Shown piece by piece: positions 1 to 64,000 of a DNA stretch of 64,000 nt. Where the stretch lies: positions 1 to 64,000 of the forward strand of contig JAOABX010000003.1 of the NCBI GenBank assembly GCA_026418175.1, given 5' to 3'. Made by a program: the position numbers and the translations under genes. Numbering within the stretch: position 1 is the first letter of the stretch; each line of letters starts with the position of its first letter. This stretch comes from Flavobacteriales bacterium. Lineage in GTDB: Bacteria; Bacteroidota; Bacteroidia; CAIKAF01. The notes beneath the pieces are model-generated. The model was not told the DNA's origin. It worked only from the letters and a program-made list of their open reading frames with translations, and made no database searches.

Positions 1-119
1 ACAAAACTCATAAAATATTGCTGAAGAAAAAGAGGAGTGTGAAGTTGATTTTACAAAGAAAATTTATTATACCTTAAATAAATGGTATAATTCAACTTGT
101 AATTTTTACACAAAGGAGT

Positions 120-2318
120 TTATTGTTTTTTCTCTCCATCTCTCTTTAATAATACCTTTCCACGGTAGCGATGAAGCAAGCCAAACACATCCCACACATC
201 GAAAGCATAGACGTAAATATCAGGTGGAACCTTGGGTCCGACGTTCATGTGGCGGCCATTCCATGCTTCCAATGGGTCTTCAGTATAAAAAATAACTTTT
301 CCCCACCGATCATAGATTCTGAACTCAAGCCTCCAGATGCCAATGCCATATCCGCGAAATGTTTCGTTTAGGCCATCATCATTAATAGTAAAAGTATTAG
401 GAATAAAAAATGTAAATTCTGGTGTTACGATTACCTGGCGGATTGCCGTATCCGGGCAACCAAATTCGTTAATTACAATTTGCATCACAGTGTAATTTCC
501 CGCTTCAGTATATTCATAAGGCGTTGTACAAGCATTTGTGCTATCTCCATTTCCAAAATACAACCAGCAGGAAACACCCCCAGATGATTCATCAAAAAAC
601 TGAAAGAACGGGTGGAAAATACTTTGCTCTTCAGGTTGTACGGTAAATCCGGCCTGGGGTACAGGGTAAACATGCAGATAATTTGGCCAATTAAAACTAA
701 ACGTATCCTGGCATCCTGTAGTAGCATAGGCCAGCAATGAAATACTATATACTCCGGTATTGTAAGTAACTGTTGGGTTGGCAAGGTTTGAAGTGGTTCC
801 GTTGCCTAAATCCCATTGATATACCATTTGATTATATGCCTCATCAACCACCACTCCAAACGAGGTAGTAAATGGTTCACAACCGAAATCTGGCATATTG
901 ACAGTAATGGATGGATGCCCATATACCAAAATATTTTTTGTTACAGAATCTCGACATAATAAATCTTCAGCTTTGAAAGTTACCGGATGAAAACCCGGAG
1001 AATTAAAACTAACCGTTGCATTTGATTGATTGGAACTGACCGGTGTTGCATTGGGGCCAAAATTCCAAGATAATGTAGCACCGGAGGTCCAATTTCCGGT
1101 TGCTGTCAGGTTAAAAAGATTTCCATCAATGCATTGGCCGGGAGGAACAATAAAATCTACATTCAAATCAGGGCGTAATATTATTGTAACCTGATCGGTA
1201 TCTGAGCAGAAAAATCCCGGATTTAAAATTAACTGTGCTGTAAAAGTTCCGGTATCGCTGTATGTGTAAGTGGGTGATGGAAAATTAGATACGTCATTCG
1301 TAGTATTGGGGTCGCCAAAGTTCCACAAATAAGATAAATTTCCAATAGAACTATTTCCTATGTTAGAGAAAGTTACAGTAAATTCACCACAACTTAAAAA
1401 TAGGTTTTCTGCCAGCGGATTTAATGATTGAGGCAATAAAATTTCTGCATTTACATTTACTGTACAATTTACCACATTAAACTGAAAATCTCTACGATGT
1501 GTGCCAATTAACACACCGTTTCGGTACTCTTTAACGCACACACCTACCACATACTGGCCCAGTTGGGTGGGTGATACATTTAATACTCCGGTTTGTGGAT
1601 TGATACTAATGGGAGGACTACTGGCTATGGGATTATTAACGCTATATGGACTTTGAAAAATAATTTCATCAAATGGGGGAGGAGATGTGGGGATGGGCAT
1701 TGGATCAGAAGGCGATCCGCCGGCATATGTAGCACAAAGTTCATAGACCAGTGAATCACCATCTGGGTCGGTTGCAGAATGGTCAAACACTAAATTATCA
1801 CCTATGCACAGGGCAATGGGAGGAAAATTATTAAATCGTGGACTGTTATTACATACATTGGGTCCTGATGGGGGAATGGTTTCTGTATAGGTAGCTCCGG
1901 TTGACTGGGGGCTGACTAAATTTACAATGGTATTGTTTCTACAGCATCGTTGATAGGCCAAAACATAACCACTGGGAGATGCTGGCAAAGTAACAATGGT
2001 CGAATAAACAGCCTCTTCTACGCAAACGGTTGCCGGTGCTTGAAAACACGGGTTTCCTGCAATAAAAGGTACATTGGTTGAGCCCGGAAAGGGGATAGAT
2101 ATATTTTGAATAAATCCACCATTACCGTTCCATACCGTAATGTTGGCCGGATTATCAAAGGGTGCTTGTCCATTAAAACAATCACGGTAAACCTTTAAGG
2201 TAATTTTATATTGATTGTTTCCAAGACAATCATAGTAGAGCTCTCCACCAATAATATGTGTTCCCCATAATAGGGTCCCGTTTATTAAAATTAATATTGA
2301 GAATATTAACTTTTTCAT
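120..2318 (-). CDS. PKD-repeat surface protein with T9SS type B (gliding-motility) C-terminal tail
   Basis: A 732-residue secreted protein. It has a short hydrophobic signal peptide (residues 1-19), then a Cys-rich region starting THIIGGELYYDC that is common in Bacteroidota surface proteins. PKD-like folds follow, marked by YLWNFGDP (about 330), WNFGPNA (about 420), YQWDLGNGT (about 500) and WLYFGNGD (about 590). The last 80 residues (FFIPNTFTINDDGLNE, then IYDRWGKVIFYT and ending VLLKRDGEKKQ) are the gliding-motility-associated tail used for export and attachment by T9SS. It is probably a cell-surface adhesin or structural protein; the ligand is not predictable. Its ATG overlaps the stop of the upstream gene by one base (TAATG), so the two are probably one operon with coupled translation. 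Confidence 0.88.
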   Translation of the reverse strand: MKKLIFSILILINGTLLWGTHIIGGELYYDCLGNNQYKITLKVYRDCFNGQAPFDNPANITVWNGNGGFIQNISIPFPGSTNVPFIAGNPCFQAPATVCVEEAVYSTIVTLPASPSGYVLAYQRCCRNNTIVNLVSPQSTGATYTETIPPSGPNVCNNSPRFNNFPPIALCIGDNLVFDHSATDPDGDSLVYELCATYAGGSPSDPMPIPTSPPPFDEIIFQSPYSVNNPIASSPPISINPQTGVLNVSPTQLGQYVVGVCVKEYRNGVLIGTHRRDFQFNVVNCTVNVNAEILLPQSLNPLAENLFLSCGEFTVTFSNIGNSSIGNLSYLWNFGDPNTTNDVSNFPSPTYTYSDTGTFTAQLILNPGFFCSDTDQVTIILRPDLNVDFIVPPGQCIDGNLFNLTATGNWTSGATLSWNFGPNATPVSSNQSNATVSFNSPGFHPVTFKAEDLLCRDSVTKNILVYGHPSITVNMPDFGCEPFTTSFGVVVDEAYNQMVYQWDLGNGTTSNLANPTVTYNTGVYSISLLAYATTGCQDTFSFNWPNYLHVYPVPQAGFTVQPEEQSIFHPFFQFFDESSGGVSCWLYFGNGDSTNACTTPYEYTEAGNYTVMQIVINEFGCPDTAIRQVIVTPEFTFFIPNTFTINDDGLNETFRGYGIGIWRLEFRIYDRWGKVIFYTEDPLEAWNGRHMNVGPKVPPDIYVYAFDVWDVFGLLHRYRGKVLLKRDGEKKQ

Positions 2319-4462
2319 TAACGAAGCAGAGTTACTCGTCCTATGTATCGGTATTTATAACCGGGAGGAGTTTGTACATCAATACGGTATGCATAAACGC
2401 CGATGGGATATTTTCGATTGTTTTCATCATATCCTGTCCAACCGCGCTTAATATCATTGGTACGATAAATTTCCCTACCCCATCGATCAAAAATTGACAT
2501 GTAAAAAGATACAAACCCTTGCCCTGCTGCAGTAAATACATCATTTATTCCATCCAAATTCGGTGTAAATGCATTTGGAACAAAAAACGAGAATGGAGGA
2601 TATGAATAAAATGGTTTTATAACAGTGTCAGTACAGCCATATTCATTGGTTACCACAAGTATTACATTGTACCAACCCGTATCAGCAAATTCATGAATTG
2701 GGTTTTGTTCTGTTGATGTGCCACCATCGCCAAAATTCCAAAACCAGCTTACGATATTTCCGGTTGACTGGTCTTTAAATTGGGCACTGTGATTTTCAAT
2801 ATAATAATAATCGAACGCAGCACTTGGTGTACTCACTAGTACAAGCGAAGAAGCACTTAGTGTATTTCCACAACTATCTTCTACCAAAACAGAATATAAC
2901 GTAGTTTGTTGAGGATAAACAATGGTAGAATTTGTATTTCCAACATCAATACTCCAACTAAATACTATATCACCAATGCCGCCGCTGGCTTGAGCGCTTA
3001 AAAGAACAGGCTGGCCAGGACATACGGAAGTATCTCCGGTAAATGTTAATACAAGAGGGGCTGCATTAGGTACTGAAATTCTCACCGAATCGATACCTTG
3101 TTGTGTGCCACAGGCATCAGCTACAGTTACCACAAAGGTAGTGCTGTTTCTTACAATAACTGGAACAGGATTACCCACACCCACACCATTGCTCCAGGTA
3201 AATGTTAGTGGTGGAACTCCGCCTGTAGCTGTTGCAGTAAGTAAAACAACCTGATTGTTACAGTTAAACGAAGTATCAGGCATAGCAGTTACCTGTATGG
3301 GATCTACATTTTTAATTGGAATTGTTATTTGCGGTAAAGGAACATTGGGGCAAGCATTGGGGTCATTAATTTGGATTGTTAAAAATTCAAGAGGCTCTGT
3401 TATTCCATCTGATATTGCCTGAATAGGAATCGTTGCAGAACTTTGCCCTGCCGGTATTACAATGCTTCCGGGAAGCAATGCATAGTCTGTGCCATTTGTG
3501 GCACTTCCGGTAATATTGTATAAAACGGTTCGGTCAGTACTATTATCTCCGTTCCATGTAAAGGTTACCAGAGCTTGTCCACAGCCTTCATACAACGTAT
3601 CCGTGTCAATGCCTCCCACGATTGTGTATCTTACTTCGCTTCCTTCAGAAGTAAAACTTTTAGCTTCTAAAAACACACCGGAATCATAAAACGCATCTCC
3701 TACGTCGGCGATTGCTATACGAATAGTATAGGTACTACAAGGAATAACAGGCGCAAGGGCAGTAAGAACAGTAGTAAAACCATCATACTGTACGGTTTGG
3801 CCGGGAAATGGAGATTCGTTATCTACAAAGTAAGAAGAATTTGTTAGGTGATTTACATTGTTAATAGAAACAAACGTTGAGGTGTTTGGAATGAGAGCAA
3901 TATTTTTATTGTTATAGCTGCCTCCGGCAGGATTGGGACCAGAGATAAAGAATCCGAATACATCGTTAAATCCTGAGCCCACATACTCTTTATATTCTTC
4001 AGAGCCAAATACATACCTAAATAAAACCGTATCACCTTGAGGAATAAAATCAAATTGAAGTGTAGTGGCATTATACGTAGGTTCATTAATTCCAAATGAG
4101 TTGGCATATTGCTCAAGCAATGTACTACCACCGCTGCCATTATCTAATCCTGCATTTGTACTGTTATTAGGGCCAGGCGGTCCGTTTGGAAACACTAAAT
4201 TTCCGGTTGTCATCACTACGCCATTGCTTAATCCAATGTTTGAATTTGTTCCATCAAAAGTTCCAATGGCCGAATTAGAACCGGTGTAAACAATATTTGA
4301 TACTTGAACACCTCCTCCTAACAATACATTTTGCACTAAGTCAGTCGGGGTTATACCTCCATTGGTAATCAACTGAGCTTGTACTTTTTCTCTTAGCAAA
4401 AGAAAAAGTACAAAAACAACGATTATTTTTATTGGTTTGATATGTATAATATTTATATTCAC
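2318..4462 (-). CDS. Choice-of-anchor L / Calx-beta / PKD surface protein with T9SS type B tail
   Basis: A 714-residue secreted protein starting at a GTG, with a signal peptide to about residue 30 (ends VQAQ). Residues 35-270 look like a choice-of-anchor L domain (VMTTGN, FRYVFGSEEYKEYV, NDVFGFFISGP, SGVFLEAKSF). A Calx-beta-like segment follows (NGTDYALLPGSIVIPAGQ, about 325-370), then Ig/SprB-like repeats with Cys pairs and a PKD domain (WFWNFGDGGTS, about 575). The C-terminus (FFVPNAFTPNLDGINDVF, IFDRWGREIYRT, RYIGRVTLLR) is a textbook gliding-motility type B tail. It is first gene of a two-gene minus-strand unit with the PKD protein. Likely role: surface adhesion or matrix. The function is inferred from architecture only. 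Confidence 0.9.
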   Translation of the reverse strand: MNINIIHIKPIKIIVVFVLFLLLREKVQAQLITNGGITPTDLVQNVLLGGGVQVSNIVYTGSNSAIGTFDGTNSNIGLSNGVVMTTGNLVFPNGPPGPNNSTNAGLDNGSGGSTLLEQYANSFGINEPTYNATTLQFDFIPQGDTVLFRYVFGSEEYKEYVGSGFNDVFGFFISGPNPAGGSYNNKNIALIPNTSTFVSINNVNHLTNSSYFVDNESPFPGQTVQYDGFTTVLTALAPVIPCSTYTIRIAIADVGDAFYDSGVFLEAKSFTSEGSEVRYTIVGGIDTDTLYEGCGQALVTFTWNGDNSTDRTVLYNITGSATNGTDYALLPGSIVIPAGQSSATIPIQAISDGITEPLEFLTIQINDPNACPNVPLPQITIPIKNVDPIQVTAMPDTSFNCNNQVVLLTATATGGVPPLTFTWSNGVGVGNPVPVIVRNSTTFVVTVADACGTQQGIDSVRISVPNAAPLVLTFTGDTSVCPGQPVLLSAQASGGIGDIVFSWSIDVGNTNSTIVYPQQTTLYSVLVEDSCGNTLSASSLVLVSTPSAAFDYYYIENHSAQFKDQSTGNIVSWFWNFGDGGTSTEQNPIHEFADTGWYNVILVVTNEYGCTDTVIKPFYSYPPFSFFVPNAFTPNLDGINDVFTAAGQGFVSFYMSIFDRWGREIYRTNDIKRGWTGYDENNRKYPIGVYAYRIDVQTPPGYKYRYIGRVTLLR

Positions 4463-4621
4463 TTAAAACAAGCTAATTTATAAAGTTGTTAGCTTATTAA
4501 CAAATAATGAACTACTAAATCTTTTTCAAACATCGTGCCCAAAAATTCTGCCCATTTCCGCTTTTTTTCGGATACTTGCAAAAATAAAGACGGATAAACT
4601 AATCAATTTGTTTCTTTTGAT

Positions 4622-5992
4622 ATGGAAAATTTAGCAAAATATATTCAGGAAAATAAACAACGCTTTCTGGATGAGTTGTTTGAGTTATTAAGAATTCCTT
4701 CTATCAGTGCAGATCCGGCATATAGCAAGGAAATGATTCGTACGGCTGAATATATTAAAACCCAGCTTGAAGCGGCCGGAGCTGATAACGTTGAAATTTG
4801 CGAAACAGGTGGTTACCCTATTGTATATGGTGAAAAAATAATTGATCCATCACTGCCAACCATTTTGGTGTACGGACATTATGATGTACAACCTGCTGTT
4901 CCGTTAGAACTTTGGACAACGCCGCCATTTGAACCAACGATAAGAAATGAACGTATTTATGCCCGCGGAGCTTGTGATGATAAGGGACAGATGTATATGC
5001 ATGTTAAGGCCTTTGAAGCCATGATGAAAAACAACTCATTACCATGTAATGTAAAATTTATGATTGAAGGAGAGGAAGAGGTAGGGTCTTCGAACCTAGG
5101 TCCGTTCTGTATAAACAATAAAGAAAAATTAAAAGCCGATGTGGTGCTTATTTCCGATACTTCCATGATTGCTAATGATATTCCATCCATTGATGTTGGC
5201 TTACGTGGCTTAAGTTATGTAGAGGTTGAAGTAACCGGACCCAATCGGGATTTGCATTCTGGAGTATATGGTGGGGCCGTTGCAAACCCGATTAATATTT
5301 TGGCTAAAATGATAGCTTCCATGCACGACGAAAACAACCGGATTACAATTCCTGGATTTTATGACGATGTGGTTGAACTGAGTGCAGATGAAAGAAATGA
5401 AATGGCAAAAGCCCCGTTTGATTTAGAAGAATATAAAAAAGACTTAGGTATTGATGATGTATGGGGAGAAAAAGGATATTCAACCATTGAAAGAACGGGT
5501 ATTCGTCCTACCCTTGATGTGAATGGAATTTGGGGGGGGTATACCGGCGAAGGTTCTAAAACCGTGCTTCCTTCTAAGGCGTATGCAAAAATTTCCATGC
5601 GTTTGGTACCAAACCAAAGCTCAGAAAAAATTACCAAGCTGTTTACAGAATATTTTACTTCCATTGCACCGCCCTCTGTAAAAGTGGTAGTAAAACCCCA
5701 CCATGGCGGAGAGCCAGTTGTAACACCTACTGATTCATTAGAGTTTAAAGCGGCAAGCATGGCCATGGAAAAAACCTTCGGGAAAAAACCCATTCCTACG
5801 CGTGGTGGTGGCAGTATTCCAATTGTAGCTTTGTTTGAAAAAGTTTTGGGTGTGAAAACCGTATTAATGGGTTTTGGTTTAGATATTGATGCGCTGCATT
5901 CGCCTAATGAAAGCTACGGAATTTTCAACTATTTTAAAGGTATTGAAACAATACCCTATTTTTATAAATATTACGCCGAGTTAAAAAAATAA
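4622..5992 (+). CDS. M20 family metallo-dipeptidase
   Basis: A 456-residue cytoplasmic peptidase of the M20/M25/M40 family, the right length for carnosinase-like dipeptidases. The di-zinc site is visible: VYGHYDVQP (about 81-89, His and Asp ligands), ARGACDDKGQ (about 115, bridging Asp), EGEEEVGSSN (about 150, catalytic Glu pair), then a distal His in ALHSPNES (about 430). The central lid/dimerisation domain spans about 190-350. Substrate is probably dipeptides or N-acyl amino acids; the exact one cannot be read. The stop is two bases before the next ATG, so it is co-transcribed with the LEA14-like lipoprotein. Confidence 0.92.
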   Translation: MENLAKYIQENKQRFLDELFELLRIPSISADPAYSKEMIRTAEYIKTQLEAAGADNVEICETGGYPIVYGEKIIDPSLPTILVYGHYDVQPAVPLELWTTPPFEPTIRNERIYARGACDDKGQMYMHVKAFEAMMKNNSLPCNVKFMIEGEEEVGSSNLGPFCINNKEKLKADVVLISDTSMIANDIPSIDVGLRGLSYVEVEVTGPNRDLHSGVYGGAVANPINILAKMIASMHDENNRITIPGFYDDVVELSADERNEMAKAPFDLEEYKKDLGIDDVWGEKGYSTIERTGIRPTLDVNGIWGGYTGEGSKTVLPSKAYAKISMRLVPNQSSEKITKLFTEYFTSIAPPSVKVVVKPHHGGEPVVTPTDSLEFKAASMAMEKTFGKKPIPTRGGGSIPIVALFEKVLGVKTVLMGFGLDIDALHSPNESYGIFNYFKGIETIPYFYKYYAELKK

Positions 5993-5994
5993 AC

Positions 5995-6471
5995 ATGGTT
6001 AGAAAAATTATTCTCAGCAATGTTTTTCTACTACTGCTTGTATTTGTTTCTTCTTGCAAGTTTGCCATGCCTTCCGTTGGTGGATTAAGAGGTGTGCAAT
6101 TTGTTCAATCTCCGTCTGGGGACATCGGAATTGAAGCAGAAATTCAAATTAAAAACCCCAATAGTTTTGGGTTTAGCATCAAAAGGCCACTAGTGCAGGT
6201 AGAGTTAAACAAAAAGCTGTTAGGTGAAGCCAAAGGTTCAAAGAAGATTCGCATAAAAAGATATTCGGATGATTTTCATAAATTGGCTTTTTATGCAAAA
6301 ACATCAGCCTGGCAAACCATATTGCAGGATTTGCCTTCTTTGTTAACTGGTTCTGGCAATATCCGGGTGTATGGTTCAGCAAAGGCCTGTGTTTTCTTGT
6401 TTTGTAAAAAGTTTTCATTTGATCAATCCGAACGAATCAGTAATTCATCCAGATTATTTCCTTCAAAGTAA
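5995..6471 (+). CDS. LEA14-like lipoprotein
   Basis: A 158-residue predicted lipoprotein. The signal peptide ends in the lipobox FVSSC (Cys at about 21). The rest is one LEA type 2 / WHy-like beta-sandwich, recognised by the pattern of a conserved NPN (IQIKNPNSFGFSIKRP, about 50-65) followed by alternating hydrophobic strands. Such proteins are small periplasm-facing lipoproteins of unknown role in Bacteroidota. It lies directly behind the M20 peptidase and runs tail-to-tail with murI, whose end is only 6 bases away, so there is no room for a separate terminator. Confidence 0.75.
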   Translation: MVRKIILSNVFLLLLVFVSSCKFAMPSVGGLRGVQFVQSPSGDIGIEAEIQIKNPNSFGFSIKRPLVQVELNKKLLGEAKGSKKIRIKRYSDDFHKLAFYAKTSAWQTILQDLPSLLTGSGNIRVYGSAKACVFLFCKKFSFDQSERISNSSRLFPSK

Positions 6472-6477
6472 GTTTAC

Positions 6478-7329
6478 TCAACGCATGTCTGTATGTTCAG
6501 CGCGGATGGGTTCGTTTAAGAAAAGTCTGGCTTTTTCTTCAAAATCAAATGAAGATTCTGTAGTAAGATATTTCACAGTGCCCCCTGTTGTACATTGCAA
6601 AGCTATTTCAGGATGGCGATGAAGATAAATTTTAAGTTTTTCTGCTACTATTGGACCTTGCGATATGATACGAATAGACGGGGGAATTAGCTTTTTTAAT
6701 TGGGGTATCAACAATGGATAATGGGTGCAACCCAAAATTATCGTGTCAATACGATGGTCTTTTTGCAGCAAATGATTCAGGTTTTTTTGAATAAAGTATT
6801 CACCACCCGGGGTATTATGTTCATTATTTTCAATTAATGGCACCCACATCGGACATGCTTCCTGATGAACCCTTAAATCAGGGAAGAACTTTTCTATTTC
6901 TATTCGGTATGAATCTGATTTAACGGTTCCCGGGGTTGCCAATATTCCCACATGTTTTGTTTGAGTAAAATGTCCAATTTCTTCAGTTGTTGGCCTGATT
7001 ACACCTAGCACCCTTTTTTCTGGAGCTATCTTGGGCAAGTCGTTTTGCTGTATGCTTCGCAAAGCCTTGGCAGAAGCAGTATTACAAGCAATAATGATTA
7101 GTGGACATCCCAAAGAAAAGAGTTTTTTAACGGCTTCCAATGTGTATTCATACACTGTTTCAAATGAACGAGTGCCATAAGGTGCTCTGGCGTTATCACC
7201 TAAATAGATATAATCGTATTCGGGAAGAGTTTTTTTTATTTCTTTCAGGATGGTTAAGCCTCCCACGCCTGAATCAAATATACCGATAGGGCCGAATTTC
7301 AATGGGCTATTTTTTGTTTTTGTTATCAT
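6478..7329 (-). CDS. murI: Glutamate racemase
   Basis: Interconverts L- and D-glutamate to supply D-Glu for peptidoglycan. The 283 residues carry the family signature: IGIFDSGVGGLTIL (about 16-29, with catalytic-site Asp and Ser), LGDNARAPYG (about 43), the first catalytic Cys in IIACNTASAKA (about 80) and the second in ILGCTHYPLL (about 200). Length is normal. It is the last gene of the minus-strand envelope block and its start overlaps the end of skp/ompH by 23 bases, which fits a co-transcribed unit. Confidence 0.96.
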   Translation of the reverse strand: MITKTKNSPLKFGPIGIFDSGVGGLTILKEIKKTLPEYDYIYLGDNARAPYGTRSFETVYEYTLEAVKKLFSLGCPLIIIACNTASAKALRSIQQNDLPKIAPEKRVLGVIRPTTEEIGHFTQTKHVGILATPGTVKSDSYRIEIEKFFPDLRVHQEACPMWVPLIENNEHNTPGGEYFIQKNLNHLLQKDHRIDTIILGCTHYPLLIPQLKKLIPPSIRIISQGPIVAEKLKIYLHRHPEIALQCTTGGTVKYLTTESSFDFEEKARLFLNEPIRAEHTDMR

Positions 7330-7891
7330 TCGGAGATTTTATTTCCTCCTCGTCTTCATCATCCGTAATATCGGTATTTACACCAGGCTCATATCCCAGT
7401 TGTTTAATAACATCGTTGCTGATATCGTAGCGTTTTTGTGAATAGATTACTGTGGTACTTCCTGCCTTATCAAATACCATGGCATACCCCTTGGTTTCAG
7501 ATATTTCTACTATAGCATTGTAAACTTTATCTTGTATAGGCTTAATTAATTCTTGTTGTTTTTTAAAAAGATCACCCCCTTGACCAAAACGTTTTTTTTG
7601 AAGCTCTTTGGCTTCTTTTTCTTTTTTAATTATATCTTCTTCTTTTTTTATACGCATTTCTTCGCTTAGCAGAATTTTTTCTACTTGATAATCTTTGTAC
7701 ATCTTGTCAACTTCGGCCAGCTTTTCTTCAATTTCTTTTTGCCACTTTACGGATATTTCATTGATTTGTTTTTGTGCGCTGGTGTATTCTGGGAGGTTTG
7801 CTAAAATATAATCAGTATCTACATAAGCAAACTTTTGAGAATATGTCTGGAATGATAATGAAACCAACAATGCAAAAAGAATCTTCTTCAT
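7307..7891 (-). CDS. OmpH/Skp family periplasmic chaperone
   Basis: A 194-residue Skp-like chaperone that would escort unfolded outer-membrane proteins to BamA. The signal peptide ends QTYSQ (about 19), followed by FAYVDTDYILANLPEY, the standard OmpH opening. A long charged coiled-coil arm covers about 35-110 and the strand VYNAIVEISETKGYAMVFD closes the body domain. A highly acidic tail (DDEDEEEI) ends the protein. I start at the ATG at 7891 because the 20 residues of open frame upstream do not look like a signal peptide, whereas MKKILFALLVSLSF does. Located between bamA and murI. Many relatives have two ompH copies here; only one is present. Confidence 0.92.
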   Translation of the reverse strand: MKKILFALLVSLSFQTYSQKFAYVDTDYILANLPEYTSAQKQINEISVKWQKEIEEKLAEVDKMYKDYQVEKILLSEEMRIKKEEDIIKKEKEAKELQKKRFGQGGDLFKKQQELIKPIQDKVYNAIVEISETKGYAMVFDKAGSTTVIYSQKRYDISNDVIKQLGYEPGVNTDITDDEDEEEIKSPNDNKNKK

Positions 7892-7972
7892 AGGTTTTTT
7901 TGAGATGATTTTACAAAAAGTAAGCCATATTGTAATACAAACATACACCAAAAATCTGTGTTGCTCAAGGTT

Positions 7973-10624
7973 TTAAAACTGTTGTCCAATCATAAAATGA
8001 AACACTCCCTTTTGACGTTGATCCTCATTTACTCCACGAACCGGATCAAACCCCCATCCATAATCAACGCCCAACAGTCCAAACATCGGGAGGAAAATAC
8101 GTACGCCAGCACCTACCGACCGATTTAACCGGAATGGGGCAAAATCATCAAATCCTTCCCAAGCGTTTCCTGCTTCCATAAACGCCAGTGCAAATATTTT
8201 TGCTTGTGGGTTAGGAGAGATTAAATACCTGAACTCCAATGTGTATTTACTGTAAATGGCTCCACCTACTGCATTTGCCGCATTTCCGTTAAAGCCCGGA
8301 GTAAGCGCTAGGTTTTGATAACCTCTTAAGGCAATAATGTCTCTTCCATCAATATTGAATCCGGTAAGGCCATCTCCTCCTAAAAAGAATCGTTCAAATG
8401 GAGTGAGCCCAATTTGGCTATTGTAATAACCCAAAAAGCCTAATTCGCCCCGAGCCATTAGCACAAATTTTTTGTTTTTGGTTAGTGGAACAAAAAATTT
8501 TGATTGTAGCTTCCACTTGTGATATTCTAACCATTGGTATCTCTCATTCAGTGGAGCACCGGTGAAGTCTTTTCCAGAAATAGAACTATACGGGGGGGTT
8601 AATTCCAAAGAGGCAATAATAGTAGAGCCAGAAGAAGGAAAAATCCAATCATCCACAGAATTTCGTTGCAACTGTGCGGAAAATGTAAAATTATTTGATA
8701 CACCGGTATAAGTATCAGTGGTTCCGCTAAACAAGCGGTAATTCAAGGCGTCGTAGCGCTGGTAAGAAAATGAAAATAGAATGCTGAAGTAATCGTCGGG
8801 CCATTTTAGCTGTTTTCCTAAGCTAATACCAACGGCCGTATTTTTGAGGTTGGTTTCAGCATTGCCAGTACCAAATGCAAACGCCGTATGGTTTACAAAA
8901 AGGCTGAATGAAATGGGCTTTTTGCCTCCCAACCAAGGTTCGGTAAAAGAAAAATTATACGATTGAAACCGAGGCCCGTTTGATTGTGCTCTGATTTGGA
9001 GTCGTTGCCCATCGCCGCTAGGTAGTGGAGTCCATGCTCGTTTTTTAAATATATTGCGAAGCGAAAAGTTGTTAAACGTTAAACCCAGTGTTCCAATAAT
9101 TTGGCCAGCCCCCCACCCGCCGGATAATTCAATTTGGTCGGAAGGCGCTTCTGCTACAACAAATTCTAGGTCAACCGTACCATCTGCCGGATTGGGAATT
9201 GGACGTACGTCCATTGCCTGTGCATCAAAAAATCCGAGTTGAGCCAGCGCTTGCTGGGATCTAACAATATCAGAACGACTAAACAAATCTCCGGGATTAC
9301 AGCGAATTTCACGTAGAATTACATGGTCACTGGTTTTGGTGTTTCCACTGATGATAATTTTATTAATACGAGCTTGCTTTCCTTCATAAATACGCATTTC
9401 AATATCTACAGAATCGCCTTCAATTAAAACTTCCACCGGGTCTATGTTGAAAAAAAGATATCCTATATCTTGATATAGCGATGAAATATCCATGCCGCTA
9501 GGATTAAATCGAAGCGACTGATCAAGTTTTTCTTGATTGTAAACATCGCCTCTTTTTATTCCCAATATGGTATCTAATTGACCGGAACGATAACGCTTAT
9601 TTCCTACCCAAGTAATTTTTCTAATATAATACTTTTTACCTTCATCAATTTTAAAATCAGCATAAATACTACCGTCTTTTAGGTAGATGGAGTCTTTTAC
9701 AAATTTTGCATCACGATACCCTTTGGCGTTATAAAGCGCAATCACTGCGTTTTTTGCATTGGGCAGTTCTTCTTTTACATACTTTGACTTTTTGAAAATG
9801 TTGATACGTGTAGAATTAGTAAAATATTCTACAGCCGCCTGATACAAGCCGTCTTCAAGGATGGTACTATCAACATCTTTCCATTTGATTTTTCCAGATA
9901 GTAAATTCAAAATATCCTGCCCTACATCAACCCTTGATTTTTCTACCAAGGCATCTTTCATTTTTCGGCGAATCTTTGAAAGGCGAACATGCTTGTTTCC
10001 CTCTACTGTGATTCGCTCTACTTTTACTTTTTCATTTTTGTTTATGGTAATTCGCATGATAACCGCATTAGAAGAAAATGTGGTATCATCTTCGAGTGTA
10101 AAAGTTACTTCTGTATCTAAAAAGCCCTTTTCAGCATAAAAGTCTTTAATTCGATATTCCGTCATTTTCAAGAGGTATTCAGTAACTACCTCTCCCCGAA
10201 ACAGCTTTATTTTTTCTTTAATATCATCTGCTTCACCCTTGCGTACACCTTTGATGCTGAATTTTGATAAGCGTGGACGTTCTTCTACATATATTACAAG
10301 GTCAATTTTACCTTTTTCGGCATTGGTATGGTAAATCTTAATATTAGAAAATACCTTTTCTTTCCAAAGTTTTTGAATGGCCTGTGAAATATCATCTCCT
10401 GGCACTTTTATTTTTCGGCCCACTTCCAACCCAGACAATATTTTTACAAATTGCTTATCAATTCGGTCTGAATTGCTTTCCACCTCTATGGATGAAATGG
10501 TATATTCTCTGGGAGTACTATAATCTATGGTATTCTGTGATAGCAACGGTAATGGAAGAAGTAACAAATAAAAAAGAGCTATAAAAAAATATACAGAATA
10601 TCTTCCCTTCATCATGTATTGCAT
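7973..10624 (-). CDS. bamA: Outer membrane protein assembly factor BamA
   Basis: The Omp85 protein that inserts beta-barrels into the outer membrane. The 883 residues consist of a signal peptide (to about 30), five POTRA domains (about 40-480; for example ISGNTKTSDHVILREIRCNPGD marks the fifth), and a 16-strand barrel ending in the C-terminal aromatic signature HFMIGQQF. The lid-loop motif is ALRGY (about 775). Three Met codons lie within the first five residues, so the start could be 10624, 10615 or 10612. It is preceded by uppS with a one-base gap and followed by skp/ompH, its chaperone partner. Confidence 0.96.
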   Translation of the reverse strand: MQYMMKGRYSVYFFIALFYLLLLPLPLLSQNTIDYSTPREYTISSIEVESNSDRIDKQFVKILSGLEVGRKIKVPGDDISQAIQKLWKEKVFSNIKIYHTNAEKGKIDLVIYVEERPRLSKFSIKGVRKGEADDIKEKIKLFRGEVVTEYLLKMTEYRIKDFYAEKGFLDTEVTFTLEDDTTFSSNAVIMRITINKNEKVKVERITVEGNKHVRLSKIRRKMKDALVEKSRVDVGQDILNLLSGKIKWKDVDSTILEDGLYQAAVEYFTNSTRINIFKKSKYVKEELPNAKNAVIALYNAKGYRDAKFVKDSIYLKDGSIYADFKIDEGKKYYIRKITWVGNKRYRSGQLDTILGIKRGDVYNQEKLDQSLRFNPSGMDISSLYQDIGYLFFNIDPVEVLIEGDSVDIEMRIYEGKQARINKIIISGNTKTSDHVILREIRCNPGDLFSRSDIVRSQQALAQLGFFDAQAMDVRPIPNPADGTVDLEFVVAEAPSDQIELSGGWGAGQIIGTLGLTFNNFSLRNIFKKRAWTPLPSGDGQRLQIRAQSNGPRFQSYNFSFTEPWLGGKKPISFSLFVNHTAFAFGTGNAETNLKNTAVGISLGKQLKWPDDYFSILFSFSYQRYDALNYRLFSGTTDTYTGVSNNFTFSAQLQRNSVDDWIFPSSGSTIIASLELTPPYSSISGKDFTGAPLNERYQWLEYHKWKLQSKFFVPLTKNKKFVLMARGELGFLGYYNSQIGLTPFERFFLGGDGLTGFNIDGRDIIALRGYQNLALTPGFNGNAANAVGGAIYSKYTLEFRYLISPNPQAKIFALAFMEAGNAWEGFDDFAPFRLNRSVGAGVRIFLPMFGLLGVDYGWGFDPVRGVNEDQRQKGVFHFMIGQQF

Positions 10625-10625
10625 A

Positions 10626-11366
10626 TTAAACCAATTGTTCGCTGATTACTCCAAACCGTCTTTCTCTTTGCTGATAATCATAAATGGCTTCATATAAATT
10701 TTCACGTGTGAAGTCGGGCCAGAGAATATCAGTAAAATATAATTCGGCATAAGCGATCTGCCAAAGCAAGTAGTTGCTAATCCTTTTTTCTCCGCTGGTT
10801 CTAATGAGAAGTTCCGGATCTGGCATACCTGCCGTACAAAGTTCGTTATTAAACACGGCTTCGGTGATTTCGCCCGGGTTAATTTCACCCTTTTTAACTT
10901 TTTCTGCCAGTTTATTCACTGCTCTTATAATTTCCCAACGCGAAGAATAGCTAAGAGCCAGTACCAAATTAAGTTGTGTATGAGATGCAGTAATTTTTAT
11001 AGTTTCTTTTAGTTTTTCGCGGCAATTGGTCGGAAGGCTTTCAATATCGCCAATAGTTAAAAGACGCACGTTGTTTTTTATCAAGGTAGGGGTTTCTTCA
11101 TGCATGGTATCAACGAGCAGTTCCATGAGTGCATCAACCTCACTTTTTGGTCGGTTCCAATTTTCTGTTGAAAAAGTATATAAGGTTAAATACTCTATTC
11201 CGAGTTCTGTTGCCCCTTCTACCACATCTTTTACAGCTTTTACACCAATTTGGTGGCCAAAAGTACGCACTTGGCCTTGTTTTTTAGCCCAGCGACCATT
11301 ACCATCCATTATGATAGCAATATGTCGGGGTAATTTATCTGGATTTAATTTTTCCCTGAAACTCAT
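10626..11366 (-). CDS. uppS: Undecaprenyl diphosphate synthase (cis-prenyltransferase)
   Basis: Condenses isopentenyl diphosphate onto farnesyl diphosphate to make the C55 carrier lipid for peptidoglycan and O-antigen. Recognised by HIAIIMDGNGRWAKKQG (about 15-31; the Asp binds the Mg-diphosphate), LTLYTFSTENWNRP (about 61-74) and RTSGEKRISNYLLWQ (about 190) with YFTDILWPDF downstream. The 246 residues match the family length. It lies in the minus-strand envelope block between a DUF6089 gene (6-base gap) and bamA (1-base gap). Confidence 0.97.
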   Translation of the reverse strand: MSFREKLNPDKLPRHIAIIMDGNGRWAKKQGQVRTFGHQIGVKAVKDVVEGATELGIEYLTLYTFSTENWNRPKSEVDALMELLVDTMHEETPTLIKNNVRLLTIGDIESLPTNCREKLKETIKITASHTQLNLVLALSYSSRWEIIRAVNKLAEKVKKGEINPGEITEAVFNNELCTAGMPDPELLIRTSGEKRISNYLLWQIAYAELYFTDILWPDFTRENLYEAIYDYQQRERRFGVISEQLV

Positions 11367-11372
11367 TGGCTA

Positions 11373-12224
11373 TTATTGTCTTTTCCGGGTCCAGTTTCTT
11401 TTATAAGAATAACAGGACGTTGGATCTTTTATGTTATAAGACAAAGATACGCCTAAATATGAAAACCAGTCGTTATCTGTTGGAGTTCCACGTTGAAAAA
11501 ATGTATTTGGCAACCCATCATTTTGTCCTAATGATTGATCTGATAATTCTGCTGCAGTTAAGCCGCGAATAAACAATATTTCTCCTTCATTTCCATAGGT
11601 TTTGCTTACATCGTCTAAATAATCAGTAAACAAAAGCCGCATTCCCCACTCTAATCCTAATGAAAAACGTTCGCTAACACTCCATTTAATTCCCATACCA
11701 AAAGGGATATTGGGTTGAAAGAGTGAATAGGGCCTTCGATCAGGATATGTATTAGTTTGTTGACCTTCGGTTCCCAATGGTTGCAGATCAACCAACTGAC
11801 CATTATAAAATGTTTGCGGATTAAAGTAAAAGCCACCAATGCCAACGAAGATATAAGGAGTAAACCTCTTAGTTTCCGGATCTCCGGGCCGGTAAGGAAA
11901 AAAGTTGAATTCAACCGCGCTGTGAAGTTCAAATATATCTGATTGAAAACGTAAGTTTCTAATTTCTTGAAATTGAAAAATGCCATCTGCGTCGTCTGCG
12001 CTAACTCTGGCGTAGGTAAATCCGGCTCGAACAGACCAATGTTTGCCAAAATTTCTTTTTCCCCAAATGGAGCCGGCAGCATGTGGAAAACGAAAATGAA
12101 ATGTTGGATTTACATCACCCACATAATAACTAATCCCACCAGATAACCCCAACTCCCAGGTTTGTGCAATGGATGGGATTGCTTGTAAAAGTAGTAAGTA
12201 TGCAATAAAACGATTCAACTTCAT
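11373..12224 (-). CDS. DUF6089 outer-membrane beta-barrel protein (copy 2)
   Basis: A 283-residue predicted outer-membrane barrel. Signal peptide ends SIAQ (about 21), then WELGLSGGISYYVGDVNP, the characteristic DUF6089 opening, and alternating amphipathic strands (FSLGLEWGMRLLFTDYLDDV). Function unknown; the family sits next to uppS and bamA throughout Bacteroidota. The upstream gene encodes a related protein: both have PLNTEGQ/PLGTEGQ, RPYSLFQPNIP/EPYSRLSWNIP and TDYLDDVSKTY/TDNMDDVSQTY, so they are tandem paralogues. A perfect 12-bp hairpin lies in its 5' leader at 12241-12270. Confidence 0.85.
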   Translation of the reverse strand: MKLNRFIAYLLLLQAIPSIAQTWELGLSGGISYYVGDVNPTFHFRFPHAAGSIWGKRNFGKHWSVRAGFTYARVSADDADGIFQFQEIRNLRFQSDIFELHSAVEFNFFPYRPGDPETKRFTPYIFVGIGGFYFNPQTFYNGQLVDLQPLGTEGQQTNTYPDRRPYSLFQPNIPFGMGIKWSVSERFSLGLEWGMRLLFTDYLDDVSKTYGNEGEILFIRGLTAAELSDQSLGQNDGLPNTFFQRGTPTDNDWFSYLGVSLSYNIKDPTSCYSYKRNWTRKRQ

Positions 12225-12240
12225 GAAACATGGGTGCAGA

Positions 12241-12270
12241 GCAATAACGAAAAACCCCTTTCGTTATTGC
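12241..12270 (-). other. Perfect 12-bp inverted repeat in the leader of a DUF6089 gene
   Basis: GCAATAACGAAA pairs perfectly with TTTCGTTATTGC around a 6-base loop. It lies 14 bases after the end of the upstream DUF6089 gene and 17 bases before the start of the next one. No T-run follows on the minus strand, so it is not a standard terminator. It could be an mRNA-stabilising or processing hairpin between two paralogous genes. Confidence 0.6.
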
Positions 12271-12284
12271 ATATCAATACAGCA

Positions 12285-13253
12285 TTAATAGTATTTAGGA
12301 ATGGATTTACCCCAATAGCTGATTTTATAACAAAACTTAATAAACATGGTCATGTAAGAGTCATTATCTCTGGGGTCGCCTCGTTGCTGTCCAGGATTGG
12401 ATGCCCCCGGAATGGCATAAGGGCTGGTTGGATCAAGAGTGGCCAAAGAATGGTCAGCAAAATATGCAGATAAGGGATTGGTAAATACTGAAGGATCCAC
12501 ATAGGTTTGGCTTACATCGTCCATGTTATCTGTAAATGTTTTGCGATAACCAAATTCCACGTTTATAGACATTGCAGGATTGAGCTTGAAAACAAACCCA
12601 AGATTAACCGGAATATTCCAACTAAGGCGGCTATATGGTTCACGCGATGGAATTAGCCCTTGTCCTTCTGTATTTAATGGTTGTAGTGAATAAGCTTGTC
12701 CATCCGGGCCAATGCCGGTTGGGTCAAACCACATACCATTTATTCCACCGGATACATAGCCTAAAACTCTACGCCCTTGATTTCCTCTAAGCCCTCGATT
12801 ACGATAGCGGTTTGCCGTATTTTTTTCCGGTAAAAAGTACAATTCCAGTACGGTTCCAAATTCAAAAAGCGGAGAACGAAAATAGAGATTACGATTACGG
12901 CGAGCCGGTTCTTCCGTCCAGGTATCATCACCAGTAATCCAGCCGTAGCTTAAATTTATTTTTTGAGCTAGATAAGGAGTATATTTATATCGGCCACCTA
13001 GGTGGAGATTGGGCCTTAATGCTTCAAAATCAAAATCTGCTAAAAAGTTTGTGCCAATATCATTTGCGCCTCCCAATTCTCCTAAAAAGTTAATTAAACC
13101 AATCCCTCCAATCAGTTCGAAGCGGTCGCCTGAATTAGCTTTCCAAGTAGTACGATAACGTCCGCCTGTGTACTTACCTCCGTATCTTCTTTGGGCATGT
13201 GTTAATGGAAGTGCGATACAAAAAATAAATAGAAAAACAATAATTTTTTTCAT
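12285..13253 (-). CDS. DUF6089-like outer-membrane beta-barrel protein (copy 1)
   Basis: A 322-residue predicted barrel paralogous to the next gene. I choose the ATG at 13253 (MKKIIVFLFIFCIALP..., a clean signal peptide ending THAQ) over an in-frame ATG 33 bases upstream. After a short basic linker rich in Arg, Gly and Tyr comes FELIGGIGLINFLGELGGAND, then barrel strands. The middle has an Arg/Asn-rich insert (YRNRGLRGNQGRR) absent from the downstream copy. Function unknown. It lies between nadK and the second DUF6089 gene in the envelope block. Confidence 0.82.
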   Translation of the reverse strand: MKKIIVFLFIFCIALPLTHAQRRYGGKYTGGRYRTTWKANSGDRFELIGGIGLINFLGELGGANDIGTNFLADFDFEALRPNLHLGGRYKYTPYLAQKINLSYGWITGDDTWTEEPARRNRNLYFRSPLFEFGTVLELYFLPEKNTANRYRNRGLRGNQGRRVLGYVSGGINGMWFDPTGIGPDGQAYSLQPLNTEGQGLIPSREPYSRLSWNIPVNLGFVFKLNPAMSINVEFGYRKTFTDNMDDVSQTYVDPSVFTNPLSAYFADHSLATLDPTSPYAIPGASNPGQQRGDPRDNDSYMTMFIKFCYKISYWGKSIPKYY

Positions 13254-13320
13254 TGATAAAAAATATTCGGGTTCGTATGCATGCAAATGTAAAACAATTG
13301 TTTAAAACTTTCTAATATCT

Positions 13321-14199
13321 TTAGTTTCTTTTGTCAATTCCCCATAATAGTTTATTTCTAAGTGTAATAATGTGGCTTTGGGAGTGAAGCTTAATCAAAT
13401 TTATTCCAAAAGAAGCTTTATTGATAACAATTTCTTGATCTGCGCTTAAAAAATAGCTTCTTGAGTCAAGTGACATCAAGAAGGTATGGTGTCTGGATTC
13501 TACTTTAAGGCGAATTTCTGCATCATCTGGAATAATTACAGGCCTTACATTCAGGTTGTGAGGAGCAATGGGTGTAAGTACAAAACTGGATGATTCCGGC
13601 ATAATAATAGGCCCTCCACAACTCATAGAATAACCGGTGGAGCCAGTAGGTGTTGCAATGATCAAACCATCGGCCCAATAGGTATTAAAAAATTCTTCGT
13701 TGAGGTAAGTGTGAATCTGAATCATTGAAGAAGAGTCTTTTTTCAAAATGGTTACCTCGTTTAATGCCAAGTTTTCAGCCGAATTTTTAAATAACGGTTG
13801 GGTTACTGCAAGCAAGCTTCGGTGATCTAGTGAATAGCGACGCTCTAATACATCATTTAAAGCCTGTTCAAATTCTGATTCTTGTACAGAAGATAAAAAA
13901 CCAAGTCTGCCCAAGTTCAATCCGATAATGGGTATTCCTTTATCCTGAATCAATAGAACAGTATCAAGCATTGTTCCATCGCCACCCAAACTTAGCATAC
14001 AGTCTACATCTTCACCCAGGTCATCGGATGAGTGAAATGATTGAAACGGAGCAACGATTTGGTGTGCTTCTGCAAGAAGCATTTTATAGGGTTCATAAAT
14101 CATTACATGTACATTGTGGCTTCGAAGCCAATCAAAGATACGATACACCGCACCCCGATGCTCAGGTGCTAACGTTCTGCCGTAAAGCGCAATTTTCAT
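13321..14199 (-). CDS. nadK: NAD kinase
   Basis: Phosphorylates NAD to NADP, the cell's only route to NADP. The 292 residues contain the diagnostic LSLGGDGTMLD (about 70-80; GGDG and catalytic Asp), LNLGRLGFLSS (about 98), NEVTILK (about 149) and the Gly-rich TPTGSTGYSMSCGGPI (about 185-200). Length is typical. It is the first gene of the minus-strand envelope block, a conserved order in Bacteroidota. The gene starts about 28 bases after the terminator of the peroxiredoxin gene. Confidence 0.96.
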   Translation of the reverse strand: MKIALYGRTLAPEHRGAVYRIFDWLRSHNVHVMIYEPYKMLLAEAHQIVAPFQSFHSSDDLGEDVDCMLSLGGDGTMLDTVLLIQDKGIPIIGLNLGRLGFLSSVQESEFEQALNDVLERRYSLDHRSLLAVTQPLFKNSAENLALNEVTILKKDSSSMIQIHTYLNEEFFNTYWADGLIIATPTGSTGYSMSCGGPIIMPESSSFVLTPIAPHNLNVRPVIIPDDAEIRLKVESRHHTFLMSLDSRSYFLSADQEIVINKASFGINLIKLHSQSHIITLRNKLLWGIDKRN

Positions 14200-14226
14200 G
14201 AAAAAATATTATTCATTACAAGGTAT

Positions 14227-14257
14227 AAAAAAAGCCCCGAAATCCGGGGCTTTTTTA
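14227..14257 (-). terminator. Rho-independent terminator of the peroxiredoxin gene
   Basis: AAAAAAGCCCCG and CGGGGCTTTTTT form a GC-rich stem with loop AAATC, with A/T runs on both sides. It begins 13 bases after the peroxiredoxin stop on the minus strand and separates it from nadK. Confidence 0.92.
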
Positions 14258-14270
14258 TTGAAAATCCTTA

Positions 14271-14900
14271 TTAATGCTTCGAAAGGTATTCTGCAACGCC
14301 ACCGTGTGTAGCCTGCATTCCCTCTTTACCTTTTTGCCAGTTAGCTGGACAAACTTCACCTTTTTGTTCGAAGTACTGCAGCGCATCAACCATGCGGATG
14401 GCTTCATCCACATTGCGGCCTAAGGGAAGATTGTTAATCAATTCATGTTGAACAATTCCGTTTTTATCAATAAGGAATAATCCGCGATATGCAATCAGTT
14501 CGTTGGTTGCAGATAATTCTCCGTTTTCATTCCAATCATAATCTCCGGTAAGCACACCGTAGTTGTATGAAATGGTTTTGTTCGTGTCAGCCACAATGGG
14601 ATAGGTAATTCCTTTAATTCCACCTTTGGATTTTTCTAATTGTAACCATCCCCAGTGTGATTGCTCTGTATCAGTAGAGCAAGCAACAACTTCTACGTTG
14701 CGTGATTTAAATTCTTCCAGTTTTTCCTGAAACGCCCATAGTTCGGTTGGGCAAACAAACGTAAAATCTTTTGGATAAAAGAAAAAGATTACGTATTTCT
14801 TTCCAAGAAACTGATCCAGCGAAAAGCCTTCTACAATTTCTTCACCGTTAATAACGGCGGCTGCTTTGAATGAAGGAGCTTTTTTTCCTACTAATGCCAT
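14271..14900 (-). CDS. Typical 2-Cys peroxiredoxin (AhpC/Prx1 type)
   Basis: Thiol peroxidase that reduces hydrogen peroxide and organic peroxides. The 209 residues show the peroxidatic site YPKDFTFVCPTELWAF (Cys at about 50, Pro and Thr in place) and a resolving Cys in GEVCPANW near the C-terminus (about 184). GGIKGITYPIVAD and YRGLFLIDKNGIVQH are conserved Prx1 strands. It is monocistronic: it has its own TATTTTTG promoter core (14939-14946) and its own terminator. No AhpF partner is nearby, so a thioredoxin probably reduces it. Confidence 0.95.
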   Translation of the reverse strand: MALVGKKAPSFKAAAVINGEEIVEGFSLDQFLGKKYVIFFFYPKDFTFVCPTELWAFQEKLEEFKSRNVEVVACSTDTEQSHWGWLQLEKSKGGIKGITYPIVADTNKTISYNYGVLTGDYDWNENGELSATNELIAYRGLFLIDKNGIVQHELINNLPLGRNVDEAIRMVDALQYFEQKGEVCPANWQKGKEGMQATHGGVAEYLSKH

Positions 14901-14938
14901 GTGTTAATGTATTTGGGGTTAAACATTGAAATCTGCGG

Positions 14939-14946
14939 CAAAAATA
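14939..14946 (-). promoter_or_regulatory. Promoter -7 element for the peroxiredoxin gene
   Basis: TATTTTTG on the minus strand matches the Bacteroidota TAnnTTTG consensus and ends about 39 bases before the ATG. No separate -33 box stands out. Confidence 0.45.
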
Positions 14947-15038
14947 ACAATCCGGCCGCAAATACCTATTATCAAAATCTTAACATACGTTACAAACAAT
15001 TGTTTTAGTCCAAAAAGATAAAAGTAAAAAAATACCCT

Positions 15039-15770
15039 TTATGGGTGAGCCAAGATAGGTAGCAATCCTAATATAAATCCTATAAGAATAGTAATTAGTT
15101 TTTGAAGGTTGTATCGGTGGTTTTCGGTGGTTTCAAATATAATGGTTGTAGAAATATGAAGAAAAATGCCGATTGTTAAAGAAAGTGCCCAACCATGAAT
15201 ATTTTCTAAGTTTTCAATGTTAGACAGAAAAGACCCAGTAAACCATCCTAAGGGGGTTATAATAGAAAATATACCAAGAAACAACCAAGCCAATTTTTTT
15301 TTAATACCCAGCCCCAACATCAAAGTAACATAAGCAAAAGCTATGGGGATGTTATGTAAAATAATTCCCCAATATATAGGGTTATCTATGGGATTGGTTC
15401 CATGCAAGGGAAGACCTTCTAAAAAAGAATGAATATAAAGGCTGGCAGATAGTGGTAATATATAACCCAAGGCTGATTTTTCTGGATGAATATGGTAGTG
15501 TCCATGCTCAATTCCATGGGAAAAAGCTTCCAGGATGATTTGCAGAAAAAATCCTCCCAAGATAACAATGGCATGCAATTTATTGTTATTGCCATGATCA
15601 AAAACTTCGGGCAGAATCGTTGAAAATGTAATGGAAAGCAGGTAAGCGGCACTAAAAGAAAGAAGTAGCTTTAGTTGTTTTTTAGGAATATGAAACCACC
15701 ACATTAAACCGCCACTTAGCAAAACTACTAAGACTAAAAACAAAACAGCCAATGGAAACTCGTATATCAT
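15039..15770 (-). CDS. ZIP family metal transporter
   Basis: A 243-residue inner-membrane transporter of the ZIP family (Zn/Fe/Mn uptake), with about eight hydrophobic helices. The intramembrane metal site is visible as LYIHSFLEGLPLHG (about 110-123) and IILHNIPIAFAYV (about 135-147), the paired His motifs of helices IV and V. A His-rich loop (HGIEHGHYHIH, about 85-95) is typical of the variable metal-binding loop. The start overlaps the end of the methyltransferase gene by 4 bases (ATGA). Metal specificity cannot be told from sequence. Confidence 0.9.
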   Translation of the reverse strand: MIYEFPLAVLFLVLVVLLSGGLMWWFHIPKKQLKLLLSFSAAYLLSITFSTILPEVFDHGNNNKLHAIVILGGFFLQIILEAFSHGIEHGHYHIHPEKSALGYILPLSASLYIHSFLEGLPLHGTNPIDNPIYWGIILHNIPIAFAYVTLMLGLGIKKKLAWLFLGIFSIITPLGWFTGSFLSNIENLENIHGWALSLTIGIFLHISTTIIFETTENHRYNLQKLITILIGFILGLLPILAHP

Positions 15771-16492
15771 CGGGATGAAACAATAATTATTCTGTCGGAA
15801 TGCGCAGGGTCAAAGGTAGTTAATTGATAGTTGCCAAATAGATGTAAAATCTTCATACCGGTACATTCTATCATTTTACAAAGATCTTGGGCGGTGTAGT
15901 TTTTTACTTTTTCCTGAAAGATACTATGGTTTTTACCATCTTTTACTTCAATTTCTTTAATGATTCTGTCAATTTCAAGATATTTTCTAATTCGAAAAAG
16001 CACACCGTCAATTTCAAATTCTTTTATTCCTTCATCGTATTTAATTGATTGAGTATTTAAATAATCTATCACAAACAACCCACCAGGTTTAAGCATTTTA
16101 AATACTGAAGAAATTACTTGTTGATTTTCTTCGTCGGTTTTGAAATATCCAAAACTTGTAAATAGGTTCAATATCACATCAAAAGCTTGATTTTTGTACA
16201 CCTCTTTCATATCGTGAATAGCAAAATGCAGCCTTTCATTTTGAAATTGGCTGGCATAACTGATATTTGCTTCAGAAAGGTCTAATCCAGTTACCTCAAA
16301 TCCAAGGCTGTTCAGATAAATGGAGTGTCTTCCTCGCCCACATGCTAAGTCTAAAATATGATGTGCAGGTGTGAGATGAAGCGCTTTTGTAAGATTATTT
16401 AGAAAAAATTTTGCCTCATCATTGTCCCGATGTCTGTATAGTAAATGATAGTAAGGAGAATTAAACCATTCTTTGTACCAGGGTTTATTCAT
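15767..16492 (-). CDS. Class I SAM-dependent methyltransferase
   Basis: A 241-residue Rossmann-fold methyltransferase. The SAM-binding loop is ILDLACGRGRHSIYL (about 42-56, motif I); VTGLDLSEANI follows with the ribose-binding Asp, then FDVILNLFTSFGYF (motif II) and LKPGGLFVIDYLN (motif III). The substrate is unknown. It sits between the YyaL-like gene (2-base gap) and the ZIP gene (4-base overlap), so the three are translated from one message. Confidence 0.88.
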   Translation of the reverse strand: MNKPWYKEWFNSPYYHLLYRHRDNDEAKFFLNNLTKALHLTPAHHILDLACGRGRHSIYLNSLGFEVTGLDLSEANISYASQFQNERLHFAIHDMKEVYKNQAFDVILNLFTSFGYFKTDEENQQVISSVFKMLKPGGLFVIDYLNTQSIKYDEGIKEFEIDGVLFRIRKYLEIDRIIKEIEVKDGKNHSIFQEKVKNYTAQDLCKMIECTGMKILHLFGNYQLTTFDPAHSDRIIIVSSR

Positions 16493-16494
16493 GG

Positions 16495-18546
16495 TTATTC
16501 GGATGCGTTTTTAAGTAGCGTATTAATTTGCATAAGGGCTTCTTCAATAGTGTAAATCGGAAGGCTGCATTGTTCGCCCTGGCAAATATAAAACGCCACA
16601 TCGTGCGAATCTGTAAATCGATTTTTAAACGATGGTATGTTAGATTGTGCATTTGTTACCAATCCGGGCAATACCAGGGGGCGGTATTGGCTGGCAAAAG
16701 AAAGAAAAGCTTCTTGTGCGTTTCGTCCGGATATAACAACCTCAACGCTAATATACGTAAATTTTCCCAACAACATGGCCCAGTTGGCGTGATAGGGCCA
16801 CTGTTTAGAGGCACCATGAAAAATTTGTTGAAGCATTTTTTTTGCCAGCCTGATCCATTCAGACTTTCCCCAATAGCAACCAAGGTCAAATAAAAGATGA
16901 GCCATGATACTATTTGATGCCGGAATTACATTGTCTGAAAGTTCTTTTAATCGGTTGGGCAGTTTTTCTGCATATTCCGGAGTGAAAAAGAAATATCCGG
17001 TTTCTGGGTCAAAAAAATCATTCAAGGCCCAAGACACAATTTCTTGAGAGCGGAGCAACCAATACTCATTACCGGTAAGCCAATATGTAGCTAAAAAACC
17101 CTCAGATAATGCGGAATAATCGTCAAGGTACCCTGGGTAAAATTCAGTTTCATGTAGCCTTCGCCTTACTTTTGTTTCATAGATGGCATGTTTATCTAAA
17201 AATTCAGCCAGCGAAATAGTAAGCCGGGTATATTTTTCATCTTTCAAATACCGTGCAGCATCTGCATAACCTCGCAATAATAATCCGTTCCAACTGGTTA
17301 GAATTTTATTGTCAAGCGATGGCTTTACACGGTTTTCTCGTGCTTTTAATAGAATATTAAGGCAGTGTTCTTTTTTATGAATGAATTCTTCAGGTGTGAA
17401 CCCCCATTCGTTAGCAAATCCAATATCATTTTCAGCTCGAACATGTAGGATATTTTTCCCTTCCCAATTTCCATAAGGTTCTACCCCATAATAAGCACAA
17501 AACCAGGGAGCATCTTTTTCTAAAAGAGCTTCAATTTCATGGTATGTCCAAACATAAAATCTCCCCTCTTCTCCTTCACTGTCGGCATCCAGCGCAGAAA
17601 AATACCCTCCAGTATTACATTTTAATTCTCGCTCTACAAAAGCAATGGTTTGATGAATGCAGTTTTTGTACAATGGGTTTTTCAAAAATGCCCATGCTTC
17701 GGAATACAAGCTAATAAGCTGGGCATTATCGTACAACATTTTTTCAAAATGTGGAACCAACCAATGCTCATCGGTTGAGTAACGGGCAAAGCCACCCCCT
17801 ATTTGGTCAAAAATTCCGCCTTGATACATCCTGTTTAGCGTAACAGTTACAGCTTTTTTTGCCTCAACATCGTTGTTTAGAAAAGCTGCTTGCAACAAAA
17901 ATTTAAAAATAACCGGCATAGGGAACTTCGGCGATTTATTGATTCCCCCTTCCCAAAAATCAATTTGTTGTAAAGTTTTTTCAACAGCATTTTTGTAATC
18001 TTCCGAATGAAACGAATGTTCTGATTCACGACGAATAATGGCTTCGTCATATTGATAAATTCCTTTACTGATTCGATGGGCAATTTCAATCAAATCCTCT
18101 TTGCTTTCTTTATAGAGTCGGGCAAAATGATTTAGGATATGCATCCATTGTTCTTTTCTAAAATATGTACCGGCAAATACAGGCTTACCGTCTGGAAGAG
18201 CAATGGCATTAAGTGGCCAACCCCCTCGCTGCGAAACAATCATTGCAGCATTCATGTATAAATGATCAAGGTCAGGTCGTTCTTCACGATCCACTTTGAT
18301 AGAAATAAAATAACGGTTCATTAAGAAGGCCACTTCCTCATTTTCAAAAGACTCTCTTTCCATTACATGACACCAATGGCAAGCAGAATAGCCAATACTG
18401 ACAATTAAAAGCTTGTCTTCATTTTTTGCTTTTTCTAAAGCCTCTTCTCCCCAAACAAACCAATCAACCGGGTTATATGCATGTTGTAAAAGGTAGGGGC
18501 TGGTTGCATGAATAAGTCTATTGGGGGTTCTATTTATTTTTTCCAC
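16495..18546 (-). CDS. YyaL/SSP411-type thioredoxin-domain protein (DUF255)
   Basis: A 683-residue cytoplasmic protein of the YyaL / spermatogenesis-associated protein 20 family. Residues 1-165 form a thioredoxin-like domain with the opening [21 protein letters not shown] and the CxxC site [16 protein letters not shown] (Cys at about 56 and 59). The rest is an (alpha/alpha)6 toroid resembling N-acylglucosamine epimerase (for example [22 protein letters not shown] at about 250). The exact reaction is unsettled in the family. It sits in a minus-strand run with the small membrane protein and the MBL-rhodanese gene upstream, which suggests sulfur or redox chemistry. Confidence 0.92.
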
Positions 18547-18555
18547 GGAGTTGTA

Positions 18556-18786
18556 CTAAGGGGTGGGGTTTTGTTTTTTCTTTTGTAAATAATCAATGAA
18601 ATCATATAGTGCGCCGCCGCCTAAGGCTCCTAATACCAGCCCTGCCAATGTACTTTTCCATGGACTTGACCAGATAGGGCAGCTTCCTCCTTTACAACCG
18701 ACTATTTTCCAATACAACAACCCTCCTAATGCGCCCGCTATTCCCCCTAAAATATAAAATATCAGTTGTTTCGTAGTTGCTTTCAT
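18556..18786 (-). CDS. Small DUF6132-like two-helix membrane protein
   Basis: 76 residues with two hydrophobic helices rich in glycine (FYILGGIAGALGGLLYW, about 10-26, and STLAGLVLGALGGGALYDF, about 45-63). A loop between them carries CKGGSCPIWSSPW, with two Cys that could bind sulfur or metal. The length and motif match the DUF6132 family as I remember it. Its ATG overlaps the stop of the MBL-rhodanese gene by four bases. That coupling and the Cys loop suggest a role in the same persulfide or sulfur pathway; this is inference. Confidence 0.72.
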   Translation of the reverse strand: MKATTKQLIFYILGGIAGALGGLLYWKIVGCKGGSCPIWSSPWKSTLAGLVLGALGGGALYDFIDYLQKKKQNPTP

Positions 18787-20201
18787 GCTTGTAATTTTTG
18801 GATTAGTCTTGAAGTTTCACAAGTCCCTGTTTCCAATTCTACATCTGCAGCTTCTTGAATTCCGTTGAAGCCACGGTAGATGTTAATAATATTTCTAAAT
18901 CCATGCTTTTTCATGATAGAACAAGCAATCATTGATCGATATCCACCAGCACAATGTATCAGGTAGTTTTTGTTTTTATCTAAGCGGGATAATTCTTTTT
19001 CAAGTATTTGCAAGTGAATGTTGATAGCCCCTTTAACGTGCCCAGCCTCAAACTCACCCGGTTTGCGCACATCTAAAATTTCATATCCTTGGTTTAAATA
19101 TCCCTTCATGTCAGATGGATCAGCGGAAGCAATGCTTTGAATGCGACCACCAGCATTTTTCCAGGCATCAATACCACCTTCCAGGTATCCAACTACATTT
19201 TCAAACCCAACCCGAGCCAGCCGAATCATCGCTTCGCGTTCCTTTCCAGGCTCACATACCAACACTGTGGGGGTAAAATAGTCAAGCAATGTTCCGGCCC
19301 AAATGGCAAATTGCCCGTTTAAGCCAATGTTTACTGACCCACTAATAAATCCGCGTTCAAAGTCATTAGGTTCTCTTGTGTCTAAGATTTGACAGCTGGA
19401 ATCAATTAAAAATTTAAGCTCGTCAAAATTTAAAGGTTTAAGTGCCCTATTTATAATGTTTTCTAAAGACAAGTAACCGCTTTTATTAATATTTGCTGCA
19501 ATGCTAAAATATTCTGGTGCCGGAATAATTCCTTCAGTTAATATTTCAATGAATTTATCTTTGGAAATGGGTTGTAATGCATAATTAGTTTTGCGTTGCT
19601 GGCCAAGTGTGCTCCAGGTTTCTTTGCCGATATTTTTGCCACAAGCCGAGCCGGGGCCATGTCCTGGATACACCAACAGATCGTCTTCTAATGGCATGAT
19701 TTTTTCATGAATAGAATCGTATAACATGCCTGCAAGATCTCTTTGGGTGAGATTACTTTTAACAGCCAAATCAGGCCGGCCAACATCACCAACAAACAAG
19801 GTGTCGCCGGTGAATATGGCATAGTTTTTGCTATTTTCATCCTTCAACAAAAAAGAAGTGGATTCTGGGGTGTGTCCTGGAGTGTGTAAAGCTACCAAGG
19901 TTATTTTTCCCAATGTAAACACTTCCTGGTCTTTGGCAATGTATGATCGGTATCCGGTTTGTGCTCCCGGGCCAAAAACTATGGTAGCTCCGGTGCGTTC
20001 TGCCAGTTCCAAGTGGCCGGAGATAAAATCGGCATGAAAATGAGTTTCAAAAATATACCGAATCGTTGCACCTCGTTCTTTGGCAAGTTCAAGATAAACA
20101 TCACTTTCCCGAATGGGGTCAATTACAGCTGCCTCTCCTTCTGATTCAATAAAATAAGAGGCTTCAGAAAGACAGCTAGTATATATTTGCTTTACAAACA
20201 T
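18783..20201 (-). CDS. MBL-fold hydrolase fused to two rhodanese domains (persulfide dioxygenase-like)
   Basis: 472 residues. The N-terminal metallo-beta-lactamase domain (about 1-245) has the metal motif ETHFHADFISGH (His54, His56, Asp58), HTPGHTPES, FTGDTLFVGDVGRPDL and VYPGHGPGSACG, as in ETHE1/BLH persulfide dioxygenases. Rhodanese domain 1 (about 262-365) has the loop VCEPGKERE, an active-site Cys but not the usual Arg. Rhodanese domain 2 (about 375-460) has the classic IHCAGGYRS loop. Expected role: oxidation of glutathione or low-molecular-weight persulfide and sulfane sulfur transfer in the cytoplasm. It heads the operon with the DUF6132-like, YyaL-like, methyltransferase and ZIP genes. 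Confidence 0.9.
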   Translation of the reverse strand: MFVKQIYTSCLSEASYFIESEGEAAVIDPIRESDVYLELAKERGATIRYIFETHFHADFISGHLELAERTGATIVFGPGAQTGYRSYIAKDQEVFTLGKITLVALHTPGHTPESTSFLLKDENSKNYAIFTGDTLFVGDVGRPDLAVKSNLTQRDLAGMLYDSIHEKIMPLEDDLLVYPGHGPGSACGKNIGKETWSTLGQQRKTNYALQPISKDKFIEILTEGIIPAPEYFSIAANINKSGYLSLENIINRALKPLNFDELKFLIDSSCQILDTREPNDFERGFISGSVNIGLNGQFAIWAGTLLDYFTPTVLVCEPGKEREAMIRLARVGFENVVGYLEGGIDAWKNAGGRIQSIASADPSDMKGYLNQGYEILDVRKPGEFEAGHVKGAINIHLQILEKELSRLDKNKNYLIHCAGGYRSMIACSIMKKHGFRNIINIYRGFNGIQEAADVELETGTCETSRLIQKLQA

Positions 20202-20376
20202 GTTAAATTTTTATTTTGAGCAAAAATAAATAAATGTAAACCCTGTTGGGTTGCTGATGTTTACAATTATTGTTAAATACCATAAATAATGCTAATTAAG
20301 CAACTAACAATCAAAAGATTATAGCTATTGTAAGCCTATAGATATGGTCTGGTTTTTAAACTACAGAATTTCATTA

Positions 20377-20384
20377 TATTTTTG
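20377..20384 (+). promoter_or_regulatory. Promoter -7 element for the polyketide synthase gene
   Basis: TATTTTTG matches the TAnnTTTG consensus and lies 46 bases before the ATG, leaving a leader of about 40 bases. GGTTTTT at 20351 is a loose -33 candidate at about the right spacing. Confidence 0.55.
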
Positions 20385-20430
20385 CAGCTTAATAATACTG
20401 CCCTTGTGGCCTTTATTGTGTTAATTACGT

Positions 20431-23400
20431 ATGAATAAATCGTCAAGCTTAACCTATGAACCCATAGCCATTGTAGGTATGGGACTTCGTTTTCCCGGTG
20501 GTGCCGCAGATCCGGAACACTTTTGGAAACTTTTAGCCGAAGGAACAGATTGTATAATTGATGTGCCCGAAGACCGTTGGGATATGCGCCGGTTTTACGA
20601 TCCGGACACTGATCGCCCAGGCAAAACGCATCAGCCTCAAATGGGATTTTTGAAGGTTAAATTGGATGAGTTTGATCCATTGTTTTTCGGAATGTCGCCT
20701 CGGGAGGCTGCTATTTTGGATCCGCAACAGCGGTTACTTTTGGAATCTACCTGGGAAGCATTTGAAGATGCCGGTTTAACCGAAGAGAAGCTTCGCGGAT
20801 CTGCAACCTCTGTATTTATTGGCGGATTCTGTTTAGACAACAAAATGCAGCAACTGGGGGTGCTCAACCGTGATTTGATCGGTCAACATACAGCAACCTC
20901 ATCTACAATGGTAATGTTGTCCAATCGTATTTCGTATTCATTTGACCTGAGAGGCCCCTCTTTAACCATTGATACGGCCTGTTCTTCTGCATTGGTCGCG
21001 GCGCACTATGCCTGTATGAGTATATGGTCGGGTGAAAGCGAAATGGCTGTGGCTGGTGGTGTTAATGTGATGTTGCGCCCGGAATATCCCATTGCTATGA
21101 GTAAAGGCCAATTCTTATCTAAGCACGCCCGCTGTAAAGCATTTGATGAAGATGCCGGAGGGTATGTGCGTGGAGAAGGAGCCGGAGTAGTTATTTTTAA
21201 GCCTTTAAAGAAAGCCATTGAAGATGGCGATTATATATATGCCTGTGTACGCGCTACCGGCTCTAATCAGGATGGAGCAACCAATGGTATTACTGTACCC
21301 AATCCGGAAGCACAGGAGGCACTAATTCGTGAAGTATATGCTAAAGCCGGAATTAATCCCAAACAGATTCGGTTTGTAGAAGCTCACGGAACAGGAACAA
21401 AAGCTGGAGACCCGGTAGAGATTACAGCATTGAATAATGTATTAAAAGAAGGCAGAAGTAAAGACGAAAAGGTTTTTGTGGGGTCTGTAAAAACAAATAT
21501 CGGCCACCTGGAAGCTGCTGCCGGTATTGCAGGTATCATAAAGTCGGCATTGGTTTTAAATAAGCGCCAGGTTCCACCTCATTTGCACTTTAAAAAGGCA
21601 AATCCAAAAATTAATTTTGACGAATTAGCTTTAAAGGTTCCTTTAAAGCTTGAAAGATTTGATGATAACGAAACACTTTTGGCTTCTATTAATTCTTTTG
21701 GATATGGAGGCACCAATGGGCACATGGTGTTAGAAGAGCCGCCCCGGGATTATTTAAAAGCGTTGGAAAACAAAAAAGCAGAAGACAACAAGGAATTATA
21801 TTTGTTTCCGGTGTCTGCAAAAAGTGATAATGCGCTCAAGGGAATATGTAAAAAGTATGCTGAATATTTAAAAAACAATCCTGTTTCACTCACCGATTTT
21901 GCTTACACCTTGGCTCATCGCCGTACGCATCATCTCAATCGAATTACAATAGTAGCAGGTAATCGTGAAGAGTTGATTGAAAAACTGGAGGCATATGCCA
22001 ATGGAGAAGCATTGGCAGGCGTAACTTATAATCAGGCTCAGGAAAATAAGAAGCTGGTGTATGTGTTTACCGGAATGGGGCCACAATGGTGGGCGATGGG
22101 TCGTGAGTTATACAGCAAAGAGCCAGTATTTAAAAATACGATAGATCGCTGTGACGAGATTTTCAAAAAAATTGCTGGATGGTCTCTGCTTGACGAAATG
22201 ATGAAGCCGGAGGCAGAATCTCGGATGAATGAAACGGCCATTGCTCAACCTGGAAACTTCTTTATTCAAGCGGCATTAACTGATTTATGGGCAAGTTGGG
22301 GTGTTAAGCCTGATGCGGTGGTGGGGCACTCGGTAGGTGAAGTGCCTGCAGCCTATGTTTCGGGGGCTCTGACACTGGAAGAGGGGGTGCTGGTAAGTTA
22401 TCACCGCAGTCGCTGTCAGCAAATGACTGCAGGGCAAGGAACTATGTTGGCCATAGGACTGGGAGAAGAAGCGGCTGATAAACTTATTCGTGAGCAGGGC
22501 TTACAAAATGAAATTTCAATTGCAGCTATCAATTCCTTTAATGGGGTAACTATTGCCGGAACTCGTGCTGCCTTAGAAAAAATCAGTGAAGTATTAACGC
22601 CTCAGAACATCTTTAATAAAATGCTCACGGTGGAGGTGGCATATCATAGCTACCAAATGGATCCACTGGAAAATGAGTTGCTTGAATCGTTGAAATCTGT
22701 AAATCCGCAAAAAGCAAAAATTCCTTTGTATTCAACCGTTACCGGAACCATTATGAATGGTACCGAGTTTAACAATGAATATTGGTGGCAAAATGTGCGT
22801 CAGCCTGTCCGTTTCGCTAAAGCAGCACAAACGATAGTGAATGATGGATATGCAATATTCCTCGAAGTAGGCCCACATCCGGTGCTTCGTACCAACATTA
22901 ATGAGTGTTTGTCATCAGCCGAACGAAAAGGCTACACCGTTCCTTCGTTGCGTCGGGGTGATCCGGAATTGTTTACCATGATTAATTCGTTGGGCACTTT
23001 ACATACTTTAGGAATTTCTATTAATTGGAATATATTCACTGAGGGAGGAAAATTCATTAAAATTCCAACATATGCATGGGATAAGGATGTTTACTGGCAA
23101 GAGTCGTTGGCTTCCATTGAAGACAAGCATGGCGTTCCAGGCCATGTATTCATGAATAACAACATGAGGATGCCTTATCCGGCTTGGGAAGTTGAAATTA
23201 ACCGGTACTTCATGCCTTGGATGGACGATCACAAGATTGAGAGCATGACGGTAATTCCTGGAGCCGCCTATGTGGAAGCGGGGCTTGCTTTGCATGAAAA
23301 AGAATTTGGTACAGCAGCTTGTACACTTCAAGATTTGGAATTTAATCAGGTGTTGGTAGTGGATGAAAAACGCATCCAGATGTTCCACACCACATATAAC

Positions 23401-26400
23401 CCTCAAACCAAACGATACAGTGTATACAGTCGCTTCCGCGAAGATAATTCACCGTGGACGCTACATGCCAGCGGACGAATGCTTAAGGATACAATTTCAA
23501 GAGCAGTTCCAAAGGTACCATTCGCAGAGATTCGTAAACGTTGTTCTGTTAGTGCAGATGCAGCAGAATTTTATACCAAGCTTTCAGGCAGGGGATTAAA
23601 TTATGGCCCATGGTTCCAAGGGGTAAAAGAAATTCATAAAGGACAAAACGAAGTACTGGTTAAAATCGAAGGAGATGCATCGCTCATAAGAAATAAAGAC
23701 GGATATCTGCTTCATCCAACCATTTTAGATTCTGGTTTCCAGTCAATGGTTGCTATTGTAGGCGATACCAGCAACAATCCCAATCCATTTGTTCCTGTTT
23801 CTATTGATGAGGTAATTTTCTACACCAGCCCACTAAATGAATGTTGGAGTTGGTGTAAAATTACGGAAGTAACAAACAACACCATTACAGGAGATCTTAT
23901 CTTGTTTGATGATAATGGCGATGTAATGGTTTCATTAGAAGGTATTACTTGTCAAGCCATAAACAGCAGCAAAGGAGAAGAAACCAATACAATGAACAAT
24001 TGGTTCTATGAATATGCATGGAAAGAACTGGAAGCTCTTGCTGCGAATGATAATACCAATGCATCTGGCAAATACCTGGTATTTGGAGATTATGACAACA
24101 TAGAATTGTTACAGGCATTGAATGAAAAAGGGATTGATTTTACCATAGTAACCAAAGGCGACAGTTACGTTAATGATGAAGGCCTGTTGTCAATCAATCC
24201 TGCCAACGAAGAGGATTATCATAAGTTATTTGCATCAGATGCTTATAGCCATGTGTTATACACATGGAGTTTGGAGGCCAGTGGGAAAGGGGCTGATATT
24301 TCTTACGAACAGGCGGTTGATCAAACCATGCCGGTAGTTTACATTGCTAAGGCAATTGCCAAGAATCGTCCGGCCGATAAGGTACGATTAGTGATTGTGA
24401 CCCGTGGAGTGCAGGTAGTAACAGAAGGAGATAAAGGATTGTCTTTGGAAACATCTGCTTTTTGGGGATTAAATCATTTAATTGGTAATGAAAATCCGAA
24501 TGTAACACCCAAAACAATTGACCTGAATCAAACACCAACGGATGGTGAATTTGAATTACTGGCAAAAGAGATTGTTTCTGGTAATAAAGAAGAAGATGTT
24601 GCTATTCGAGGCAATCATCGTTTCAGTCGTGTATTACAAACAGCATCGCTGGGCAAAAACAGTGGAGAAAAGAAAAAGGTTACTACAGATACTCCGGTGT
24701 CGCTTGAAGTTGGTCAGATTGGCCGTTTGGATAGCTTGTATTATGATGAGTTTGAAAGAAAGCCAGAGTTAGCACCGGATGAAATTGAAATCCGCAACTA
24801 CGCTGCATGTTTGAATCTGAAAGATGGATTGAAAGTGATTGGCCAACTTTCAGAAAAAGCTACCAAAGGGTCTTATTACGAACGGAATATAGGCCACGAA
24901 GCAGCTGGTGTAATTACCCGTGTAGGGTCTAATGTTAAAGACTTTAAGGTGGGCGAAGAAATCATTTTGGCGGCTCCAGAAGGTTGTTTGCGTTCGTATG
25001 TAGTTTCTGTTCCTACCTACTATCTGCGTAAACCCAAACATATAAAGTTTGAAGATGCATTGATGGTTGTGCCTTACATGACTGTTTTATATAGCTTGAG
25101 AAACCGGGCACAATTACAAAAAGGCGAAAAAATCCTGATTCATAACGGTACTGGTGGGGTTGGATTGGCGGCCATTCAATATGCACAATATGTGGGCGCA
25201 GAAATTTATACCACAGCTGGTAGCGAAGAGAAGCGTGAATACTTGCGTAATTTGGGAATAAAACATATTTACGATTCCCGCTCACTTGATTATGTAAAGC
25301 AAATCAAAGCAGATACCAACGGTTATGGAGTGGATGTTGTGTTGAATGCAATTGCCGGTGAATCTTTATACCAGTCGTTTGAATTGCTGGCACCGTATGG
25401 TAGATTTGTAGAAATCGGTAAGCGTGATATTACCGAAAACAACGGATTGCCTATGCAGCAGTTCAACAACAACATTACCTTCCACGGTATTGACGTTGAC
25501 CGATTGATGATGGAGCGTCCGCAAGTGGTTCAACAAATACATCGTGATATAGAAAAATTCTATGAAGAAGGGGTTTTCAAAGCAGTAAATACACACTTGT
25601 TTGATGCAAAAGATGCGGTAGAAGCATTTAATTTTATGCTTCAATCCAAGCATATAGGTAAGGTGGTTATCAACTTCCGTGATCAGGAGGTGGAAGTACC
25701 GGTAAAAGCACCAAAGAAACAAATTGATACCAATGCTACATACCTAATTACCGGAGGTACTGGAGGTTTTGGGCTTCAAATTGCACAATGGTTATCATCT
25801 AAAGGTGTAAAGCAGTTGGTGCTTGCCAGCCGAAGTGGCGCTAAGAGCAATGAGGCTAAAGAAGCTATTCGAAAAATGGAGGCACTGGGAACCAAGGTAT
25901 ATGCCGAACCGATAGATATTACCAACGAAGAGGTAGTAGCAAACGTGGTTCAAAAAATTAAATCTGAAATGCCACCGCTAAAAGGAATTATTCACGGTGC
26001 GGTAGTGCTTGATGACGGATTTATTGTAGACATGAATCGGGATCGCTTTATCACTTCATATCAAGCCAAAGTGGGTGGGGTATTGAATGTGCATAAATAC
26101 ACGAAGGATATTCCGCTTGACTTCTTTGTTTCATTCTCTTCTATTTCTGCATTGATTGGAAATAGTGGTCAGGCCAACTATGTATCATCAAATACATTTT
26201 TGGATCAGTTTGCACATTTCCGTAGGGCTAATGGTATGCAGGCAACAACCATCAACTTAGGAGTACTCGGTGAAGTTGGAGTGGCCGCCCGTGATGCCAA
26301 TGTAACTGCTATACTTGAAAGTGGAGGAATTTACGGATTTACGACGCAGGAAGCATTGGATGGTTTGGCAGTAGTGATTGAAAATACACCTGTGCAAGTG

Positions 26401-26877
26401 GGTATGTTTGATGTGGATTGGGCTCGTTGGAGCAGCATCAATCAAAAGAGTGCACAATCTTCCCGCTTTAAGCAATTGGCAGAAAGCAAAGGATCAGCTG
26501 CTGGCGGAGCAAGTAAAGTACATGAATTTGCCGCTGAATTATCGGTAATTGCCGAAAATGAGCGCACAGCGTACTTAGAAAATGCAGTGGCAGAAGAGTT
26601 GGCTCGTGTGTTGAAACTTTCTGTTGAGAAAATTGACAAATCACGAGGAATTAACTTCTTAGGGGTAGATTCGCTGATTGCCGTAGAATTAGGTCGCGCC
26701 ATTTCAGCCCGATTTGGTGTGGATGTTAGTACGATGGAATTGTTAAGTGGTCCCAATGTAACCCAGTTAGCATCCATAGTGATGGATAAAGTAGTTGCCA
26801 GTGGGGCAATGATTGGTGATCTTGACAACCTAAGCGAAGAAGAGCTGGATGCTTTGCTAGCTGAAGTGAAAGAATAA
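20431..26877 (+). CDS. Single-module fully reducing type I polyketide synthase (KS-AT-DH-psiKR-ER-KR-ACP)
   Basis: 2148 residues with every domain of a fatty-acid-synthase-like reducing module. KS (about 9-430): Cys184 in DTACSSA, His319 in EAHGTGT, His359 in NIGHLEA. AT (about 540-850): Ser634 in GHSVGE; the selectivity motif reads VAYH739S, nearest to the malonyl-type HAFH. DH (about 900-1185): His934, with Ser where HxxxGxxxxP normally has Gly, and Asp1100 in DSGFQ. A structural pseudo-KR follows (about 1195-1420), then ER (about 1430-1760, HNGTGGVGLAAIQYA), KR (about 1770-2000, TGGTGGFG, Ser in SFSSIS, Tyr in QANYVSSN) and ACP (Ser2081 in GVDSLIA). No methyltransferase, thioesterase or reductase domain and no neighbouring PPTase or acyl-AMP ligase are seen. 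Probably an iterative synthase of a long saturated acyl chain; the product and release route are unknown. It has its own promoter and terminator. Confidence 0.95.
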   Translation: MNKSSSLTYEPIAIVGMGLRFPGGAADPEHFWKLLAEGTDCIIDVPEDRWDMRRFYDPDTDRPGKTHQPQMGFLKVKLDEFDPLFFGMSPREAAILDPQQRLLLESTWEAFEDAGLTEEKLRGSATSVFIGGFCLDNKMQQLGVLNRDLIGQHTATSSTMVMLSNRISYSFDLRGPSLTIDTACSSALVAAHYACMSIWSGESEMAVAGGVNVMLRPEYPIAMSKGQFLSKHARCKAFDEDAGGYVRGEGAGVVIFKPLKKAIEDGDYIYACVRATGSNQDGATNGITVPNPEAQEALIREVYAKAGINPKQIRFVEAHGTGTKAGDPVEITALNNVLKEGRSKDEKVFVGSVKTNIGHLEAAAGIAGIIKSALVLNKRQVPPHLHFKKANPKINFDELALKVPLKLERFDDNETLLASINSFGYGGTNGHMVLEEPPRDYLKALENKKAEDNKELYLFPVSAKSDNALKGICKKYAEYLKNNPVSLTDFAYTLAHRRTHHLNRITIVAGNREELIEKLEAYANGEALAGVTYNQAQENKKLVYVFTGMGPQWWAMGRELYSKEPVFKNTIDRCDEIFKKIAGWSLLDEMMKPEAESRMNETAIAQPGNFFIQAALTDLWASWGVKPDAVVGHSVGEVPAAYVSGALTLEEGVLVSYHRSRCQQMTAGQGTMLAIGLGEEAADKLIREQGLQNEISIAAINSFNGVTIAGTRAALEKISEVLTPQNIFNKMLTVEVAYHSYQMDPLENELLESLKSVNPQKAKIPLYSTVTGTIMNGTEFNNEYWWQNVRQPVRFAKAAQTIVNDGYAIFLEVGPHPVLRTNINECLSSAERKGYTVPSLRRGDPELFTMINSLGTLHTLGISINWNIFTEGGKFIKIPTYAWDKDVYWQESLASIEDKHGVPGHVFMNNNMRMPYPAWEVEINRYFMPWMDDHKIESMTVIPGAAYVEAGLALHEKEFGTAACTLQDLEFNQVLVVDEKRIQMFHTTYNPQTKRYSVYSRFREDNSPWTLHASGRMLKDTISRAVPKVPFAEIRKRCSVSADAAEFYTKLSGRGLNYGPWFQGVKEIHKGQNEVLVKIEGDASLIRNKDGYLLHPTILDSGFQSMVAIVGDTSNNPNPFVPVSIDEVIFYTSPLNECWSWCKITEVTNNTITGDLILFDDNGDVMVSLEGITCQAINSSKGEETNTMNNWFYEYAWKELEALAANDNTNASGKYLVFGDYDNIELLQALNEKGIDFTIVTKGDSYVNDEGLLSINPANEEDYHKLFASDAYSHVLYTWSLEASGKGADISYEQAVDQTMPVVYIAKAIAKNRPADKVRLVIVTRGVQVVTEGDKGLSLETSAFWGLNHLIGNENPNVTPKTIDLNQTPTDGEFELLAKEIVSGNKEEDVAIRGNHRFSRVLQTASLGKNSGEKKKVTTDTPVSLEVGQIGRLDSLYYDEFERKPELAPDEIEIRNYAACLNLKDGLKVIGQLSEKATKGSYYERNIGHEAAGVITRVGSNVKDFKVGEEIILAAPEGCLRSYVVSVPTYYLRKPKHIKFEDALMVVPYMTVLYSLRNRAQLQKGEKILIHNGTGGVGLAAIQYAQYVGAEIYTTAGSEEKREYLRNLGIKHIYDSRSLDYVKQIKADTNGYGVDVVLNAIAGESLYQSFELLAPYGRFVEIGKRDITENNGLPMQQFNNNITFHGIDVDRLMMERPQVVQQIHRDIEKFYEEGVFKAVNTHLFDAKDAVEAFNFMLQSKHIGKVVINFRDQEVEVPVKAPKKQIDTNATYLITGGTGGFGLQIAQWLSSKGVKQLVLASRSGAKSNEAKEAIRKMEALGTKVYAEPIDITNEEVVANVVQKIKSEMPPLKGIIHGAVVLDDGFIVDMNRDRFITSYQAKVGGVLNVHKYTKDIPLDFFVSFSSISALIGNSGQANYVSSNTFLDQFAHFRRANGMQATTINLGVLGEVGVAARDANVTAILESGGIYGFTTQEALDGLAVVIENTPVQVGMFDVDWARWSSINQKSAQSSRFKQLAESKGSAAGGASKVHEFAAELSVIAENERTAYLENAVAEELARVLKLSVEKIDKSRGINFLGVDSLIAVELGRAISARFGVDVSTMELLSGPNVTQLASIVMDKVVASGAMIGDLDNLSEEELDALLAEVKE

Positions 26878-26901
26878 TTTCACGAATTGTTTTAATATGA
26901 T

Positions 26902-26929
26902 AAAAAGCCCGGTTATTTCCGGGCTTTTT
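26902..26929 (+). terminator. Rho-independent terminator of the polyketide synthase gene
   Basis: AAAAAGCCCGG and CCGGGCTTTTT form an 11-bp stem with a 6-base loop and a T-run. It begins 25 bases after the synthase stop and ends only 6 bases before the best start codon of the Kunitz-like gene. Confidence 0.93.
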
Positions 26930-26935
26930 AAATTT

Positions 26936-27196
26936 ATGTTTCAATTATTTATTATGCAGGTAATAAATTGGGGTTTTCTTCTTATCATTTGCTTACTATT
27001 AAGCTCTTGTAGTTATTGCCCATCGTCACGAGGAGCTTGTGCTGAACAAGTGCCACAAGGCGAAACCTGTATGGCGTACTTTGAACGATGGTTTTTTGAT
27101 GAAGAAACCAATACCTGTATTAAAATCAGTTATTCCGGGTGCAGTTCAAAAGGATTTGAAACTCAGCAAGCGTGTAATGCTTGCAAGTGTAAATGA
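26936..27196 (+). CDS. Kunitz/BPTI-like small lipoprotein
   Basis: 86 residues if started at 26936 (80 from 26954). An earlier in-frame ATG at 26897 would put the terminator hairpin inside the gene, so I reject it. A hydrophobic signal ends in the lipobox LLLSSC. The mature part reads like a Kunitz domain: CAEQVPQGETC, M as the P1-like residue, AYFERWFFDEETNTC, IKISYSGC, then FETQQAC and NAC. Spacing between Cys is 9-15-7-10-2 against 8-15-7-12-3 in aprotinin, and the ERWFF and YSGC cores match. Two extra Cys could make a fourth disulfide. If real, it would be a lipid-anchored serine-protease inhibitor with Met at P1. There is no space for an own promoter after the terminator, so expression may come from synthase read-through or from a promoter inside the synthase end. 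Confidence 0.72.
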   Translation: MFQLFIMQVINWGFLLIICLLLSSCSYCPSSRGACAEQVPQGETCMAYFERWFFDEETNTCIKISYSGCSSKGFETQQACNACKCK

Positions 27197-27264
27197 ATGC
27201 AGTAAAAAATTGTTTTGCAATTGTTGAGAAGTCCTTAATGAGGTGCAAAAGAACAAAATCTACA

Positions 27265-27957
27265 TTACCCCACTAATGCATTGATTGCTGATTCAAATAA
27301 AATTCTGCCGTCTGTATTGTGGAGGTGTATGTCTGAGCAGCGTTCTGGATGAGGCATCATGCCAAATACATTACGTTGTTTGTTGCATATTCCGGCGATA
27401 TTGTTCACTGCGCCATTGGGATTTGATTCGTCGGTAATTTTTCCTTCAGGGGTGCAATAGCGAAATAGTACCTGGTCATTATCTTCAATGGATTTGATCG
27501 TGTCAGCATCTGCATAAAAACGCCCTTCGCCATGGGCTATGGGAATTTGAAGCACCTGCCCTTTTTGCGCATGTGATGTAATTAGGCTATCGGTAGTTTC
27601 TACCCGTATGTGTACGTTTTTGCAAATAAACTTTTGGGTGTGGTTATGTAATAATGCGCCTGGCAATAAATGCGATTCGGTAAGAATTTGAAACCCGTTA
27701 CAAATTCCCATTACATATCCGCCTTTGTTAGCAAATTGAATCACCTCTTGCATGATGGGAGAAAAACGAGCTATGGCTCCAGAACGCAGGTAGTCGCCGT
27801 AAGAAAATCCTCCAGGTAAAATAATAAAATCGCAACCCTGCAAACCATGATCTTTATGCCACAGGTTTATTACCTGCACATTCAGTAAGTTTTTCAACAC
27901 ATAAATTATGTCTTGATCACAATTAGAGCCGGGGAACGTAATTACACCAAATTTCAC
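27265..27957 (-). CDS. purQ: Phosphoribosylformylglycinamidine synthase, glutaminase subunit
   Basis: Supplies ammonia from glutamine for step 4 of purine synthesis, working with PurL (and PurS), which are not in the window. The 230 residues are a class I glutamine amidotransferase: FPGSNCDQDIIYVLK (about 9-23), LPGGFSYGDYLRSGAIA (about 48-64), nucleophile Cys in MGICNGFQILTE (about 85) and the catalytic His-Glu in MMPHPERCSD (about 205). The start is a GTG, and a TACCTTTA promoter core sits about 18 bases upstream of it. Confidence 0.95.
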   Translation of the reverse strand: MKFGVITFPGSNCDQDIIYVLKNLLNVQVINLWHKDHGLQGCDFIILPGGFSYGDYLRSGAIARFSPIMQEVIQFANKGGYVMGICNGFQILTESHLLPGALLHNHTQKFICKNVHIRVETTDSLITSHAQKGQVLQIPIAHGEGRFYADADTIKSIEDNDQVLFRYCTPEGKITDESNPNGAVNNIAGICNKQRNVFGMMPHPERCSDIHLHNTDGRILFESAINALVG

Positions 27958-28001
27958 AGAATAGAATTTTGCAGTAAAGGTATTGAAATTTTTAGCGGGA
28001 A

Positions 28002-28985
28002 TCAGAAATAATCAAATTGCAAAATAATTATCAGTGTAAAAATGGATAGAATGATTAAATCTGCAATCCAGTTTTTTTTAAGCTGTAAAAAATAAAACGA
28101 AAGGAAAACTGACATCGGGAAGCCCAACAATACCAAGTGGTGTTTTTGAAATAAGTTATAAAAAGCCCCAGCTATAATAACAGTTAGTAAAAGGTATCCC
28201 AATACTTGAAACATTCTTTTTTGAACCATTTTATAAAAGTGAGCCGTGAGTAGGTAATGCATAAAACTAAAGCCCATAGTAATTACAATTACTGCATACA
28301 AGATATATTCCGTAATGCGGAACTTTAGTCGGTAGTCGGGTAATCCGAAGGGTTTGACAAAAAAAGTGGTAAGAAAATCTTCCGGTGTGCTCAACCAAAA
28401 ATAAGCCGTAAACATATAGAGGTAAGGAATAAAAAAACCAATCAGTAATACTGCCACATCTTTTACTGTAGCATTTGACAATATACCAAGTGCTATCAAA
28501 AGCCAAACAAGTAAAAACAATAGTGGAGGATAAATAAATGAACCAACCGAAAGAAGAAAAGCTCCCGTAAAAACCGGAGGTATAGCTACTGGCTTTCTGG
28601 CTATTTCCCAAGTGCTTATGAGACCGAACAAAACAAAAATGTTGGAAAGGGTGGCCGGATTCATATAAAGGTTTTCAGGTAAAAGAGAACAGATCAATAC
28701 AAAAACAAAGGCAGGCATGTAGGTAGGTTTTCCCAAAATTCCGGTTTGAACTACTAAATAATTAAACAACAATGCTTGCAACGTTATAAGCACAAATGAA
28801 CCCAATGCTAAAACAAGAGAATCGTTCATCCATGAAGCAATAAATGATTTGTAAAGATCAGGTAGGTTAGCCGGTTCAACAGAAGGTGGTGAATGAGTTA
28901 ATGCATTCAGATAGATCAGAATCTGAAACACTAATAAAAAAATTAATCCAGCAACCTGATTGTTTTTAAAAAGCCTGACAATCAT
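28002..28985 (-). CDS. DUF6427-like polytopic membrane protein
   Basis: 327 residues with about ten hydrophobic segments spread evenly along the chain (for example VAGLIFLLVFQILIYLNAL near the start and SVFLSFYFLQLKKNW near the end). It opens MIVRLFKNNQ, as DUF6427 proteins of Bacteroidota do in my memory. No catalytic motif is visible. Function unknown; an inner-membrane location is clear. It lies 44 bases upstream of purQ on the same strand. Confidence 0.7.
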   Translation of the reverse strand: MIVRLFKNNQVAGLIFLLVFQILIYLNALTHSPPSVEPANLPDLYKSFIASWMNDSLVLALGSFVLITLQALLFNYLVVQTGILGKPTYMPAFVFVLICSLLPENLYMNPATLSNIFVLFGLISTWEIARKPVAIPPVFTGAFLLSVGSFIYPPLLFLLVWLLIALGILSNATVKDVAVLLIGFFIPYLYMFTAYFWLSTPEDFLTTFFVKPFGLPDYRLKFRITEYILYAVIVITMGFSFMHYLLTAHFYKMVQKRMFQVLGYLLLTVIIAGAFYNLFQKHHLVLLGFPMSVFLSFYFLQLKKNWIADLIILSIFTLIIILQFDYF

Positions 28986-29212
28986 AAATCTATTTGGTGC
29001 AAGCTATAGGAATGTAAAAAAACAACATTATTTAGCCATTGCCAAAAGTTTATTAAAACAAAGTTTAAGAACTAGCTTTATGGCGTTGTTTATTTGATGA
29101 TATGCTGAAAAAACAGAAAAGTTTTTTGCTAGCCTAAAGAATTGTATTGAAGCTATAAAAAAACTGGATACAATAAAAAAAGATGTATTTTTATGCACAG
29201 TAAATCACTGCC

Positions 29213-30118
29213 ATGGCAGCAAACTGGTTAGAAAAAATACAACAAGACGCAGATTTGCAAATGTTGCTTGGTTTGGCTGGTGGCGCACTAGTGTTGTTTG
29301 TAGTATTACTTATCATAATTGTAGTACGGCTGAAAAACAGAAAGAAAAAGCAAACTGAAAATCCGTTGGGTGAAATTCGTGTACAATCAACGCATACTCC
29401 CAACGTTGAAGAAAAAGCAAAGGATCATGTTGTTTTTCGAAATAAGGTTGCAAACAAAGGTGTTGCCATCAATGCAGATCCAAAGCCTGAAGCTACACCA
29501 GAACCAAGTATACCAACACCAACTACCCCTGAAATTCCGCCCGTAGTTCCAGAGCCACCGGTACAAGTTCAGGAGGCTCCACGAAAAGCAGATCCTAAGC
29601 CAGAACCCTTGAATGTTACTTTACCATCAGTTCCCTCTGTAAATCCTTCATCTACTTTAGAAACATTTAATGCAGAAGAAAAGAAAAAAGAAATCCTTAA
29701 GGCCATAGAGCAGACTCGTAGCCGTGAAGAAAATTTGCGAATTTTAAATGAACGGTTGCGTGAACTTCGGGGAGAATCAAATGTTGAATCTTCAACCGAT
29801 TCGGAAGTAAAATCTCAAGAATTAGAAAAAGAGCCGTTAGAAGAAGTTAATATTCCGACAAATGAGGTAGAAACACAAGCGGAGGTTGAACCAAAATCAA
29901 CAGAAACTGTTGCTGAGATTTCAGAACCAATGGAAGCTGATACGGTTCATGAAGAAACTACACAAGAAACACCTGAAGTTGCATCGTTTGTTCAGGAAAC
30001 TTTGTTGCATGTACCAGAGCCTGAAGATACTACCTACACTCCACCAGTTAAGCCTGAGTCAGACTCGCCAAAAACGTTTACCGAATGGTTATCAGCCCTT
30101 TCTGCCAAAAAGCGTTAA
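29213..30118 (+). CDS. Membrane-anchored Pro/Glu-rich protein of unknown function
   Basis: 301 residues. One transmembrane helix (LLGLAGGALVLFVVLLIIIVV, about 18-38) is followed by a basic stop (RLKNRKKKQ), then a long low-complexity cytoplasmic tail rich in Pro, Glu, Thr and Val. A charged, probably helical segment (EEKKKEILKAIEQTRSREEN, about 154-173, continuing to about 190) may form a coiled coil. The last 12 residues (TFTEWLSALSAKKR) look like a short conserved peptide. No family is recognised. Its stop is one base from the end of lipB on the other strand. Confidence 0.7.
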   Translation: MAANWLEKIQQDADLQMLLGLAGGALVLFVVLLIIIVVRLKNRKKKQTENPLGEIRVQSTHTPNVEEKAKDHVVFRNKVANKGVAINADPKPEATPEPSIPTPTTPEIPPVVPEPPVQVQEAPRKADPKPEPLNVTLPSVPSVNPSSTLETFNAEEKKKEILKAIEQTRSREENLRILNERLRELRGESNVESSTDSEVKSQELEKEPLEEVNIPTNEVETQAEVEPKSTETVAEISEPMEADTVHEETTQETPEVASFVQETLLHVPEPEDTTYTPPVKPESDSPKTFTEWLSALSAKKR

Positions 30119-30119
30119 G

Positions 30120-30833
30120 CTATTCTTCTTCAGCCCATGAAAAACCAAAAACTTCTGCAAATTTTTCACGAACTAACTTTTTTACGTCATTTACATCCAC
30201 CGGTCCGATTTCTTTTTCCATAGAGGTAACACTTTTATCCTGAATACCACAAGGTATAATGTAACCAAAATAATCTAAGTTAGTTGAGATGTTTAATCCG
30301 AACCCGTGCATAGTTACCCAGCGGCTGGTGTGAACTCCCATAGCACAAATTTTACGCGCCTTTAGCGGATTATTAGCATCCAGCCATACGCCGGTTAATC
30401 CTTGAATGCGGTCGCCTTTCAGTCCAAATTCCGCTAGCATACGAATGATGGCTTCTTCCATGTTCCGCATAAACTTGATAATATCGCTTTCAAAATTATC
30501 CAAATCAAATATGGGATAGCCGGTAAGTTGGCCTGGCCCATGGTAAGTAATATCGCCCCCCCGGTTGATATGAAAGAATTCAATCCCTTTTTCTTTTAAT
30601 GCCTGGTTGTTAAGCAATAAATTTTCTAACATACCTGTTTTTCCCAGCGTGTAAACATGATTGTGTTCGCAAAAAAGCAAGTAGTTTGGAGTAGGCGTTT
30701 GTTTTTCGGCTGGCAATTCACGATTATTTAATTTTTGTTGTACAATTTGCTGAAATAATTCCATTTGAATGTCCCATGCTTTTTTATAAGCAATTTGTCC
30801 ATAATCTCTAAAAAAAACACGCCGATTTTGCAT
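30120..30833 (-). CDS. lipB: Lipoyl(octanoyl) transferase
   Basis: Moves octanoate from acyl carrier protein to lipoyl domains. I choose the ATG at 30833 (MQNRRVFFRDYGQIAY, 237 residues) because the open frame upstream overlaps the nucleoside transporter and has no LipB similarity. Key sites: FCEHNHVYTLGKTG, RGGDITYHGPGQLTGYPI (about 75-92), ARKICAMGVHTSRWVTMHG (about 145, with the conserved Lys) and the catalytic Cys in YIIPCGIQDKSVTS (about 185). A perfect TACCTTTG promoter core ends exactly 5 bases before this ATG, which supports the start and predicts a leaderless message. Confidence 0.94.
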   Translation of the reverse strand: MQNRRVFFRDYGQIAYKKAWDIQMELFQQIVQQKLNNRELPAEKQTPTPNYLLFCEHNHVYTLGKTGMLENLLLNNQALKEKGIEFFHINRGGDITYHGPGQLTGYPIFDLDNFESDIIKFMRNMEEAIIRMLAEFGLKGDRIQGLTGVWLDANNPLKARKICAMGVHTSRWVTMHGFGLNISTNLDYFGYIIPCGIQDKSVTSMEKEIGPVDVNDVKKLVREKFAEVFGFSWAEEE

Positions 30834-30837
30834 GGAG

Positions 30838-30845
30838 CAAAGGTA
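30838..30845 (-). promoter_or_regulatory. Promoter -7 element for lipB, leaderless geometry
   Basis: TACCTTTG on the minus strand, then CTCC and the ATG at 30833. The spacing is identical to that at panD and at the methionine sulfoxide reductase gene. Confidence 0.6.
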
Positions 30846-30909
30846 TTGAAAAATGAAAGGAAATTTTTGGAGCAATAGGGATAATGGTTTTATTGCAAAG
30901 AACTGGAGA

Positions 30910-32394
30910 TTAATAAAACATACCAGCCACAGTAGCAGTAAGCAGGCAAGCAATAGTTCCTCCTATCATCGCCCGAAACCCCAATTGGCTTAACGTTTCT
31001 TTACGTAAGGGAGCCAGAGAACCAATACCTCCAATTTGAATACCGATGGAAGCAAAATTGGCAAACCCACAAAGGATATAGGTGGTCATCACCAATGATT
31101 TTTCATGGGTAAAAGCGCCGGCTGCTTTTAAAGCTCCCATTTGCGTATAGGCATAAAATTCATTGAGTACGGTTTTTTGCCCTAGAAGTTGGCCTACTAC
31201 CAGCATATCATCATTGGGAACACCCAGCATCCATGCAATTGGAGCACCAATGTAACCTAAAATAAACTGAAGGTTTAAACCCGAATAACGGCCACTCGTT
31301 GCTTCCACAATTTCTGTATTGAGTCCGGTATAATAGCCAATCACACCTTCCAGTAAAAAATTAAACATGGTAACCATGGCAATAAATACTAACAACATGG
31401 CTCCAACATTAACTGCTAATTTTAATCCGTCTGTGGTGCCGTTACTAATAGCTTCCAGAAAATTGGAACCGATTTTTTCTTTGGAGATTTTCATTTCATG
31501 GGAATATGATTCGGTTTCTGGTACTAATATTTTAGAAGCTACAATGGCTGCAGGAGCGGACATTACAGATGCGGTGATGAGGTGTTTGGCATAAAACATT
31601 TGTTGAACCGGATCATCACCGCCTAAAAATCCTACATATGCAGCTAATACCCCACCGGCAATGGTGGCCATACCTCCGGTCATAAGGCACATAATTTCAG
31701 ACCGTGTCATTTTTTCAATGTATGGTTTAATTAATAAGGGCGCCTCGGTTTGTCCCAAAAAGATATTACCGGAAGCGGCCAGTGCTTCAGCGCCAGACAG
31801 GCCCATGGTTTTTTTCATTAGCCAGGCCAGGGCATATACAATTTTTTGAAGTATGCCGAAGTAAAACAATAAACTGGTAAGTGCAGAAAAAAATATTACC
31901 GTAGGTAAAATAGTTATAGCAAAGTTGACCAAAGGTTCTTCTACCAGTTGTTGCCCAAAGCGAAATGAGCCAAATAAAAATTTTACTCCTTCGGAGGTGA
32001 ACGACAATATTTTTAAAAAACCCGCACTAATCCACTCTAACACATCTTTAAAAATCGGAACATTTAGTACCAATATGGCAATGATGATTTGAATTAGAAT
32101 ACCTGAAATTACTAAACGCCAGTTAACGGAAGAACGCTTGGAGCTAAACAAAAACGAAAGCGATAAAAGAAAAATTATACCCAACATTCCGCGTAGTATT
32201 GATTGAAAAGTAACACCGGTGCCAGATATACGAAAAGCTGGAGCTTCTGATTGGTGCAATGTATCCGGTACAGTATCAGTATTTGTAGTTACATTTTCAA
32301 GCAGTGAGTCAGTTTGCCCCCACAGCAAAGTATTTGTAACTGATAAAAGCAGTATAAAAATCAGAAACGTAAACAGGCTTTTTTGTATTTTCAT
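30910..32394 (-). CDS. Concentrative nucleoside transporter (NupC/CNT family)
   Basis: 494 residues. A cleavable-looking N-terminal segment and a Ser/Thr/Asp-rich linker (to about 60) precede the transporter proper. The CNT core has the N-terminal domain (about 75-165), the gate domain and the C-terminal domain, with the substrate-site motifs GNIFLGQTEAPLLIKPYI (about 210-227) and FANFASIGIQIGGIGSLAP (about 442-460). It would import nucleosides coupled to Na+ or H+. The N-terminal extension is seen in other Bacteroidota members. lipB follows but has its own promoter. Confidence 0.92.
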   Translation of the reverse strand: MKIQKSLFTFLIFILLLSVTNTLLWGQTDSLLENVTTNTDTVPDTLHQSEAPAFRISGTGVTFQSILRGMLGIIFLLSLSFLFSSKRSSVNWRLVISGILIQIIIAILVLNVPIFKDVLEWISAGFLKILSFTSEGVKFLFGSFRFGQQLVEEPLVNFAITILPTVIFFSALTSLLFYFGILQKIVYALAWLMKKTMGLSGAEALAASGNIFLGQTEAPLLIKPYIEKMTRSEIMCLMTGGMATIAGGVLAAYVGFLGGDDPVQQMFYAKHLITASVMSAPAAIVASKILVPETESYSHEMKISKEKIGSNFLEAISNGTTDGLKLAVNVGAMLLVFIAMVTMFNFLLEGVIGYYTGLNTEIVEATSGRYSGLNLQFILGYIGAPIAWMLGVPNDDMLVVGQLLGQKTVLNEFYAYTQMGALKAAGAFTHEKSLVMTTYILCGFANFASIGIQIGGIGSLAPLRKETLSQLGFRAMIGGTIACLLTATVAGMFY

Positions 32395-32445
32395 CGCAAA
32401 GTATCAAGTTTTCAAACATACTAACTAAATCTAAAATCTGATAAT

Positions 32446-33480
32446 ATGAACTATAAAAAAAGCTTTGCCAGTGATAATAATTCGGGGGTCCATCCCGAAA
32501 TTTTAAAAGCAATAGAAGCAGCCAACGTTGGACATACCTTTGCTTACGGTAATGATAAATATACAAGTAAAGCAAAAGAATTGTTGGAAGCCTATTTTGG
32601 CAACAACATTGACGTGTATTTTATGTTTAACGGAACCGGGGCCAATGTGCTGGCGTTAAAAACCCTTACTCGTTCTTGGCAATCTATTCTCTGTTCAGAA
32701 TATGCCCATATTTATGAAGATGAATGTGGCGCCCCGGAAAAGAATACAGGAAGCAAGCTAATTCCTTTAAAAACAGAACAGGGAAAGTTTGGTATTCAAC
32801 AAATTGCACAACATCTTACCTGGTTGAATGATGAACATCGGGTACAACCCCGGGTAGTATCTATTACACAGAGTACAGAGTTTGCAACAGTATATACTGT
32901 GGATGAAATCAAAGCCATTTGTGATTTTTGTCATGCCAATAACCTGTTAGTGCATATGGATGGGGCCCGCATTGCCAACGCCGCTGTATCATTAGGAGTA
33001 TCTTTCAAAGAATTTACAAGAGATTTGGGAGTGGATGTGGTATCATTTGGAGGAACCAAGAATGGAATGATGATGGGCGAAGCCGTGATCTTTTTTAATC
33101 CCGAATTATCTGCCGAGGCGAAATACTATCGAAAACAAAACATGCAGCTTAATTCTAAAATGCGTTTTGTAAGTGCGCAGTTTATTGCATATTTGGAAAA
33201 CGATTTATGGAAACGAAATGCCACACAGGCTAATCAGATGGCTCAATTACTCTATCAAAAGGTAAAAGATATTCCAGGGATACAGGTATTAAACCAGGTT
33301 CAATCAAATGGAATTTTTGCGATTATTCCCAAAGAAATTACACCAGCATTGCAACAAGAATATTTCTTTTATGTGTTTAACGAACATTACAATGTAGTAC
33401 GCTGGATGTGTTCGTTTGACACCACTGAGGAAGATGTATTAAACTTTGCTGCAGCTATTCGAAAGCATATTGGGGCATAA
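32446..33480 (+). CDS. Low-specificity threonine aldolase / beta-eliminating lyase family
   Basis: A 344-residue PLP fold-type I enzyme. It starts NYKKSFASDNNSGVHPEILKAI, the usual opening of low-specificity L-threonine aldolases, and has YGNDKYTS, HMDGARIANAAVSLG (about 165-179, PLP-binding Asp and Arg) and the Schiff-base Lys in SFGGTKNGMM (about 205). Expected reaction: threonine to glycine and acetaldehyde; other beta-hydroxy amino acids are possible. Its TAA overlaps the next ATG by one base, so the RNA-ligase-like gene is co-translated. Confidence 0.92.
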   Translation: MNYKKSFASDNNSGVHPEILKAIEAANVGHTFAYGNDKYTSKAKELLEAYFGNNIDVYFMFNGTGANVLALKTLTRSWQSILCSEYAHIYEDECGAPEKNTGSKLIPLKTEQGKFGIQQIAQHLTWLNDEHRVQPRVVSITQSTEFATVYTVDEIKAICDFCHANNLLVHMDGARIANAAVSLGVSFKEFTRDLGVDVVSFGGTKNGMMMGEAVIFFNPELSAEAKYYRKQNMQLNSKMRFVSAQFIAYLENDLWKRNATQANQMAQLLYQKVKDIPGIQVLNQVQSNGIFAIIPKEITPALQQEYFFYVFNEHYNVVRWMCSFDTTEEDVLNFAAAIRKHIGA

Positions 33481-34034
33481 TGGGATTTCATCAACACACC
33501 TATTTTGTTGCGTTGGTTTTACCCGAACCAGTGCTTAGCAGGGTAGAAGCATTTAAACAACTCATTGCCAAAAAGTTTGGTTCCAAAGCCTGTTTAAAAG
33601 CTCCGGCACATATTACGTTAATACCTCCGTTTTGGTTTACGGATGACCAGCGGGTGATTGCTGCCTTGAGAAGTTTTACATGGAATGAACCCATCAAATT
33701 GCACCTCAATGGGTACGGAACATTTGGAAAAAAAGTACTATATATTAAACCTGAACCCAATGAAAAACTTAATCTGCTTCAACAATCTATCAAAACGCAT
33801 TTTGAATGCGTTTTAGAATTAAAAAATAAAAAGAACAAAAAATTACCCTTTGTTCCGCATATTACCATTGGCAACCGTGACTGGAATGAAGCCCAATTCA
33901 ATGCTGCCCGGGATTATTTCAATCAATACATTCCTTTTGAAGCAATTTGCTTTTTTACTTCTATGAGCTTATTGAAATTTGAAGGCCAGAAATGGCAGGT
34001 GTTGGAAGATATTGCTTTTTCTTCCGGAAAATAG
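33480..34034 (+). CDS. 2'-5' RNA ligase / cyclic phosphodiesterase superfamily protein
   Basis: A 184-residue 2H phosphoesterase. Both HxTx motifs are present: HITLIPPF (about 41-48) and HITIGNR (about 129-135), which together form the two-His active site. Length matches the LigT/ThpR family. The cellular substrate is unknown; cyclic phosphate ends of RNA or a small nucleotide are possible. Starts at the base where the aldolase stops. Confidence 0.88.
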   Translation: MGFHQHTYFVALVLPEPVLSRVEAFKQLIAKKFGSKACLKAPAHITLIPPFWFTDDQRVIAALRSFTWNEPIKLHLNGYGTFGKKVLYIKPEPNEKLNLLQQSIKTHFECVLELKNKKNKKLPFVPHITIGNRDWNEAQFNAARDYFNQYIPFEAICFFTSMSLLKFEGQKWQVLEDIAFSSGK

Positions 34035-34123
34035 CTTGCGGAACCATTACAACCTATAATTAATAATGAATCTACAAATAGAAAAAATAGAATAAACTAA
34101 GAAATTCTTTGACGGCAAAATGA

Positions 34124-36931
34124 TTAATGAGCTTCCAACCAGTTGGGGCCTACGCCTACTTCGGCTACGATGGGAACATGTTTTAGAGGCAGGGCGTGTT
34201 GCATGATTTCTTGTACATGTTTTTTTAATAACGTTACTTCACTTTTGTGAACGTCAAATATCAACTCATCGTGTATTTGAAGAATCATGCGGGATTTTAA
34301 TTGTTTTTTTTGCAGCCATTCATCCACCCGAATCATGGCCAGCTTTATCATATCGGCAGCAGTACCTTGCAAAGGCATGTTTATGGCGTTGCGCTCAGCA
34401 AAACCACGAACCGTTTGGTTAGCTGAATGAATATCGGGCAAGTAACGTTTACGTCCTAACAGTGTTTCAACATATCCGTGTTCTCGGGCAAATGCCATTT
34501 GCTTTTCCATGTATTTTTTGATACCGGGAAATTGCTTAAAATAATTTTCGATGATTTCTTTTGCTTCTGTACGAGAAATACCTAAATTTTCTGCTAAACC
34601 AAACGCTCCCTGGCCATAGATTATTCCAAAGTTTACGCTTTTGGCTTTGTGCCGCATCTCCTTGGTTACCTCACTTTCAGCCACGTTATATACTTTGGCA
34701 GCAGTTGCTGTATGAATGTCTTTACCTTGCTGAAAGGCTTCAATCATATGTTTATCACCGCTCATTTCAGCCACTAAGCGAAGTTCAATCTGTGAATAAT
34801 CTGCTGAAAGTAATACATGCTCTTCATCCCGTGCAACAAATGCCTTGCGGATTTTCTTTCCGCGTTCTGTTCGGATGGGTATATTTTGCAGGTTGGGGTT
34901 TTGTGAACTTAATCTGCCAGTAACAGCTACGGCCTGCATATAGTTCGTATGTATCCGTCCTGTTTTGGGATTAATGAGCAAAGGCAATGCATCCACGTAA
35001 GTAGATTTTAGTTTGGTGATTTCGCGATATTCCAATATGTCGTGTACAATCGGGTGTTTGGATGCCAGCTTCAACAGTACATCTTCGCCGGTAGCATACT
35101 GTCCGGTTTTGGTTTTTTTAGCTTTGGGGTCAAGCTTTAATTTTTCAAACAATACTTCGCCCAGCTGGCGTGGAGAAGCCAAATTGAAGGTTTCGCCAGC
35201 CTGCTCATACACTTTTTGCTCAAGAGCCTGCGATTCTTTTTCAAGTTCCTGGCTATATGTTTTCAGATATTTAGCATCAATTCGAACCCCTTCGCGTTCC
35301 ATTCGTGCCAAAACAGGAACCAAAGGCATTTCAACGGTTTTAAAGAGTTCTTCGGTTTTAGTTTCTTTTAATTGGGGAGAAAATATCTTTTTCAATTGCA
35401 GGGTTACATCTGTATCTTCGTTGCAATACTCGGCAACATCTTCCACAGGAACATCCCGCATGCTTTTTTGTTTTTTCCCTTTGGCACCAATCAACTCTTC
35501 GGTAGCAATGGGTTTGTAGTTTAAGTACGTTTCGGCTAAAAAATCCATGCCGTGACGCATTTCGGGTTGAATTAGATAATGAGCCAGCATGGTGTCAAAA
35601 AAAGGACCGTTGATTTCTATTCCGTAATTAGCCAAAACCGTTAGGTCGTATTTAATATTTTGTCCAATTTTTAGAATTGCGCCATTCGAAAAGAAGGGTT
35701 CAAAACGTTGGAGGATTTTAAGGGTATCATTACGGTTTTCTGGCAAAGGAATATAAAATGCCTGGTGGGGTTTGAAACAAAAAGATATACCCACCAATTC
35801 GGCTTGCAGCGCGTCAAGCGATGTGGTTTCGGTATCAAAACAAACTTCATTTTGCTGTATTAATTCATGCAGCAATTCCTGCTGCCAGTTTTCATCATTC
35901 ACTATAAAGTATTGATGCTTGATATCGCGAAGGGTTTTAAAAGCCCGAATAGTGGATGGGTTTTCTGATTCGGAATTTACATTTGATGCCGTTGTTTCAT
36001 CAAACAGGCCCATTTGTGTTCCGTTAGAAGGTGTGATTGTTCCACTAATACTTTCACCCAAAATTCGCTCGCTTAGGGTACGAAATTCCAACTCAGTAAA
36101 AATTTCTCGCAGTTTTTCTTTGTCAGGTTCTTCTACTTCAAGAGCTTTTTCATCCAATTCAATCGGCACATCGGTAATGATGGTGGCCAGTTGTTTTGAA
36201 ATTCGGGCTAATTCAGCGTGTTGTTCTACTTTTTCACGTAGTTTTCCCGATAATTTATCCGTATTGGCTAAAAGGTTTTCTACCGAACCAAATTCTTTGA
36301 GCAACTTCAATGCAGTTTTTTCACCAACGCCCGGGATACCGGGAATGTTGTCCGAAGAATCGCCCATCAATCCAAGCAAATCAATAACTTGTGCCGGGCT
36401 ATCTACATCAAATTTTTTACAAACCTCTTTTACTCCCAATATTTCATCCGGACTGCCCATCCGTCCGGGTTTATACCAGAATGTGTGTTCTGTAACCAAT
36501 TGACCATAATCTTTGTCGCTGGTCATCATGTAAGTAGTAAACCCCTTTTTTTCAGCTTGGCGGGCCAGGGTGCCTACTACATCATCAGCTTCATAGCCTT
36601 CTTTAATGATGAGGGGAATACGAAATGCTTCGATTATTTTAGCGATGTAGGGGAGTGATTTTTGCAAATCTTCCGGCATTTCCTGACGGTTAGCTTTGTA
36701 AAACTCATAGACATCGTTTCGTTCTGAAGTTTCTTCCTGTGGGTCAAATACCACTGCAATATGAGTGGGTTTTTGTTTCTTTAATACATCCATTAGCAGG
36801 TTAGTAAATCCAAACATCGCTGATGTGTTTAATCCTTTGGAATTTATTCTAGGATTATTGATAAAGGCAAAATATGCCCGATACGCCAGCGCATACCCAT
36901 CTAATAAAAAAAGTTTTTTTTCGTTTTTCAT
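34124..36931 (-). CDS. polA: DNA polymerase I
   Basis: 935 residues from the ATG at 36931 (MKNEKKLFLLDGYALAYRAYF); a TTG 21 bases upstream is possible but adds nothing family-like. The 5'-3' nuclease domain (about 5-290) has SDKDYGQLV and GDSSDNIPGIPGVGEKTA. The 3'-5' exonuclease (about 330-525) keeps DTETTSLD, NIKYDL and YCNEDTD, so proofreading should be active. The polymerase domain (about 560-935) has SADYSQIELR (motif A), KSVNFGIIYG (O helix) and IHDELIF (motif C). Replaces RNA primers and fills repair gaps. It stands alone, tail-to-tail with the RNA-ligase-like gene. Confidence 0.97.
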   Translation of the reverse strand: MKNEKKLFLLDGYALAYRAYFAFINNPRINSKGLNTSAMFGFTNLLMDVLKKQKPTHIAVVFDPQEETSERNDVYEFYKANRQEMPEDLQKSLPYIAKIIEAFRIPLIIKEGYEADDVVGTLARQAEKKGFTTYMMTSDKDYGQLVTEHTFWYKPGRMGSPDEILGVKEVCKKFDVDSPAQVIDLLGLMGDSSDNIPGIPGVGEKTALKLLKEFGSVENLLANTDKLSGKLREKVEQHAELARISKQLATIITDVPIELDEKALEVEEPDKEKLREIFTELEFRTLSERILGESISGTITPSNGTQMGLFDETTASNVNSESENPSTIRAFKTLRDIKHQYFIVNDENWQQELLHELIQQNEVCFDTETTSLDALQAELVGISFCFKPHQAFYIPLPENRNDTLKILQRFEPFFSNGAILKIGQNIKYDLTVLANYGIEINGPFFDTMLAHYLIQPEMRHGMDFLAETYLNYKPIATEELIGAKGKKQKSMRDVPVEDVAEYCNEDTDVTLQLKKIFSPQLKETKTEELFKTVEMPLVPVLARMEREGVRIDAKYLKTYSQELEKESQALEQKVYEQAGETFNLASPRQLGEVLFEKLKLDPKAKKTKTGQYATGEDVLLKLASKHPIVHDILEYREITKLKSTYVDALPLLINPKTGRIHTNYMQAVAVTGRLSSQNPNLQNIPIRTERGKKIRKAFVARDEEHVLLSADYSQIELRLVAEMSGDKHMIEAFQQGKDIHTATAAKVYNVAESEVTKEMRHKAKSVNFGIIYGQGAFGLAENLGISRTEAKEIIENYFKQFPGIKKYMEKQMAFAREHGYVETLLGRKRYLPDIHSANQTVRGFAERNAINMPLQGTAADMIKLAMIRVDEWLQKKQLKSRMILQIHDELIFDVHKSEVTLLKKHVQEIMQHALPLKHVPIVAEVGVGPNWLEAH

Positions 36932-37010
36932 GAAAAAATTTTCTGATTGCAATATACATGGAATGTTAATTAATTTAAACGAAATAAAACTGTAGTTTTT
37001 TTACTATTTT

Positions 37011-37018
37011 TAGCTTTG
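37011..37018 (+). promoter_or_regulatory. Promoter -7 element for rpoN
   Basis: TAGCTTTG fits TAnnTTTG and ends 35 bases before the rpoN ATG, in the region divergent from polA. Confidence 0.5.
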
Positions 37019-37052
37019 TGCTACTATCAATGCATTGGGAGATAAGTAATAT

Positions 37053-38531
37053 ATGTTAAAACAAAGTTTACAACAGAAACTTTTACAAAAACTTTCACCG
37101 CAACAAATTCAATTGATGAAATTGTTGCAGGTACCAACTGCCGCTTTGGAACAGCGAATAAAAGAAGAATTAGAATCAAACCCGGCACTTGAAGAAGGTG
37201 GTGAAGAGCCTGCTGAAAACGAACAAGAACTGACTTACGAGGATGATTTTGAAATGACGGATGAGGCTCGTGAACTTGAAAAAAAGACAGAAGATATAGA
37301 CATTAATGATTATCTCAACGACGATGACTATCCATACTATAAAACTCAAGTAAATAATTACGGGCCGGATGAAGAAACCCGGGAAATACCTTTCTCGGCC
37401 GGAGTGAGTTTTCAGGAACATTTGGTTGACCAAATTGGTTTACGGAATTTAACCCCCCATGAACAGCAGTTAGCTCGCCATATTATCGGCAACATAGATG
37501 ATGATGGTTACCTGATGCGTGATGTAGAAAGCATGGTGGATGACCTGGCATTTTCCATGAATATTGAGACCACGAAAGAAGAGCTTGAAAAAATACTAGC
37601 AGTAGTACAAGATTTTGATCCACCAGGCGTAGGTGCCCGTAATTTGCAGGAATGCCTGATTATACAGCTTCGCAAAAAAGAAAATCCCAATCGTTATACC
37701 CAATTAGCCATACAAGTGTTGTCAAAGTTTTTTGATGAATTTACAAAAAAGCACTATGATAAAATTCAACGCCGGTTAAATTTAGACGATGAAGAATTTA
37801 AAAAGACCATTCACGAAATTTTGCACCTAAATCCTAAGCCGGGGAGTGCAGTAGCTCCATCTTCAAAAACTACTCAAGCCATAATTCCTGATTTTATTCT
37901 CTATAACAACGATGGTAAATTGGAGCTTACTCTGAATTCAAAGAATGCTCCAGAACTGCGGGTTAGTAAAACGTATGCAGAAATGTTGGAAGGATTTTCG
38001 AAAAACAAAAAGAATGCAGACAAAAGCCAAAAGGAAGCCATCTTGTTTGTAAAACAAAAATTGGATGCGGCCAAGTGGTTTATAGATGCTATCAAGCAAC
38101 GGCAGGAAACCTTGATGGCTGTGATGGGCGCCATATTACAATACCAATATGAATATTTTGCAACCGGCGATGAAACAAAGTTAAAACCCATGATATTGAA
38201 AGATATTGCCGACCAAGTGGGATTAGATATTTCTACAATTTCAAGAGTGGCTAATAGCAAATACATTGAAACCCCCTTTGGTACTTTTTTACTCAAATCA
38301 TTTTTTTCTGAATCGCTTTCAACCGAAAGCGGAGAAGAAGTTTCTACCCGTGAAGTAAAAAAGATATTACAGGAGTGTATTGAAAATGAGAACAAGCGCC
38401 GGCCACTTACAGACGAAAAGTTGGCAGAAATTCTAAAAGAAAAAGGATATAACATAGCACGTCGTACTGTTGCTAAGTATCGCGAACAATTAGAAATACC
38501 GGTAGCCCGTTTACGCAAAGAATTGAAATAA
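37053..38531 (+). CDS. rpoN: RNA polymerase sigma-54 factor
   Basis: The alternative sigma factor for -24/-12 promoters. 492 residues: the Gln-rich region I opening LKQSLQQKLLQKLSPQQIQLMKLLQ (first 20 or so residues bind activators), an acidic region II (about 50-95), the core-binding domain (about 110-300), the HTH (LDISTISRVANSKYIETPFG, about 392-411) and the RpoN box ARRTVAKYREQL near the C-terminus. Full length. It needs a bacterial enhancer-binding protein, none of which is encoded in the window. The stop overlaps the start of the next gene by one base. Confidence 0.97.
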   Translation: MLKQSLQQKLLQKLSPQQIQLMKLLQVPTAALEQRIKEELESNPALEEGGEEPAENEQELTYEDDFEMTDEARELEKKTEDIDINDYLNDDDYPYYKTQVNNYGPDEETREIPFSAGVSFQEHLVDQIGLRNLTPHEQQLARHIIGNIDDDGYLMRDVESMVDDLAFSMNIETTKEELEKILAVVQDFDPPGVGARNLQECLIIQLRKKENPNRYTQLAIQVLSKFFDEFTKKHYDKIQRRLNLDDEEFKKTIHEILHLNPKPGSAVAPSSKTTQAIIPDFILYNNDGKLELTLNSKNAPELRVSKTYAEMLEGFSKNKKNADKSQKEAILFVKQKLDAAKWFIDAIKQRQETLMAVMGAILQYQYEYFATGDETKLKPMILKDIADQVGLDISTISRVANSKYIETPFGTFLLKSFFSESLSTESGEEVSTREVKKILQECIENENKRRPLTDEKLAEILKEKGYNIARRTVAKYREQLEIPVARLRKELK

Positions 38532-39160
38532 TGAACCGACTGGCCGGGATAATCTCTCACATTTTTCATCCGCTATACATGCCTTTGATAGGTATAGCCA
38601 TTGTACTTAATGGCAATGATATCTATCGAATGATAGTTCCCCCTTCATTGGCATGGTTTATTTACTTGGTTTTTTTGGTATTTACATTTTTGTTTCCTGT
38701 TTTTTCAATTTTAGGATTGCGAATAGCCAAAGTAGTAAGCAGTATTCATTTACCTACCCGGCAGGAACGAAGAATTCCGCTGCTACTGGGTACAGCATTT
38801 TTTATGATGGCATATTGGCTGGTTCGTAGCGTGAATGAAATTATGGCTATTAACTTCATCATGGTAGCCGGGGTTTTTACTATGGTGTTGATTCTCATTC
38901 TAAATAATTTTATAAAAATCAGCGTACACATGGCCGGTATTGGAGGGGTAACCGGAATGTTAACTGCCGTGGCCGGAACACTTACCCTGAATTCTGATTG
39001 GTATTTGGTAGGAGCCGTTATAGCCGGTGGGTTAACCGGTTTTGCTCGGCTGCAATTAAAAGCTCATAATGTTTCAGAGGTAGCGCTAGGCTATCTGCTT
39101 GGTTTTTTCTCGCAGTATGTATTATTAAACTACTTGATTCATCGAACATACTTTCTTTAG
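38531..39160 (+). CDS. PAP2-like integral membrane protein
   Basis: 209 residues, six or so hydrophobic helices. The C-terminal part (GLTGFARLQLKAHNVSEVALGYLLGF) resembles the last signature of PAP2 phosphatases (x-R-x..-H..-x-G-x3-G), with Arg and His in place, but the earlier KxxxxxxRP and PSGH signatures are not evident. It is therefore a PAP2-fold relative of uncertain activity. Translationally coupled to rpoN by a one-base overlap, a common arrangement in Bacteroidota as I recall. Confidence 0.7.
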   Translation: MNRLAGIISHIFHPLYMPLIGIAIVLNGNDIYRMIVPPSLAWFIYLVFLVFTFLFPVFSILGLRIAKVVSSIHLPTRQERRIPLLLGTAFFMMAYWLVRSVNEIMAINFIMVAGVFTMVLILILNNFIKISVHMAGIGGVTGMLTAVAGTLTLNSDWYLVGAVIAGGLTGFARLQLKAHNVSEVALGYLLGFFSQYVLLNYLIHRTYFL

Positions 39161-39209
39161 CTGAATAATTCCCGTTCAATGTGTTGTGTTACCATTTCAT
39201 GAAAAAAAC

Positions 39210-39217
39210 TACCTTTG
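39210..39217 (+). promoter_or_regulatory. Promoter -7 element for panD, leaderless geometry
   Basis: TACCTTTG, then AACC and the ATG at 39222. The core ends 5 bases before the ATG, as at lipB and the sulfoxide reductase gene. Confidence 0.6.
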
Positions 39218-39221
39218 AACC

Positions 39222-39575
39222 ATGATGATTGAAGTGTTAAAATCCAAAATCCATCGGGTAAAAGTTACCGAAGCCAATCTTAATTATATTGGTAGCATTA
39301 CCATTGATGAAAACCTGATGGAAGCCGCCAACCTGATTGAAAATGAAAAAGTACATATTTTAAACAACAACAATGGCGAACGCTTTGAAACCTATGTAAT
39401 TAAAGGCCCTCGTGGAAGTGGCGTTATTTGCTTGAACGGAGCGGCAGCCCGACGTGTTCAGGTTGGGGATATTATTTTGATTCTATCTTATGCGTGGATG
39501 GATGCAGAAAAAGCCAAATTGCATGTACCGGCAGTTATATTTCCAGATGAAACCACCAATCAGCTAAAAGCCTGA
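39222..39575 (+). CDS. panD: Aspartate 1-decarboxylase proenzyme
   Basis: Makes beta-alanine for pantothenate and coenzyme A. 117 residues with the self-cleavage site YIGSIT (Gly24-Ser25; Ser25 becomes the pyruvoyl group), the conserved Lys of [11 protein letters not shown] (about 9) and [16 protein letters not shown] (about 70-85). Length is normal for the pyruvoyl type. A second ATG codon follows immediately, so the protein may begin one residue later. First gene of a plus-strand run with the flippase-like and heptose genes. Confidence 0.96.
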
Positions 39576-39576
39576 G

Positions 39577-40602
39577 TTGAAAAAGAAAGTTATATCTGTA
39601 TTGAAGATTTTGCTGTTCATTTCACTGGGCTTAGCAGTGATTGTTTGGTTTTGGCACAATATGGCTGAAAACGATAAACAAAAATTTTGGACCAGCATTG
39701 AACAGGCGAACTATTTTTGGCTTGTATTTTCCATTTTACTGGGAGCACTCAGCCATTTCAGCAGGGCATTACGCTGGCGGCTTATTATTTATCCGTTTGG
39801 ATACACGCCTCGTGTGCCCAACCTGTTTTTTGCAGTGATGAATATGTATTTTGCCAACATGGCAGTACCTCGTTTGGGCGAAATTACCCGTTGCGCCATT
39901 TTACAACAATATGAAAAAATTCCGTTTGAAAAAACCTTTGGAACCGTAGTTGCTGAGCGGGTGATGGATTTACTGATGCTTTTGTTATTTTTTGGATTTA
40001 CGTTTTTGTTGATGGCTGATTACATCGATCCTATTTTACAAAACTTTCATAACTTACGTTCTGCTGAAGGGCTGGATGTTTCCAAACAAGAACCTTCTTT
40101 TTTAACTAAAAATTTGAAGTGGATAATATTAGGTTTGGGAGCTGCTATTTTTGGCTTGTTGTTTTTGCTTCGCAATCATCCATATTTTGGAAAGTTTTTT
40201 TTAAAAATTCAGGGTTTATTGCGAGGATTTTGGGAGGGATTGAAATCTATAATCCGGGTAAAAAATCCAATAGAATTTTCTTTTCATACCTTGTTTATTT
40301 GGGCCATGTATTTTTTTATGACCTATGTGTGTTTTTACTCGTTGCCAGCAACGTCAAATCTGTCTTGGCTTGCTGGCCTTACAGTATTGGTGTTTGGTTC
40401 TTTGGCAATTACCATTGTACCGGGTGGAATTGGTGTTTTTCCAGTAATTGTAGCCGCAGTATTAAATATCCCTGTTTTTGGGAATATTGATCCAGGTACA
40501 GGTTTGGCTTTAGGTTGGATTATTTGGGCATCACAAACCCTGTTAATTTTAATTTTAGGTATAATTTCGTTTGTACTTTTGCCGGTATATAACCGCTCGT
40601 AA
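39577..40602 (+). CDS. Lysylphosphatidylglycerol synthase-type flippase-like membrane protein
   Basis: 341 residues starting at a TTG one base after the panD stop. About eight transmembrane helices, with the family features ALSHFSRALRWRLIIYP (about 49-65), NMAVPRLGEITRCAILQQYE (about 94-113, the PxRxGE motif) and VPGGIGVFPVIVAAVL (about 285-300). These mark the UPF0104 / LPG_synthase_TM family, which flips or modifies lipids. There is no C-terminal aminoacyltransferase domain, so it is the flippase-like part alone. The lipid substrate is unknown. Confidence 0.85.
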   Translation: MKKKVISVLKILLFISLGLAVIVWFWHNMAENDKQKFWTSIEQANYFWLVFSILLGALSHFSRALRWRLIIYPFGYTPRVPNLFFAVMNMYFANMAVPRLGEITRCAILQQYEKIPFEKTFGTVVAERVMDLLMLLLFFGFTFLLMADYIDPILQNFHNLRSAEGLDVSKQEPSFLTKNLKWIILGLGAAIFGLLFLLRNHPYFGKFFLKIQGLLRGFWEGLKSIIRVKNPIEFSFHTLFIWAMYFFMTYVCFYSLPATSNLSWLAGLTVLVFGSLAITIVPGGIGVFPVIVAAVLNIPVFGNIDPGTGLALGWIIWASQTLLILILGIISFVLLPVYNRS

Positions 40603-40612
40603 TTCAGAATGC

Positions 40613-41092
40613 ATGGACACATCCAACAAAATAGTTTCTGAAAATGAATTAATGCATTTACTAGCTGTGTGGCGGTTTAAAGACGAAGTAATCGTTTTTA
40701 CAAATGGATGTTTTGACTTGCTTCATCCCGGACATATTAGTTATTTAGAAAAAGCTCGTTCGTTGGGAGACAGGCTTATTGTCGGATTAAATTCGGATGA
40801 ATCCGTTCAGCGATTAAAAGGTGCCGGTAGGCCTATTAATAATCAACATGATCGAGCACGAATATTAGCAGCGCTTCATTGCACAGATGCAGTAGTGCTA
40901 TTTGAAGAAGACACGCCAATAAGATTAATTGAATTGGTAAAGCCCAATATTTTAACCAAAGGAGGCGATTATACCATAGAAAAGGTGGCAGGAGCCGACT
41001 TTGTTAAATCTTACGGTGGCCAGGTAAAGATTCTTCCTTTTGAACCGGGGTATTCGTCAACCGGAATTCTACAAAAATTAAAACCATGTTAA
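40613..41092 (+). CDS. rfaE2: D-glycero-beta-D-manno-heptose 1-phosphate adenylyltransferase
   Basis: Activates heptose-1-phosphate with ATP to ADP-heptose for the LPS core. 159 residues from the ATG at 40613; an open frame extends 42 bases upstream into the preceding gene but lacks family similarity. Nucleotidyltransferase motifs: FTNGCFDLLHPGHISYLEKA (HxGH), VGLNSDESVQRLKG and the C-terminal GYSSTGIL (the STS/ISSS-type motif). The kinase half (HldE N-terminal domain) is absent, as in the split Bacteroidota enzymes. The epimerase of the same pathway is at 61158. Confidence 0.93.
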   Translation: MDTSNKIVSENELMHLLAVWRFKDEVIVFTNGCFDLLHPGHISYLEKARSLGDRLIVGLNSDESVQRLKGAGRPINNQHDRARILAALHCTDAVVLFEEDTPIRLIELVKPNILTKGGDYTIEKVAGADFVKSYGGQVKILPFEPGYSSTGILQKLKPC

Positions 41093-41166
41093 TTCTTTCC
41101 TGTGTTCTGTATTTTTGCCGTAATTTCAACCGGATTTGTTATTTTTGAAAAAAATTGACCCGGAAT

Positions 41167-41559
41167 ATGAAAAATATTTTAGCAATTTGTGTAGTAACCA
41201 TTATCCTCCTTTTGTCATCTGGTTGCCTAGGAAATACCGAAGATGTATTACAAACAGGCACGTGGCGTTTGGTACAATTGGATCCAAGTGTAAATGTTGT
41301 GGAGTTTAATTTTAATAGTAACGGAACAGTAATTTTTAAAGACCTGAATGCTGCCATCATTGATACCGGCACTTACACTGCCACTGCCGAAATAGATCAC
41401 CGGTATTTAGATATTAAAGGGTTGCAAGATGTGCCGGGTCAATATCCTCTAAATTACAATCATAAATGGACCATTGTGCGTTGTGATCCGGAAGCATTGA
41501 TTATTGCTGTTTCTGTTGATGGCCTGGGCGTTGTTCAACGCGATTTTACCAATATCTAA
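41167..41559 (+). CDS. Small lipoprotein, lipocalin-like
   Basis: 130 residues from the ATG at 41167; a TTG 12 bases upstream is an unlikely alternative. The signal peptide ends in LLSSGC (lipobox), then LGNTEDVLQTGTWRLVQLDP, the opening strand pattern of lipocalin-like (META or DUF4923-type) domains, and a short barrel with FNSNGTVIFKDL and IDTGTYTAT. Two TATTTTTG promoter-like cores occur upstream (41110 and 41140). Probably a small periplasm-facing lipoprotein; function unknown. Confidence 0.7.
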   Translation: MKNILAICVVTIILLLSSGCLGNTEDVLQTGTWRLVQLDPSVNVVEFNFNSNGTVIFKDLNAAIIDTGTYTATAEIDHRYLDIKGLQDVPGQYPLNYNHKWTIVRCDPEALIIAVSVDGLGVVQRDFTNI

Positions 41560-41581
41560 TATCTAAAAACAAAATTTTTCC

Positions 41582-42952
41582 TTGGCTTCTGCGAAGGCTA
41601 AAACTACCTTTTTTTGTCAATCTTGTGGATATCAGTCTGCCAAATGGGTAGGCAAATGTCCATCGTGTGGTTCATGGAACACGTTTGTTGAGGAGATCAT
41701 TTCAAAATCTCCTTCGAGCCAGCTTGCTGGAATATCTCAAAATAAAAAAAATCAACCACAGCCGATTGCTTCCATAACCTACTCCGTAGAAGATAGAGTA
41801 GATACCACTGATAAAGAGCTAAACCGGGTATTGGGCGGAGGAATTGTACCCGGTTCCTTGATTTTATTGGGAGGAGAACCCGGTATTGGAAAAAGCACAT
41901 TGTTGTTACAGATGGCCTTACGTCTTACTGGCCAACAGGTTTTGTATATAAGCGGCGAGGAAAGTGAACAACAAATTAAGTTACGGGCAGAACGTATTGG
42001 TATTCAAAATCAGCAGTGTTATATTTTAACGGAGGTAGTACTTGAAAATATTTTGCAAATTCTATCCGAAAAGCGTCCGGACTTACTAATCATAGATTCC
42101 ATTCAAACCCTATATACTTCGTTGATCGAATCGTCAGCAGGTAGTGTATCACAAATCAGAGAGTGTACCGCCCATTTGCTGAAATTGGCGAAAACCACCG
42201 GAATTCCGGTTTTTATCATTGGCCACATTACCAAAGACGGTTCCATTGCCGGTCCAAAAATTTTAGAGCATATGGTAGATGTGGTATTACAGTTTGAGGG
42301 TGACCGCAATCATCTGTTCCGCATTATCCGGGCATCGAAAAACCGTTTTGGAGCAACCTCTGAAATTGGCATATACGAAATGGTAAACGACGGACTGCGT
42401 GAAGTTGAAAATCCATCCGGAGTTCTCATATCGCAAAAAGAAGAAACCTTAAGTGGAACGGCTATTTGTGTAACCATGGAAGGCATACGCCCCATATTGC
42501 TGGAAATTCAAGCGTTGGCAAGTACTGCTGTATATGGCACCCCACAACGTTCAGCCACCGGTTTTGATTTACGTAGATTAAATATGTTATTGGCTGTGTT
42601 GGAAAAGCGTTGTGGATTTCAGCTCAGCATAAAAGATGTGTTTTTAAACCTTACCGGAGGAATAAAAGTAGAAGACCCGGCCATGGACTTGGCGGTAGTA
42701 AGTGCCATATTATCTTCAAACGAGAACATTCCGGTGCCTTCAGATATTTGTTTTGCTGCAGAAGTAGGCTTAACCGGCGAAGTACGACCCATAAATCGAA
42801 TTGAACAACGCATTGCTGAAGCCCAAAAGTTAGGATTTAAAAAAATATTTATTTCCCGATTTAATCTCAAAGGATTAGATACTTCAAAATATACAATCCG
42901 AATTGTGGGTGTAGCCAAAGTTGAAGAATTATATCGGGCATTGTTTATTTAA
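41582..42952 (+). CDS. radA: DNA repair protein RadA
   Basis: RecA-like branch-migration ATPase for recombination repair. 456 residues, starting at a TTG. The N-terminal C4 zinc finger is FCQSCGYQSAKWVGKCPSCG (about 11-30). Walker A is GGEPGIGKSTLLLQ (about 97-110), Walker B LLIIDSIQTLY (about 166), and the RadA-specific KNRFG motif is in ASKNRFGATSE (about 250). The C-terminal third is a Lon-protease-like domain (SIKDVFLNLTGGIKVEDPAMDL). Full length. Confidence 0.97.
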   Translation: MASAKAKTTFFCQSCGYQSAKWVGKCPSCGSWNTFVEEIISKSPSSQLAGISQNKKNQPQPIASITYSVEDRVDTTDKELNRVLGGGIVPGSLILLGGEPGIGKSTLLLQMALRLTGQQVLYISGEESEQQIKLRAERIGIQNQQCYILTEVVLENILQILSEKRPDLLIIDSIQTLYTSLIESSAGSVSQIRECTAHLLKLAKTTGIPVFIIGHITKDGSIAGPKILEHMVDVVLQFEGDRNHLFRIIRASKNRFGATSEIGIYEMVNDGLREVENPSGVLISQKEETLSGTAICVTMEGIRPILLEIQALASTAVYGTPQRSATGFDLRRLNMLLAVLEKRCGFQLSIKDVFLNLTGGIKVEDPAMDLAVVSAILSSNENIPVPSDICFAAEVGLTGEVRPINRIEQRIAEAQKLGFKKIFISRFNLKGLDTSKYTIRIVGVAKVEELYRALFI

Positions 42953-42964
42953 TAAACTATTTTA

Positions 42965-44125
42965 ATGGTTATGTTGTTTAATGGAAATATTGAATCAAAG
43001 CTTCCCCGTGTAAAAACTACCATATTTACCATTATGAGTGCGTTGGCCAAAGAGCACAACGCCATCAACCTTGCTCAGGGATTTCCGGATTTTAATGTAA
43101 ATCCCAAACTAGTTGAACTGGTTACAAAAGCCATGAATAACGGCTACAATCAATATGCGCCCATGCAAGGATTGATGAACCTAAGGGAAGCCATTGCCGA
43201 AAAAACCGAAACGCTATACAGCGCTCAATATCATCCGGAAAAAGAAATAACCATTACTGCCGGTGCTACACAAGCCTTGTTTACAGCCATAGCCGCATTT
43301 GTAAAAGAAGGCGATGAAGTGATTGTGATTGAACCAGCATACGATAGTTATGTGCCTGCCATTGAACTTAATGGCGGTATTCCGAAGTTTGTTCAATTAG
43401 ACGACACTACCTTTCAAGTGAAATGGGAGCATGTAAAAAAACTGATTAATCAAAAAACCCGGGCTATAATCATTAACACCCCCCACAATCCCACAGGCTC
43501 TATTCTTTCAGCTGCCGATATGCAGAAACTGGAAAAAATATTAAAAGGGAAAGACATTCTTGTTATAAGCGACGAAGTTTACGAGCATATTGTTTTCGAC
43601 AATGTTGAACATCAAAGTGTAGCACGTTTTCCGGAGTTGGCCAAACGTAGCATTATTGTTTCTTCATTTGGAAAGACCTATCATACCACCGGATGGAAAA
43701 TAGGCTATGTTTTGGCTCCCGAAAATTTGATGACGGAGTTTAGAAAAGTGCATCAGTACAATGTGTTTTCTGTAAATACACCCATTCAACAAGCGTATGC
43801 AGAAATTTTAAAGGATAAACAACTGTATGTGGAATTAGGGCAGTTTTATCAGCAAAAACGTGATTACTTCCGCCAATTAATTAAAGGCTCACGGTTTGAT
43901 ATTAAACCAGTGCATGGCAGTTATTTTCAGGTGCTGGGGTACACTAAAATAAGCGATGAAAAAGATGTGGATTTTGCACGTCGTATGACGGTTGAAATAG
44001 GTGTTGCTCCCATTCCACTTTCTGTATTTTTTAATAATCATCATGATACAAAATGTTTGCGTTTTTGTTTTGCAAAACAAGATGAAACGTTAGAGAAAGC
44101 AGCCGAAAAATTGATGAAAATTTAA
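42965..44125 (+). CDS. Class I/II aminotransferase, methionine/glutamine transaminase (YbdL-like)
   Basis: 386 residues, PLP fold-type I. It has INLAQGFPDFNV (about 35-46), YAPMQGLMNLREAIAEK (about 62-78), NTPHNPTGS (about 172), SDEVYEHIVFD (about 205) and the Schiff-base Lys in SSFGKTYHTTGWKIGY (about 240). The match is to YbdL / kynurenine aminotransferase-type enzymes that use methionine or glutamine as amino donor. The next gene, four bases on, encodes an omega-amidase-type nitrilase. That pairing is the usual one for transaminating glutamine and then hydrolysing the ketoglutaramate, as in methionine salvage. Confidence 0.92.
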   Translation: MVMLFNGNIESKLPRVKTTIFTIMSALAKEHNAINLAQGFPDFNVNPKLVELVTKAMNNGYNQYAPMQGLMNLREAIAEKTETLYSAQYHPEKEITITAGATQALFTAIAAFVKEGDEVIVIEPAYDSYVPAIELNGGIPKFVQLDDTTFQVKWEHVKKLINQKTRAIIINTPHNPTGSILSAADMQKLEKILKGKDILVISDEVYEHIVFDNVEHQSVARFPELAKRSIIVSSFGKTYHTTGWKIGYVLAPENLMTEFRKVHQYNVFSVNTPIQQAYAEILKDKQLYVELGQFYQQKRDYFRQLIKGSRFDIKPVHGSYFQVLGYTKISDEKDVDFARRMTVEIGVAPIPLSVFFNNHHDTKCLRFCFAKQDETLEKAAEKLMKI

Positions 44126-44129
44126 AAGC

Positions 44130-44912
44130 ATGGAATCGCTTCATATTACTGCCATTCAAACAGCCTTGCATTGGGAAAATCCAGAGGCAAATTATTCCAT
44201 GTTTGAAAAAAAAATTTCTACCATTCATTCTACTGATTTGGTGGTATTGCCGGAAATGTTTACTACCGGATTTAGCATGAATACAAGTATTGCAACGTTG
44301 CCAGGGTATGATCCGCTGGCATGGATGAAACACCAGGCTTCTGCCTGTGGTGTTACAATAGTCGGTAGTTATATGGTTCAAGAAAACAATAAGTTTTTTA
44401 ATCGACTCAGCGCTGTTTCGCCTGATGGAGAAGTTATATCTTACAATAAAAAGCATTTGTTTACACTAGCAGGAGAACAACAGCATTATACTGCCGGAAA
44501 AAATCAAGTTATACTATCTTACAAAGGATGGAAACTGGCAATGATGATTTGTTATGACCTACGATTTCCTGTTTGGTGTCGCCGTACGCCAAAATTTAAT
44601 TATGATGCATTGATTTTTGCCGCCAATTGGCCGGATCGACGCAGTTATGCCTGGCGTAGTCTTTTGTTAGCACGAGCTATAGAAAACCAAGCGTATGTAA
44701 TTGGTGTAAACAGAGTTGGGACTGATGGTGCCGGCGTGATTCATTCCGGAGACTCGGCCATCATTGATCCGCTTGGGAAATATATTTCTTTGGCTCCTTC
44801 ATTTGAGGAAACAATTATACACGCCACGATTCATAAAACTGTACTGGATGAAACGCGTCAGCGATTACCATTTTTTGATGACCGAGATAATTTTGAATTT
44901 ATTGAAGCATAA
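44130..44912 (+). CDS. Nitrilase-family omega-amidase (YafV-like)
   Basis: 260 residues with the full nitrilase triad: Glu in VVLPEMFTTGFSM (about 43), Lys in YNKKHLFTLAGE (about 110) and Cys in MMICYDLRFPVW (about 140). The FTLAGE and LRFPVW contexts are those of YafV/NIT2 omega-amidases, which hydrolyse alpha-ketoglutaramate or alpha-ketosuccinamate. It starts four bases after the transaminase stop and should act on that enzyme's product. Confidence 0.92.
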   Translation: MESLHITAIQTALHWENPEANYSMFEKKISTIHSTDLVVLPEMFTTGFSMNTSIATLPGYDPLAWMKHQASACGVTIVGSYMVQENNKFFNRLSAVSPDGEVISYNKKHLFTLAGEQQHYTAGKNQVILSYKGWKLAMMICYDLRFPVWCRRTPKFNYDALIFAANWPDRRSYAWRSLLLARAIENQAYVIGVNRVGTDGAGVIHSGDSAIIDPLGKYISLAPSFEETIIHATIHKTVLDETRQRLPFFDDRDNFEFIEA

Positions 44913-44944
44913 AAATGATCAGCGTGCTTATTTTTTGCTTCTTT

Positions 44945-45622
44945 TTAAAGTTCAAACATGTATCCAACGTGAAAACCTATGCCAGTATTCCAGTCTCGTG
45001 GTGAAACTTTTGAAACATCGGTAAATCCTTGTGTGTAACGGGTACCAAGAAGCAAGGTTTGCCCATTTAAAATGGGTATTTCTATTCCAATACCACCTTT
45101 TATTCCAGCATCTATGGTATAATATGTATCTAATAAATTATAAAGCGGATAAACGGTGGTAGTAGAAAAGTCGGGGTCAATTCCTCCTTTAGCAGCTACT
45201 AAAAATCCAATGTATGGACCGGCTTCGCACATGAATTTTGTTTTCTTTCCGAATTTGAATTTTGCAAGAACAGGTACTTGTATGTAATGCAAGTTGTATT
45301 TAAAAGAACCTCTGCCCAATGTATCGCCATTGAAGTCGGTAACATAAACTTTTTGCATGGTTCCCATAGCAGAATAATTTACTTCAGTATGCAAAAAGAA
45401 AGGAGGGGCAATACGAATATCCTGGAATACAGCAGTATAAAAGCGAAATCGCCAATTGTAGATGTCTTTGTAAAAAGGATCATCCGCAAAAAAATTTGAT
45501 ATGTTTGCCCCAAAGTTTAATCCTACCCTAATTACTTTATCTCCGGGTGATTTGTTTTCGGGCTGCGCTGCCAATTGAAACAGCGGAAAAAAAAAGCATA
45601 TGATAAAAAAACAACCCCGCAT
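44945..45622 (-). CDS. PorT-family outer-membrane beta-barrel protein
   Basis: 225 residues. Signal peptide ends LAAQ (about 20), then VGLNFGANISNFF, the usual PorT-like first strand, and alternating strands to the end (LLLGTRYTQGFTD, GIGFHVGYMFEL with a terminal hydrophobic residue). Eight-stranded barrel predicted. Such proteins are abundant in Bacteroidota; some take part in T9SS, but similarity to true PorT is not shown here. A TATCTTTA promoter core lies just upstream on the minus strand. Confidence 0.8.
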   Translation of the reverse strand: MRGCFFIICFFFPLFQLAAQPENKSPGDKVIRVGLNFGANISNFFADDPFYKDIYNWRFRFYTAVFQDIRIAPPFFLHTEVNYSAMGTMQKVYVTDFNGDTLGRGSFKYNLHYIQVPVLAKFKFGKKTKFMCEAGPYIGFLVAAKGGIDPDFSTTTVYPLYNLLDTYYTIDAGIKGGIGIEIPILNGQTLLLGTRYTQGFTDVSKVSPRDWNTGIGFHVGYMFEL

Positions 45623-45822
45623 CTTTGGAATAAAGATACAAAATTATGATATTATTTGTCTATTAAACGTTACGTTAGCTTATACTGTTTTTTGCTTACG
45701 TCTATAAGTTGTAATAATCAATTAATTTTAAAAGCCTGCATAAAAAGCGAAATATTCTTTAATATGATTTATACTGTAGAAGACATTCAATTTTTTAATA
45801 TATTGTAGTGGTCTTAAGTTTT

Positions 45823-48735
45823 ATGAAAATCAATCCTAATTCTTTTTTTTTCATTTTTTTTAGTCTTTGGTCCATTGTAATAAGTTTGGCACAACGCCCC
45901 TTTTATCATCAAATAAATGCAGAATCAGGGTTGCCTACCAATGAAGTTTACAGGATAATTCAAGATTCACAGGGGTATTTGTGGATTGGTTGTGATGCGG
46001 GATTGTACCGATATAGTGGACTTGAATTTAAGTCGTATAAAAACCCTAAACAGAATTCCAGAAGTATTTCCAATCTACATATTGACGTAGAGGGTAATTT
46101 ATGGTGTAGTAATTTTACTGGACAAGTTTTTTGTAAAGAAAAAAAGGATTTGCAATTAATTAATGATTATAGTGAAATTGCTAATCGTTTTCAGGTTTTC
46201 TTTGTTGCTAGGCCGGGGTATTACATGATAGACAAAACTGGGCTTTCATGGTATAACGAATATGGAATTAGAGAAAAATGTTGGAAGGCAAATTTTTCTT
46301 CTGATAAATATTTCAATGCTTCAACTGCTGTTTTTTCAGAACGCGATGGATGGATTGAAACACCCATGGGTTTGTTTTATATGAACATGGATGCAGATTC
46401 TTTATTCTCTATTTTATCAGCCGATGCACCTACGGGCTATCAAACACAACGAGTGTTTAATTATAAAAATAACAACTATCTATTTCGATCAGAGCATCCA
46501 CCTTCATACAAAAATTATTTATACCTTTTAAAGAATAAAAAAGCCTATCAATTATATGAGTTTAGCAATACTGAAAATATTCGTTATTATTTTTTTTATC
46601 AAGATAATCTGAATAATTTATGGATTGGAACCTCGCATGGAGTATGGTGTATTAATAATATAGAAAAACCCATGCTGAGTGGAAACAGGTTATTTCCTGA
46701 GCAAAATATCAGCTCAATTTTTCACGATGCAGAGGGAAATTATTGGTTTTCTTCACTTCAACAAGGAATATTCATGATACCATTTAAAACCTCTGTGTTT
46801 TATGATCCATGGGGTTCTGTTGCTATCAAGAAAGACATTACATCACTTGCCATGAGCCACGACGGCAAATTAATAATAGGTCATTATAATGGTGATGTAG
46901 GTATTTTTGATATATTAAATAATAAGTGCTATTATCCATCTAAAATTAATGAACTTAAAGGATTAACTGTAAAAGACATAGAATTTCATAACAATCGTAT
47001 CATTCTTTCTAGAGGAAGGCTTTTTTTATATGATGATGAAAAAAAACAAGTAGTTTATCCTTATCCTTATGGCAATGTACGTGATCTATTAATTGAGAAA
47101 GATACCATTTATGCCATGCATTCTGATTGTGTGGTTCGTTTTCCAATTAACAGTATCAAACAAAATCATCCCATAATACTTGATACCATATTTAATGTAG
47201 GTGGCAAGAAAATAATACATGATCCTCAAGATAACCATATTTATTTAGGATTAAATAATGGATTATATGCTTGGAAAAATAATCGTTGTTTCCCGGTATT
47301 ACTCCACAATAAAAAAATTTTTATACACTCCATGGCAAGTAATTCTAAGTTTGTATTTGCCGGTACACAAACTGATGGATTAGTAGTTTTAAAAAATGGA
47401 AAAATTATAACACAATGGCTATTTAATGAACACATAGATGATATAACACCTAAAGTAATAACATGCAATGATAAATATTTGTGGATTTGCACGTACTCTG
47501 ATTTTTTTCGATTAGATCTAAAAAATCAACAAATTGAAAAGTATTCACTAAATATAGGAATTTCACCCCAAGATGTAACTTCAATGGTTTTTCATCAAGG
47601 CTACCTTTACGTGGGTACTAAAAAATATTTACATCGTATTGATGCTTTTGAATCACCTGTAAACCTATCAATTCCTCAAATATTCTTTACCAAAGTTAGT
47701 TTGAATGATAAGCCGGTTAACGATTCGATTTTTCGAATTCCATACAATTTTAATCATGTAAAGTTTGAATTTATCTCTTTTTCATATAGAAGCAAGACTA
47801 AATTTTTTTACCAATACCGATTGCTTGGACTTGATACTAATTGGACCCAATTAAGCTATTTATCACCGGAAGTTACATACAATTCGTTGCCAGCAGGCTC
47901 ATATACATTTCAAGTTCGTTCAGTAAATGAAAATGGAATTTACAGCAATCCGGCAATATGTAAGTTTACTGTAGCATCTCCCCCTTGGCAAACTTGGTGG
48001 TTTTATTTATTGCTTTCATTAGTTTCTGTTTCATTTATTTATTCAGGGTTTAGGGTTCGATTACGTTTGCTCGAAAGAAAGGCTGAAAAAGAAAAACGAG
48101 TAATAGTTTCTCAGCTTTCAGCCCTAAAGGCTCAAATGAACCCACATTTTATGTACAATGCTTTAAATTCTATTCAAGCGCTGATTTTACAAAATGACAT
48201 AAAAAACAGTAACCTTTATTTGGCAAAATTTAGCTCTCTGATGCGAAAAGTATTGGATGCCTCAGGAAAGGAAAAAATACCTCTCAAAGAGGAAGTTGAT
48301 ATTCTAAGCTTATATCTTCAATTAGAAAAACTCCGTTTTGGAAATGATTTTGAATATAAAATAACCATACAGCCGAATGTAGATGAATATACAACAACGA
48401 TTCCATCAATGATACTCCAGCCCTTTGTTGAAAATGCATTAAAGCATGGCTTGTTACATAAAAAGGGTTTCAAAAATTTATCTATTCGTTTTAACTTAAA
48501 TGACCAATTGTTGGTTTGTGAAATCGAAGACAATGGAATAGGTCGAAAAAAATCATTAGAAATCAATCAACGAATGAAAAAGGGGCACTCTTCATTTGCA
48601 ACACAGGCTACCGATAAAAGGCTTGAATTGTTGAATTTGTATGAAGTGTTTAAATACCGTGCGGATATAACAGACCTGGTTGATAATCAGGGAAATTCAC
48701 TGGGAACGTTGGTTAAAATTTTTATTCCTCAATAA
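45823..48735 (+). CDS. LytS-type sensor histidine kinase with extracellular beta-propeller and Y_Y_Y domain
   Basis: 970 residues from the ATG at 45823 (a GTG 15 bases upstream is less likely). Signal peptide (to about 24) then two-component-regulator propeller repeats, for example GLPTNEVYRIIQDSQGYLWI and NLWIGTSHGVW, up to about 615. A Y_Y_Y domain follows (FFYQYRLLGLDTNWTQ, about 660-720) and a single transmembrane helix (about 725-745). The cytoplasmic His_kinase domain has the phospho-acceptor His775 in MNPHFMYNALNSIQ and an ATPase domain with N-box ILQPFVENALKHGL and EDNGIG. This is the LytS class, not a hybrid. It pairs with the LytTR regulator 94 bases downstream. The signal is probably extracellular, likely a polymer or peptide; that is inference. 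The kinase's own leader lacks the regulon operator. Confidence 0.94.
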   Translation: MKINPNSFFFIFFSLWSIVISLAQRPFYHQINAESGLPTNEVYRIIQDSQGYLWIGCDAGLYRYSGLEFKSYKNPKQNSRSISNLHIDVEGNLWCSNFTGQVFCKEKKDLQLINDYSEIANRFQVFFVARPGYYMIDKTGLSWYNEYGIREKCWKANFSSDKYFNASTAVFSERDGWIETPMGLFYMNMDADSLFSILSADAPTGYQTQRVFNYKNNNYLFRSEHPPSYKNYLYLLKNKKAYQLYEFSNTENIRYYFFYQDNLNNLWIGTSHGVWCINNIEKPMLSGNRLFPEQNISSIFHDAEGNYWFSSLQQGIFMIPFKTSVFYDPWGSVAIKKDITSLAMSHDGKLIIGHYNGDVGIFDILNNKCYYPSKINELKGLTVKDIEFHNNRIILSRGRLFLYDDEKKQVVYPYPYGNVRDLLIEKDTIYAMHSDCVVRFPINSIKQNHPIILDTIFNVGGKKIIHDPQDNHIYLGLNNGLYAWKNNRCFPVLLHNKKIFIHSMASNSKFVFAGTQTDGLVVLKNGKIITQWLFNEHIDDITPKVITCNDKYLWICTYSDFFRLDLKNQQIEKYSLNIGISPQDVTSMVFHQGYLYVGTKKYLHRIDAFESPVNLSIPQIFFTKVSLNDKPVNDSIFRIPYNFNHVKFEFISFSYRSKTKFFYQYRLLGLDTNWTQLSYLSPEVTYNSLPAGSYTFQVRSVNENGIYSNPAICKFTVASPPWQTWWFYLLLSLVSVSFIYSGFRVRLRLLERKAEKEKRVIVSQLSALKAQMNPHFMYNALNSIQALILQNDIKNSNLYLAKFSSLMRKVLDASGKEKIPLKEEVDILSLYLQLEKLRFGNDFEYKITIQPNVDEYTTTIPSMILQPFVENALKHGLLHKKGFKNLSIRFNLNDQLLVCEIEDNGIGRKKSLEINQRMKKGHSSFATQATDKRLELLNLYEVFKYRADITDLVDNQGNSLGTLVKIFIPQ

Positions 48736-48740
48736 TTCTT

Positions 48741-48769
48741 TTGGGAAATTTATTCATGCTTTTTGGAAA
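48741..48769 (+). promoter_or_regulatory. Putative LytTR operator 1 (before the response regulator gene)
   Basis: Half-sites TTGGGAAA (48741-48748) and TTTGGAAA (48762-48769), starts 21 bases apart. The pair begins 5 bases after the kinase stop and ends 61 bases before the GTG of the regulator. A TATTTTG core at 48801-48807 follows. Suggests autoregulation. Confidence 0.7.
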
Positions 48770-48829
48770 ATAAACGATAAAAGTAGAAGTTTAATAAATT
48801 TATTTTGTTTAAGTAAAAGAATGTTTTAA

Positions 48830-49582
48830 GTGAAAGCAGTTTTAATTGATGATGAAGAAGGGGCTCGCATCGCATTAAGGGGTTTATTAAATCAATATTG
48901 TGAGGATGTTGAGATAGTTACTGAATGTAGTAACGTACCTGACGGGGCTATTGCTATTAACAGATATCAACCTGACGTTGTTTTTTTAGATATCGAAATG
49001 CCCGAATACAATGGGTTTGAATTGCTTGATTTTTTTAAAGAAATAAATTTTGAAATAGTTTTTGTAACTGCTTATAGCCAGTATGCTGTAAGGGCGTTTG
49101 AGGTATCAGCAATTGATTATATTTTAAAGCCTGTAGAAATTGAATCATTAAAAAGTGCTTTGGAAAAGGTTAAGCAAAAACGAAGCCAATCGAATATTAT
49201 GCAACGCCTTGAATTGATGAAAACTACCTACAAGGGTGATGATGTTCGAAAAATAGCTTTACCCATGAGTGATGGCTTATTGTTTGTGGATATTAACGAA
49301 ATTGTTTTTTTTGAAGCTGATAGGGCATATACTAATGTGTTTTTAAACAATGGCTCAAAAATTACGGTGAGCAAACCCATGCGCACATTTGAAGATATAC
49401 TTGATAATAGGCTATTTTTTTATCGGCCGCATCGTTCTTACTTGATTAATTTAAATTACATCAAAAAATATGTTAGGGGAGAATCGCTTATCATGATGGA
49501 TAATAATATCATTGTTAGCGTTTCAAGAGAAAGAAAGCAAGAGTTTGAAAACCTGCTTAAAGAATTGCGGCTCGCTGTATAG
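48830..49582 (+). CDS. LytTR-family response regulator
   Basis: 250 residues, GTG start. The receiver domain (about 1-120) has the acidic pair IDDEE near residue 7, the phospho-acceptor Asp54 in VVFLDIEMPEYNG, and the switch residues TAYSQYA and KPVE. The LytTR DNA-binding domain (about 145-248) shows VFFEADRAYTNVFLNNG, FYRPHRSYLINLNYIKKY and ISVSRERKQEFENLL. It is transcribed after its cognate kinase but has an operator-like element in its own leader. It most likely binds the five paired TTNGGAAA elements in this region. Confidence 0.95.
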   Translation: MKAVLIDDEEGARIALRGLLNQYCEDVEIVTECSNVPDGAIAINRYQPDVVFLDIEMPEYNGFELLDFFKEINFEIVFVTAYSQYAVRAFEVSAIDYILKPVEIESLKSALEKVKQKRSQSNIMQRLELMKTTYKGDDVRKIALPMSDGLLFVDINEIVFFEADRAYTNVFLNNGSKITVSKPMRTFEDILDNRLFFYRPHRSYLINLNYIKKYVRGESLIMMDNNIIVSVSRERKQEFENLLKELRLAV

Positions 49583-49657
49583 TGTAATTATTATTTCCAA
49601 ACATTATTAATTCAGAATATTTGTATTAAACATCTCAAAACTAAATCTTAGTGTTCT

Positions 49658-49686
49658 TTCGGAAAGCCATTTCTTTCGTTTGGAAA
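49658..49686 (+). promoter_or_regulatory. Putative LytTR operator 2 (before the LamG-like pseudogene)
   Basis: Half-sites TTCGGAAA (49658-49665) and TTTGGAAA (49679-49686), starts 21 bases apart, ending 60 bases before the ATG. A GATTTTG core ends at 49723. Confidence 0.7.
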
Positions 49687-49745
49687 ATATAAAGATGTTG
49701 CCAAGTTAAATTTTTTGATTTTGTATAAGTAATAAAATCAATATT

Positions 49746-50730
49746 ATGAAAAAAGTTTACTTCCTTTTTTATTCTATAGCTTTTTAGTTATAACAACAAA
49801 TGCACAAGTAACCAATGGCCTAGTTGCCAAATATTCCTTTAATGGCGGCAACGCCAATGATGAGGCAGGAACTAATGATGGGATTGTTTCAGGGGCTGAA
49901 TTAACTACTGATAGATTTGGTAATGCTGGAAAAGCCTATTTTTTTGATGGAATAGACGACTACATTAACTTGGGATCAAATTCTACTATTAAACCGCTTG
50001 TTGGTTCAATATCAATGTGGGTTAAATTGAATTCTGTATCAACGTATGGGAGCGGTTATCCGTACAATCCCATTATATTATTCAAAAATAATAGTAATAC
50101 AAATAACTATTTTGAGGCTTGTGCTCTTTATGTAAAATATCTGATTCAAGAATACTTACAATAGCTACTGAATTTTCAACTGCCACAGAAAGGTATTTTC
50201 AAACAGCAAACCCTGTTGATACAAGTTCTTGGAATCATTTTGTAATCACTTACAACTATGATTCATTATCATTATTTGTAAATGGTCAACTCGAAAACAG
50301 AATATACAAGGGCTTTAACAGTATATTTTCTCCCTCAGAAGATGTTTTATTGGGAAAATCAGGAAATACTTTAAATGATAGGTACTTTAATGGAAAGATT
50401 GATGATGTAAGAATATATAATCGAGTATTAGCATCAAACGAGGTAGATTCTTTATACAACGAACCTAATCCCTCAGTATCAAGTATCAGCGAGTTAATTC
50501 AAAATCAAATTCGTATTTACCCCAATCCAGCAACAAATAATATAACTATGCAGCTCAATCAAAGCGGTTTATTGGAAGTGTATAGTATAGAAGGCCAGTT
50601 AATAGAAGTCATTCAGGTAAATACCCCAACAATTACTTTGTGTGTGCAACACTTTCAAAAAGGCATGTATATCGTAAGATTTACTACTGCCGATGGCAAT
50701 AGCTATCAAGCTATATTTATTAAAGTGTAA
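49746..50730 (+). pseudogene. LamG-like secreted protein with T9SS type A tail, two frameshifts
   Basis: The ATG at 49746 opens a signal peptide (MKKVYFLFYSIAF) that stops at 49785. Adding one T to the T-run at 49781-49785 restores LVITTNAQVTNGLVAKYSFN and a LamG/concanavalin-like jelly roll through YFEACALYVK. A second one-base deficit in the A-run at 50134-50137 is needed to reach ISDSRILTIATEF..., the second half of the jelly roll (SSWNHFVITYNYDSLSLFVNGQ, DDVRIYNRVLASNEV). It ends in a T9SS type A tail (IRIYPNPATNNITMQL...IVRFTTADG). Corrected length is about 328 residues. Both lesions are single bases missing from homopolymers, so a sequencing error is as likely as a true pseudogene. Confidence 0.82.
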
Positions 50731-50780
50731 GCATAATAACTAAAATCTTTGCACACCATGAAGTTCCATCGCTGATTTTA

Positions 50781-50809
50781 TTAGGAAACCCAAACTCTCA
50801 ATTCGGAAA
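50781..50809 (+). promoter_or_regulatory. Putative LytTR operator 3 (before the 50871 gene)
   Basis: Half-sites TTAGGAAA (50781-50788) and TTCGGAAA (50802-50809), starts 21 bases apart, ending 62 bases before the ATG. ATTTTTG core ends at 50847. Confidence 0.7.
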
Positions 50810-50870
50810 ATTATCTTATGGTATTTAAGTTAATAAATGGATTTTTGTTTAAACTTTTATATTAACTATT

Positions 50871-51923
50871 ATGAAAAAATCATTAATCTTTTTAATCGGT
50901 ATTTTTAGTGCATTTACTGGTAATACTCAAATAAGCTTAACCAATGCAAATCATGGCCCAGTACCAGGGGATTATGCTTTAATTGTAGCATATGATACCT
51001 CAAATGCCATACCTAAGCATACTGGAGCCAATCAAACATGGAATTTTAGTAACATAAACCTTGATTCAATTGGTTCTTATACAATAAATTTTGTTTCTCC
51101 TACATATGCTCCCAATGGTACAACAGTAACGGCAGAATTTGGGCCTGGAGGTCCGAAAAGATATTTTAAAAACTCGAGCAATAAGTTGGATATAAAAGGC
51201 TTCACATCTACTGGATTAACTGTTGAGTTTGATGGGGATCTTTTACACAGAACCTGGCCGATGTCTTACAACACAACAATTTCAGATACTGCTAACGGCG
51301 ATTACTCTATGGCTCCTAACCCATTTATACCCATTATTGGACCTATTGTTGTAAATTCAAAATCGGTTGTTAGTGGCTATGGAACATTAATAGCCCCTAA
51401 TGGTGCTACATTTAATAATGTTTTACAGGTTGTAGATTCCATTAGTTTTAATATAGAAAATTTAACTCCAGGCATATATGAAACGGGTGTTTCTGTAAGT
51501 TTTAATTCAATGAGTTATTACATATCCAATCTTAAATATCCACTTTTAACATATACAAAAGCTTCACAATTAAGCTATGCAATAGATTTGCAAACTTTCA
51601 ATATAGATTATTGGCTATTAGATTCGTCTGAAGTTTTTGAATTCAATGCTACGCCCTTTTCTCCATTATCGGATTTAATGGTAGGTGTTAATAATCATGA
51701 TTTGAAACTATATCCTAATCCAACTACGGATGTAGTATTTTTTGAAACAGAAAAGCCAGGAACACTGGAAATTTTTTCAGCAGATGGAAAAAGGCTAGAA
51801 ACCCTACAAATACAAGCTAATAATCAAATTTTTTCACTTCAAGCATATCCTCAAGGATTGTATATAGCTCGTTTTACAGACAATGAGGGTAATACAATTC
51901 AACATAAGCTGATTCGGCAGTAA
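50871..51923 (+). CDS. Secreted protein with T9SS type A sorting tail
   Basis: 350 residues. Signal peptide MKKSLIFLIGIFSAF... to about 19. The body (about 20-270) is an unassigned beta-rich domain (NQTWNFSNINLDSIGSYTI near 60, NGDYSMAPNPF near 145) that I do not place in a named family. The last 70 residues, from LYPNPTTDVVFF to IQHKLIRQ, are a type A T9SS tail, exporting and anchoring it at the cell surface. The tail is nearly duplicated in the next gene. Preceded by the paired TTNGGAAA operator and followed by a strong hairpin terminator, so it is its own transcription unit under the LytTR regulator. Confidence 0.85.
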   Translation: MKKSLIFLIGIFSAFTGNTQISLTNANHGPVPGDYALIVAYDTSNAIPKHTGANQTWNFSNINLDSIGSYTINFVSPTYAPNGTTVTAEFGPGGPKRYFKNSSNKLDIKGFTSTGLTVEFDGDLLHRTWPMSYNTTISDTANGDYSMAPNPFIPIIGPIVVNSKSVVSGYGTLIAPNGATFNNVLQVVDSISFNIENLTPGIYETGVSVSFNSMSYYISNLKYPLLTYTKASQLSYAIDLQTFNIDYWLLDSSEVFEFNATPFSPLSDLMVGVNNHDLKLYPNPTTDVVFFETEKPGTLEIFSADGKRLETLQIQANNQIFSLQAYPQGLYIARFTDNEGNTIQHKLIRQ

Positions 51924-51989
51924 AAAACGACAGATTTTTTCATTGGTGTAGTATCCCAAATTGCCGAAAGCAATTTGGGATACTTTTTT
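51711..51989 (+). repeat. 3' cassette copy 1: T9SS tail plus terminator
   Basis: Aligns without gaps to 53575-53853: 213 bases of coding tail to the stop, 27 bases of spacer, and the terminator. By my alignment 53 of the last 70 residues are identical. The spacers share CATTGGTGTA just before the stem. Confidence 0.8.
51951..51989 (+). terminator. Rho-independent terminator of the 50871 gene
   Basis: GTATCCCAAATTGC and GCAATTTGGGATAC form a perfect 14-bp stem with loop CGAAA, followed by a T-run. The next operator begins at 51991, immediately after it. Confidence 0.93.
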
Positions 51990-51990
51990 A

Positions 51991-52019
51991 TTCGGAAAGT
52001 CAAATTTACCATTAGGAAA
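51991..52019 (+). promoter_or_regulatory. Putative LytTR operator 4 (before the 52075 gene)
   Basis: Half-sites TTCGGAAA (51991-51998) and TTAGGAAA (52012-52019), starts 21 bases apart, ending 56 bases before the ATG. The promoter core at the matching place reads ATTTTTA, not ATTTTTG. Confidence 0.68.
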
Positions 52020-52074
52020 TCGCCATTGCGATCTTTTATACAATCTGTTCATTTTTATAAAAATAATTTAACTT

Positions 52075-53787
52075 ATGAAACTTCAAAAACTAACATTTAT
52101 CCTTCTGTTTGTCAACTCGTTCACGTATGCACAAGTAGAGCTGAATTTGGATAAATACCTGCATGTAAATGGCGCATCCGGTATGAATGAGGTTAAAAAA
52201 ATTGAAATGGACCCATCCGGAAATTTATTCATTGCTGGCATATTGAGCGGTACCGCTGATTTTGATATGGATGCCGGAGTAAATAATATATCTACCGGAT
52301 CTTCTACCAATGTGCCATATTTAGCAAAATACAATACCAGTGGAGTATTACAATGGGTTCGCACGTTTCCATCGGTAGGAGGTAATGCCCCAGTTTCAAT
52401 TACATTTAATACTTCGTCAGAAATTTATTTTTCATTTGGCATATTTGGCGCATCCAATGCAGACCCGGTAAATGGTACCGCTCCGGTAAATTCTTCTAAC
52501 GGTAGTGGAATTATTGTAAAATTAAATGCTGCCGGAGAATATGTAGCACATTTGCAGCTTCCATCCGTTACTTCGATAATTTATGGTAGTTATTTAATGG
52601 CAGTTGGTAAATTTAATGGTACTTACGATTTTAATCCAGGCCCCGGAATAATGGAATTAACTGCTGCAGATGATGACGGATTTATTTTGCGAATAGACCA
52701 TACCAATATGACGCCGATTATGGTTACTCACTTATATGGTCTTGGTTCTTGTGACCCTACAGTTATTAAATACAGTTTTTTTGGTGAATATACAGTAGCA
52801 GGGCATTTCACTGGTTCTTTGGTTTTTGAGAAAACTGTCGGTGTTGAAGATTCTCTGGTAAGTGCCGGAGATAATGACGTCTTTGTAATGCAGGTTTATC
52901 CCTTTGTAATTGTACAGCCTGATATAAATCATTTTGTTCGAATTGGAGGCAGTGGATTTGACATGATTACGAGTTTAGACATTAACACATCCGATGTTTT
53001 TGTTGCAGGACAGTATCAAGGTACAATCGATATTGATCCGGGCACGGCCACGCAGAATATTACAACCAATGGAGGGTTTGATGCTTTTTTAGTTTCATTA
53101 AATTCAAATTTAGAATATAATTGGCATTACAATGTGGGAGGATCAGGTTTTCAAGATTTTATAAATGATGTGTCTATTCAGCCATGGAATAATCAGCTGC
53201 TGTTATCATTAAGATATATTGACTCCGGCGATGCTGACTTAGACCCCGGGGCAGCTACGGTTACCTTGCCAGGTTGGCAGCATGCCGCCTTGGTTGTTCT
53301 TGATTATTCAGGCGGTTTAGTAAATGCCTTTCAAATAAATGATGGTTCATCTGGAGTAACCATTAATGTGGCTAAGTTTAAAAATAACAGTAGTGTTCAA
53401 TTTGTAGGGAATTCCTTTTTAGTGGGTGGAAAATTTAATGGAACAGGAGTTTTTGTTGATGAATTAAGTACATTTTCCCTTACCGCTGCAGGATCAGAAG
53501 ATGGGTATTTTATAGAGTATGACATCAATGCCTCTTCCTCTTTGTATGAAGCAGAAGCCAATGGAATCAAAATATATCCTAATCCATTTACGGATATAGT
53601 ATATTTTGAAGCAGAAAAACCTGGTATGCTTGATATTTTTTCAGCAGATGGAAAATATGTTGAAAGCATACAAATACAAGCGAATAAACAATTATTACCA
53701 TTGCAAGCATACCCTCAAGGATTGTATATAGTTCGTTTTACAGATAATCAGGGCAATATAATTCAGCATAAGCTGATCAGGCAATAA
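52075..53787 (+). CDS. Secreted SBBP-like propeller-repeat protein with T9SS type A sorting tail
   Basis: 570 residues. Signal peptide to about 19 (ends TYAQ). At least four repeats of a G-x-DxDPGxGxx type follow: GTADFDMDAGVNNI, GTYDFNPGPGIMEL, GTIDIDPGTATQNI and GDADLDPGAATVTL, spaced across about 55-400. These fit SBBP-type beta-propeller repeats, and the acidic loops could bind calcium. The last 70 residues are the type A T9SS tail nearly duplicated from the preceding gene. Probably a surface protein; the ligand is unknown. It is its own transcription unit with operator 4 and a terminator. Confidence 0.87.
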   Translation: MKLQKLTFILLFVNSFTYAQVELNLDKYLHVNGASGMNEVKKIEMDPSGNLFIAGILSGTADFDMDAGVNNISTGSSTNVPYLAKYNTSGVLQWVRTFPSVGGNAPVSITFNTSSEIYFSFGIFGASNADPVNGTAPVNSSNGSGIIVKLNAAGEYVAHLQLPSVTSIIYGSYLMAVGKFNGTYDFNPGPGIMELTAADDDGFILRIDHTNMTPIMVTHLYGLGSCDPTVIKYSFFGEYTVAGHFTGSLVFEKTVGVEDSLVSAGDNDVFVMQVYPFVIVQPDINHFVRIGGSGFDMITSLDINTSDVFVAGQYQGTIDIDPGTATQNITTNGGFDAFLVSLNSNLEYNWHYNVGGSGFQDFINDVSIQPWNNQLLLSLRYIDSGDADLDPGAATVTLPGWQHAALVVLDYSGGLVNAFQINDGSSGVTINVAKFKNNSSVQFVGNSFLVGGKFNGTGVFVDELSTFSLTAAGSEDGYFIEYDINASSSLYEAEANGIKIYPNPFTDIVYFEAEKPGMLDIFSADGKYVESIQIQANKQLLPLQAYPQGLYIVRFTDNQGNIIQHKLIRQ

Positions 53788-53853
53788 TAAACAACAGGTT
53801 TTTTCATTGGTGTAGTATCCCATGTTGCTTTTGGCAATATGGGATACTTTTTT
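53575..53853 (+). repeat. 3' cassette copy 2: T9SS tail plus terminator
   Basis: Gapless partner of 51711-51989. Spacer and terminator are also shared, with base changes in the stem that mostly keep pairing. Confidence 0.8.
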
Positions 53854-53854
53854 T
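53815..53854 (+). terminator. Rho-independent terminator of the 52075 gene
   Basis: GTATCCCATGTTGC pairs with GCAATATGGGATAC (one G-T wobble) around loop TTTTG, followed by seven T. The first half-site of operator 5 overlaps the T-run. Confidence 0.92.
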
Positions 53855-53880
53855 GGAAATTTAATACCACTGTTGGGAAA
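53852..53880 (+). promoter_or_regulatory. Putative LytTR operator 5 (before the 53943 gene)
   Basis: Half-sites TTTGGAAA (53852-53859) and TTGGGAAA (53873-53880), starts 21 bases apart, ending 63 bases before the ATG. AATTTTG core ends at 53918. Confidence 0.7.
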
Positions 53881-53942
53881 AAAATGTATTCATAGCATGG
53901 GTTGATGGAACAATTTTGCCTTAAACTTAAAACTATGATCCT

Positions 53943-55361
53943 ATGAAAAATCTATTTATTGCATTGATTTCAACCGTATCTATTCATCCTGTATTTGCTC
54001 AAGGTTTAGGCGAATTATTTGGAGGTGGAAAAAAAGATAAGGGGAATAAAGAAACTGCCCAATCTGTAACGGTTTCTCCAGGCGCCAACCAATACGAACG
54101 GATTGATGCATTTATGAAAGCTAATCCAAAGTTCTGGAATTTTTATTACTATGCTGCTGTAGAGAAATATGAAAAAGAATATTCCTATACTACAGAATCG
54201 TTTTTTACTAATATACAGCGGAATGATAAAAATCAAATCACATCATTCGAAGCGCCCGGACCGATGTATAGCTCCAAGTTTGTAGTTGACAACCCAGATT
54301 TCCCAAGGTATTATAAAGGAGACTATGGCTCATTATATTTTGTGGGCAGCTATGCATTATGGACTAGAAGTTATTCCGGAACAGATCCTAAAAATGTAAG
54401 TCCAAGCTGGTCATTAAAAGATACACATATTTTAACTAGTGATGGAAGTGTTGCAAAAGGATTAAAATTTGAAGGATTTAAAAAATTGTTGGCAGATTAC
54501 CTGGCTGATGTAGATGTAACATACCAGAAATATCAAAACGACCTAAAAGCTGAAAAAGAACGCATTGAAAAAGAAAAGCGCGCCAAGGGAACTACTGAAG
54601 GAAAAAATGTTACCTCATTAAAACTTAATATAGATAAGACCAAACTTAAACAAGGGGAGTTTGCTACTTTTGAAATTATTGCTGTGCTCAAAGACGGAAC
54701 AGAAATTTCTACCAAAAACGGAGGTTATTTGGATGAATATACAATAGAATTGGTAGGGTTGCCTGAAAAATATTTTAGCTATACCAATTTTATGATGGAT
54801 TATTTGGTGTTAGCAGGTAATAAGTTTCATGTTCCCATGGATAAGGCAGTAGAAGGCGATCAGGTGGTAATTAATGTTACAAATAAATTTTATCCCAATG
54901 CTAAAGTAACCAAAACAATACCCATTGATTACTCTGCAACGTTCATCAAGCTAGATGAATTTAAAGGGTATGGTGATGGAGCAGGTTGCATTCAACGATA
55001 CATGGCAAATAACCGGATAGAATTAAAGCAAGTAAAACACGCAGTAACAAAAGAAGATTTACTTGAGATGAAGTGGATGGATTTGGAAAGTGGTAGAATA
55101 TTAATAAATATTCGCTTTAAGCCATCTGCTGCTGTTACTGTGGATGTAACTGGAGCCAGAGGTTTTTTAAATGCACAATGTGGAAGTGTTAGAAAAGATA
55201 AAAGTGGAACTCCGGGAGGTAATGTAACATTAGTGGTAGATCCATCTGTTAAATCCTATAATATATCGGTACTAAATGATGGAGGTGCCGGTGCTGGTAA
55301 TTTATCCTTTGCCGGGCCCAAAGGACAATTTACTAAACTTGTAGAAAAAGTATCTTGGTAA
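53943..55361 (+). CDS. Secreted protein of unknown family, regulon member without a T9SS tail
   Basis: 472 residues. Signal peptide to about 20 (ends VFAQ), then a Gly/Lys-rich linker (GLGELFGGGKKDKG). Residues 40-190 form an aromatic-rich domain (KFWNFYYYAAVEKYEKEY), followed by a charged helix (KAEKERIEKEKRAKG, about 201-215). An Ig-like or cohesin-like region follows (TSLKLNIDKTKLKQGEFATF, about 225-330). The C-terminal domain has GYGDGAGCIQRYMANNRIEL and GARGFLNAQCGS, with two Cys that may pair. I recognise no family. There is no type A or type B tail, so it may be periplasmic, released, or attached by other means. It has operator 5 and its own terminator. Confidence 0.82.
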   Translation: MKNLFIALISTVSIHPVFAQGLGELFGGGKKDKGNKETAQSVTVSPGANQYERIDAFMKANPKFWNFYYYAAVEKYEKEYSYTTESFFTNIQRNDKNQITSFEAPGPMYSSKFVVDNPDFPRYYKGDYGSLYFVGSYALWTRSYSGTDPKNVSPSWSLKDTHILTSDGSVAKGLKFEGFKKLLADYLADVDVTYQKYQNDLKAEKERIEKEKRAKGTTEGKNVTSLKLNIDKTKLKQGEFATFEIIAVLKDGTEISTKNGGYLDEYTIELVGLPEKYFSYTNFMMDYLVLAGNKFHVPMDKAVEGDQVVINVTNKFYPNAKVTKTIPIDYSATFIKLDEFKGYGDGAGCIQRYMANNRIELKQVKHAVTKEDLLEMKWMDLESGRILINIRFKPSAAVTVDVTGARGFLNAQCGSVRKDKSGTPGGNVTLVVDPSVKSYNISVLNDGGAGAGNLSFAGPKGQFTKLVEKVSW

Positions 55362-55418
55362 TCAATTCTATGAAAAACCATCCATGTAAAAAACTAACCG
55401 CTTCATGGGTGTTTTTGA

Positions 55419-55452
55419 AGAAAGGGAGAAACAATTCTCCCTTTTCTTTTTC
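55419..55452 (+). terminator. Terminator between the 53943 gene and typA
   Basis: AAAGGGAGAA and TTCTCCCTTT form a 10-bp stem with loop ACAA, followed by TCTTTTTC. It lies 57 bases after the plus-strand stop and 14 bases from the end of typA, so it may serve both strands. Confidence 0.8.
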
Positions 55453-55465
55453 ATTGATTAATGAT

Positions 55466-57292
55466 TTATACTCCTACACTGGTTCCTGCTAAGGCTTTGT
55501 TTTTAGCTCGGGCACGGTCGCTTTCGGTTAGCAAGATTTTACGAAGACGAATGCTTTTGGGTGTTACCTCTACATATTCATCTTCCTGAATGTATTCCAT
55601 GGCTTCTTCCAGCGAGAATTTCACGGCCGGGGCAATCTTCATTTTATCGTCAGCGCCGCTGGCACGCATGTTCGTGAGTTTTTTGGTTTTTGTTACGTTC
55701 ACCACTAAATCAGAATCTCTGCTGTGTTCTCCCACAATCATCCCTTCATACACCTCATCTCCAGGATCTATGAAAAAACGGCCTCTGTCCTGAAGTTTAT
55801 CTAATGCATAAGCAATAGCAGTACCGTTATCCATCGAAATCATGGTGCCATTAAAGCGACGAATGGGTTCTCCCTTAATGGGTTCATACGATTTAAAGCG
55901 GTGGGTTACTACAGCTTCCCCTGCGGAAACGTTAAGTAAAACAGTGCGTAAACCCATCAGGTTTTTCGACGGTATTTCAAACTCCAGGTGTATTAAATCT
56001 CCCTTCGGCTGCATAACTTTCATGTCGCCTTTACGCATGGTTACTTGCTCAATGCATTTACCAGAAAATTCTTCGGGTACATCTATGCTTAAAATTTCTA
56101 CCGGTTCGCACTTAACTCCATCTATTTCTTTGATGATTACACGAGGTTGACCAATTTGAAGTTCGTACCCTTCGCGACGCATGGTCTCAATCAGGATAGA
56201 AAGGTGCAGAATACCACGACCATAAACCATGAACGAATCCTGTGATTGTGTTTCTTCTACGCGAAGCGCTAAGTTTTTTTCAGTTTCCTTAAACAGGCGT
56301 TCGCGTAGGTGGCGTGATGTAACAAATTGCCCTTCTTTACCAAAAAATGGAGAGTTGTTAATTGTAAACAACATGCTCATGGTGGGTTCGTCAATGGTAA
56401 TGGGAGGCAATCCTTCGGGATTGTCAAAATCAGCGACCACATCACCTATTTCAAAACCATCCAGCCCAACAATGGCACAGATATCTCCGCAGCTTACTTG
56501 CTCGGCCTTGATTTTTCCCAGCCCTTCGAAAGTATAAAGTTCTTTGATGCGTGATTTTACAATCTTGCCATCACGTTTGATAAGTGATACCGGCTGATTC
56601 ACTCGCAGGCTACCCCGCATTAGCTTACCGATGGCTATCCGGCCGATGAAAGTTGAATAATCAATAGAAGTGATTTGTAGCTGGGGTGTTCCTTCTATCA
56701 TGGCAGGAGGAGGAATTGCTTTAATGATAGTATCAAGCAGCGGTTCTATGTTGGTGGTTTTTTCTTTCCAGTCGTAACTCATCCAGTTCTGTTTGGCTGA
56801 GCCATATACTGTAGCAAAGTCTAGCTGCTCTTCGGTAGCACCCAGGTTGAACATCAGGTCAAATACGGCTTCATGCACTTCGTCGGGCCTACAGTTTTCC
56901 TTATCCACCTTATTAATTACCAGAATGGGTTTTTTGCCAAGAGATATCGCTTTGCTTAATACATAACGAGTTTGGGGCATGGGGCCTTCAAATGCATCTA
57001 CCAGCAGTAGCACGCCATCGGCCATGTTTAATACACGTTCCACTTCGCCACCAAAGTCAGCGTGGCCGGGGGTATCAATAATGTTAATCTTGGTGCCTTT
57101 ATAATTCACCGATACATTTTTAGAAACGATGGTGATGCCCCGTTCCCGTTCCAAGTCGTTGTTGTCAAGAATCAATTCTCCGGCTTCCTGGTTATCACGG
57201 AATAACTGGCAATGATGCAGGATTTTGTCAACCAGCGTAGTTTTCCCGTGGTCAACATGGGCAATAATGGCAATGTTTCGAATGGATGACAT
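55466..57292 (-). CDS. typA: Ribosome-associated GTPase TypA/BipA
   Basis: 608 residues, translational GTPase. G1 is [16 protein letters not shown] (about 9-24), G2 ERERGITI, G3 [19 protein letters not shown] (about 73-91), G4 INKVDKENC (about 128). The EF-G-like domains follow and a BipA-specific C-terminal domain ends the protein ([20 protein letters not shown], about 485-504). Needed for 50S assembly and growth under stress such as cold. A perfect TACCTTTG promoter core lies about 26 bases upstream, divergent from the sulfoxide reductase gene. Confidence 0.97.
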
Positions 57293-57317
57293 ACAAGTTT
57301 CTGCGTTAAAATGGCTG

Positions 57318-57325
57318 CAAAGGTA
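57318..57325 (-). promoter_or_regulatory. Promoter -7 element for typA
   Basis: TACCTTTG on the minus strand, ending 26 bases before the typA ATG; this leaves a leader of about 20 bases. Confidence 0.55.
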
Positions 57326-57445
57326 CAGATAATCAACGAGCCCTGAAAGCCCGCCATTAATTTGATGAACGCTGATAATAATTTGATAATCTCTAAGCCA
57401 ATTAGTAAGTTAAAACATCCGAATATTCCAAGGATTCAAAAAATG

Positions 57446-57453
57446 TATCTTTG
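57446..57453 (+). promoter_or_regulatory. Promoter -7 element for the sulfoxide reductase gene, leaderless geometry
   Basis: TATCTTTG, then TTGT and the ATG at 57458. Ends 5 bases before the ATG, supporting that start over in-frame ATGs further upstream. Confidence 0.6.
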
Positions 57454-57457
57454 TTGT

Positions 57458-57925
57458 ATGAGTACAAAAGCAGTAACATACCAAACCGTCATAAATCAAG
57501 TTCATTCTCTTATAAAAGATGAAAACGATATCATTGCCAATGTAGCTAATATTGCTGCGTTGTTACATACTTCGTTTGGATTTTGGTGGACGGGCTTTTA
57601 CTTTGTAAAAAACAATGAGTTGGTTTTGGGCCCGTTTCAGGGGCCGGTGGCTTGCACGCGTATTGGATATGGCAAAGGTGTGTGCGGCACTGCCTGGAAA
57701 GAAAAGAAAACCATTGTGGTTCCGGATGTGCATCAGTTTCCCGGGCATATTGCCTGCAGCGCTGCATCCAATTCAGAAATTGTAGTACCGGTGATGGTTG
57801 ATGGACAGGTAATGATGGTACTGGATATTGATTCCACTGAATATGGTTGCTTTGATGACACCGATAAACAATATCTGGAAGAAATCGCTGTATTGATTGC
57901 TCAAAAAATCCCAGCCTTTGCGTAA
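57458..57925 (+). CDS. Free methionine-(R)-sulfoxide reductase (GAF domain, fRMsr)
   Basis: 155 residues, one GAF domain. All three Cys of the family are present: PVACTRIGYGKGVCGTAW (two Cys) and GHIACSAASNSEIVVPV, with VVPDVHQFPGH between them. It reduces free methionine-R-sulfoxide, using thioredoxin as donor. I start at 57458: an open frame extends 96 bases upstream but the residues there are not GAF-like and the promoter core sits inside it. The next gene starts within the last 29 bases of this one. Confidence 0.93.
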   Translation: MSTKAVTYQTVINQVHSLIKDENDIIANVANIAALLHTSFGFWWTGFYFVKNNELVLGPFQGPVACTRIGYGKGVCGTAWKEKKTIVVPDVHQFPGHIACSAASNSEIVVPVMVDGQVMMVLDIDSTEYGCFDDTDKQYLEEIAVLIAQKIPAFA

Positions 57926-59609
57926 TCATTATTTATACCTCTTTATTGGTGTGATGGTCTTGAGTTGGTCATGCGCCAATATTATCCCGCTGGAAGGAGG
58001 GCCCAAAGATACCAGTCCGCCCAAAGTGTTAAAGGTTGTACCTGATACTTTTAAAACCCGATTTACAGGGAATAAAATATCTCTGTTTTTTGATGAATTT
58101 GTAACGGTGAAGAATGCTAACAAAGAAGTGTTTGTCTCGCCCCCTATGAAGCAAAAACCCGAGCTGATACTTCGGGGTAAATTGGTAGATGTAATCTTCC
58201 GTGATTCACTGTTGGCCAATACTACATACATCATTCAGTTTGGTAAAGCCATTGCCGATAATAACGAAGGGAATGTAATGGATGGCTATTCCTATGTGTT
58301 TTCAACCGGCGATGCCCTTGATTCTTTGACTCTGAAGTTTGAAGTATTGGATGCCTTTACTTTAAAACCGATGAGTGATGTAAAAATTCTTCTGTATAAT
58401 TCATCTGGTGATTCCTTGCCGTACAATCAATCGCCATTTTATATGGGCATTACACAAAATAATGGCCAAGCAGTGCTAAAATACTTGCGTACGGGTGATT
58501 TTAAAATATTTGCTTTGCTTGAAACCAACGATAATTTATTGTACGACAAAGAAGATGAACAAATAGGTTTTTTAGAAAATCGAGTAATTTCAGGCGATTC
58601 TATCAAGCATCGTATCCTGTTATTCAAAGAAAAAGCAAAAATCAACAAACTACGCTATGCTCGCATGATATATCCGGGAAAAATTGCATTTAAGTTTGCC
58701 CACCCGGCGGATAGTGTACGTATAGAACCAATAACAGACAGCCTCCCGCCATTTGCACGTTCAGCAGAATATACTTCCTCACAACACGATTCGCTCATCT
58801 ATTGGTATCAGCCCTTGGGTGCAGATACTATACGTTTCCGATTAATGGTAAATGGTATTTGGGATACCATTTCTGTTCGGCCTGTAAAATCAACATCCGG
58901 CGGAGGTGGAAAAGGCAAGGGAACAACACAACCAACTATAGGTAGCGATGATAAAAATCTGGAAATAAAATCTTTTATAACTACCACCCATGACTTTTTT
59001 CAACCCTTTAAAATTGAACTAAATCATCCACTTAAACAAGCCGACACCTCTAAAATTGAAGTGTGGGAAGAGAAACAACGCATTCGTTATTTTCTTCAGT
59101 TTTCAGATACAGTTCCCCGTGTATTATCAATTCATGCTAATTGGAAGCAAGGAAAAAAATATACTGTGAGATTGTTTAAAGGAGCATTAACTGATATTTT
59201 AAATCTAGTAAATGATAGTACAGAATTTAACTTTACTACTACACAAAGCAGCGACTATGTTTCTCTTACATTAAATATTCAAAAAGTAAGAAATACTACA
59301 AGGGTTATATTGCAATGGCTGAAAGAAGATGATAGTATAATTCGTGAAGAAACTGTACTAATTGACAATGATGGAAATGGAGTTACCACCTTTAACCGGT
59401 TGGCTGTGGGAAAATATCGAATTCGTATGATTTATGATATAAATAATAATGGACAATGGGATACGGGTGCATACCTGCGAAAAATACAGCCTGAAAAAGT
59501 TTCCTATTTCCCTCAAGTAATAGAAGTTCGTAAAGGGTTTGATATGAGTTTAAATTGGGATGTTACCCTTGAGCCGGTGGGGTTAGAAGGCGGAAAAAAA
59601 AGTAAATAG
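57897..59609 (+). CDS. Ig-like-domain lipoprotein
   Basis: 570 residues from a TTG at 57897, which gives a full lipoprotein signal ending in VLSWSC (Cys at about 26). No later start would leave a signal peptide. After the Cys comes IIPLEGGPKDTSPPKVLKVVPD and a bacterial Ig-like (SbsA-type) domain to about 130, then a carboxypeptidase-regulatory-like middle (TLKFEVLDAFTLKPMSDV, about 143-160), a Gly/Lys-rich linker (GGGGKGKG) and further beta domains. It is common in Bacteroidota; function unknown. Overlaps the sulfoxide reductase gene by 29 bases. Confidence 0.85.
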   Translation: MLKKSQPLRNHYLYLFIGVMVLSWSCANIIPLEGGPKDTSPPKVLKVVPDTFKTRFTGNKISLFFDEFVTVKNANKEVFVSPPMKQKPELILRGKLVDVIFRDSLLANTTYIIQFGKAIADNNEGNVMDGYSYVFSTGDALDSLTLKFEVLDAFTLKPMSDVKILLYNSSGDSLPYNQSPFYMGITQNNGQAVLKYLRTGDFKIFALLETNDNLLYDKEDEQIGFLENRVISGDSIKHRILLFKEKAKINKLRYARMIYPGKIAFKFAHPADSVRIEPITDSLPPFARSAEYTSSQHDSLIYWYQPLGADTIRFRLMVNGIWDTISVRPVKSTSGGGGKGKGTTQPTIGSDDKNLEIKSFITTTHDFFQPFKIELNHPLKQADTSKIEVWEEKQRIRYFLQFSDTVPRVLSIHANWKQGKKYTVRLFKGALTDILNLVNDSTEFNFTTTQSSDYVSLTLNIQKVRNTTRVILQWLKEDDSIIREETVLIDNDGNGVTTFNRLAVGKYRIRMIYDINNNGQWDTGAYLRKIQPEKVSYFPQVIEVRKGFDMSLNWDVTLEPVGLEGGKKSK

Positions 59610-59626
59610 CAAGATAGAAACTGTCT

Positions 59627-61141
59627 TTATTGAATTATGAATGAAACCCTTCGATTTTTCTTTCGGCCGTCTTCGGTATCGTTGCTGGCAATGGGCTGGC
59701 TGTTTCCATATCCTGCTGTTGTAATTCGGCTTTCTTCAATGCCTTTAGAAATTAGATAATTGGCTACGGCCTTTGCACGATTCTCAGATAAATGTAGATT
59801 ATAACTCTTGTTTCCTACATTATCGGTATGCCCACTAATAGTAATGGAATATTGCGGATTAGCTTTTAATACTTCAACCAATTTGTTCAGTTCGGCATAC
59901 GATGTAGATTTTAATTCATACTTGTCTGTATCAAAGTATATGTTGGAAAGAATAAATTCTTTGCCTTTTTCAAGGTTTTGGGCCTCTGAAAAATTGATTA
60001 GTTTTTGTGTAAATTCTTTTTGTGTAAAATAGCTCTGAATAAATGAAGGAAAACCAAGGGTGGCCTTTTTTCCGTTCAGGTCTACAGCCCCGTTAATGAA
60101 ACCGCAAGCATTTCCTACTTTATCTGGATTTTCAATCCGGTCTAATTTATCATTCATGTAGGTTGAAACATAAATTTTTCCATCTTTAGCAATTTGTAAA
60201 GCTCCTGCCCACCCTTTTGTTTTTCCCACTACAATGCCTGATTTAGCAATGGCATCATTCGAACCGGCCAAAAGGTTGAACTGCCATACTTCGCTTTTTC
60301 CGCCGGCAGTAATATAAAGCAAGTTTCCGTTTGATGAAAACTCTACCCCATACACTTTTGATCCGGGGGCAAAATCAATACGAATAGGATTACTAACTAT
60401 GCCGGAAGCATTGTCGAAGTCAAATATTTCAACAAATGTCCCTTCTTTTACAGCTAATGCTAGTTGACTACCATCGGCAGAGGTTTTCATGTATCCGATT
60501 GTATTGTCGTCATCGCCTTCATGACTGCTTCCAATAGATGAAATTACCGGAGGGCCTATCCCCTTATCTGTTAAAGGATAAGCTAAGAATTTATTTGAAT
60601 TCCAGGCATGGGTAATAATCCAGAAATCTATATTGTTTCTATGTTTTACCGCAGTTACTTTTTCTGTACAAGGGGTAATTAGTAAATTGTTTTTTTGAAT
60701 TACCTCTCCCAAGCCATTTTGTTTACTCATATCAATTATTGAATAACGAAAACCATTTTCTCCAGCTTCAGCATCTACGGTAAATAAATAATAAAGTGAA
60801 GTTGAACCAGGTAATGGTACTGCTACAGCTGATTGGGTAGAAGATGGATTCCCCATTAAATTTTCACCGTTTCGCATGATCTCATGATGCTTATTCCATA
60901 TGGTAATTCCGTCTGTGTAAAAAAGTAATTCCCCTTTGGGGTTGCATATCGTTGCTACTCCTTCGGTGGTATTGAGTTGGCCTCGTGAAAGAGCCACCGG
61001 TGAGCCGGATGAAAAATCCAAGCCTGCATTTTGGCCAAAGTACCATATGTTACTTTCACCCTGTGCAAAGTATTTGATATTGAATGAAATAAATAAAAAT
61101 GCAAGAAGTGTATAGCGCATCAACAGGTTTATTAAATGCAT
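59627..61141 (-). CDS. OmpA-family protein with N-terminal WD40-like propeller
   Basis: 504 residues from the ATG at 61141; open frame continues 63 bases upstream into the epimerase gene but has no signal peptide, while MHLINLLMRYTLLAFLFISF does. The first part (about 25-385) opens NIWYFGQNAGLDFSSGSPV and shows propeller-like repeats (for example EFSSNGNLLYITAGG and ISTYMND-type strands). The C-terminal OmpA domain (about 400-504) has IYFDTDKYELK, GHTDNVGNKSYNLHLSENRA and GRKKNRRVSFIIQ, which bind peptidoglycan. Similar proteins occur in Bacteroidota as cell-envelope anchors. Role otherwise unknown. Confidence 0.88.
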   Translation of the reverse strand: MHLINLLMRYTLLAFLFISFNIKYFAQGESNIWYFGQNAGLDFSSGSPVALSRGQLNTTEGVATICNPKGELLFYTDGITIWNKHHEIMRNGENLMGNPSSTQSAVAVPLPGSTSLYYLFTVDAEAGENGFRYSIIDMSKQNGLGEVIQKNNLLITPCTEKVTAVKHRNNIDFWIITHAWNSNKFLAYPLTDKGIGPPVISSIGSSHEGDDDNTIGYMKTSADGSQLALAVKEGTFVEIFDFDNASGIVSNPIRIDFAPGSKVYGVEFSSNGNLLYITAGGKSEVWQFNLLAGSNDAIAKSGIVVGKTKGWAGALQIAKDGKIYVSTYMNDKLDRIENPDKVGNACGFINGAVDLNGKKATLGFPSFIQSYFTQKEFTQKLINFSEAQNLEKGKEFILSNIYFDTDKYELKSTSYAELNKLVEVLKANPQYSITISGHTDNVGNKSYNLHLSENRAKAVANYLISKGIEESRITTAGYGNSQPIASNDTEDGRKKNRRVSFIIQ

Positions 61142-61157
61142 GTTGTAACTTTTCCCT

Positions 61158-62132
61158 TTAGAAAGGAATAACGTATTTTTTTTCAATAAGGTATTTTGAT
61201 ACATATTCTTTTACGCCTTCCTGCAAAGATGTAAAAGGCCGGTTATATCCAATGGATCGCACTTTTTCCATGTCGGCTTCGGTAAAGTATTGATAGGTAT
61301 TACGTATGTCCTGCGGTATATCAATGAATTCAATGGAGGGCTTTTGTCCTAATGCTTCAAAAACAGCTTGAGCCAGTGTAAGAAAGGATTCTGCCTTGCC
61401 GGTTCCTGCATTATAAATTCCGCTAGCCGGGCGATTATGAAAGAAGTAATACAATAATTCAGCAATATCTTTTACATAAATAAAATCGCGTTGTTGTTCG
61501 CCATCGGCAAAATCGGCACGATGAGATCGAAACAGCCGCATTTTTCCGGTTTGTTGAATTTGCTGAGTAGCATGAAAAATTACTGATGCCATGCGGCCCT
61601 TATGATATTCGTTTGGACCGTAAACATTAAAAAATTTGAATCCGTACCAATGCGGGGGGGTGTTTTTTTGCTCAAGTGCCCAAATATCGAATTCTTGTTT
61701 TGATTGTCCATACGGGTTGAGTGGGGCAAGCCGTGGTATCAATGCATGATGATCACTATAACCCCATTCTCCATTTCCATAAGTAGCTGCTGAAGAGGCG
61801 TAAAATAGTGGAATGTTATATCGCGTACAAAGCATCCATACCATTTGGCTGTAGTGTAAATTGAGTCGATTTAGCAATGCGATATTTTTTTCTGTTGTAT
61901 CGGTTCGGGCTCCCAAATGAAATATGGCAGTAATTTGGCTTGCATTATTATGCATCCAATCGCCAAATTTGTTTCGGTCAATTCGAGCAGTGGCCTTTAT
62001 AAACTGATGATTAGGCAATTTTGAATCAACGCTGAAATCATCCACCAACACTAGCGAATCGTGGCCTTTTGCATTCAGATAATGCCCCCAATAACTTCCT
62101 ATAAAACCGGCAGCTCCTGTGATCACAATCAT
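61158..62132 (-). CDS. hldD: ADP-L-glycero-D-manno-heptose 6-epimerase
   Basis: 324 residues, extended short-chain dehydrogenase. NADP-binding MIVITGAAGFIGSYWGHYL (first 19), catalytic Ser in YASSAATYG (about 115) and YxxxK in NPYGQSKQEFD (about 140), with FKFFNVYGPNEYHKGRMAS (about 165-183) typical of HldD. Converts ADP-D,D-heptose to ADP-L,D-heptose, the last step feeding the LPS core; the adenylyltransferase is at 40613. A TACCTTTA promoter core ends 5 bases before the ATG. Confidence 0.93.
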   Translation of the reverse strand: MIVITGAAGFIGSYWGHYLNAKGHDSLVLVDDFSVDSKLPNHQFIKATARIDRNKFGDWMHNNASQITAIFHLGARTDTTEKNIALLNRLNLHYSQMVWMLCTRYNIPLFYASSAATYGNGEWGYSDHHALIPRLAPLNPYGQSKQEFDIWALEQKNTPPHWYGFKFFNVYGPNEYHKGRMASVIFHATQQIQQTGKMRLFRSHRADFADGEQQRDFIYVKDIAELLYYFFHNRPASGIYNAGTGKAESFLTLAQAVFEALGQKPSIEFIDIPQDIRNTYQYFTEADMEKVRSIGYNRPFTSLQEGVKEYVSKYLIEKKYVIPF

Positions 62133-62136
62133 GAAG

Positions 62137-62144
62137 TAAAGGTA
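62137..62144 (-). promoter_or_regulatory. Promoter -7-like element for hldD, leaderless geometry
   Basis: TACCTTTA on the minus strand (last base differs from the consensus G), then CTTC and the ATG at 62132. Confidence 0.45.
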
Positions 62145-62187
62145 GCGTAAATTTTGATGAGCTGTCTTTTCTTAGTATATTCAATCC

Positions 62188-64000
62188 ATGAAATATGTAT
62201 TGATAATACTAGGTTGGGTTTTAAATTTAAGTTTGTTTTCCCAACAAAAAAAAGAGTTTTTTGATGAGCACTGGAAGCCCGTTGATTCTACCAAAGCAGC
62301 GTATTACCGACTTATTACTTATGATGAAAAAGGAAATCCACAAGGGGTGGTTCGTGATTTTTATATCACCGGAGAAAAACAATGGGAAGGCCGTTTTTCG
62401 TACATAGATAAGTTGGGTGGTGGAAATGATATTGAAGAAGGAATGTGTACTTGGTATTATAAAAACGGAAAAATGTCATCTCGAGGTTTTTTTGTAAACG
62501 GTAAGATAGATGGCACCTACAAAACTTGGTTTGAAAGCGGAGCCCGAAGTTCAGAAGTACAATACAAAAACGGGGTATTGCATGGGTTGTACATCAACTG
62601 GTACGAATCAGGAGTGCTTAGAAATTTTGCAGTGTATAATCAAGGAAATTTAGTGGGAAATACCAGTTTGCTTTGCGATGAATTTAACCAAAGTTGTACA
62701 CGAACATTTACACAAAATTTTTCAAAGCCTGAGGCATCTCTGTATGGGGAAAAAACTAAAATAAAAAAAGATAGATACAGTGATTTTAGCATTGATTGGT
62801 CGCAGTATTTATCGTATGCTATGTATGGTGAAAGCGACAACAACATGTGGCCGCAAACCAAAGACAAGCAGGCAGTATCAAAAATGACAAATTATGGGTA
62901 TCTTATAAAAACGGGCAAGGCAGACGGGTTTCGTTTAATTCATCACCCCATTGATTATTCCAGCAGTTTTGATTTGGATGTAAGTTATTTTGTGGGTAAA
63001 GGCAATTTGAATTCCATGCATGGTTTTGTATGGGGGTATCAGGACGAAAAAAATTATTATTACTTCCGTCTTTCTGGGCATGGAAGTTATGTGATTGGGG
63101 CGATGCGAAATGGAAAAAATGAATTATTTCATCAAGCGTCAACACTTTTATATGATAGTGAGTCTGATGTTGGTAATTATCTTGGTATTACCCATCAAGA
63201 CGATAGTTTGGAGTTTTTTATTGGATTTGCTTCTGTGTACCGGATGCCCTGTCCTGAATTGTTGGGAAATACAGTGGGATTTGTAGTTGGGCCCGAATCC
63301 GAAGTTTATTTTACTTCTTTTTCAACCGTTGAAAAGATTGATCCACCCTTTGTTTCACCCGATCTGGATGTACAATCAATACGTAAAAAAACATGGAAAG
63401 GAAATGGTTCCGGATTTTTCATTTCTACACTGGGCCATATTGTAACCAATTACCATGTAATTGATAAAGCCAAAGAAATAGAAATTGATATTCTCCGTGA
63501 TGGCAAACAGGTTTCATATCAATGTGAGGTTTTAATTACTGATAAAACCAACGACCTGGCGATAATTCAGGTAAAAGATCCTTCGTTTATTCCATTTAGC
63601 GAAATACCATATAGTTTAAAAACATCGCTGGCTGAAGTAGGGACTCCGGTTTTTGCTTTGGGATATCCATTAGCGTTATCTACTCTAGGAACAGAATTAA
63701 AATTTACTGAAGGCACTGTGAATTCGCGTACTGGAAAAGAGGGGATAATTAGTGCGTATCAGGTATCGGCACCCGTTCAGCCAGGCAATAGTGGCGGACC
63801 TTTGTTTGATTATGAAGGAAATGTTCTTGGGGTGATTAACGAAAAATTATTTTTGGCCGACAATGTGGCCTTCGCCATTAAGTCTAATTACATTATAAAC
63901 TTGATTGATTTGCTCCCATCGGTCCCTGATTATCCAAAATCATCTCGTATGAAAGGAATGCCACCCACTGAGCAGGTGAAATTACTCCGATCATTCATCC
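62188..64000 (+). CDS. Secreted S1-type serine protease with MORN-like and ConA-like N-terminal regions (cut by the window edge)
   Basis: The frame stays open to the right edge, 604 codons so far, with no stop. Signal peptide MKYVLIILGWVLNLSLFSQQ. Residues about 60-180 contain MORN-like repeats (YKNGKMSSRGFFVNGKIDGTY, INWYESGVLRNFAVYNQGNL). A ConA-like / DUF1080-type region follows (MHGFVWGYQDEKNYYYFRLS, about 273-292). The trypsin-like domain carries the whole triad: His423 in TNYHVID, Asp456 in TNDLAII and Ser535 in PGNSGGPLFD. It is an S1C-like (HtrA-type) core, but no PDZ domain is reached before the edge. Exported; the target is unknown. Confidence 0.9.
   Translation, partial: MKYVLIILGWVLNLSLFSQQKKEFFDEHWKPVDSTKAAYYRLITYDEKGNPQGVVRDFYITGEKQWEGRFSYIDKLGGGNDIEEGMCTWYYKNGKMSSRGFFVNGKIDGTYKTWFESGARSSEVQYKNGVLHGLYINWYESGVLRNFAVYNQGNLVGNTSLLCDEFNQSCTRTFTQNFSKPEASLYGEKTKIKKDRYSDFSIDWSQYLSYAMYGESDNNMWPQTKDKQAVSKMTNYGYLIKTGKADGFRLIHHPIDYSSSFDLDVSYFVGKGNLNSMHGFVWGYQDEKNYYYFRLSGHGSYVIGAMRNGKNELFHQASTLLYDSESDVGNYLGITHQDDSLEFFIGFASVYRMPCPELLGNTVGFVVGPESEVYFTSFSTVEKIDPPFVSPDLDVQSIRKKTWKGNGSGFFISTLGHIVTNYHVIDKAKEIEIDILRDGKQVSYQCEVLITDKTNDLAIIQVKDPSFIPFSEIPYSLKTSLAEVGTPVFALGYPLALSTLGTELKFTEGTVNSRTGKEGIISAYQVSAPVQPGNSGGPLFDYEGNVLGVINEKLFLADNVAFAIKSNYIINLIDLLPSVPDYPKSSRMKGMPPTEQVKLLRSFI

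Follow-up and report, generated by a model that had tools for sequence, protein, structure and literature searches.

A Single-Module Synthase without a Release Domain

The window analysed here comprises 64,000 nucleotides of a Flavobacteriales genome (contig JAOABX010000003.1, positions 1 to 64,000). On its forward strand, which carries the synthase gene with all its domains, a single unbroken open reading frame of 2148 residues fills positions 20431-26877 exactly and encodes P0001, an iterative fully reducing type I polyketide/fatty-acid synthase, as indicated by the translation, Pfam and orthologues. Orthologues with 65-96% identity occur in 11 other genomes, which rules out a chance reading frame. 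Pfam gives the domain order KS-AT-DH-psiKR-ER-KR-ACP, and the catalytic residues were located by motif alignment. The KS (20458-21591, residues 10-387; PF00109/PF02801) has Cys184, His319 and His359 within DTACSS, HGTGT and NxGHLE motifs, as well as an intact DPQQR. The AT (22057-23016, residues 543-862; PF00698), with GHSVGE (Ser634) and a VAYHS motif, is probably of the malonyl-CoA type. The DH (23179-23970, residues 917-1180; PF21089/PF14765) contains His934 and Asp1100; its motif, HKIESMTVIP, departs from the HxxxGxxxxP consensus, and that of mycocerosic acid synthase (HQVHNVAALP) also lacks the glycine. A structural psi-KR (Beta-ketacyl_N) region (24073-24537, residues 1215-1369) scores 27.1 bits with PF21394, where 26.9 is the cut-off. 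It is followed by the ER (24775-25671, residues 1449-1747; PF08240/PF00107) with NGTGGVG, the catalytic KR (25735-26268, residues 1769-1946; PF08659) with GGTGGFG, LDD and the S/Y motif including Tyr1917, and the ACP (26584-26775, residues 2052-2115; PF00550) with GVDS (Ser2081). These catalytic motifs are conserved across 15 aligned rows wherever a row covers the stretch. The chain ends in an acidic tail, LSEEELDALLAEVKE (26824-26874), which is nearly invariant in 12 orthologous loci and has similar counterparts in L032 and in L066, where an alpha-oxoamine synthase (AOS) gene is adjacent. We propose that this tail could be a docking peptide for a partner acting in trans.

One chain thus carries KS, AT, DH, ER, KR and ACP with their catalytic residues, and Pfam finds no thioesterase, reductase, condensation or AMP-ligase domain in it. 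An earlier note on this DNA had described a stand-alone, fully reducing, single-module synthase with intact motifs and no release domain, and the reading frame, Pfam and the alignment bear this out. The note had also called the domain order FAS-like; the order itself is as described, but it is ordinary for single-module reducing PKSs, and mycocerosic acid synthase, the best full-length solved relative, aligns to residues 10-2121 (1008 bits). By Pfam, the adjacent genes encode an MBL-rhodanese protein, a PurQ-like GATase and a DUF6427 protein, all unrelated to the synthase. Inspection of domains and neighbours recognised no release gene beside the PKS in the orthologous loci. The aminotransferase at 42965-44125 of the window was considered as a partner and rejected; by eye it resembles a plain aminotransferase, and it is absent among the AOS matches of the genome.

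Candidate Partners Encoded Elsewhere in the Genome

Candidates for the release and activation partners that had appeared to be missing are encoded at other places in the genome: an AOS, an SDR and a type II thioesterase-PPTase pair. The pair, P0005 and P0006 (G000:C33:126883-128241), lies on the PKS contig about 100 kb downstream, so that the claim of no PPTase or thioesterase in or near the gene holds within the window but not for the contig. The AOS, P0003, is a PLP-dependent enzyme of 460 residues on a different contig from the PKS (G000:C26:17772-19151), and P0004, an extended SDR of the Epimerase family, adjoins it. P0003 is serine-palmitoyltransferase-like: its residues 62-440 align to the Sphingobacterium enzyme, and the PLP-lysine region is matched in that alignment, as are the His and Asp motifs. 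It lies below every curated NCBIfam cut-off, including those of bioF (355 bits, 426 needed) and of the serine palmitoyltransferase models (324, 282 and 229 bits against 640, 500 and 670), and serine is therefore not assured as its substrate.

P0003 is one of four AOS-like matches in the genome (PKS-type, glycine C-acetyltransferase, BioF and cysteate-acyltransferase-like), none of which is a serine palmitoyltransferase above its cut-off. A candidate for that role, G000:C14, scores as glycine C-acetyltransferase (702 bits against a cut-off of 493). The BioF match sits, by eye, in a biotin gene context, and the AOS of G000:C27 scores 580 bits to Cysteate-C-fatty acyltransferase 28eh and 228 to serine palmitoyltransferase.

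The AOS Follows the Synthase and Resembles PKS-Adjacent AOSs

Within the order, the PKS is present in 12 of 16 genomes, and an AOS orthologue occurs in the identical 12 (11 full-length at 71-100% identity; that of G006 is a 131-residue contig-edge fragment, 76%). Both genes are absent from G004, G005, G008 and G009. Among 395 genomes of the class, G136 is the sole carrier outside the order of the AOS from residue 1 (67%), and no other genome outside the order has a PKS that reaches 50% identity (51% in G136). G061 has two full-length PKSs at 33% identity without an AOS of the PKS-partner type. The shared profile in the order could stem from a single gain or loss within one clade, and G136 is the single independent instance of co-occurrence outside it.

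The two genes are not clustered as they are in the SgaAB, RkpAG and WcbR systems: they lie on separate contigs in 11 genomes, and in G013, where one contig carries both, about 765 kb separates them. In G136, the 317 bases past the AOS, in which by eye an unrelated oxidoreductase-like frame begins, gave no convincing PKS match by tblastn; the PKS contig is truncated at its 5' end, and the genes could be linked farther out.

In distant relatives, an AOS is the commonest neighbour of the PKS. Of 78 homologous loci, 20 have an AOS-family ORF, in 19 cases at most two genes downstream, and these include PKS relatives from Chitinophagales (48% identity) and Planctomycetota (45%). At the other 58 loci, which include 11 orthologues from the order, no AOS-family ORF was seen in the stretch fetched. 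Furthermore, Planktothrix WP_042158693.1 is a natural fusion, KS-AT-DH-ER-KR-ACP-AOS on one polypeptide, whose AOS is 56% identical to P0003 and whose PKS part is 34% identical to P0001. Of 15 listed plasmid matches of P0003, seven were inspected, and every one of them either has a type I PKS beside it or nearby or is fused to PKS domains.

In the AOS trees, including those from core columns alone, the unlinked AOSs nest within the PKS-adjacent clade; the AOS of L066 has a long branch and an uncertain placement. One of these trees excluded the G006 fragment L156, two ORFs (795 and 799 residues), L152, L198 and L201, and L071 (230 residues) was set aside beforehand for its length. P0003 also begins with a basic N-terminal segment, LSVEEKRELLKKLMKEK. 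An HMM trained on the N-terminal segments of 14 of 21 PKS-adjacent AOS rows recognises the full-length AOS in all 12 PKS-positive genomes that have one (11 from the order and G136), with scores of 14.5-29.2 bits, whereas 41 other AOS-family proteins all go unmatched (top score 3.1 bits). Rows in which, by eye, the segment was absent or the start lay upstream were omitted from training (L039 and L042, both ORFs each, L056, L075 and L086). The HMM supersedes an earlier regular expression, which matched 8 of the 12 and 12 of the 21. By distribution, trees and segment HMM, the genome encodes an AOS of the PKS-partner type, a feature that it shares with the SgaAB, RkpAG and WcbR systems.

A Proposed Pathway and Its Alternatives

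We put at roughly 0.7 the probability that P0001 makes a saturated acyl-ACP and that the unlinked AOS offloads it onto an amino acid to give a sphingoid-like base. The architecture and conservation of the synthase, the co-distribution, the AOS phylogeny, the shared N-terminal segment, and fusion and adjacency elsewhere support this reading; physical docking, the choice of amino acid, chain length, ketone reduction and the product we infer. The resemblance of P0003 to serine palmitoyltransferase, the matching distribution of the type II thioesterase and its PPTase, and the precedent of PfSgaA/PfSgaB also speak for it. On the other side stand the homologous loci and the G061 genome in which no such AOS accompanies the PKS, the thioester reductases and the fused thioesterase seen with some homologues, and a KS that falls outside the RkpA/WcbR/SgaA-like clade. 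P0006 would convert the ACP to its holo form, and P0001, working iteratively from malonyl-CoA with full reduction, would build a saturated acyl chain on it; release in trans would explain why the synthase has no release domain. P0003 would dock to the synthase, where basic LSVEEKRELLKKLMKEK may contact acidic LSEEELDALLAEVKE, and would offload the acyl thioester. In this PLP-dependent step the chain would be condensed, with decarboxylation, onto an amino acid, for which L-serine is the likeliest choice, yielding a 3-keto sphingoid-like base. P0004 probably reduces the ketone, P0005 would clear stalled or misprimed ACPs, and the resulting sphingoid-like lipid would belong to the membrane or serve as an anchor; as in the earlier note, a lipid is the best guess for the product.

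Release could instead fall to P0005 or another hydrolase, giving a free fatty acid for a membrane or storage lipid, with the AOS an unrelated acyl-CoA-using sphingolipid enzyme. The thioesterase matches the PKS genome for genome in the order (12 of 16) and adjoins the PPTase in all 12, and a related Bacteroidota synthase, from Aureibacter, has a fused PF00975 thioesterase. However, P0005 is a free-standing type II thioesterase, a class known mainly for editing, and this route, which we consider unlikely, leaves unexplained the co-distribution of the AOS, its N-terminal segment and its closest kin being PKS-adjacent or PKS-fused. A little less probable still is release by an unlinked PapA5-like acyltransferase or thioester reductase, in the manner of mycocerosate or swf systems, to an ester, alcohol or aldehyde. 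The solved mycocerosic acid synthase relative points this way, as do two Acidobacteriota homologues (44-45% identity) that adjoin PF07993 thioester reductases, followed in one by sulfotransferases, although the orthologous loci showed neither kind of gene in the vicinity of the PKS. That the PKS feeds a sulfonolipid pathway through the AOS of G000:C27 is very improbable: despite the cysteate score of this enzyme, its type is found in PKS-negative genomes too, and it lacks the N-terminal segment and falls in a distant clade of the AOS trees.

The Bacteroidota are a phylum known for ordinary sphingolipids. Offloading by the unlinked AOS could apply more widely, although we hold this only tentatively, at somewhat below even odds: an entire order of uncultured Bacteroidota, together with one relative elsewhere in the class, would make sphingoid bases through a dispersed PKS and AOS, paired in trans by tail and N-terminal segment, in place of the canonical acyl-CoA-dependent serine palmitoyltransferase, with a separate cysteate acyltransferase for sulfonolipids. 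The lack of a serine palmitoyltransferase above cut-off among the four AOS-like matches favours this reading. The synthase, called isolated before, is so as a gene, but its pathway probably is not. Our results suggest that a PKS-derived sphingolipid pathway also exists with its genes dispersed over the chromosome, an arrangement that co-location searches and gene-cluster mining would miss because the genes are unclustered. If so, co-location surveys undercount the pathway, many "orphan" single-module PKSs may have AOS partners acting in trans, and the AOS N-terminal segment together with the PKS C-terminal tail would be a testable signature revealing such partners.

Comparison with Known Systems

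The KS phylogeny that had been suggested as a check does not group the P0001 KS with any of the characterised synthases compared. One tree comprises 70 KS rows; loci lacking a complete in-frame KS, such as L026, L028 and L032/G136, are absent from it. Mycocerosic acid synthase and Pks2-type enzymes share with P0001 the domain order, the length and the lack of a thioesterase; their product is released in trans, with an acyltransferase as partner. P0001 reaches 1277 bits against a Pks2 cut-off of 2400 in NCBIfam, the Mycobacterium and Nocardia KSs form a separate clade (support 100), and the AT motif is VASH in mycocerosic acid synthase versus VAYH here. As a PUFA synthase PfaA, P0001 scores 404 bits against an NCBIfam cut-off of 1010. 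We rejected both identities on these scores, and the mycocerosic type on the KS trees as well. The swf synthase of sponge symbionts is described as a single-module KS-AT-DH-ER-KR-ACP synthase of unknown product, with a HATGT KS motif and, as partners, a thioester reductase with sulfotransferase, and radical SAM (PMC3908369). P0001 has HGTGT instead and lacks such neighbours.

RkpA/RkpG/RkpH of Sinorhizobium meliloti and WcbR-type systems place PKS, AOS and SDR, the same activities as here, side by side. The assumed product of RkpA/WcbR-type systems is a lipid for capsule export, and these systems adjoin capsule genes, unlike P0001. The S. meliloti pSymB AOS is 46% identical to P0003, but none of five stand-alone Rkp/WcbR-type AOSs tested scores on the N-terminal segment HMM. 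Five RkpA/WcbR/SgaA-like KSs form a clade (support 99) with the P0001 KS outside. In the Planktothrix protein both activities are fused in one chain, whereas P0001 and P0003 are split.

The SgaA-type comparison drew on PKSs in an SgaA context, L215, L217 and L218. Their DH-ER stretch is longer, for about 2500 residues in total versus 2148 in P0001; L218, whose record has no gene names, we take from its context to be the rkp locus. None of the open-licence PMC papers listed in our literature searches showed a scattered PKS-AOS pathway, or any in Bacteroidota. A bacterium with PKS-derived sphingolipids was described in 2025, in a study that gauged how widespread they are by a joint search for both genes; PfSgaA and PfSgaB of Pseudomonas fluorescens MYb115 make these lipids, sphinganines (PMC12134224). 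The PfSgaA, PfSgaB and PfSgaC system has the make-up that we propose here: an iterative type I PKS of one module, a ketone-reducing SDR and an AOS that acts as a serine palmitoyltransferase. SgaC is described as KDSR-like, and SgaA and SgaB form a two-gene cluster (PMC12134224), whereas P0004 is an extended SDR and the genes of P0001 and P0003 are scattered. The best explanation of our analysis is that P0001 and P0003 would act in the manner of SgaAB and RkpAG, from unclustered genes.

Architecture and Distribution of the Synthase

The synthase gene (20431-26877, + strand) is an unbroken open reading frame whose translation, P0001, has 2148 aa. Pfam places its domains in the order KS, AT, DH, Beta-ketacyl_N (psi-KR) region, ER, KR and ACP and finds no thioesterase, reductase, condensation or ligase domain in P0001, while alignment shows its catalytic motifs to be intact and kept in the orthologues. 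The flanking genes are unrelated to it by Pfam. These results bear out the earlier note, which had described a stand-alone KS-AT-DH-psiKR-ER-KR-ACP synthase with no release domain. P0001 is the one large KS protein of the genome, the remaining PF00109 matches being frames of 397-425 aa. Its AT carries GHSVGE and VAYHS, whereas mycocerosic acid synthase, a methylmalonyl user, has VASH at the latter place. Because of this difference, and because IAFH is read as malonyl type in the paper on the swf clusters (PMC3908369), the P0001 AT would be predicted to use malonyl-CoA as extender.

The window belongs to contig C33, from a genome of 2.68 Mb that is 99.72% complete. In the species-genome collection, its closest relative with a name is an uncultured Flavobacteriales MAG, whose synthase is 96% identical. 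Orthologues (65-96% identity) occur in 11 further genomes, so that 12 of 16 genomes of the order, here meaning its family within the compared set, have the gene; it is present throughout genera g1, g4 and g5 and absent throughout g2, g3 and g6. Since its neighbourhood also differs from genus to genus, the synthase is a gene retained across several genera rather than part of a local cluster. A persulfide-dioxygenase-like MBL-rhodanese gene (18783-20201, − strand) lies divergently upstream in five of the 12 orthologous loci (the window, L022, L027, L029 and L036); at its place L025 has a 93-aa ORF that, by eye, may be a remnant. Beginning 20 bases past the synthase stop is an ORF (26897-27196, + strand) for a 99-aa secreted or lipoprotein-like Kunitz/BPTI protein (PF00014, 31.3 bits, cut-off 21). 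L022 carries a copy of 69% identity in the corresponding position; the 12 other loci searched have none. Kunitz domains are unusual in bacteria.

Partners of Homologous Synthases

Of 269 stretches confirmed in scanning 84,980 species genomes, the best 80 were kept; they yielded 78 loci with homologues, and the 1043 ORFs around these were clustered. Within this sample the commonest neighbour is an aminotransferase-I/II-fold protein (20/78 loci), lying at most two genes downstream of the synthase in 19 of the 20. The two that were scanned are like PLP-dependent alpha-oxoamine synthases (AOSs), kin of BioF, glycine C-acetyltransferase and serine palmitoyltransferase. AOS-bearing loci include L066 (Chitinophagales, 48% identity), the nearest relative with a complete synthase beyond the order, and L033 (Planctomycetota, 45%). 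Among plasmid AOS matches, the seven inspected of 15 listed (H11, H12, H13, H16, H17, H18 and H23) comprise two fused to a PKS, three adjacent to one and two with one gene between. In a Planktothrix plasmid, PKS and AOS form a single protein (L214:2590-10188), annotated solely as "type I polyketide synthase".

Some homologues have a different partner. In two from Acidobacteriota (44-45% identity) a thioester reductase adjoins the synthase (L031:16265-17533; L040:16427-19727), followed in L040 by two sulfotransferase genes, an arrangement reminiscent of the swf clusters in sponge symbionts. The Aureibacter homologue has a fused thioesterase and a PPTase. Six loci, Verrucomicrobiota by record title (L038, L053, L058, L059, L087 and L098), share a further PKS context, in which the synthase precedes a methyltransferase-like protein, a histidine kinase-response regulator hybrid and more related proteins. 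In nine others, from Nitrosomonas, Methylobacter, Nitrospira and an unplaced proteobacterium (L044, L051, L054, L063, L067, L068, L074, L080 and L084), the genes after PKS and AOS encode an MMPL transporter, a LolA-like protein and a member of a third family, lacking a Pfam match; this suggests lipid export towards the outer membrane.

An Unlinked AOS Co-occurs with the Synthase

With the L066 AOS as query against the relatives, synthase-positive genomes were found to contain an AOS matched from residue 4. In the window's genome this is P0003 (460 aa; G000:C26:17772-19151). Of the 16 order genomes, all 12 with the synthase also have an orthologue of P0003, in 11 of them full-length (71-100% identity) and in G006 as a 131-aa piece at the edge of a contig (76%); all four synthase-negative order genomes lack it. 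AOS paralogues of glycine C-acetyltransferase and cysteate-acyltransferase type occur in synthase-negative genomes too, and the matching profile is therefore no general property of AOSs. In 11 genomes synthase and AOS genes lie on separate contigs; G013 has both on a single contig, with about 765 kb between them.

Co-distribution within the order could reflect a single gain or loss. Among 395 genomes of the class, AOS matches at E <= 1e-75 occur in 24, of which 12 start at residue 1: 11 in the order and one in G136, of another family (67% identity). Synthase matches at E <= 1e-200 likewise occur in 24, with at least 50% identity in the 12 order genomes and G136 (51%) and 33-46% in the remaining 11; one of these 11, G061, has two full-length synthase homologues (33%) and no AOS of P0003 type. 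G136 is thus the sole independent repeat of the co-occurrence in this set. Here too the synthase and AOS genes lie on separate contigs, and what follows the AOS is not the PKS.

Phylogenetic trees place the unlinked AOSs together as one group within the PKS-adjacent clade (SH-aLRT 98 with all columns and 97 with core columns, both without L066). Inclusion of L066, a long branch of unsure place, gives a support of 72 in the core-column tree. Outside the clade lie glycine C-acetyltransferases, cysteate-acyltransferase-like enzymes and serine-palmitoyltransferase-like enzymes, the last label being assigned to the L176-L183 group in this analysis. An HMM of the N-terminal segment, built from 14 PKS-adjacent AOSs, matches all 12 full-length AOSs of synthase-positive genomes, with scores of 14.5 to 29.2 bits for the 11 in the order and that of G136. 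It matches none of 41 further members of the AOS family that were tested, among them the C-terminal fragment from G006; the highest score there is 3.1 bits. The synthase itself ends in an acidic tail, LSEEELDALLAEVKE, that hardly varies among the 12 orthologous loci. L032 and L066 have similar tails, and so do homologues with non-AOS neighbours. The tail may dock with the N-terminal segment of the AOS.

The nearest solved protein to P0003 is the Sphingobacterium serine palmitoyltransferase (246 bits), with which it aligns in the region of the PLP-lysine and at the His and Asp motifs; the AOS part of the Planktothrix fusion is 56% identical to P0003. P0003 falls below every curated cut-off for serine palmitoyltransferase, BioF and glycine C-acetyltransferase. 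A further AOS, cysteate-C-fatty-acyltransferase-like (G000:C27, L200:1290-2726; 580 bits to 28eh), suggests that the organism also produces sulfonolipids.

Proposed Pathway

P0003 is a well-supported partner of the synthase. An extended SDR, P0004, directly follows the AOS in all six g1/g4 genomes (G000, G001, G002, G003, G006 and G010) and lies 6.5 kb from it in G013; none of this type was seen in the stretches read of the remaining g5 genomes. Its best solved relative is 3wj7, a "putative oxidoreductase", and we regard it as a putative 3-ketosphinganine reductase. The earlier note had placed no thioesterase or PPTase in or near the gene, which holds for its neighbours; a type II thioesterase (PF00975, P0005) and a PPTase (P0006) do, however, form a pair about 100 kb away on the same contig. 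The latter is the single PF01648 PPTase of the genome. The thioesterase, too, is present in exactly those 12 of the 16 order genomes that have the synthase, and it adjoins the PPTase in each of them.

In the pathway we propose, P0006 would convert the synthase ACP to holo-ACP, iterated malonyl extension would yield a saturated acyl-ACP, and P0003 would offload the chain with an amino acid, probably serine, even though it scores under all serine palmitoyltransferase cut-offs. P0004 would then carry out the reduction and P0005 would serve in editing. The predicted product would be a sphingoid-like lipid.

Comparison with Known Systems

A mycocerosic-type identity was rejected by score and by the KS tree, where the window's KS stands apart from mycobacterial-type synthases, as the earlier note had proposed to examine; a PUFA synthase identity was rejected by score. 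The proposed pathway would work like SgaAB, of Pseudomonas fluorescens MYb115, and RkpA/RkpG. The genes of those systems are clustered, whereas PKS and AOS are scattered here, and the window's KS falls outside the clade (support 99) of five SgaAB/RkpA-like synthases; by both features the synthase is not a member of those families. The program cblaster searches for co-located genes. The SgaAB paper (PMC12134224) used it to arrive at 6,101 homologous two-gene clusters, and a scattered PKS-AOS pathway would therefore be missed by that count.

Follow-up and report, generated by a model that had tools for sequence, protein, structure and literature searches.

A candidate self-contained LytTR two-component circuit with 21-bp-period operators and local type IX cargo in a Flavobacteriales genome

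Introduction

A tandem repeat with a period of 21 bp is the usual target geometry of LytTR regulators (PMC4847170, PMC6193735). AgrA, VirR and YpdB, each of which joins a receiver (REC) domain to a LytTR domain, use sites in front of their target promoters that consist of two direct repeats with a period of about 21 bp (PMC4847170, PMC4227749). A comparable layout is known from the LRS systems HdrRM and BrsRM, where paired 9-bp repeats separated by a 12-bp gap, again a period of 21, precede the -35 element by a few to about 10 bp, where autoregulation occurs and where the repeats are specific to each system (PMC6193735).

The locus described here lies in the window, i.e. the whole stretch of 64,000 nucleotides of a Flavobacteriales contig that was analysed. 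It contains paired repeats of an 8-13-8 layout with a period of exactly 21, and was counted as agreeing with a general description of LytTR sites as two repeats of 9-11 nt with 11-13 nt between them at target promoters. We read it, at a probability of roughly 0.88, as a self-contained two-component circuit in which a LytTR regulator acting on these operators would activate its own gene together with a set of cargo genes.

Architecture of the module

The genes of the module and the two terminators found between them are located as follows.

45646..55466, no strand assigned: whole accessory module of about 9.8 kb, GC content 33% versus 39% in the flanks
45808..48735, + strand: histidine kinase of 975 aa with Reg_prop beta-propellers, Y_Y_Y and His_kinase (PF06580)
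48830..49582, + strand: LytTR response regulator of 250 aa, GTG start, REC and LytTR domains
49746..50730, + strand: cargo gene g2, Laminin_G_3 and Por_Secre_tail, two frameshifts, homologous to cargo in orthologous module L079
50871..51923, + strand: cargo gene g3 of 350 aa with a signal-peptide-like start and Por_Secre_tail
51950..51984, + strand: terminator-like hairpin with T tail, ending 6 bases before operator 4
52075..53787, + strand: cargo gene g4 of 570 aa with Por_Secre_tail; a homologue in genome G021 is cargo under a distant operator
53814..53848, + strand: terminator-like hairpin with T tail, ending 3 bases before operator 5
53943..55361, + strand: cargo gene g5 of 472 aa with a signal-peptide-like start and with homologues under operators in module L078 and in the paralogue locus L055 of the same genome

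Both domains of the regulator, REC (PF00072) and LytTR (PF04397), score above the cut-off. A profile of the orthologous LytTR domains matches AgrA (3bs1) and ComE (4cbv). A structure comparison of the predicted regulator was taken up by receiver-domain matches and gave no information on the LytTR part. Reg_prop, Y_Y_Y and His_kinase domains are common to all 13 kinases examined. Three of these 13 match the N-terminal beta-propeller model of PorZ, a type IX component; a link between sensing and secretion is possible.

As to the cargo, the genome encodes the type IX translocon SprA (SprA_N, E=9e-139), and g2, g3 and g4 carry the C-terminal sorting domain expected of type IX substrates. The Pfam search of g5 yields neither a family nor a Por_Secre_tail. 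Across the window and the orthologous modules, 24 of 28 proteins encoded behind operators carry this tail. That the locus forms a local module for sensing and secretion, as the original prediction had it, is thus supported by the kinase domains, the sorting tails and the presence of SprA. The frameshifted g2 is a pseudogene or an assembly error. Owing to the strong hairpins just before operators 4 and 5, at least the cargo genes that follow them look like separate transcription units. The sorting tails of g3 and g4 are 74% identical and are followed by similar terminator sequences (window 51690-51984 and 53550-53848); these shared 3' ends suggest cassette duplication or gene conversion.

In the sister species G003 the whole module is missing and the genes which flank it, one for an outer-membrane protein and typA, are adjacent. 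Aligned with G003, the window DNA matches up to 45645 and again from 55467 onwards, 11 bases lying in between. The best match to the regulator within the genus reaches only 34% identity, while relatives of 61-73% identity belong to other families. Horizontal gain of the module is the simplest reading of these data and probably correct, loss in the sister species being the alternative. In the same genus and family the operator was found as isolated matches only and in no clusters; the order-level operator search covered the same 16 genomes as the search in genus and family.

Operators in the window and in the genome

A pattern search of the window for TTNGGAAA-N13-TTNGGAAA returns five exact matches, all on the + strand.

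48741..48769, + strand: operator 1, TTGGGAAA-N13-TTTGGAAA, right after the kinase stop and 60 bases before the regulator start
49658..49686, + strand: operator 2, TTCGGAAA-N13-TTTGGAAA, pattern match preceding g2
50781..50809, + strand: operator 3, TTAGGAAA-N13-TTCGGAAA, pattern match preceding g3
51991..52019, + strand: operator 4, TTCGGAAA-N13-TTAGGAAA, pattern match preceding g4
53852..53880, + strand: operator 5, TTTGGAAA-N13-TTGGGAAA, pattern match preceding g5

All five elements of the original prediction were thereby recovered in place and orientation with a half-site period of 21, the control giving 0. As it had also claimed, they precede the regulator gene and each of the four genes that follow, the one behind operator 2 being, however, the disrupted g2. 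Between operator end and start codon there are 60, 59, 61, 55 and 62 bases for operators 1 to 5, respectively. No operator is present in front of the kinase gene in the window.

Throughout the genome (2.68 Mb, 80 contigs) the pattern occurs only at these five places of the module, and the reversed pattern does not occur at all. High frequency of the motif across the genome, which had been set beforehand as a possible refutation, is therefore not observed. If up to two mismatches are permitted, 109 places are found in the genome compared to 110 for the control, i.e. there is no tail of weaker operators and no diffuse background. In a blind scan of the window locus for short direct repeats of any spacing the operator motif emerged as the only family with five members, and the same scan of 20 other LytTR or family loci revealed no comparable cluster.

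All ten half-sites fit TTNGGAAA, and their mean pairwise identity among the five operators amounts to 0.89, compared to 0.37 for the spacers and 0.32 each for the 30 bases before and the 30 bases after. The term "identical" used for the operators in the original prediction consequently holds for the half-sites in so far as they fit the pattern; it does not hold for spacers and flanks, whose identity is at background. This distribution bears on the view that the repeats are mere promoter copies, spread by duplication of cargo cassettes, to which the regulator has no specific relation. While the 74% identity of the g3 and g4 tails and the similarity of their terminators would suit such copying, half-sites which are kept between spacers and flanks at background show that recent duplication is not the cause of the repeats. 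Moreover, other genera keep the architecture with other half-sites and with accompanying changes in the LytTR domain (see below), and we regard this view as highly improbable.

Position of the operators relative to the promoter

The -7 element of Bacteroidota promoters is TAnnTTTG, which ends in TTTG. Behind four of the five operators this tetranucleotide occurs at a nearly constant offset.

48804..48807, + strand: -7-like TTTG, offset 63 from the start of operator 1
49720..49723, + strand: -7-like TTTG, offset 62 from the start of operator 2
50844..50847, + strand: -7-like TTTG, offset 63 from the start of operator 3
52052-52057, + strand: TTTTTA in place of TTTG, operator 4
53915..53918, + strand: -7-like TTTG, offset 63 from the start of operator 5

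Taking the window and the orthologues together, 32 of 45 operators have a TTTG at offset 62 or 63, counted from their first base, while other three-base windows yield at most 3 and shuffles at most 5. The gap from operator to -7 element is thus nearly fixed at 33-34 bases, so that the operator immediately precedes the -33 position; a conserved -33 element was not seen. The TTTG position is as expected for activator sites, and it is from this position that activation rather than repression is inferred. Known activating LytTR sites are located similarly, those of AgrA at about -60 (PMC4227749) and the activating repeats of the LRS operons about 10 bp upstream of -35 (PMC6193735).

The regulator might bind these sites and nonetheless act as a repressor, or the sites might serve a dual function. 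Some LytTR proteins can indeed repress, as does AgrA at bsaA, where its site is situated downstream of the promoter (PMC4227749). In the present case, however, the operator comes before the presumed -33 position at a nearly fixed distance from the -7 element and matches the known activating sites of AgrA and the LRS systems in position, which makes repression or a dual role unlikely.

Orthologous modules and their operators

When the genomes of 84,980 species were scanned, 21 orthologues of the regulator with 45-69% identity were obtained, to which a class-wide search added more; about 28 were compared. In nearly all of them a paired direct repeat with a period of exactly 21 bp is located between the kinase and the LytTR gene. 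A second operator is usually present 3' of the regulator gene, where it precedes a secreted-protein gene by about 50-101 bp; in module L089 it was not found. The common half-site is TTCRTGAA, TTNGGAAA being confined to a single clade which comprises the window, genome G099 and OLB11. In OLB11 (module L075), whose kinase gene is in pieces, three exact TTNGGAAA operators precede the regulator gene and two genes for secreted proteins, and all three matches of that genome fall within the module. The single match in the G099 genome lies 81 bases before the regulator gene (73% identity), the contig ending past this gene. Hence, relatives that keep kinase and regulator also keep the operator, as predicted: the closest two regulators (69-73% identity) share the sequence found in the window, and nearly all others possess a related 8-13-8 element. 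No such operator was found in three distant orthologues, L060 (50%) as well as L091 and L092 (45-46%). L060 (G007:C57), the closest orthologue from the same family, shows a different arrangement with a kinase-regulator gap of 15 bases and a sorting-tail gene upstream.

For the orthologues of the TTCRTGAA type, a spacing of 21 accounts for 47 of 77 high-scoring pairs and any other spacing for at most 6, some sites being counted on both strands since TTCATGAA is self-reverse-complementary (near-palindromic). A matrix trained solely on the operators upstream of regulators recovers the downstream operator for 17 of the 18 modules. A search of 15 orthologue genomes locates TTCRTGAA pairs at the modules with one exception, the control giving 0. 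The exception, in G021, is an operator 68 bases before a gene for a secreted sorting-tail protein which is homologous to g4 of the window. This off-module operator (L118, 9359-14602; G021:C7) stands before a unit of two genes for sorting-tail proteins (SBBP; LamG), a putative distant member of the regulon. The cargo families of the orthologous modules are diverse, including RCC1, NHL with Big_2, LamG, SBBP, WG and DUF5122 repeats, and homologues of g2 and g5 are operator-bearing cargo in L079 and L078, respectively.

The genome encodes six LytTR domains, and another transcription factor, such as one of the other LytTR proteins or a sigma factor of the ECF type, might conceivably own the sites. 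Yet the sites are clustered nowhere but next to this regulator or its close orthologues, and sister species which possess other LytTR proteins, though not this one, contain 0-2 isolated matches; chance single matches, 0-2 per genome, are likewise seen in unrelated genomes. In addition, the paralogous regulator of locus L055 has its own, different paired repeats. Ownership by another factor is accordingly very unlikely. L055 (G000:C44:140000-157759, 9640-13158) is a second kinase-regulator module of the same genome. Its regulator is 44% identical to that of the window, and regulator and kinase diverge from a homologue of g5 (E=8e-9). Inspection of the intergenic region by eye reveals two repeat pairs with a 21-bp period, one facing each gene, whose sequences are related to those of the window module but differ from them. 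Having operators of its own would insulate each paralogous module from the other.

Covariation of operator and DNA-binding domain

The three regulators associated with TTNGGAAA form a supported clade (96/85). Their LytTR domains feature R165, P183, R185 and T/V186, while at the same positions the TTCRTGAA regulators show G/E, K, K (G in one case) and F. L094, which is sister to the TTNGGAAA clade, is intermediate in that it combines P183, R185 and V186 with G165. Its operators are mixed (TTTAGAAA/TTGGGAAA and TTCGTAAA/TTCACAAA). In the flank near this module the minus strand encodes, in opposite orientation, one more histidine kinase, which shares the H-box. In L083 and L093 the conserved HRS is replaced by HKS, and the half-sites, both up- and downstream, are devoid of the leading TT at most positions. 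In AgrA, residue 201 contacts DNA and E181 affects binding (PMC4227749). Anchored on the FhRhHRS motif, residue 201 of AgrA corresponds to the position of the HRS arginine and E181 adjoins residue 183 of the regulators considered here. This pattern is suggestive of an operator that has changed together with the DNA-binding domain; as it rests on one TTNGGAAA clade and one HKS clade, it represents two evolutionary events rather than many and is not conclusive.

Discussion

Site positions, uniqueness, spacing, promoter phase, conservation, covariation and presence or absence across genomes were computed, and from these we infer binding, direction of regulation, dimer mode, signal and secretion. 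The beta-propeller sensor of the kinase, placed at the outer side of the inner membrane, would sense an extracellular signal, upon which the kinase would phosphorylate the adjacently encoded LytTR regulator. The latter, probably as a dimer, would occupy the two directly repeated 8-bp half-sites, which at a period of 21 bp lie on the same side of the helix. Bound just upstream of the presumed -33 position, it could recruit RNA polymerase to promoters which keep the -7 element. It would thereby activate its own gene, creating positive feedback, though not the kinase gene, as well as each of the four cargo genes, most of which presumably encode type IX secretion substrates. The operator of the window may be regarded as a clade-specific variant (TTNGGAAA) of the wider TTCRTGAA operator.

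In a broader view, which we consider somewhat better than an even bet, the module exemplifies a cassette that is widespread among Bacteroidota and moves horizontally. Its propeller kinase and LytTR regulator would govern type IX surface cargo that can be exchanged, and its operator would co-diverge with the LytTR domain, insulating paralogous cassettes. If so, these cassettes constitute a natural series from which the LytTR recognition code could be read. In the literature searched there is little on the DNA bound by LytTR regulators of Bacteroidota or on the switching of type IX cargo. The analysis yields a predicted operator, a promoter geometry and targets across about 25 genomes, and two natural changes of operator specificity with matching residues render both the recognition code and the function of the surface cassette directly testable.

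With the Bacteroides hybrid two-component systems the kinase has the Reg_prop/Y_Y_Y sensor domains in common. Those systems unite sensor, kinase, receiver and an AraC-type DNA-binding domain in one protein; the present one consists of two separate proteins, and its DNA-binding domain is LytTR. The kinase resembles partners of the LytS/BtsS type in its His_kinase domain (PF06580). In place of their multi-span membrane sensor it possesses Reg_prop and Y_Y_Y, and no LytS membrane-domain family is among its Pfam hits.

The original prediction knew of no description of this operator. A search of literature available without subscription found none of its sequence, of the module or of the operator/regulator covariation, whereas its geometry is common among LytTR regulators. 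In the LRS systems HdrRM and BrsRM the partner of the LytTR protein is a membrane inhibitor, and a kinase is absent (PMC6193735); here a histidine kinase adjoins and the regulator has a REC domain. Compared to AgrA, VirR and YpdB, the present system has another half-site, a sensor of the propeller type and local secreted type IX cargo as its putative targets. LytTR two-component regulation with tandem operators and autoregulation is a known kind of control, and the novelty consists in the operator sequence and the module.
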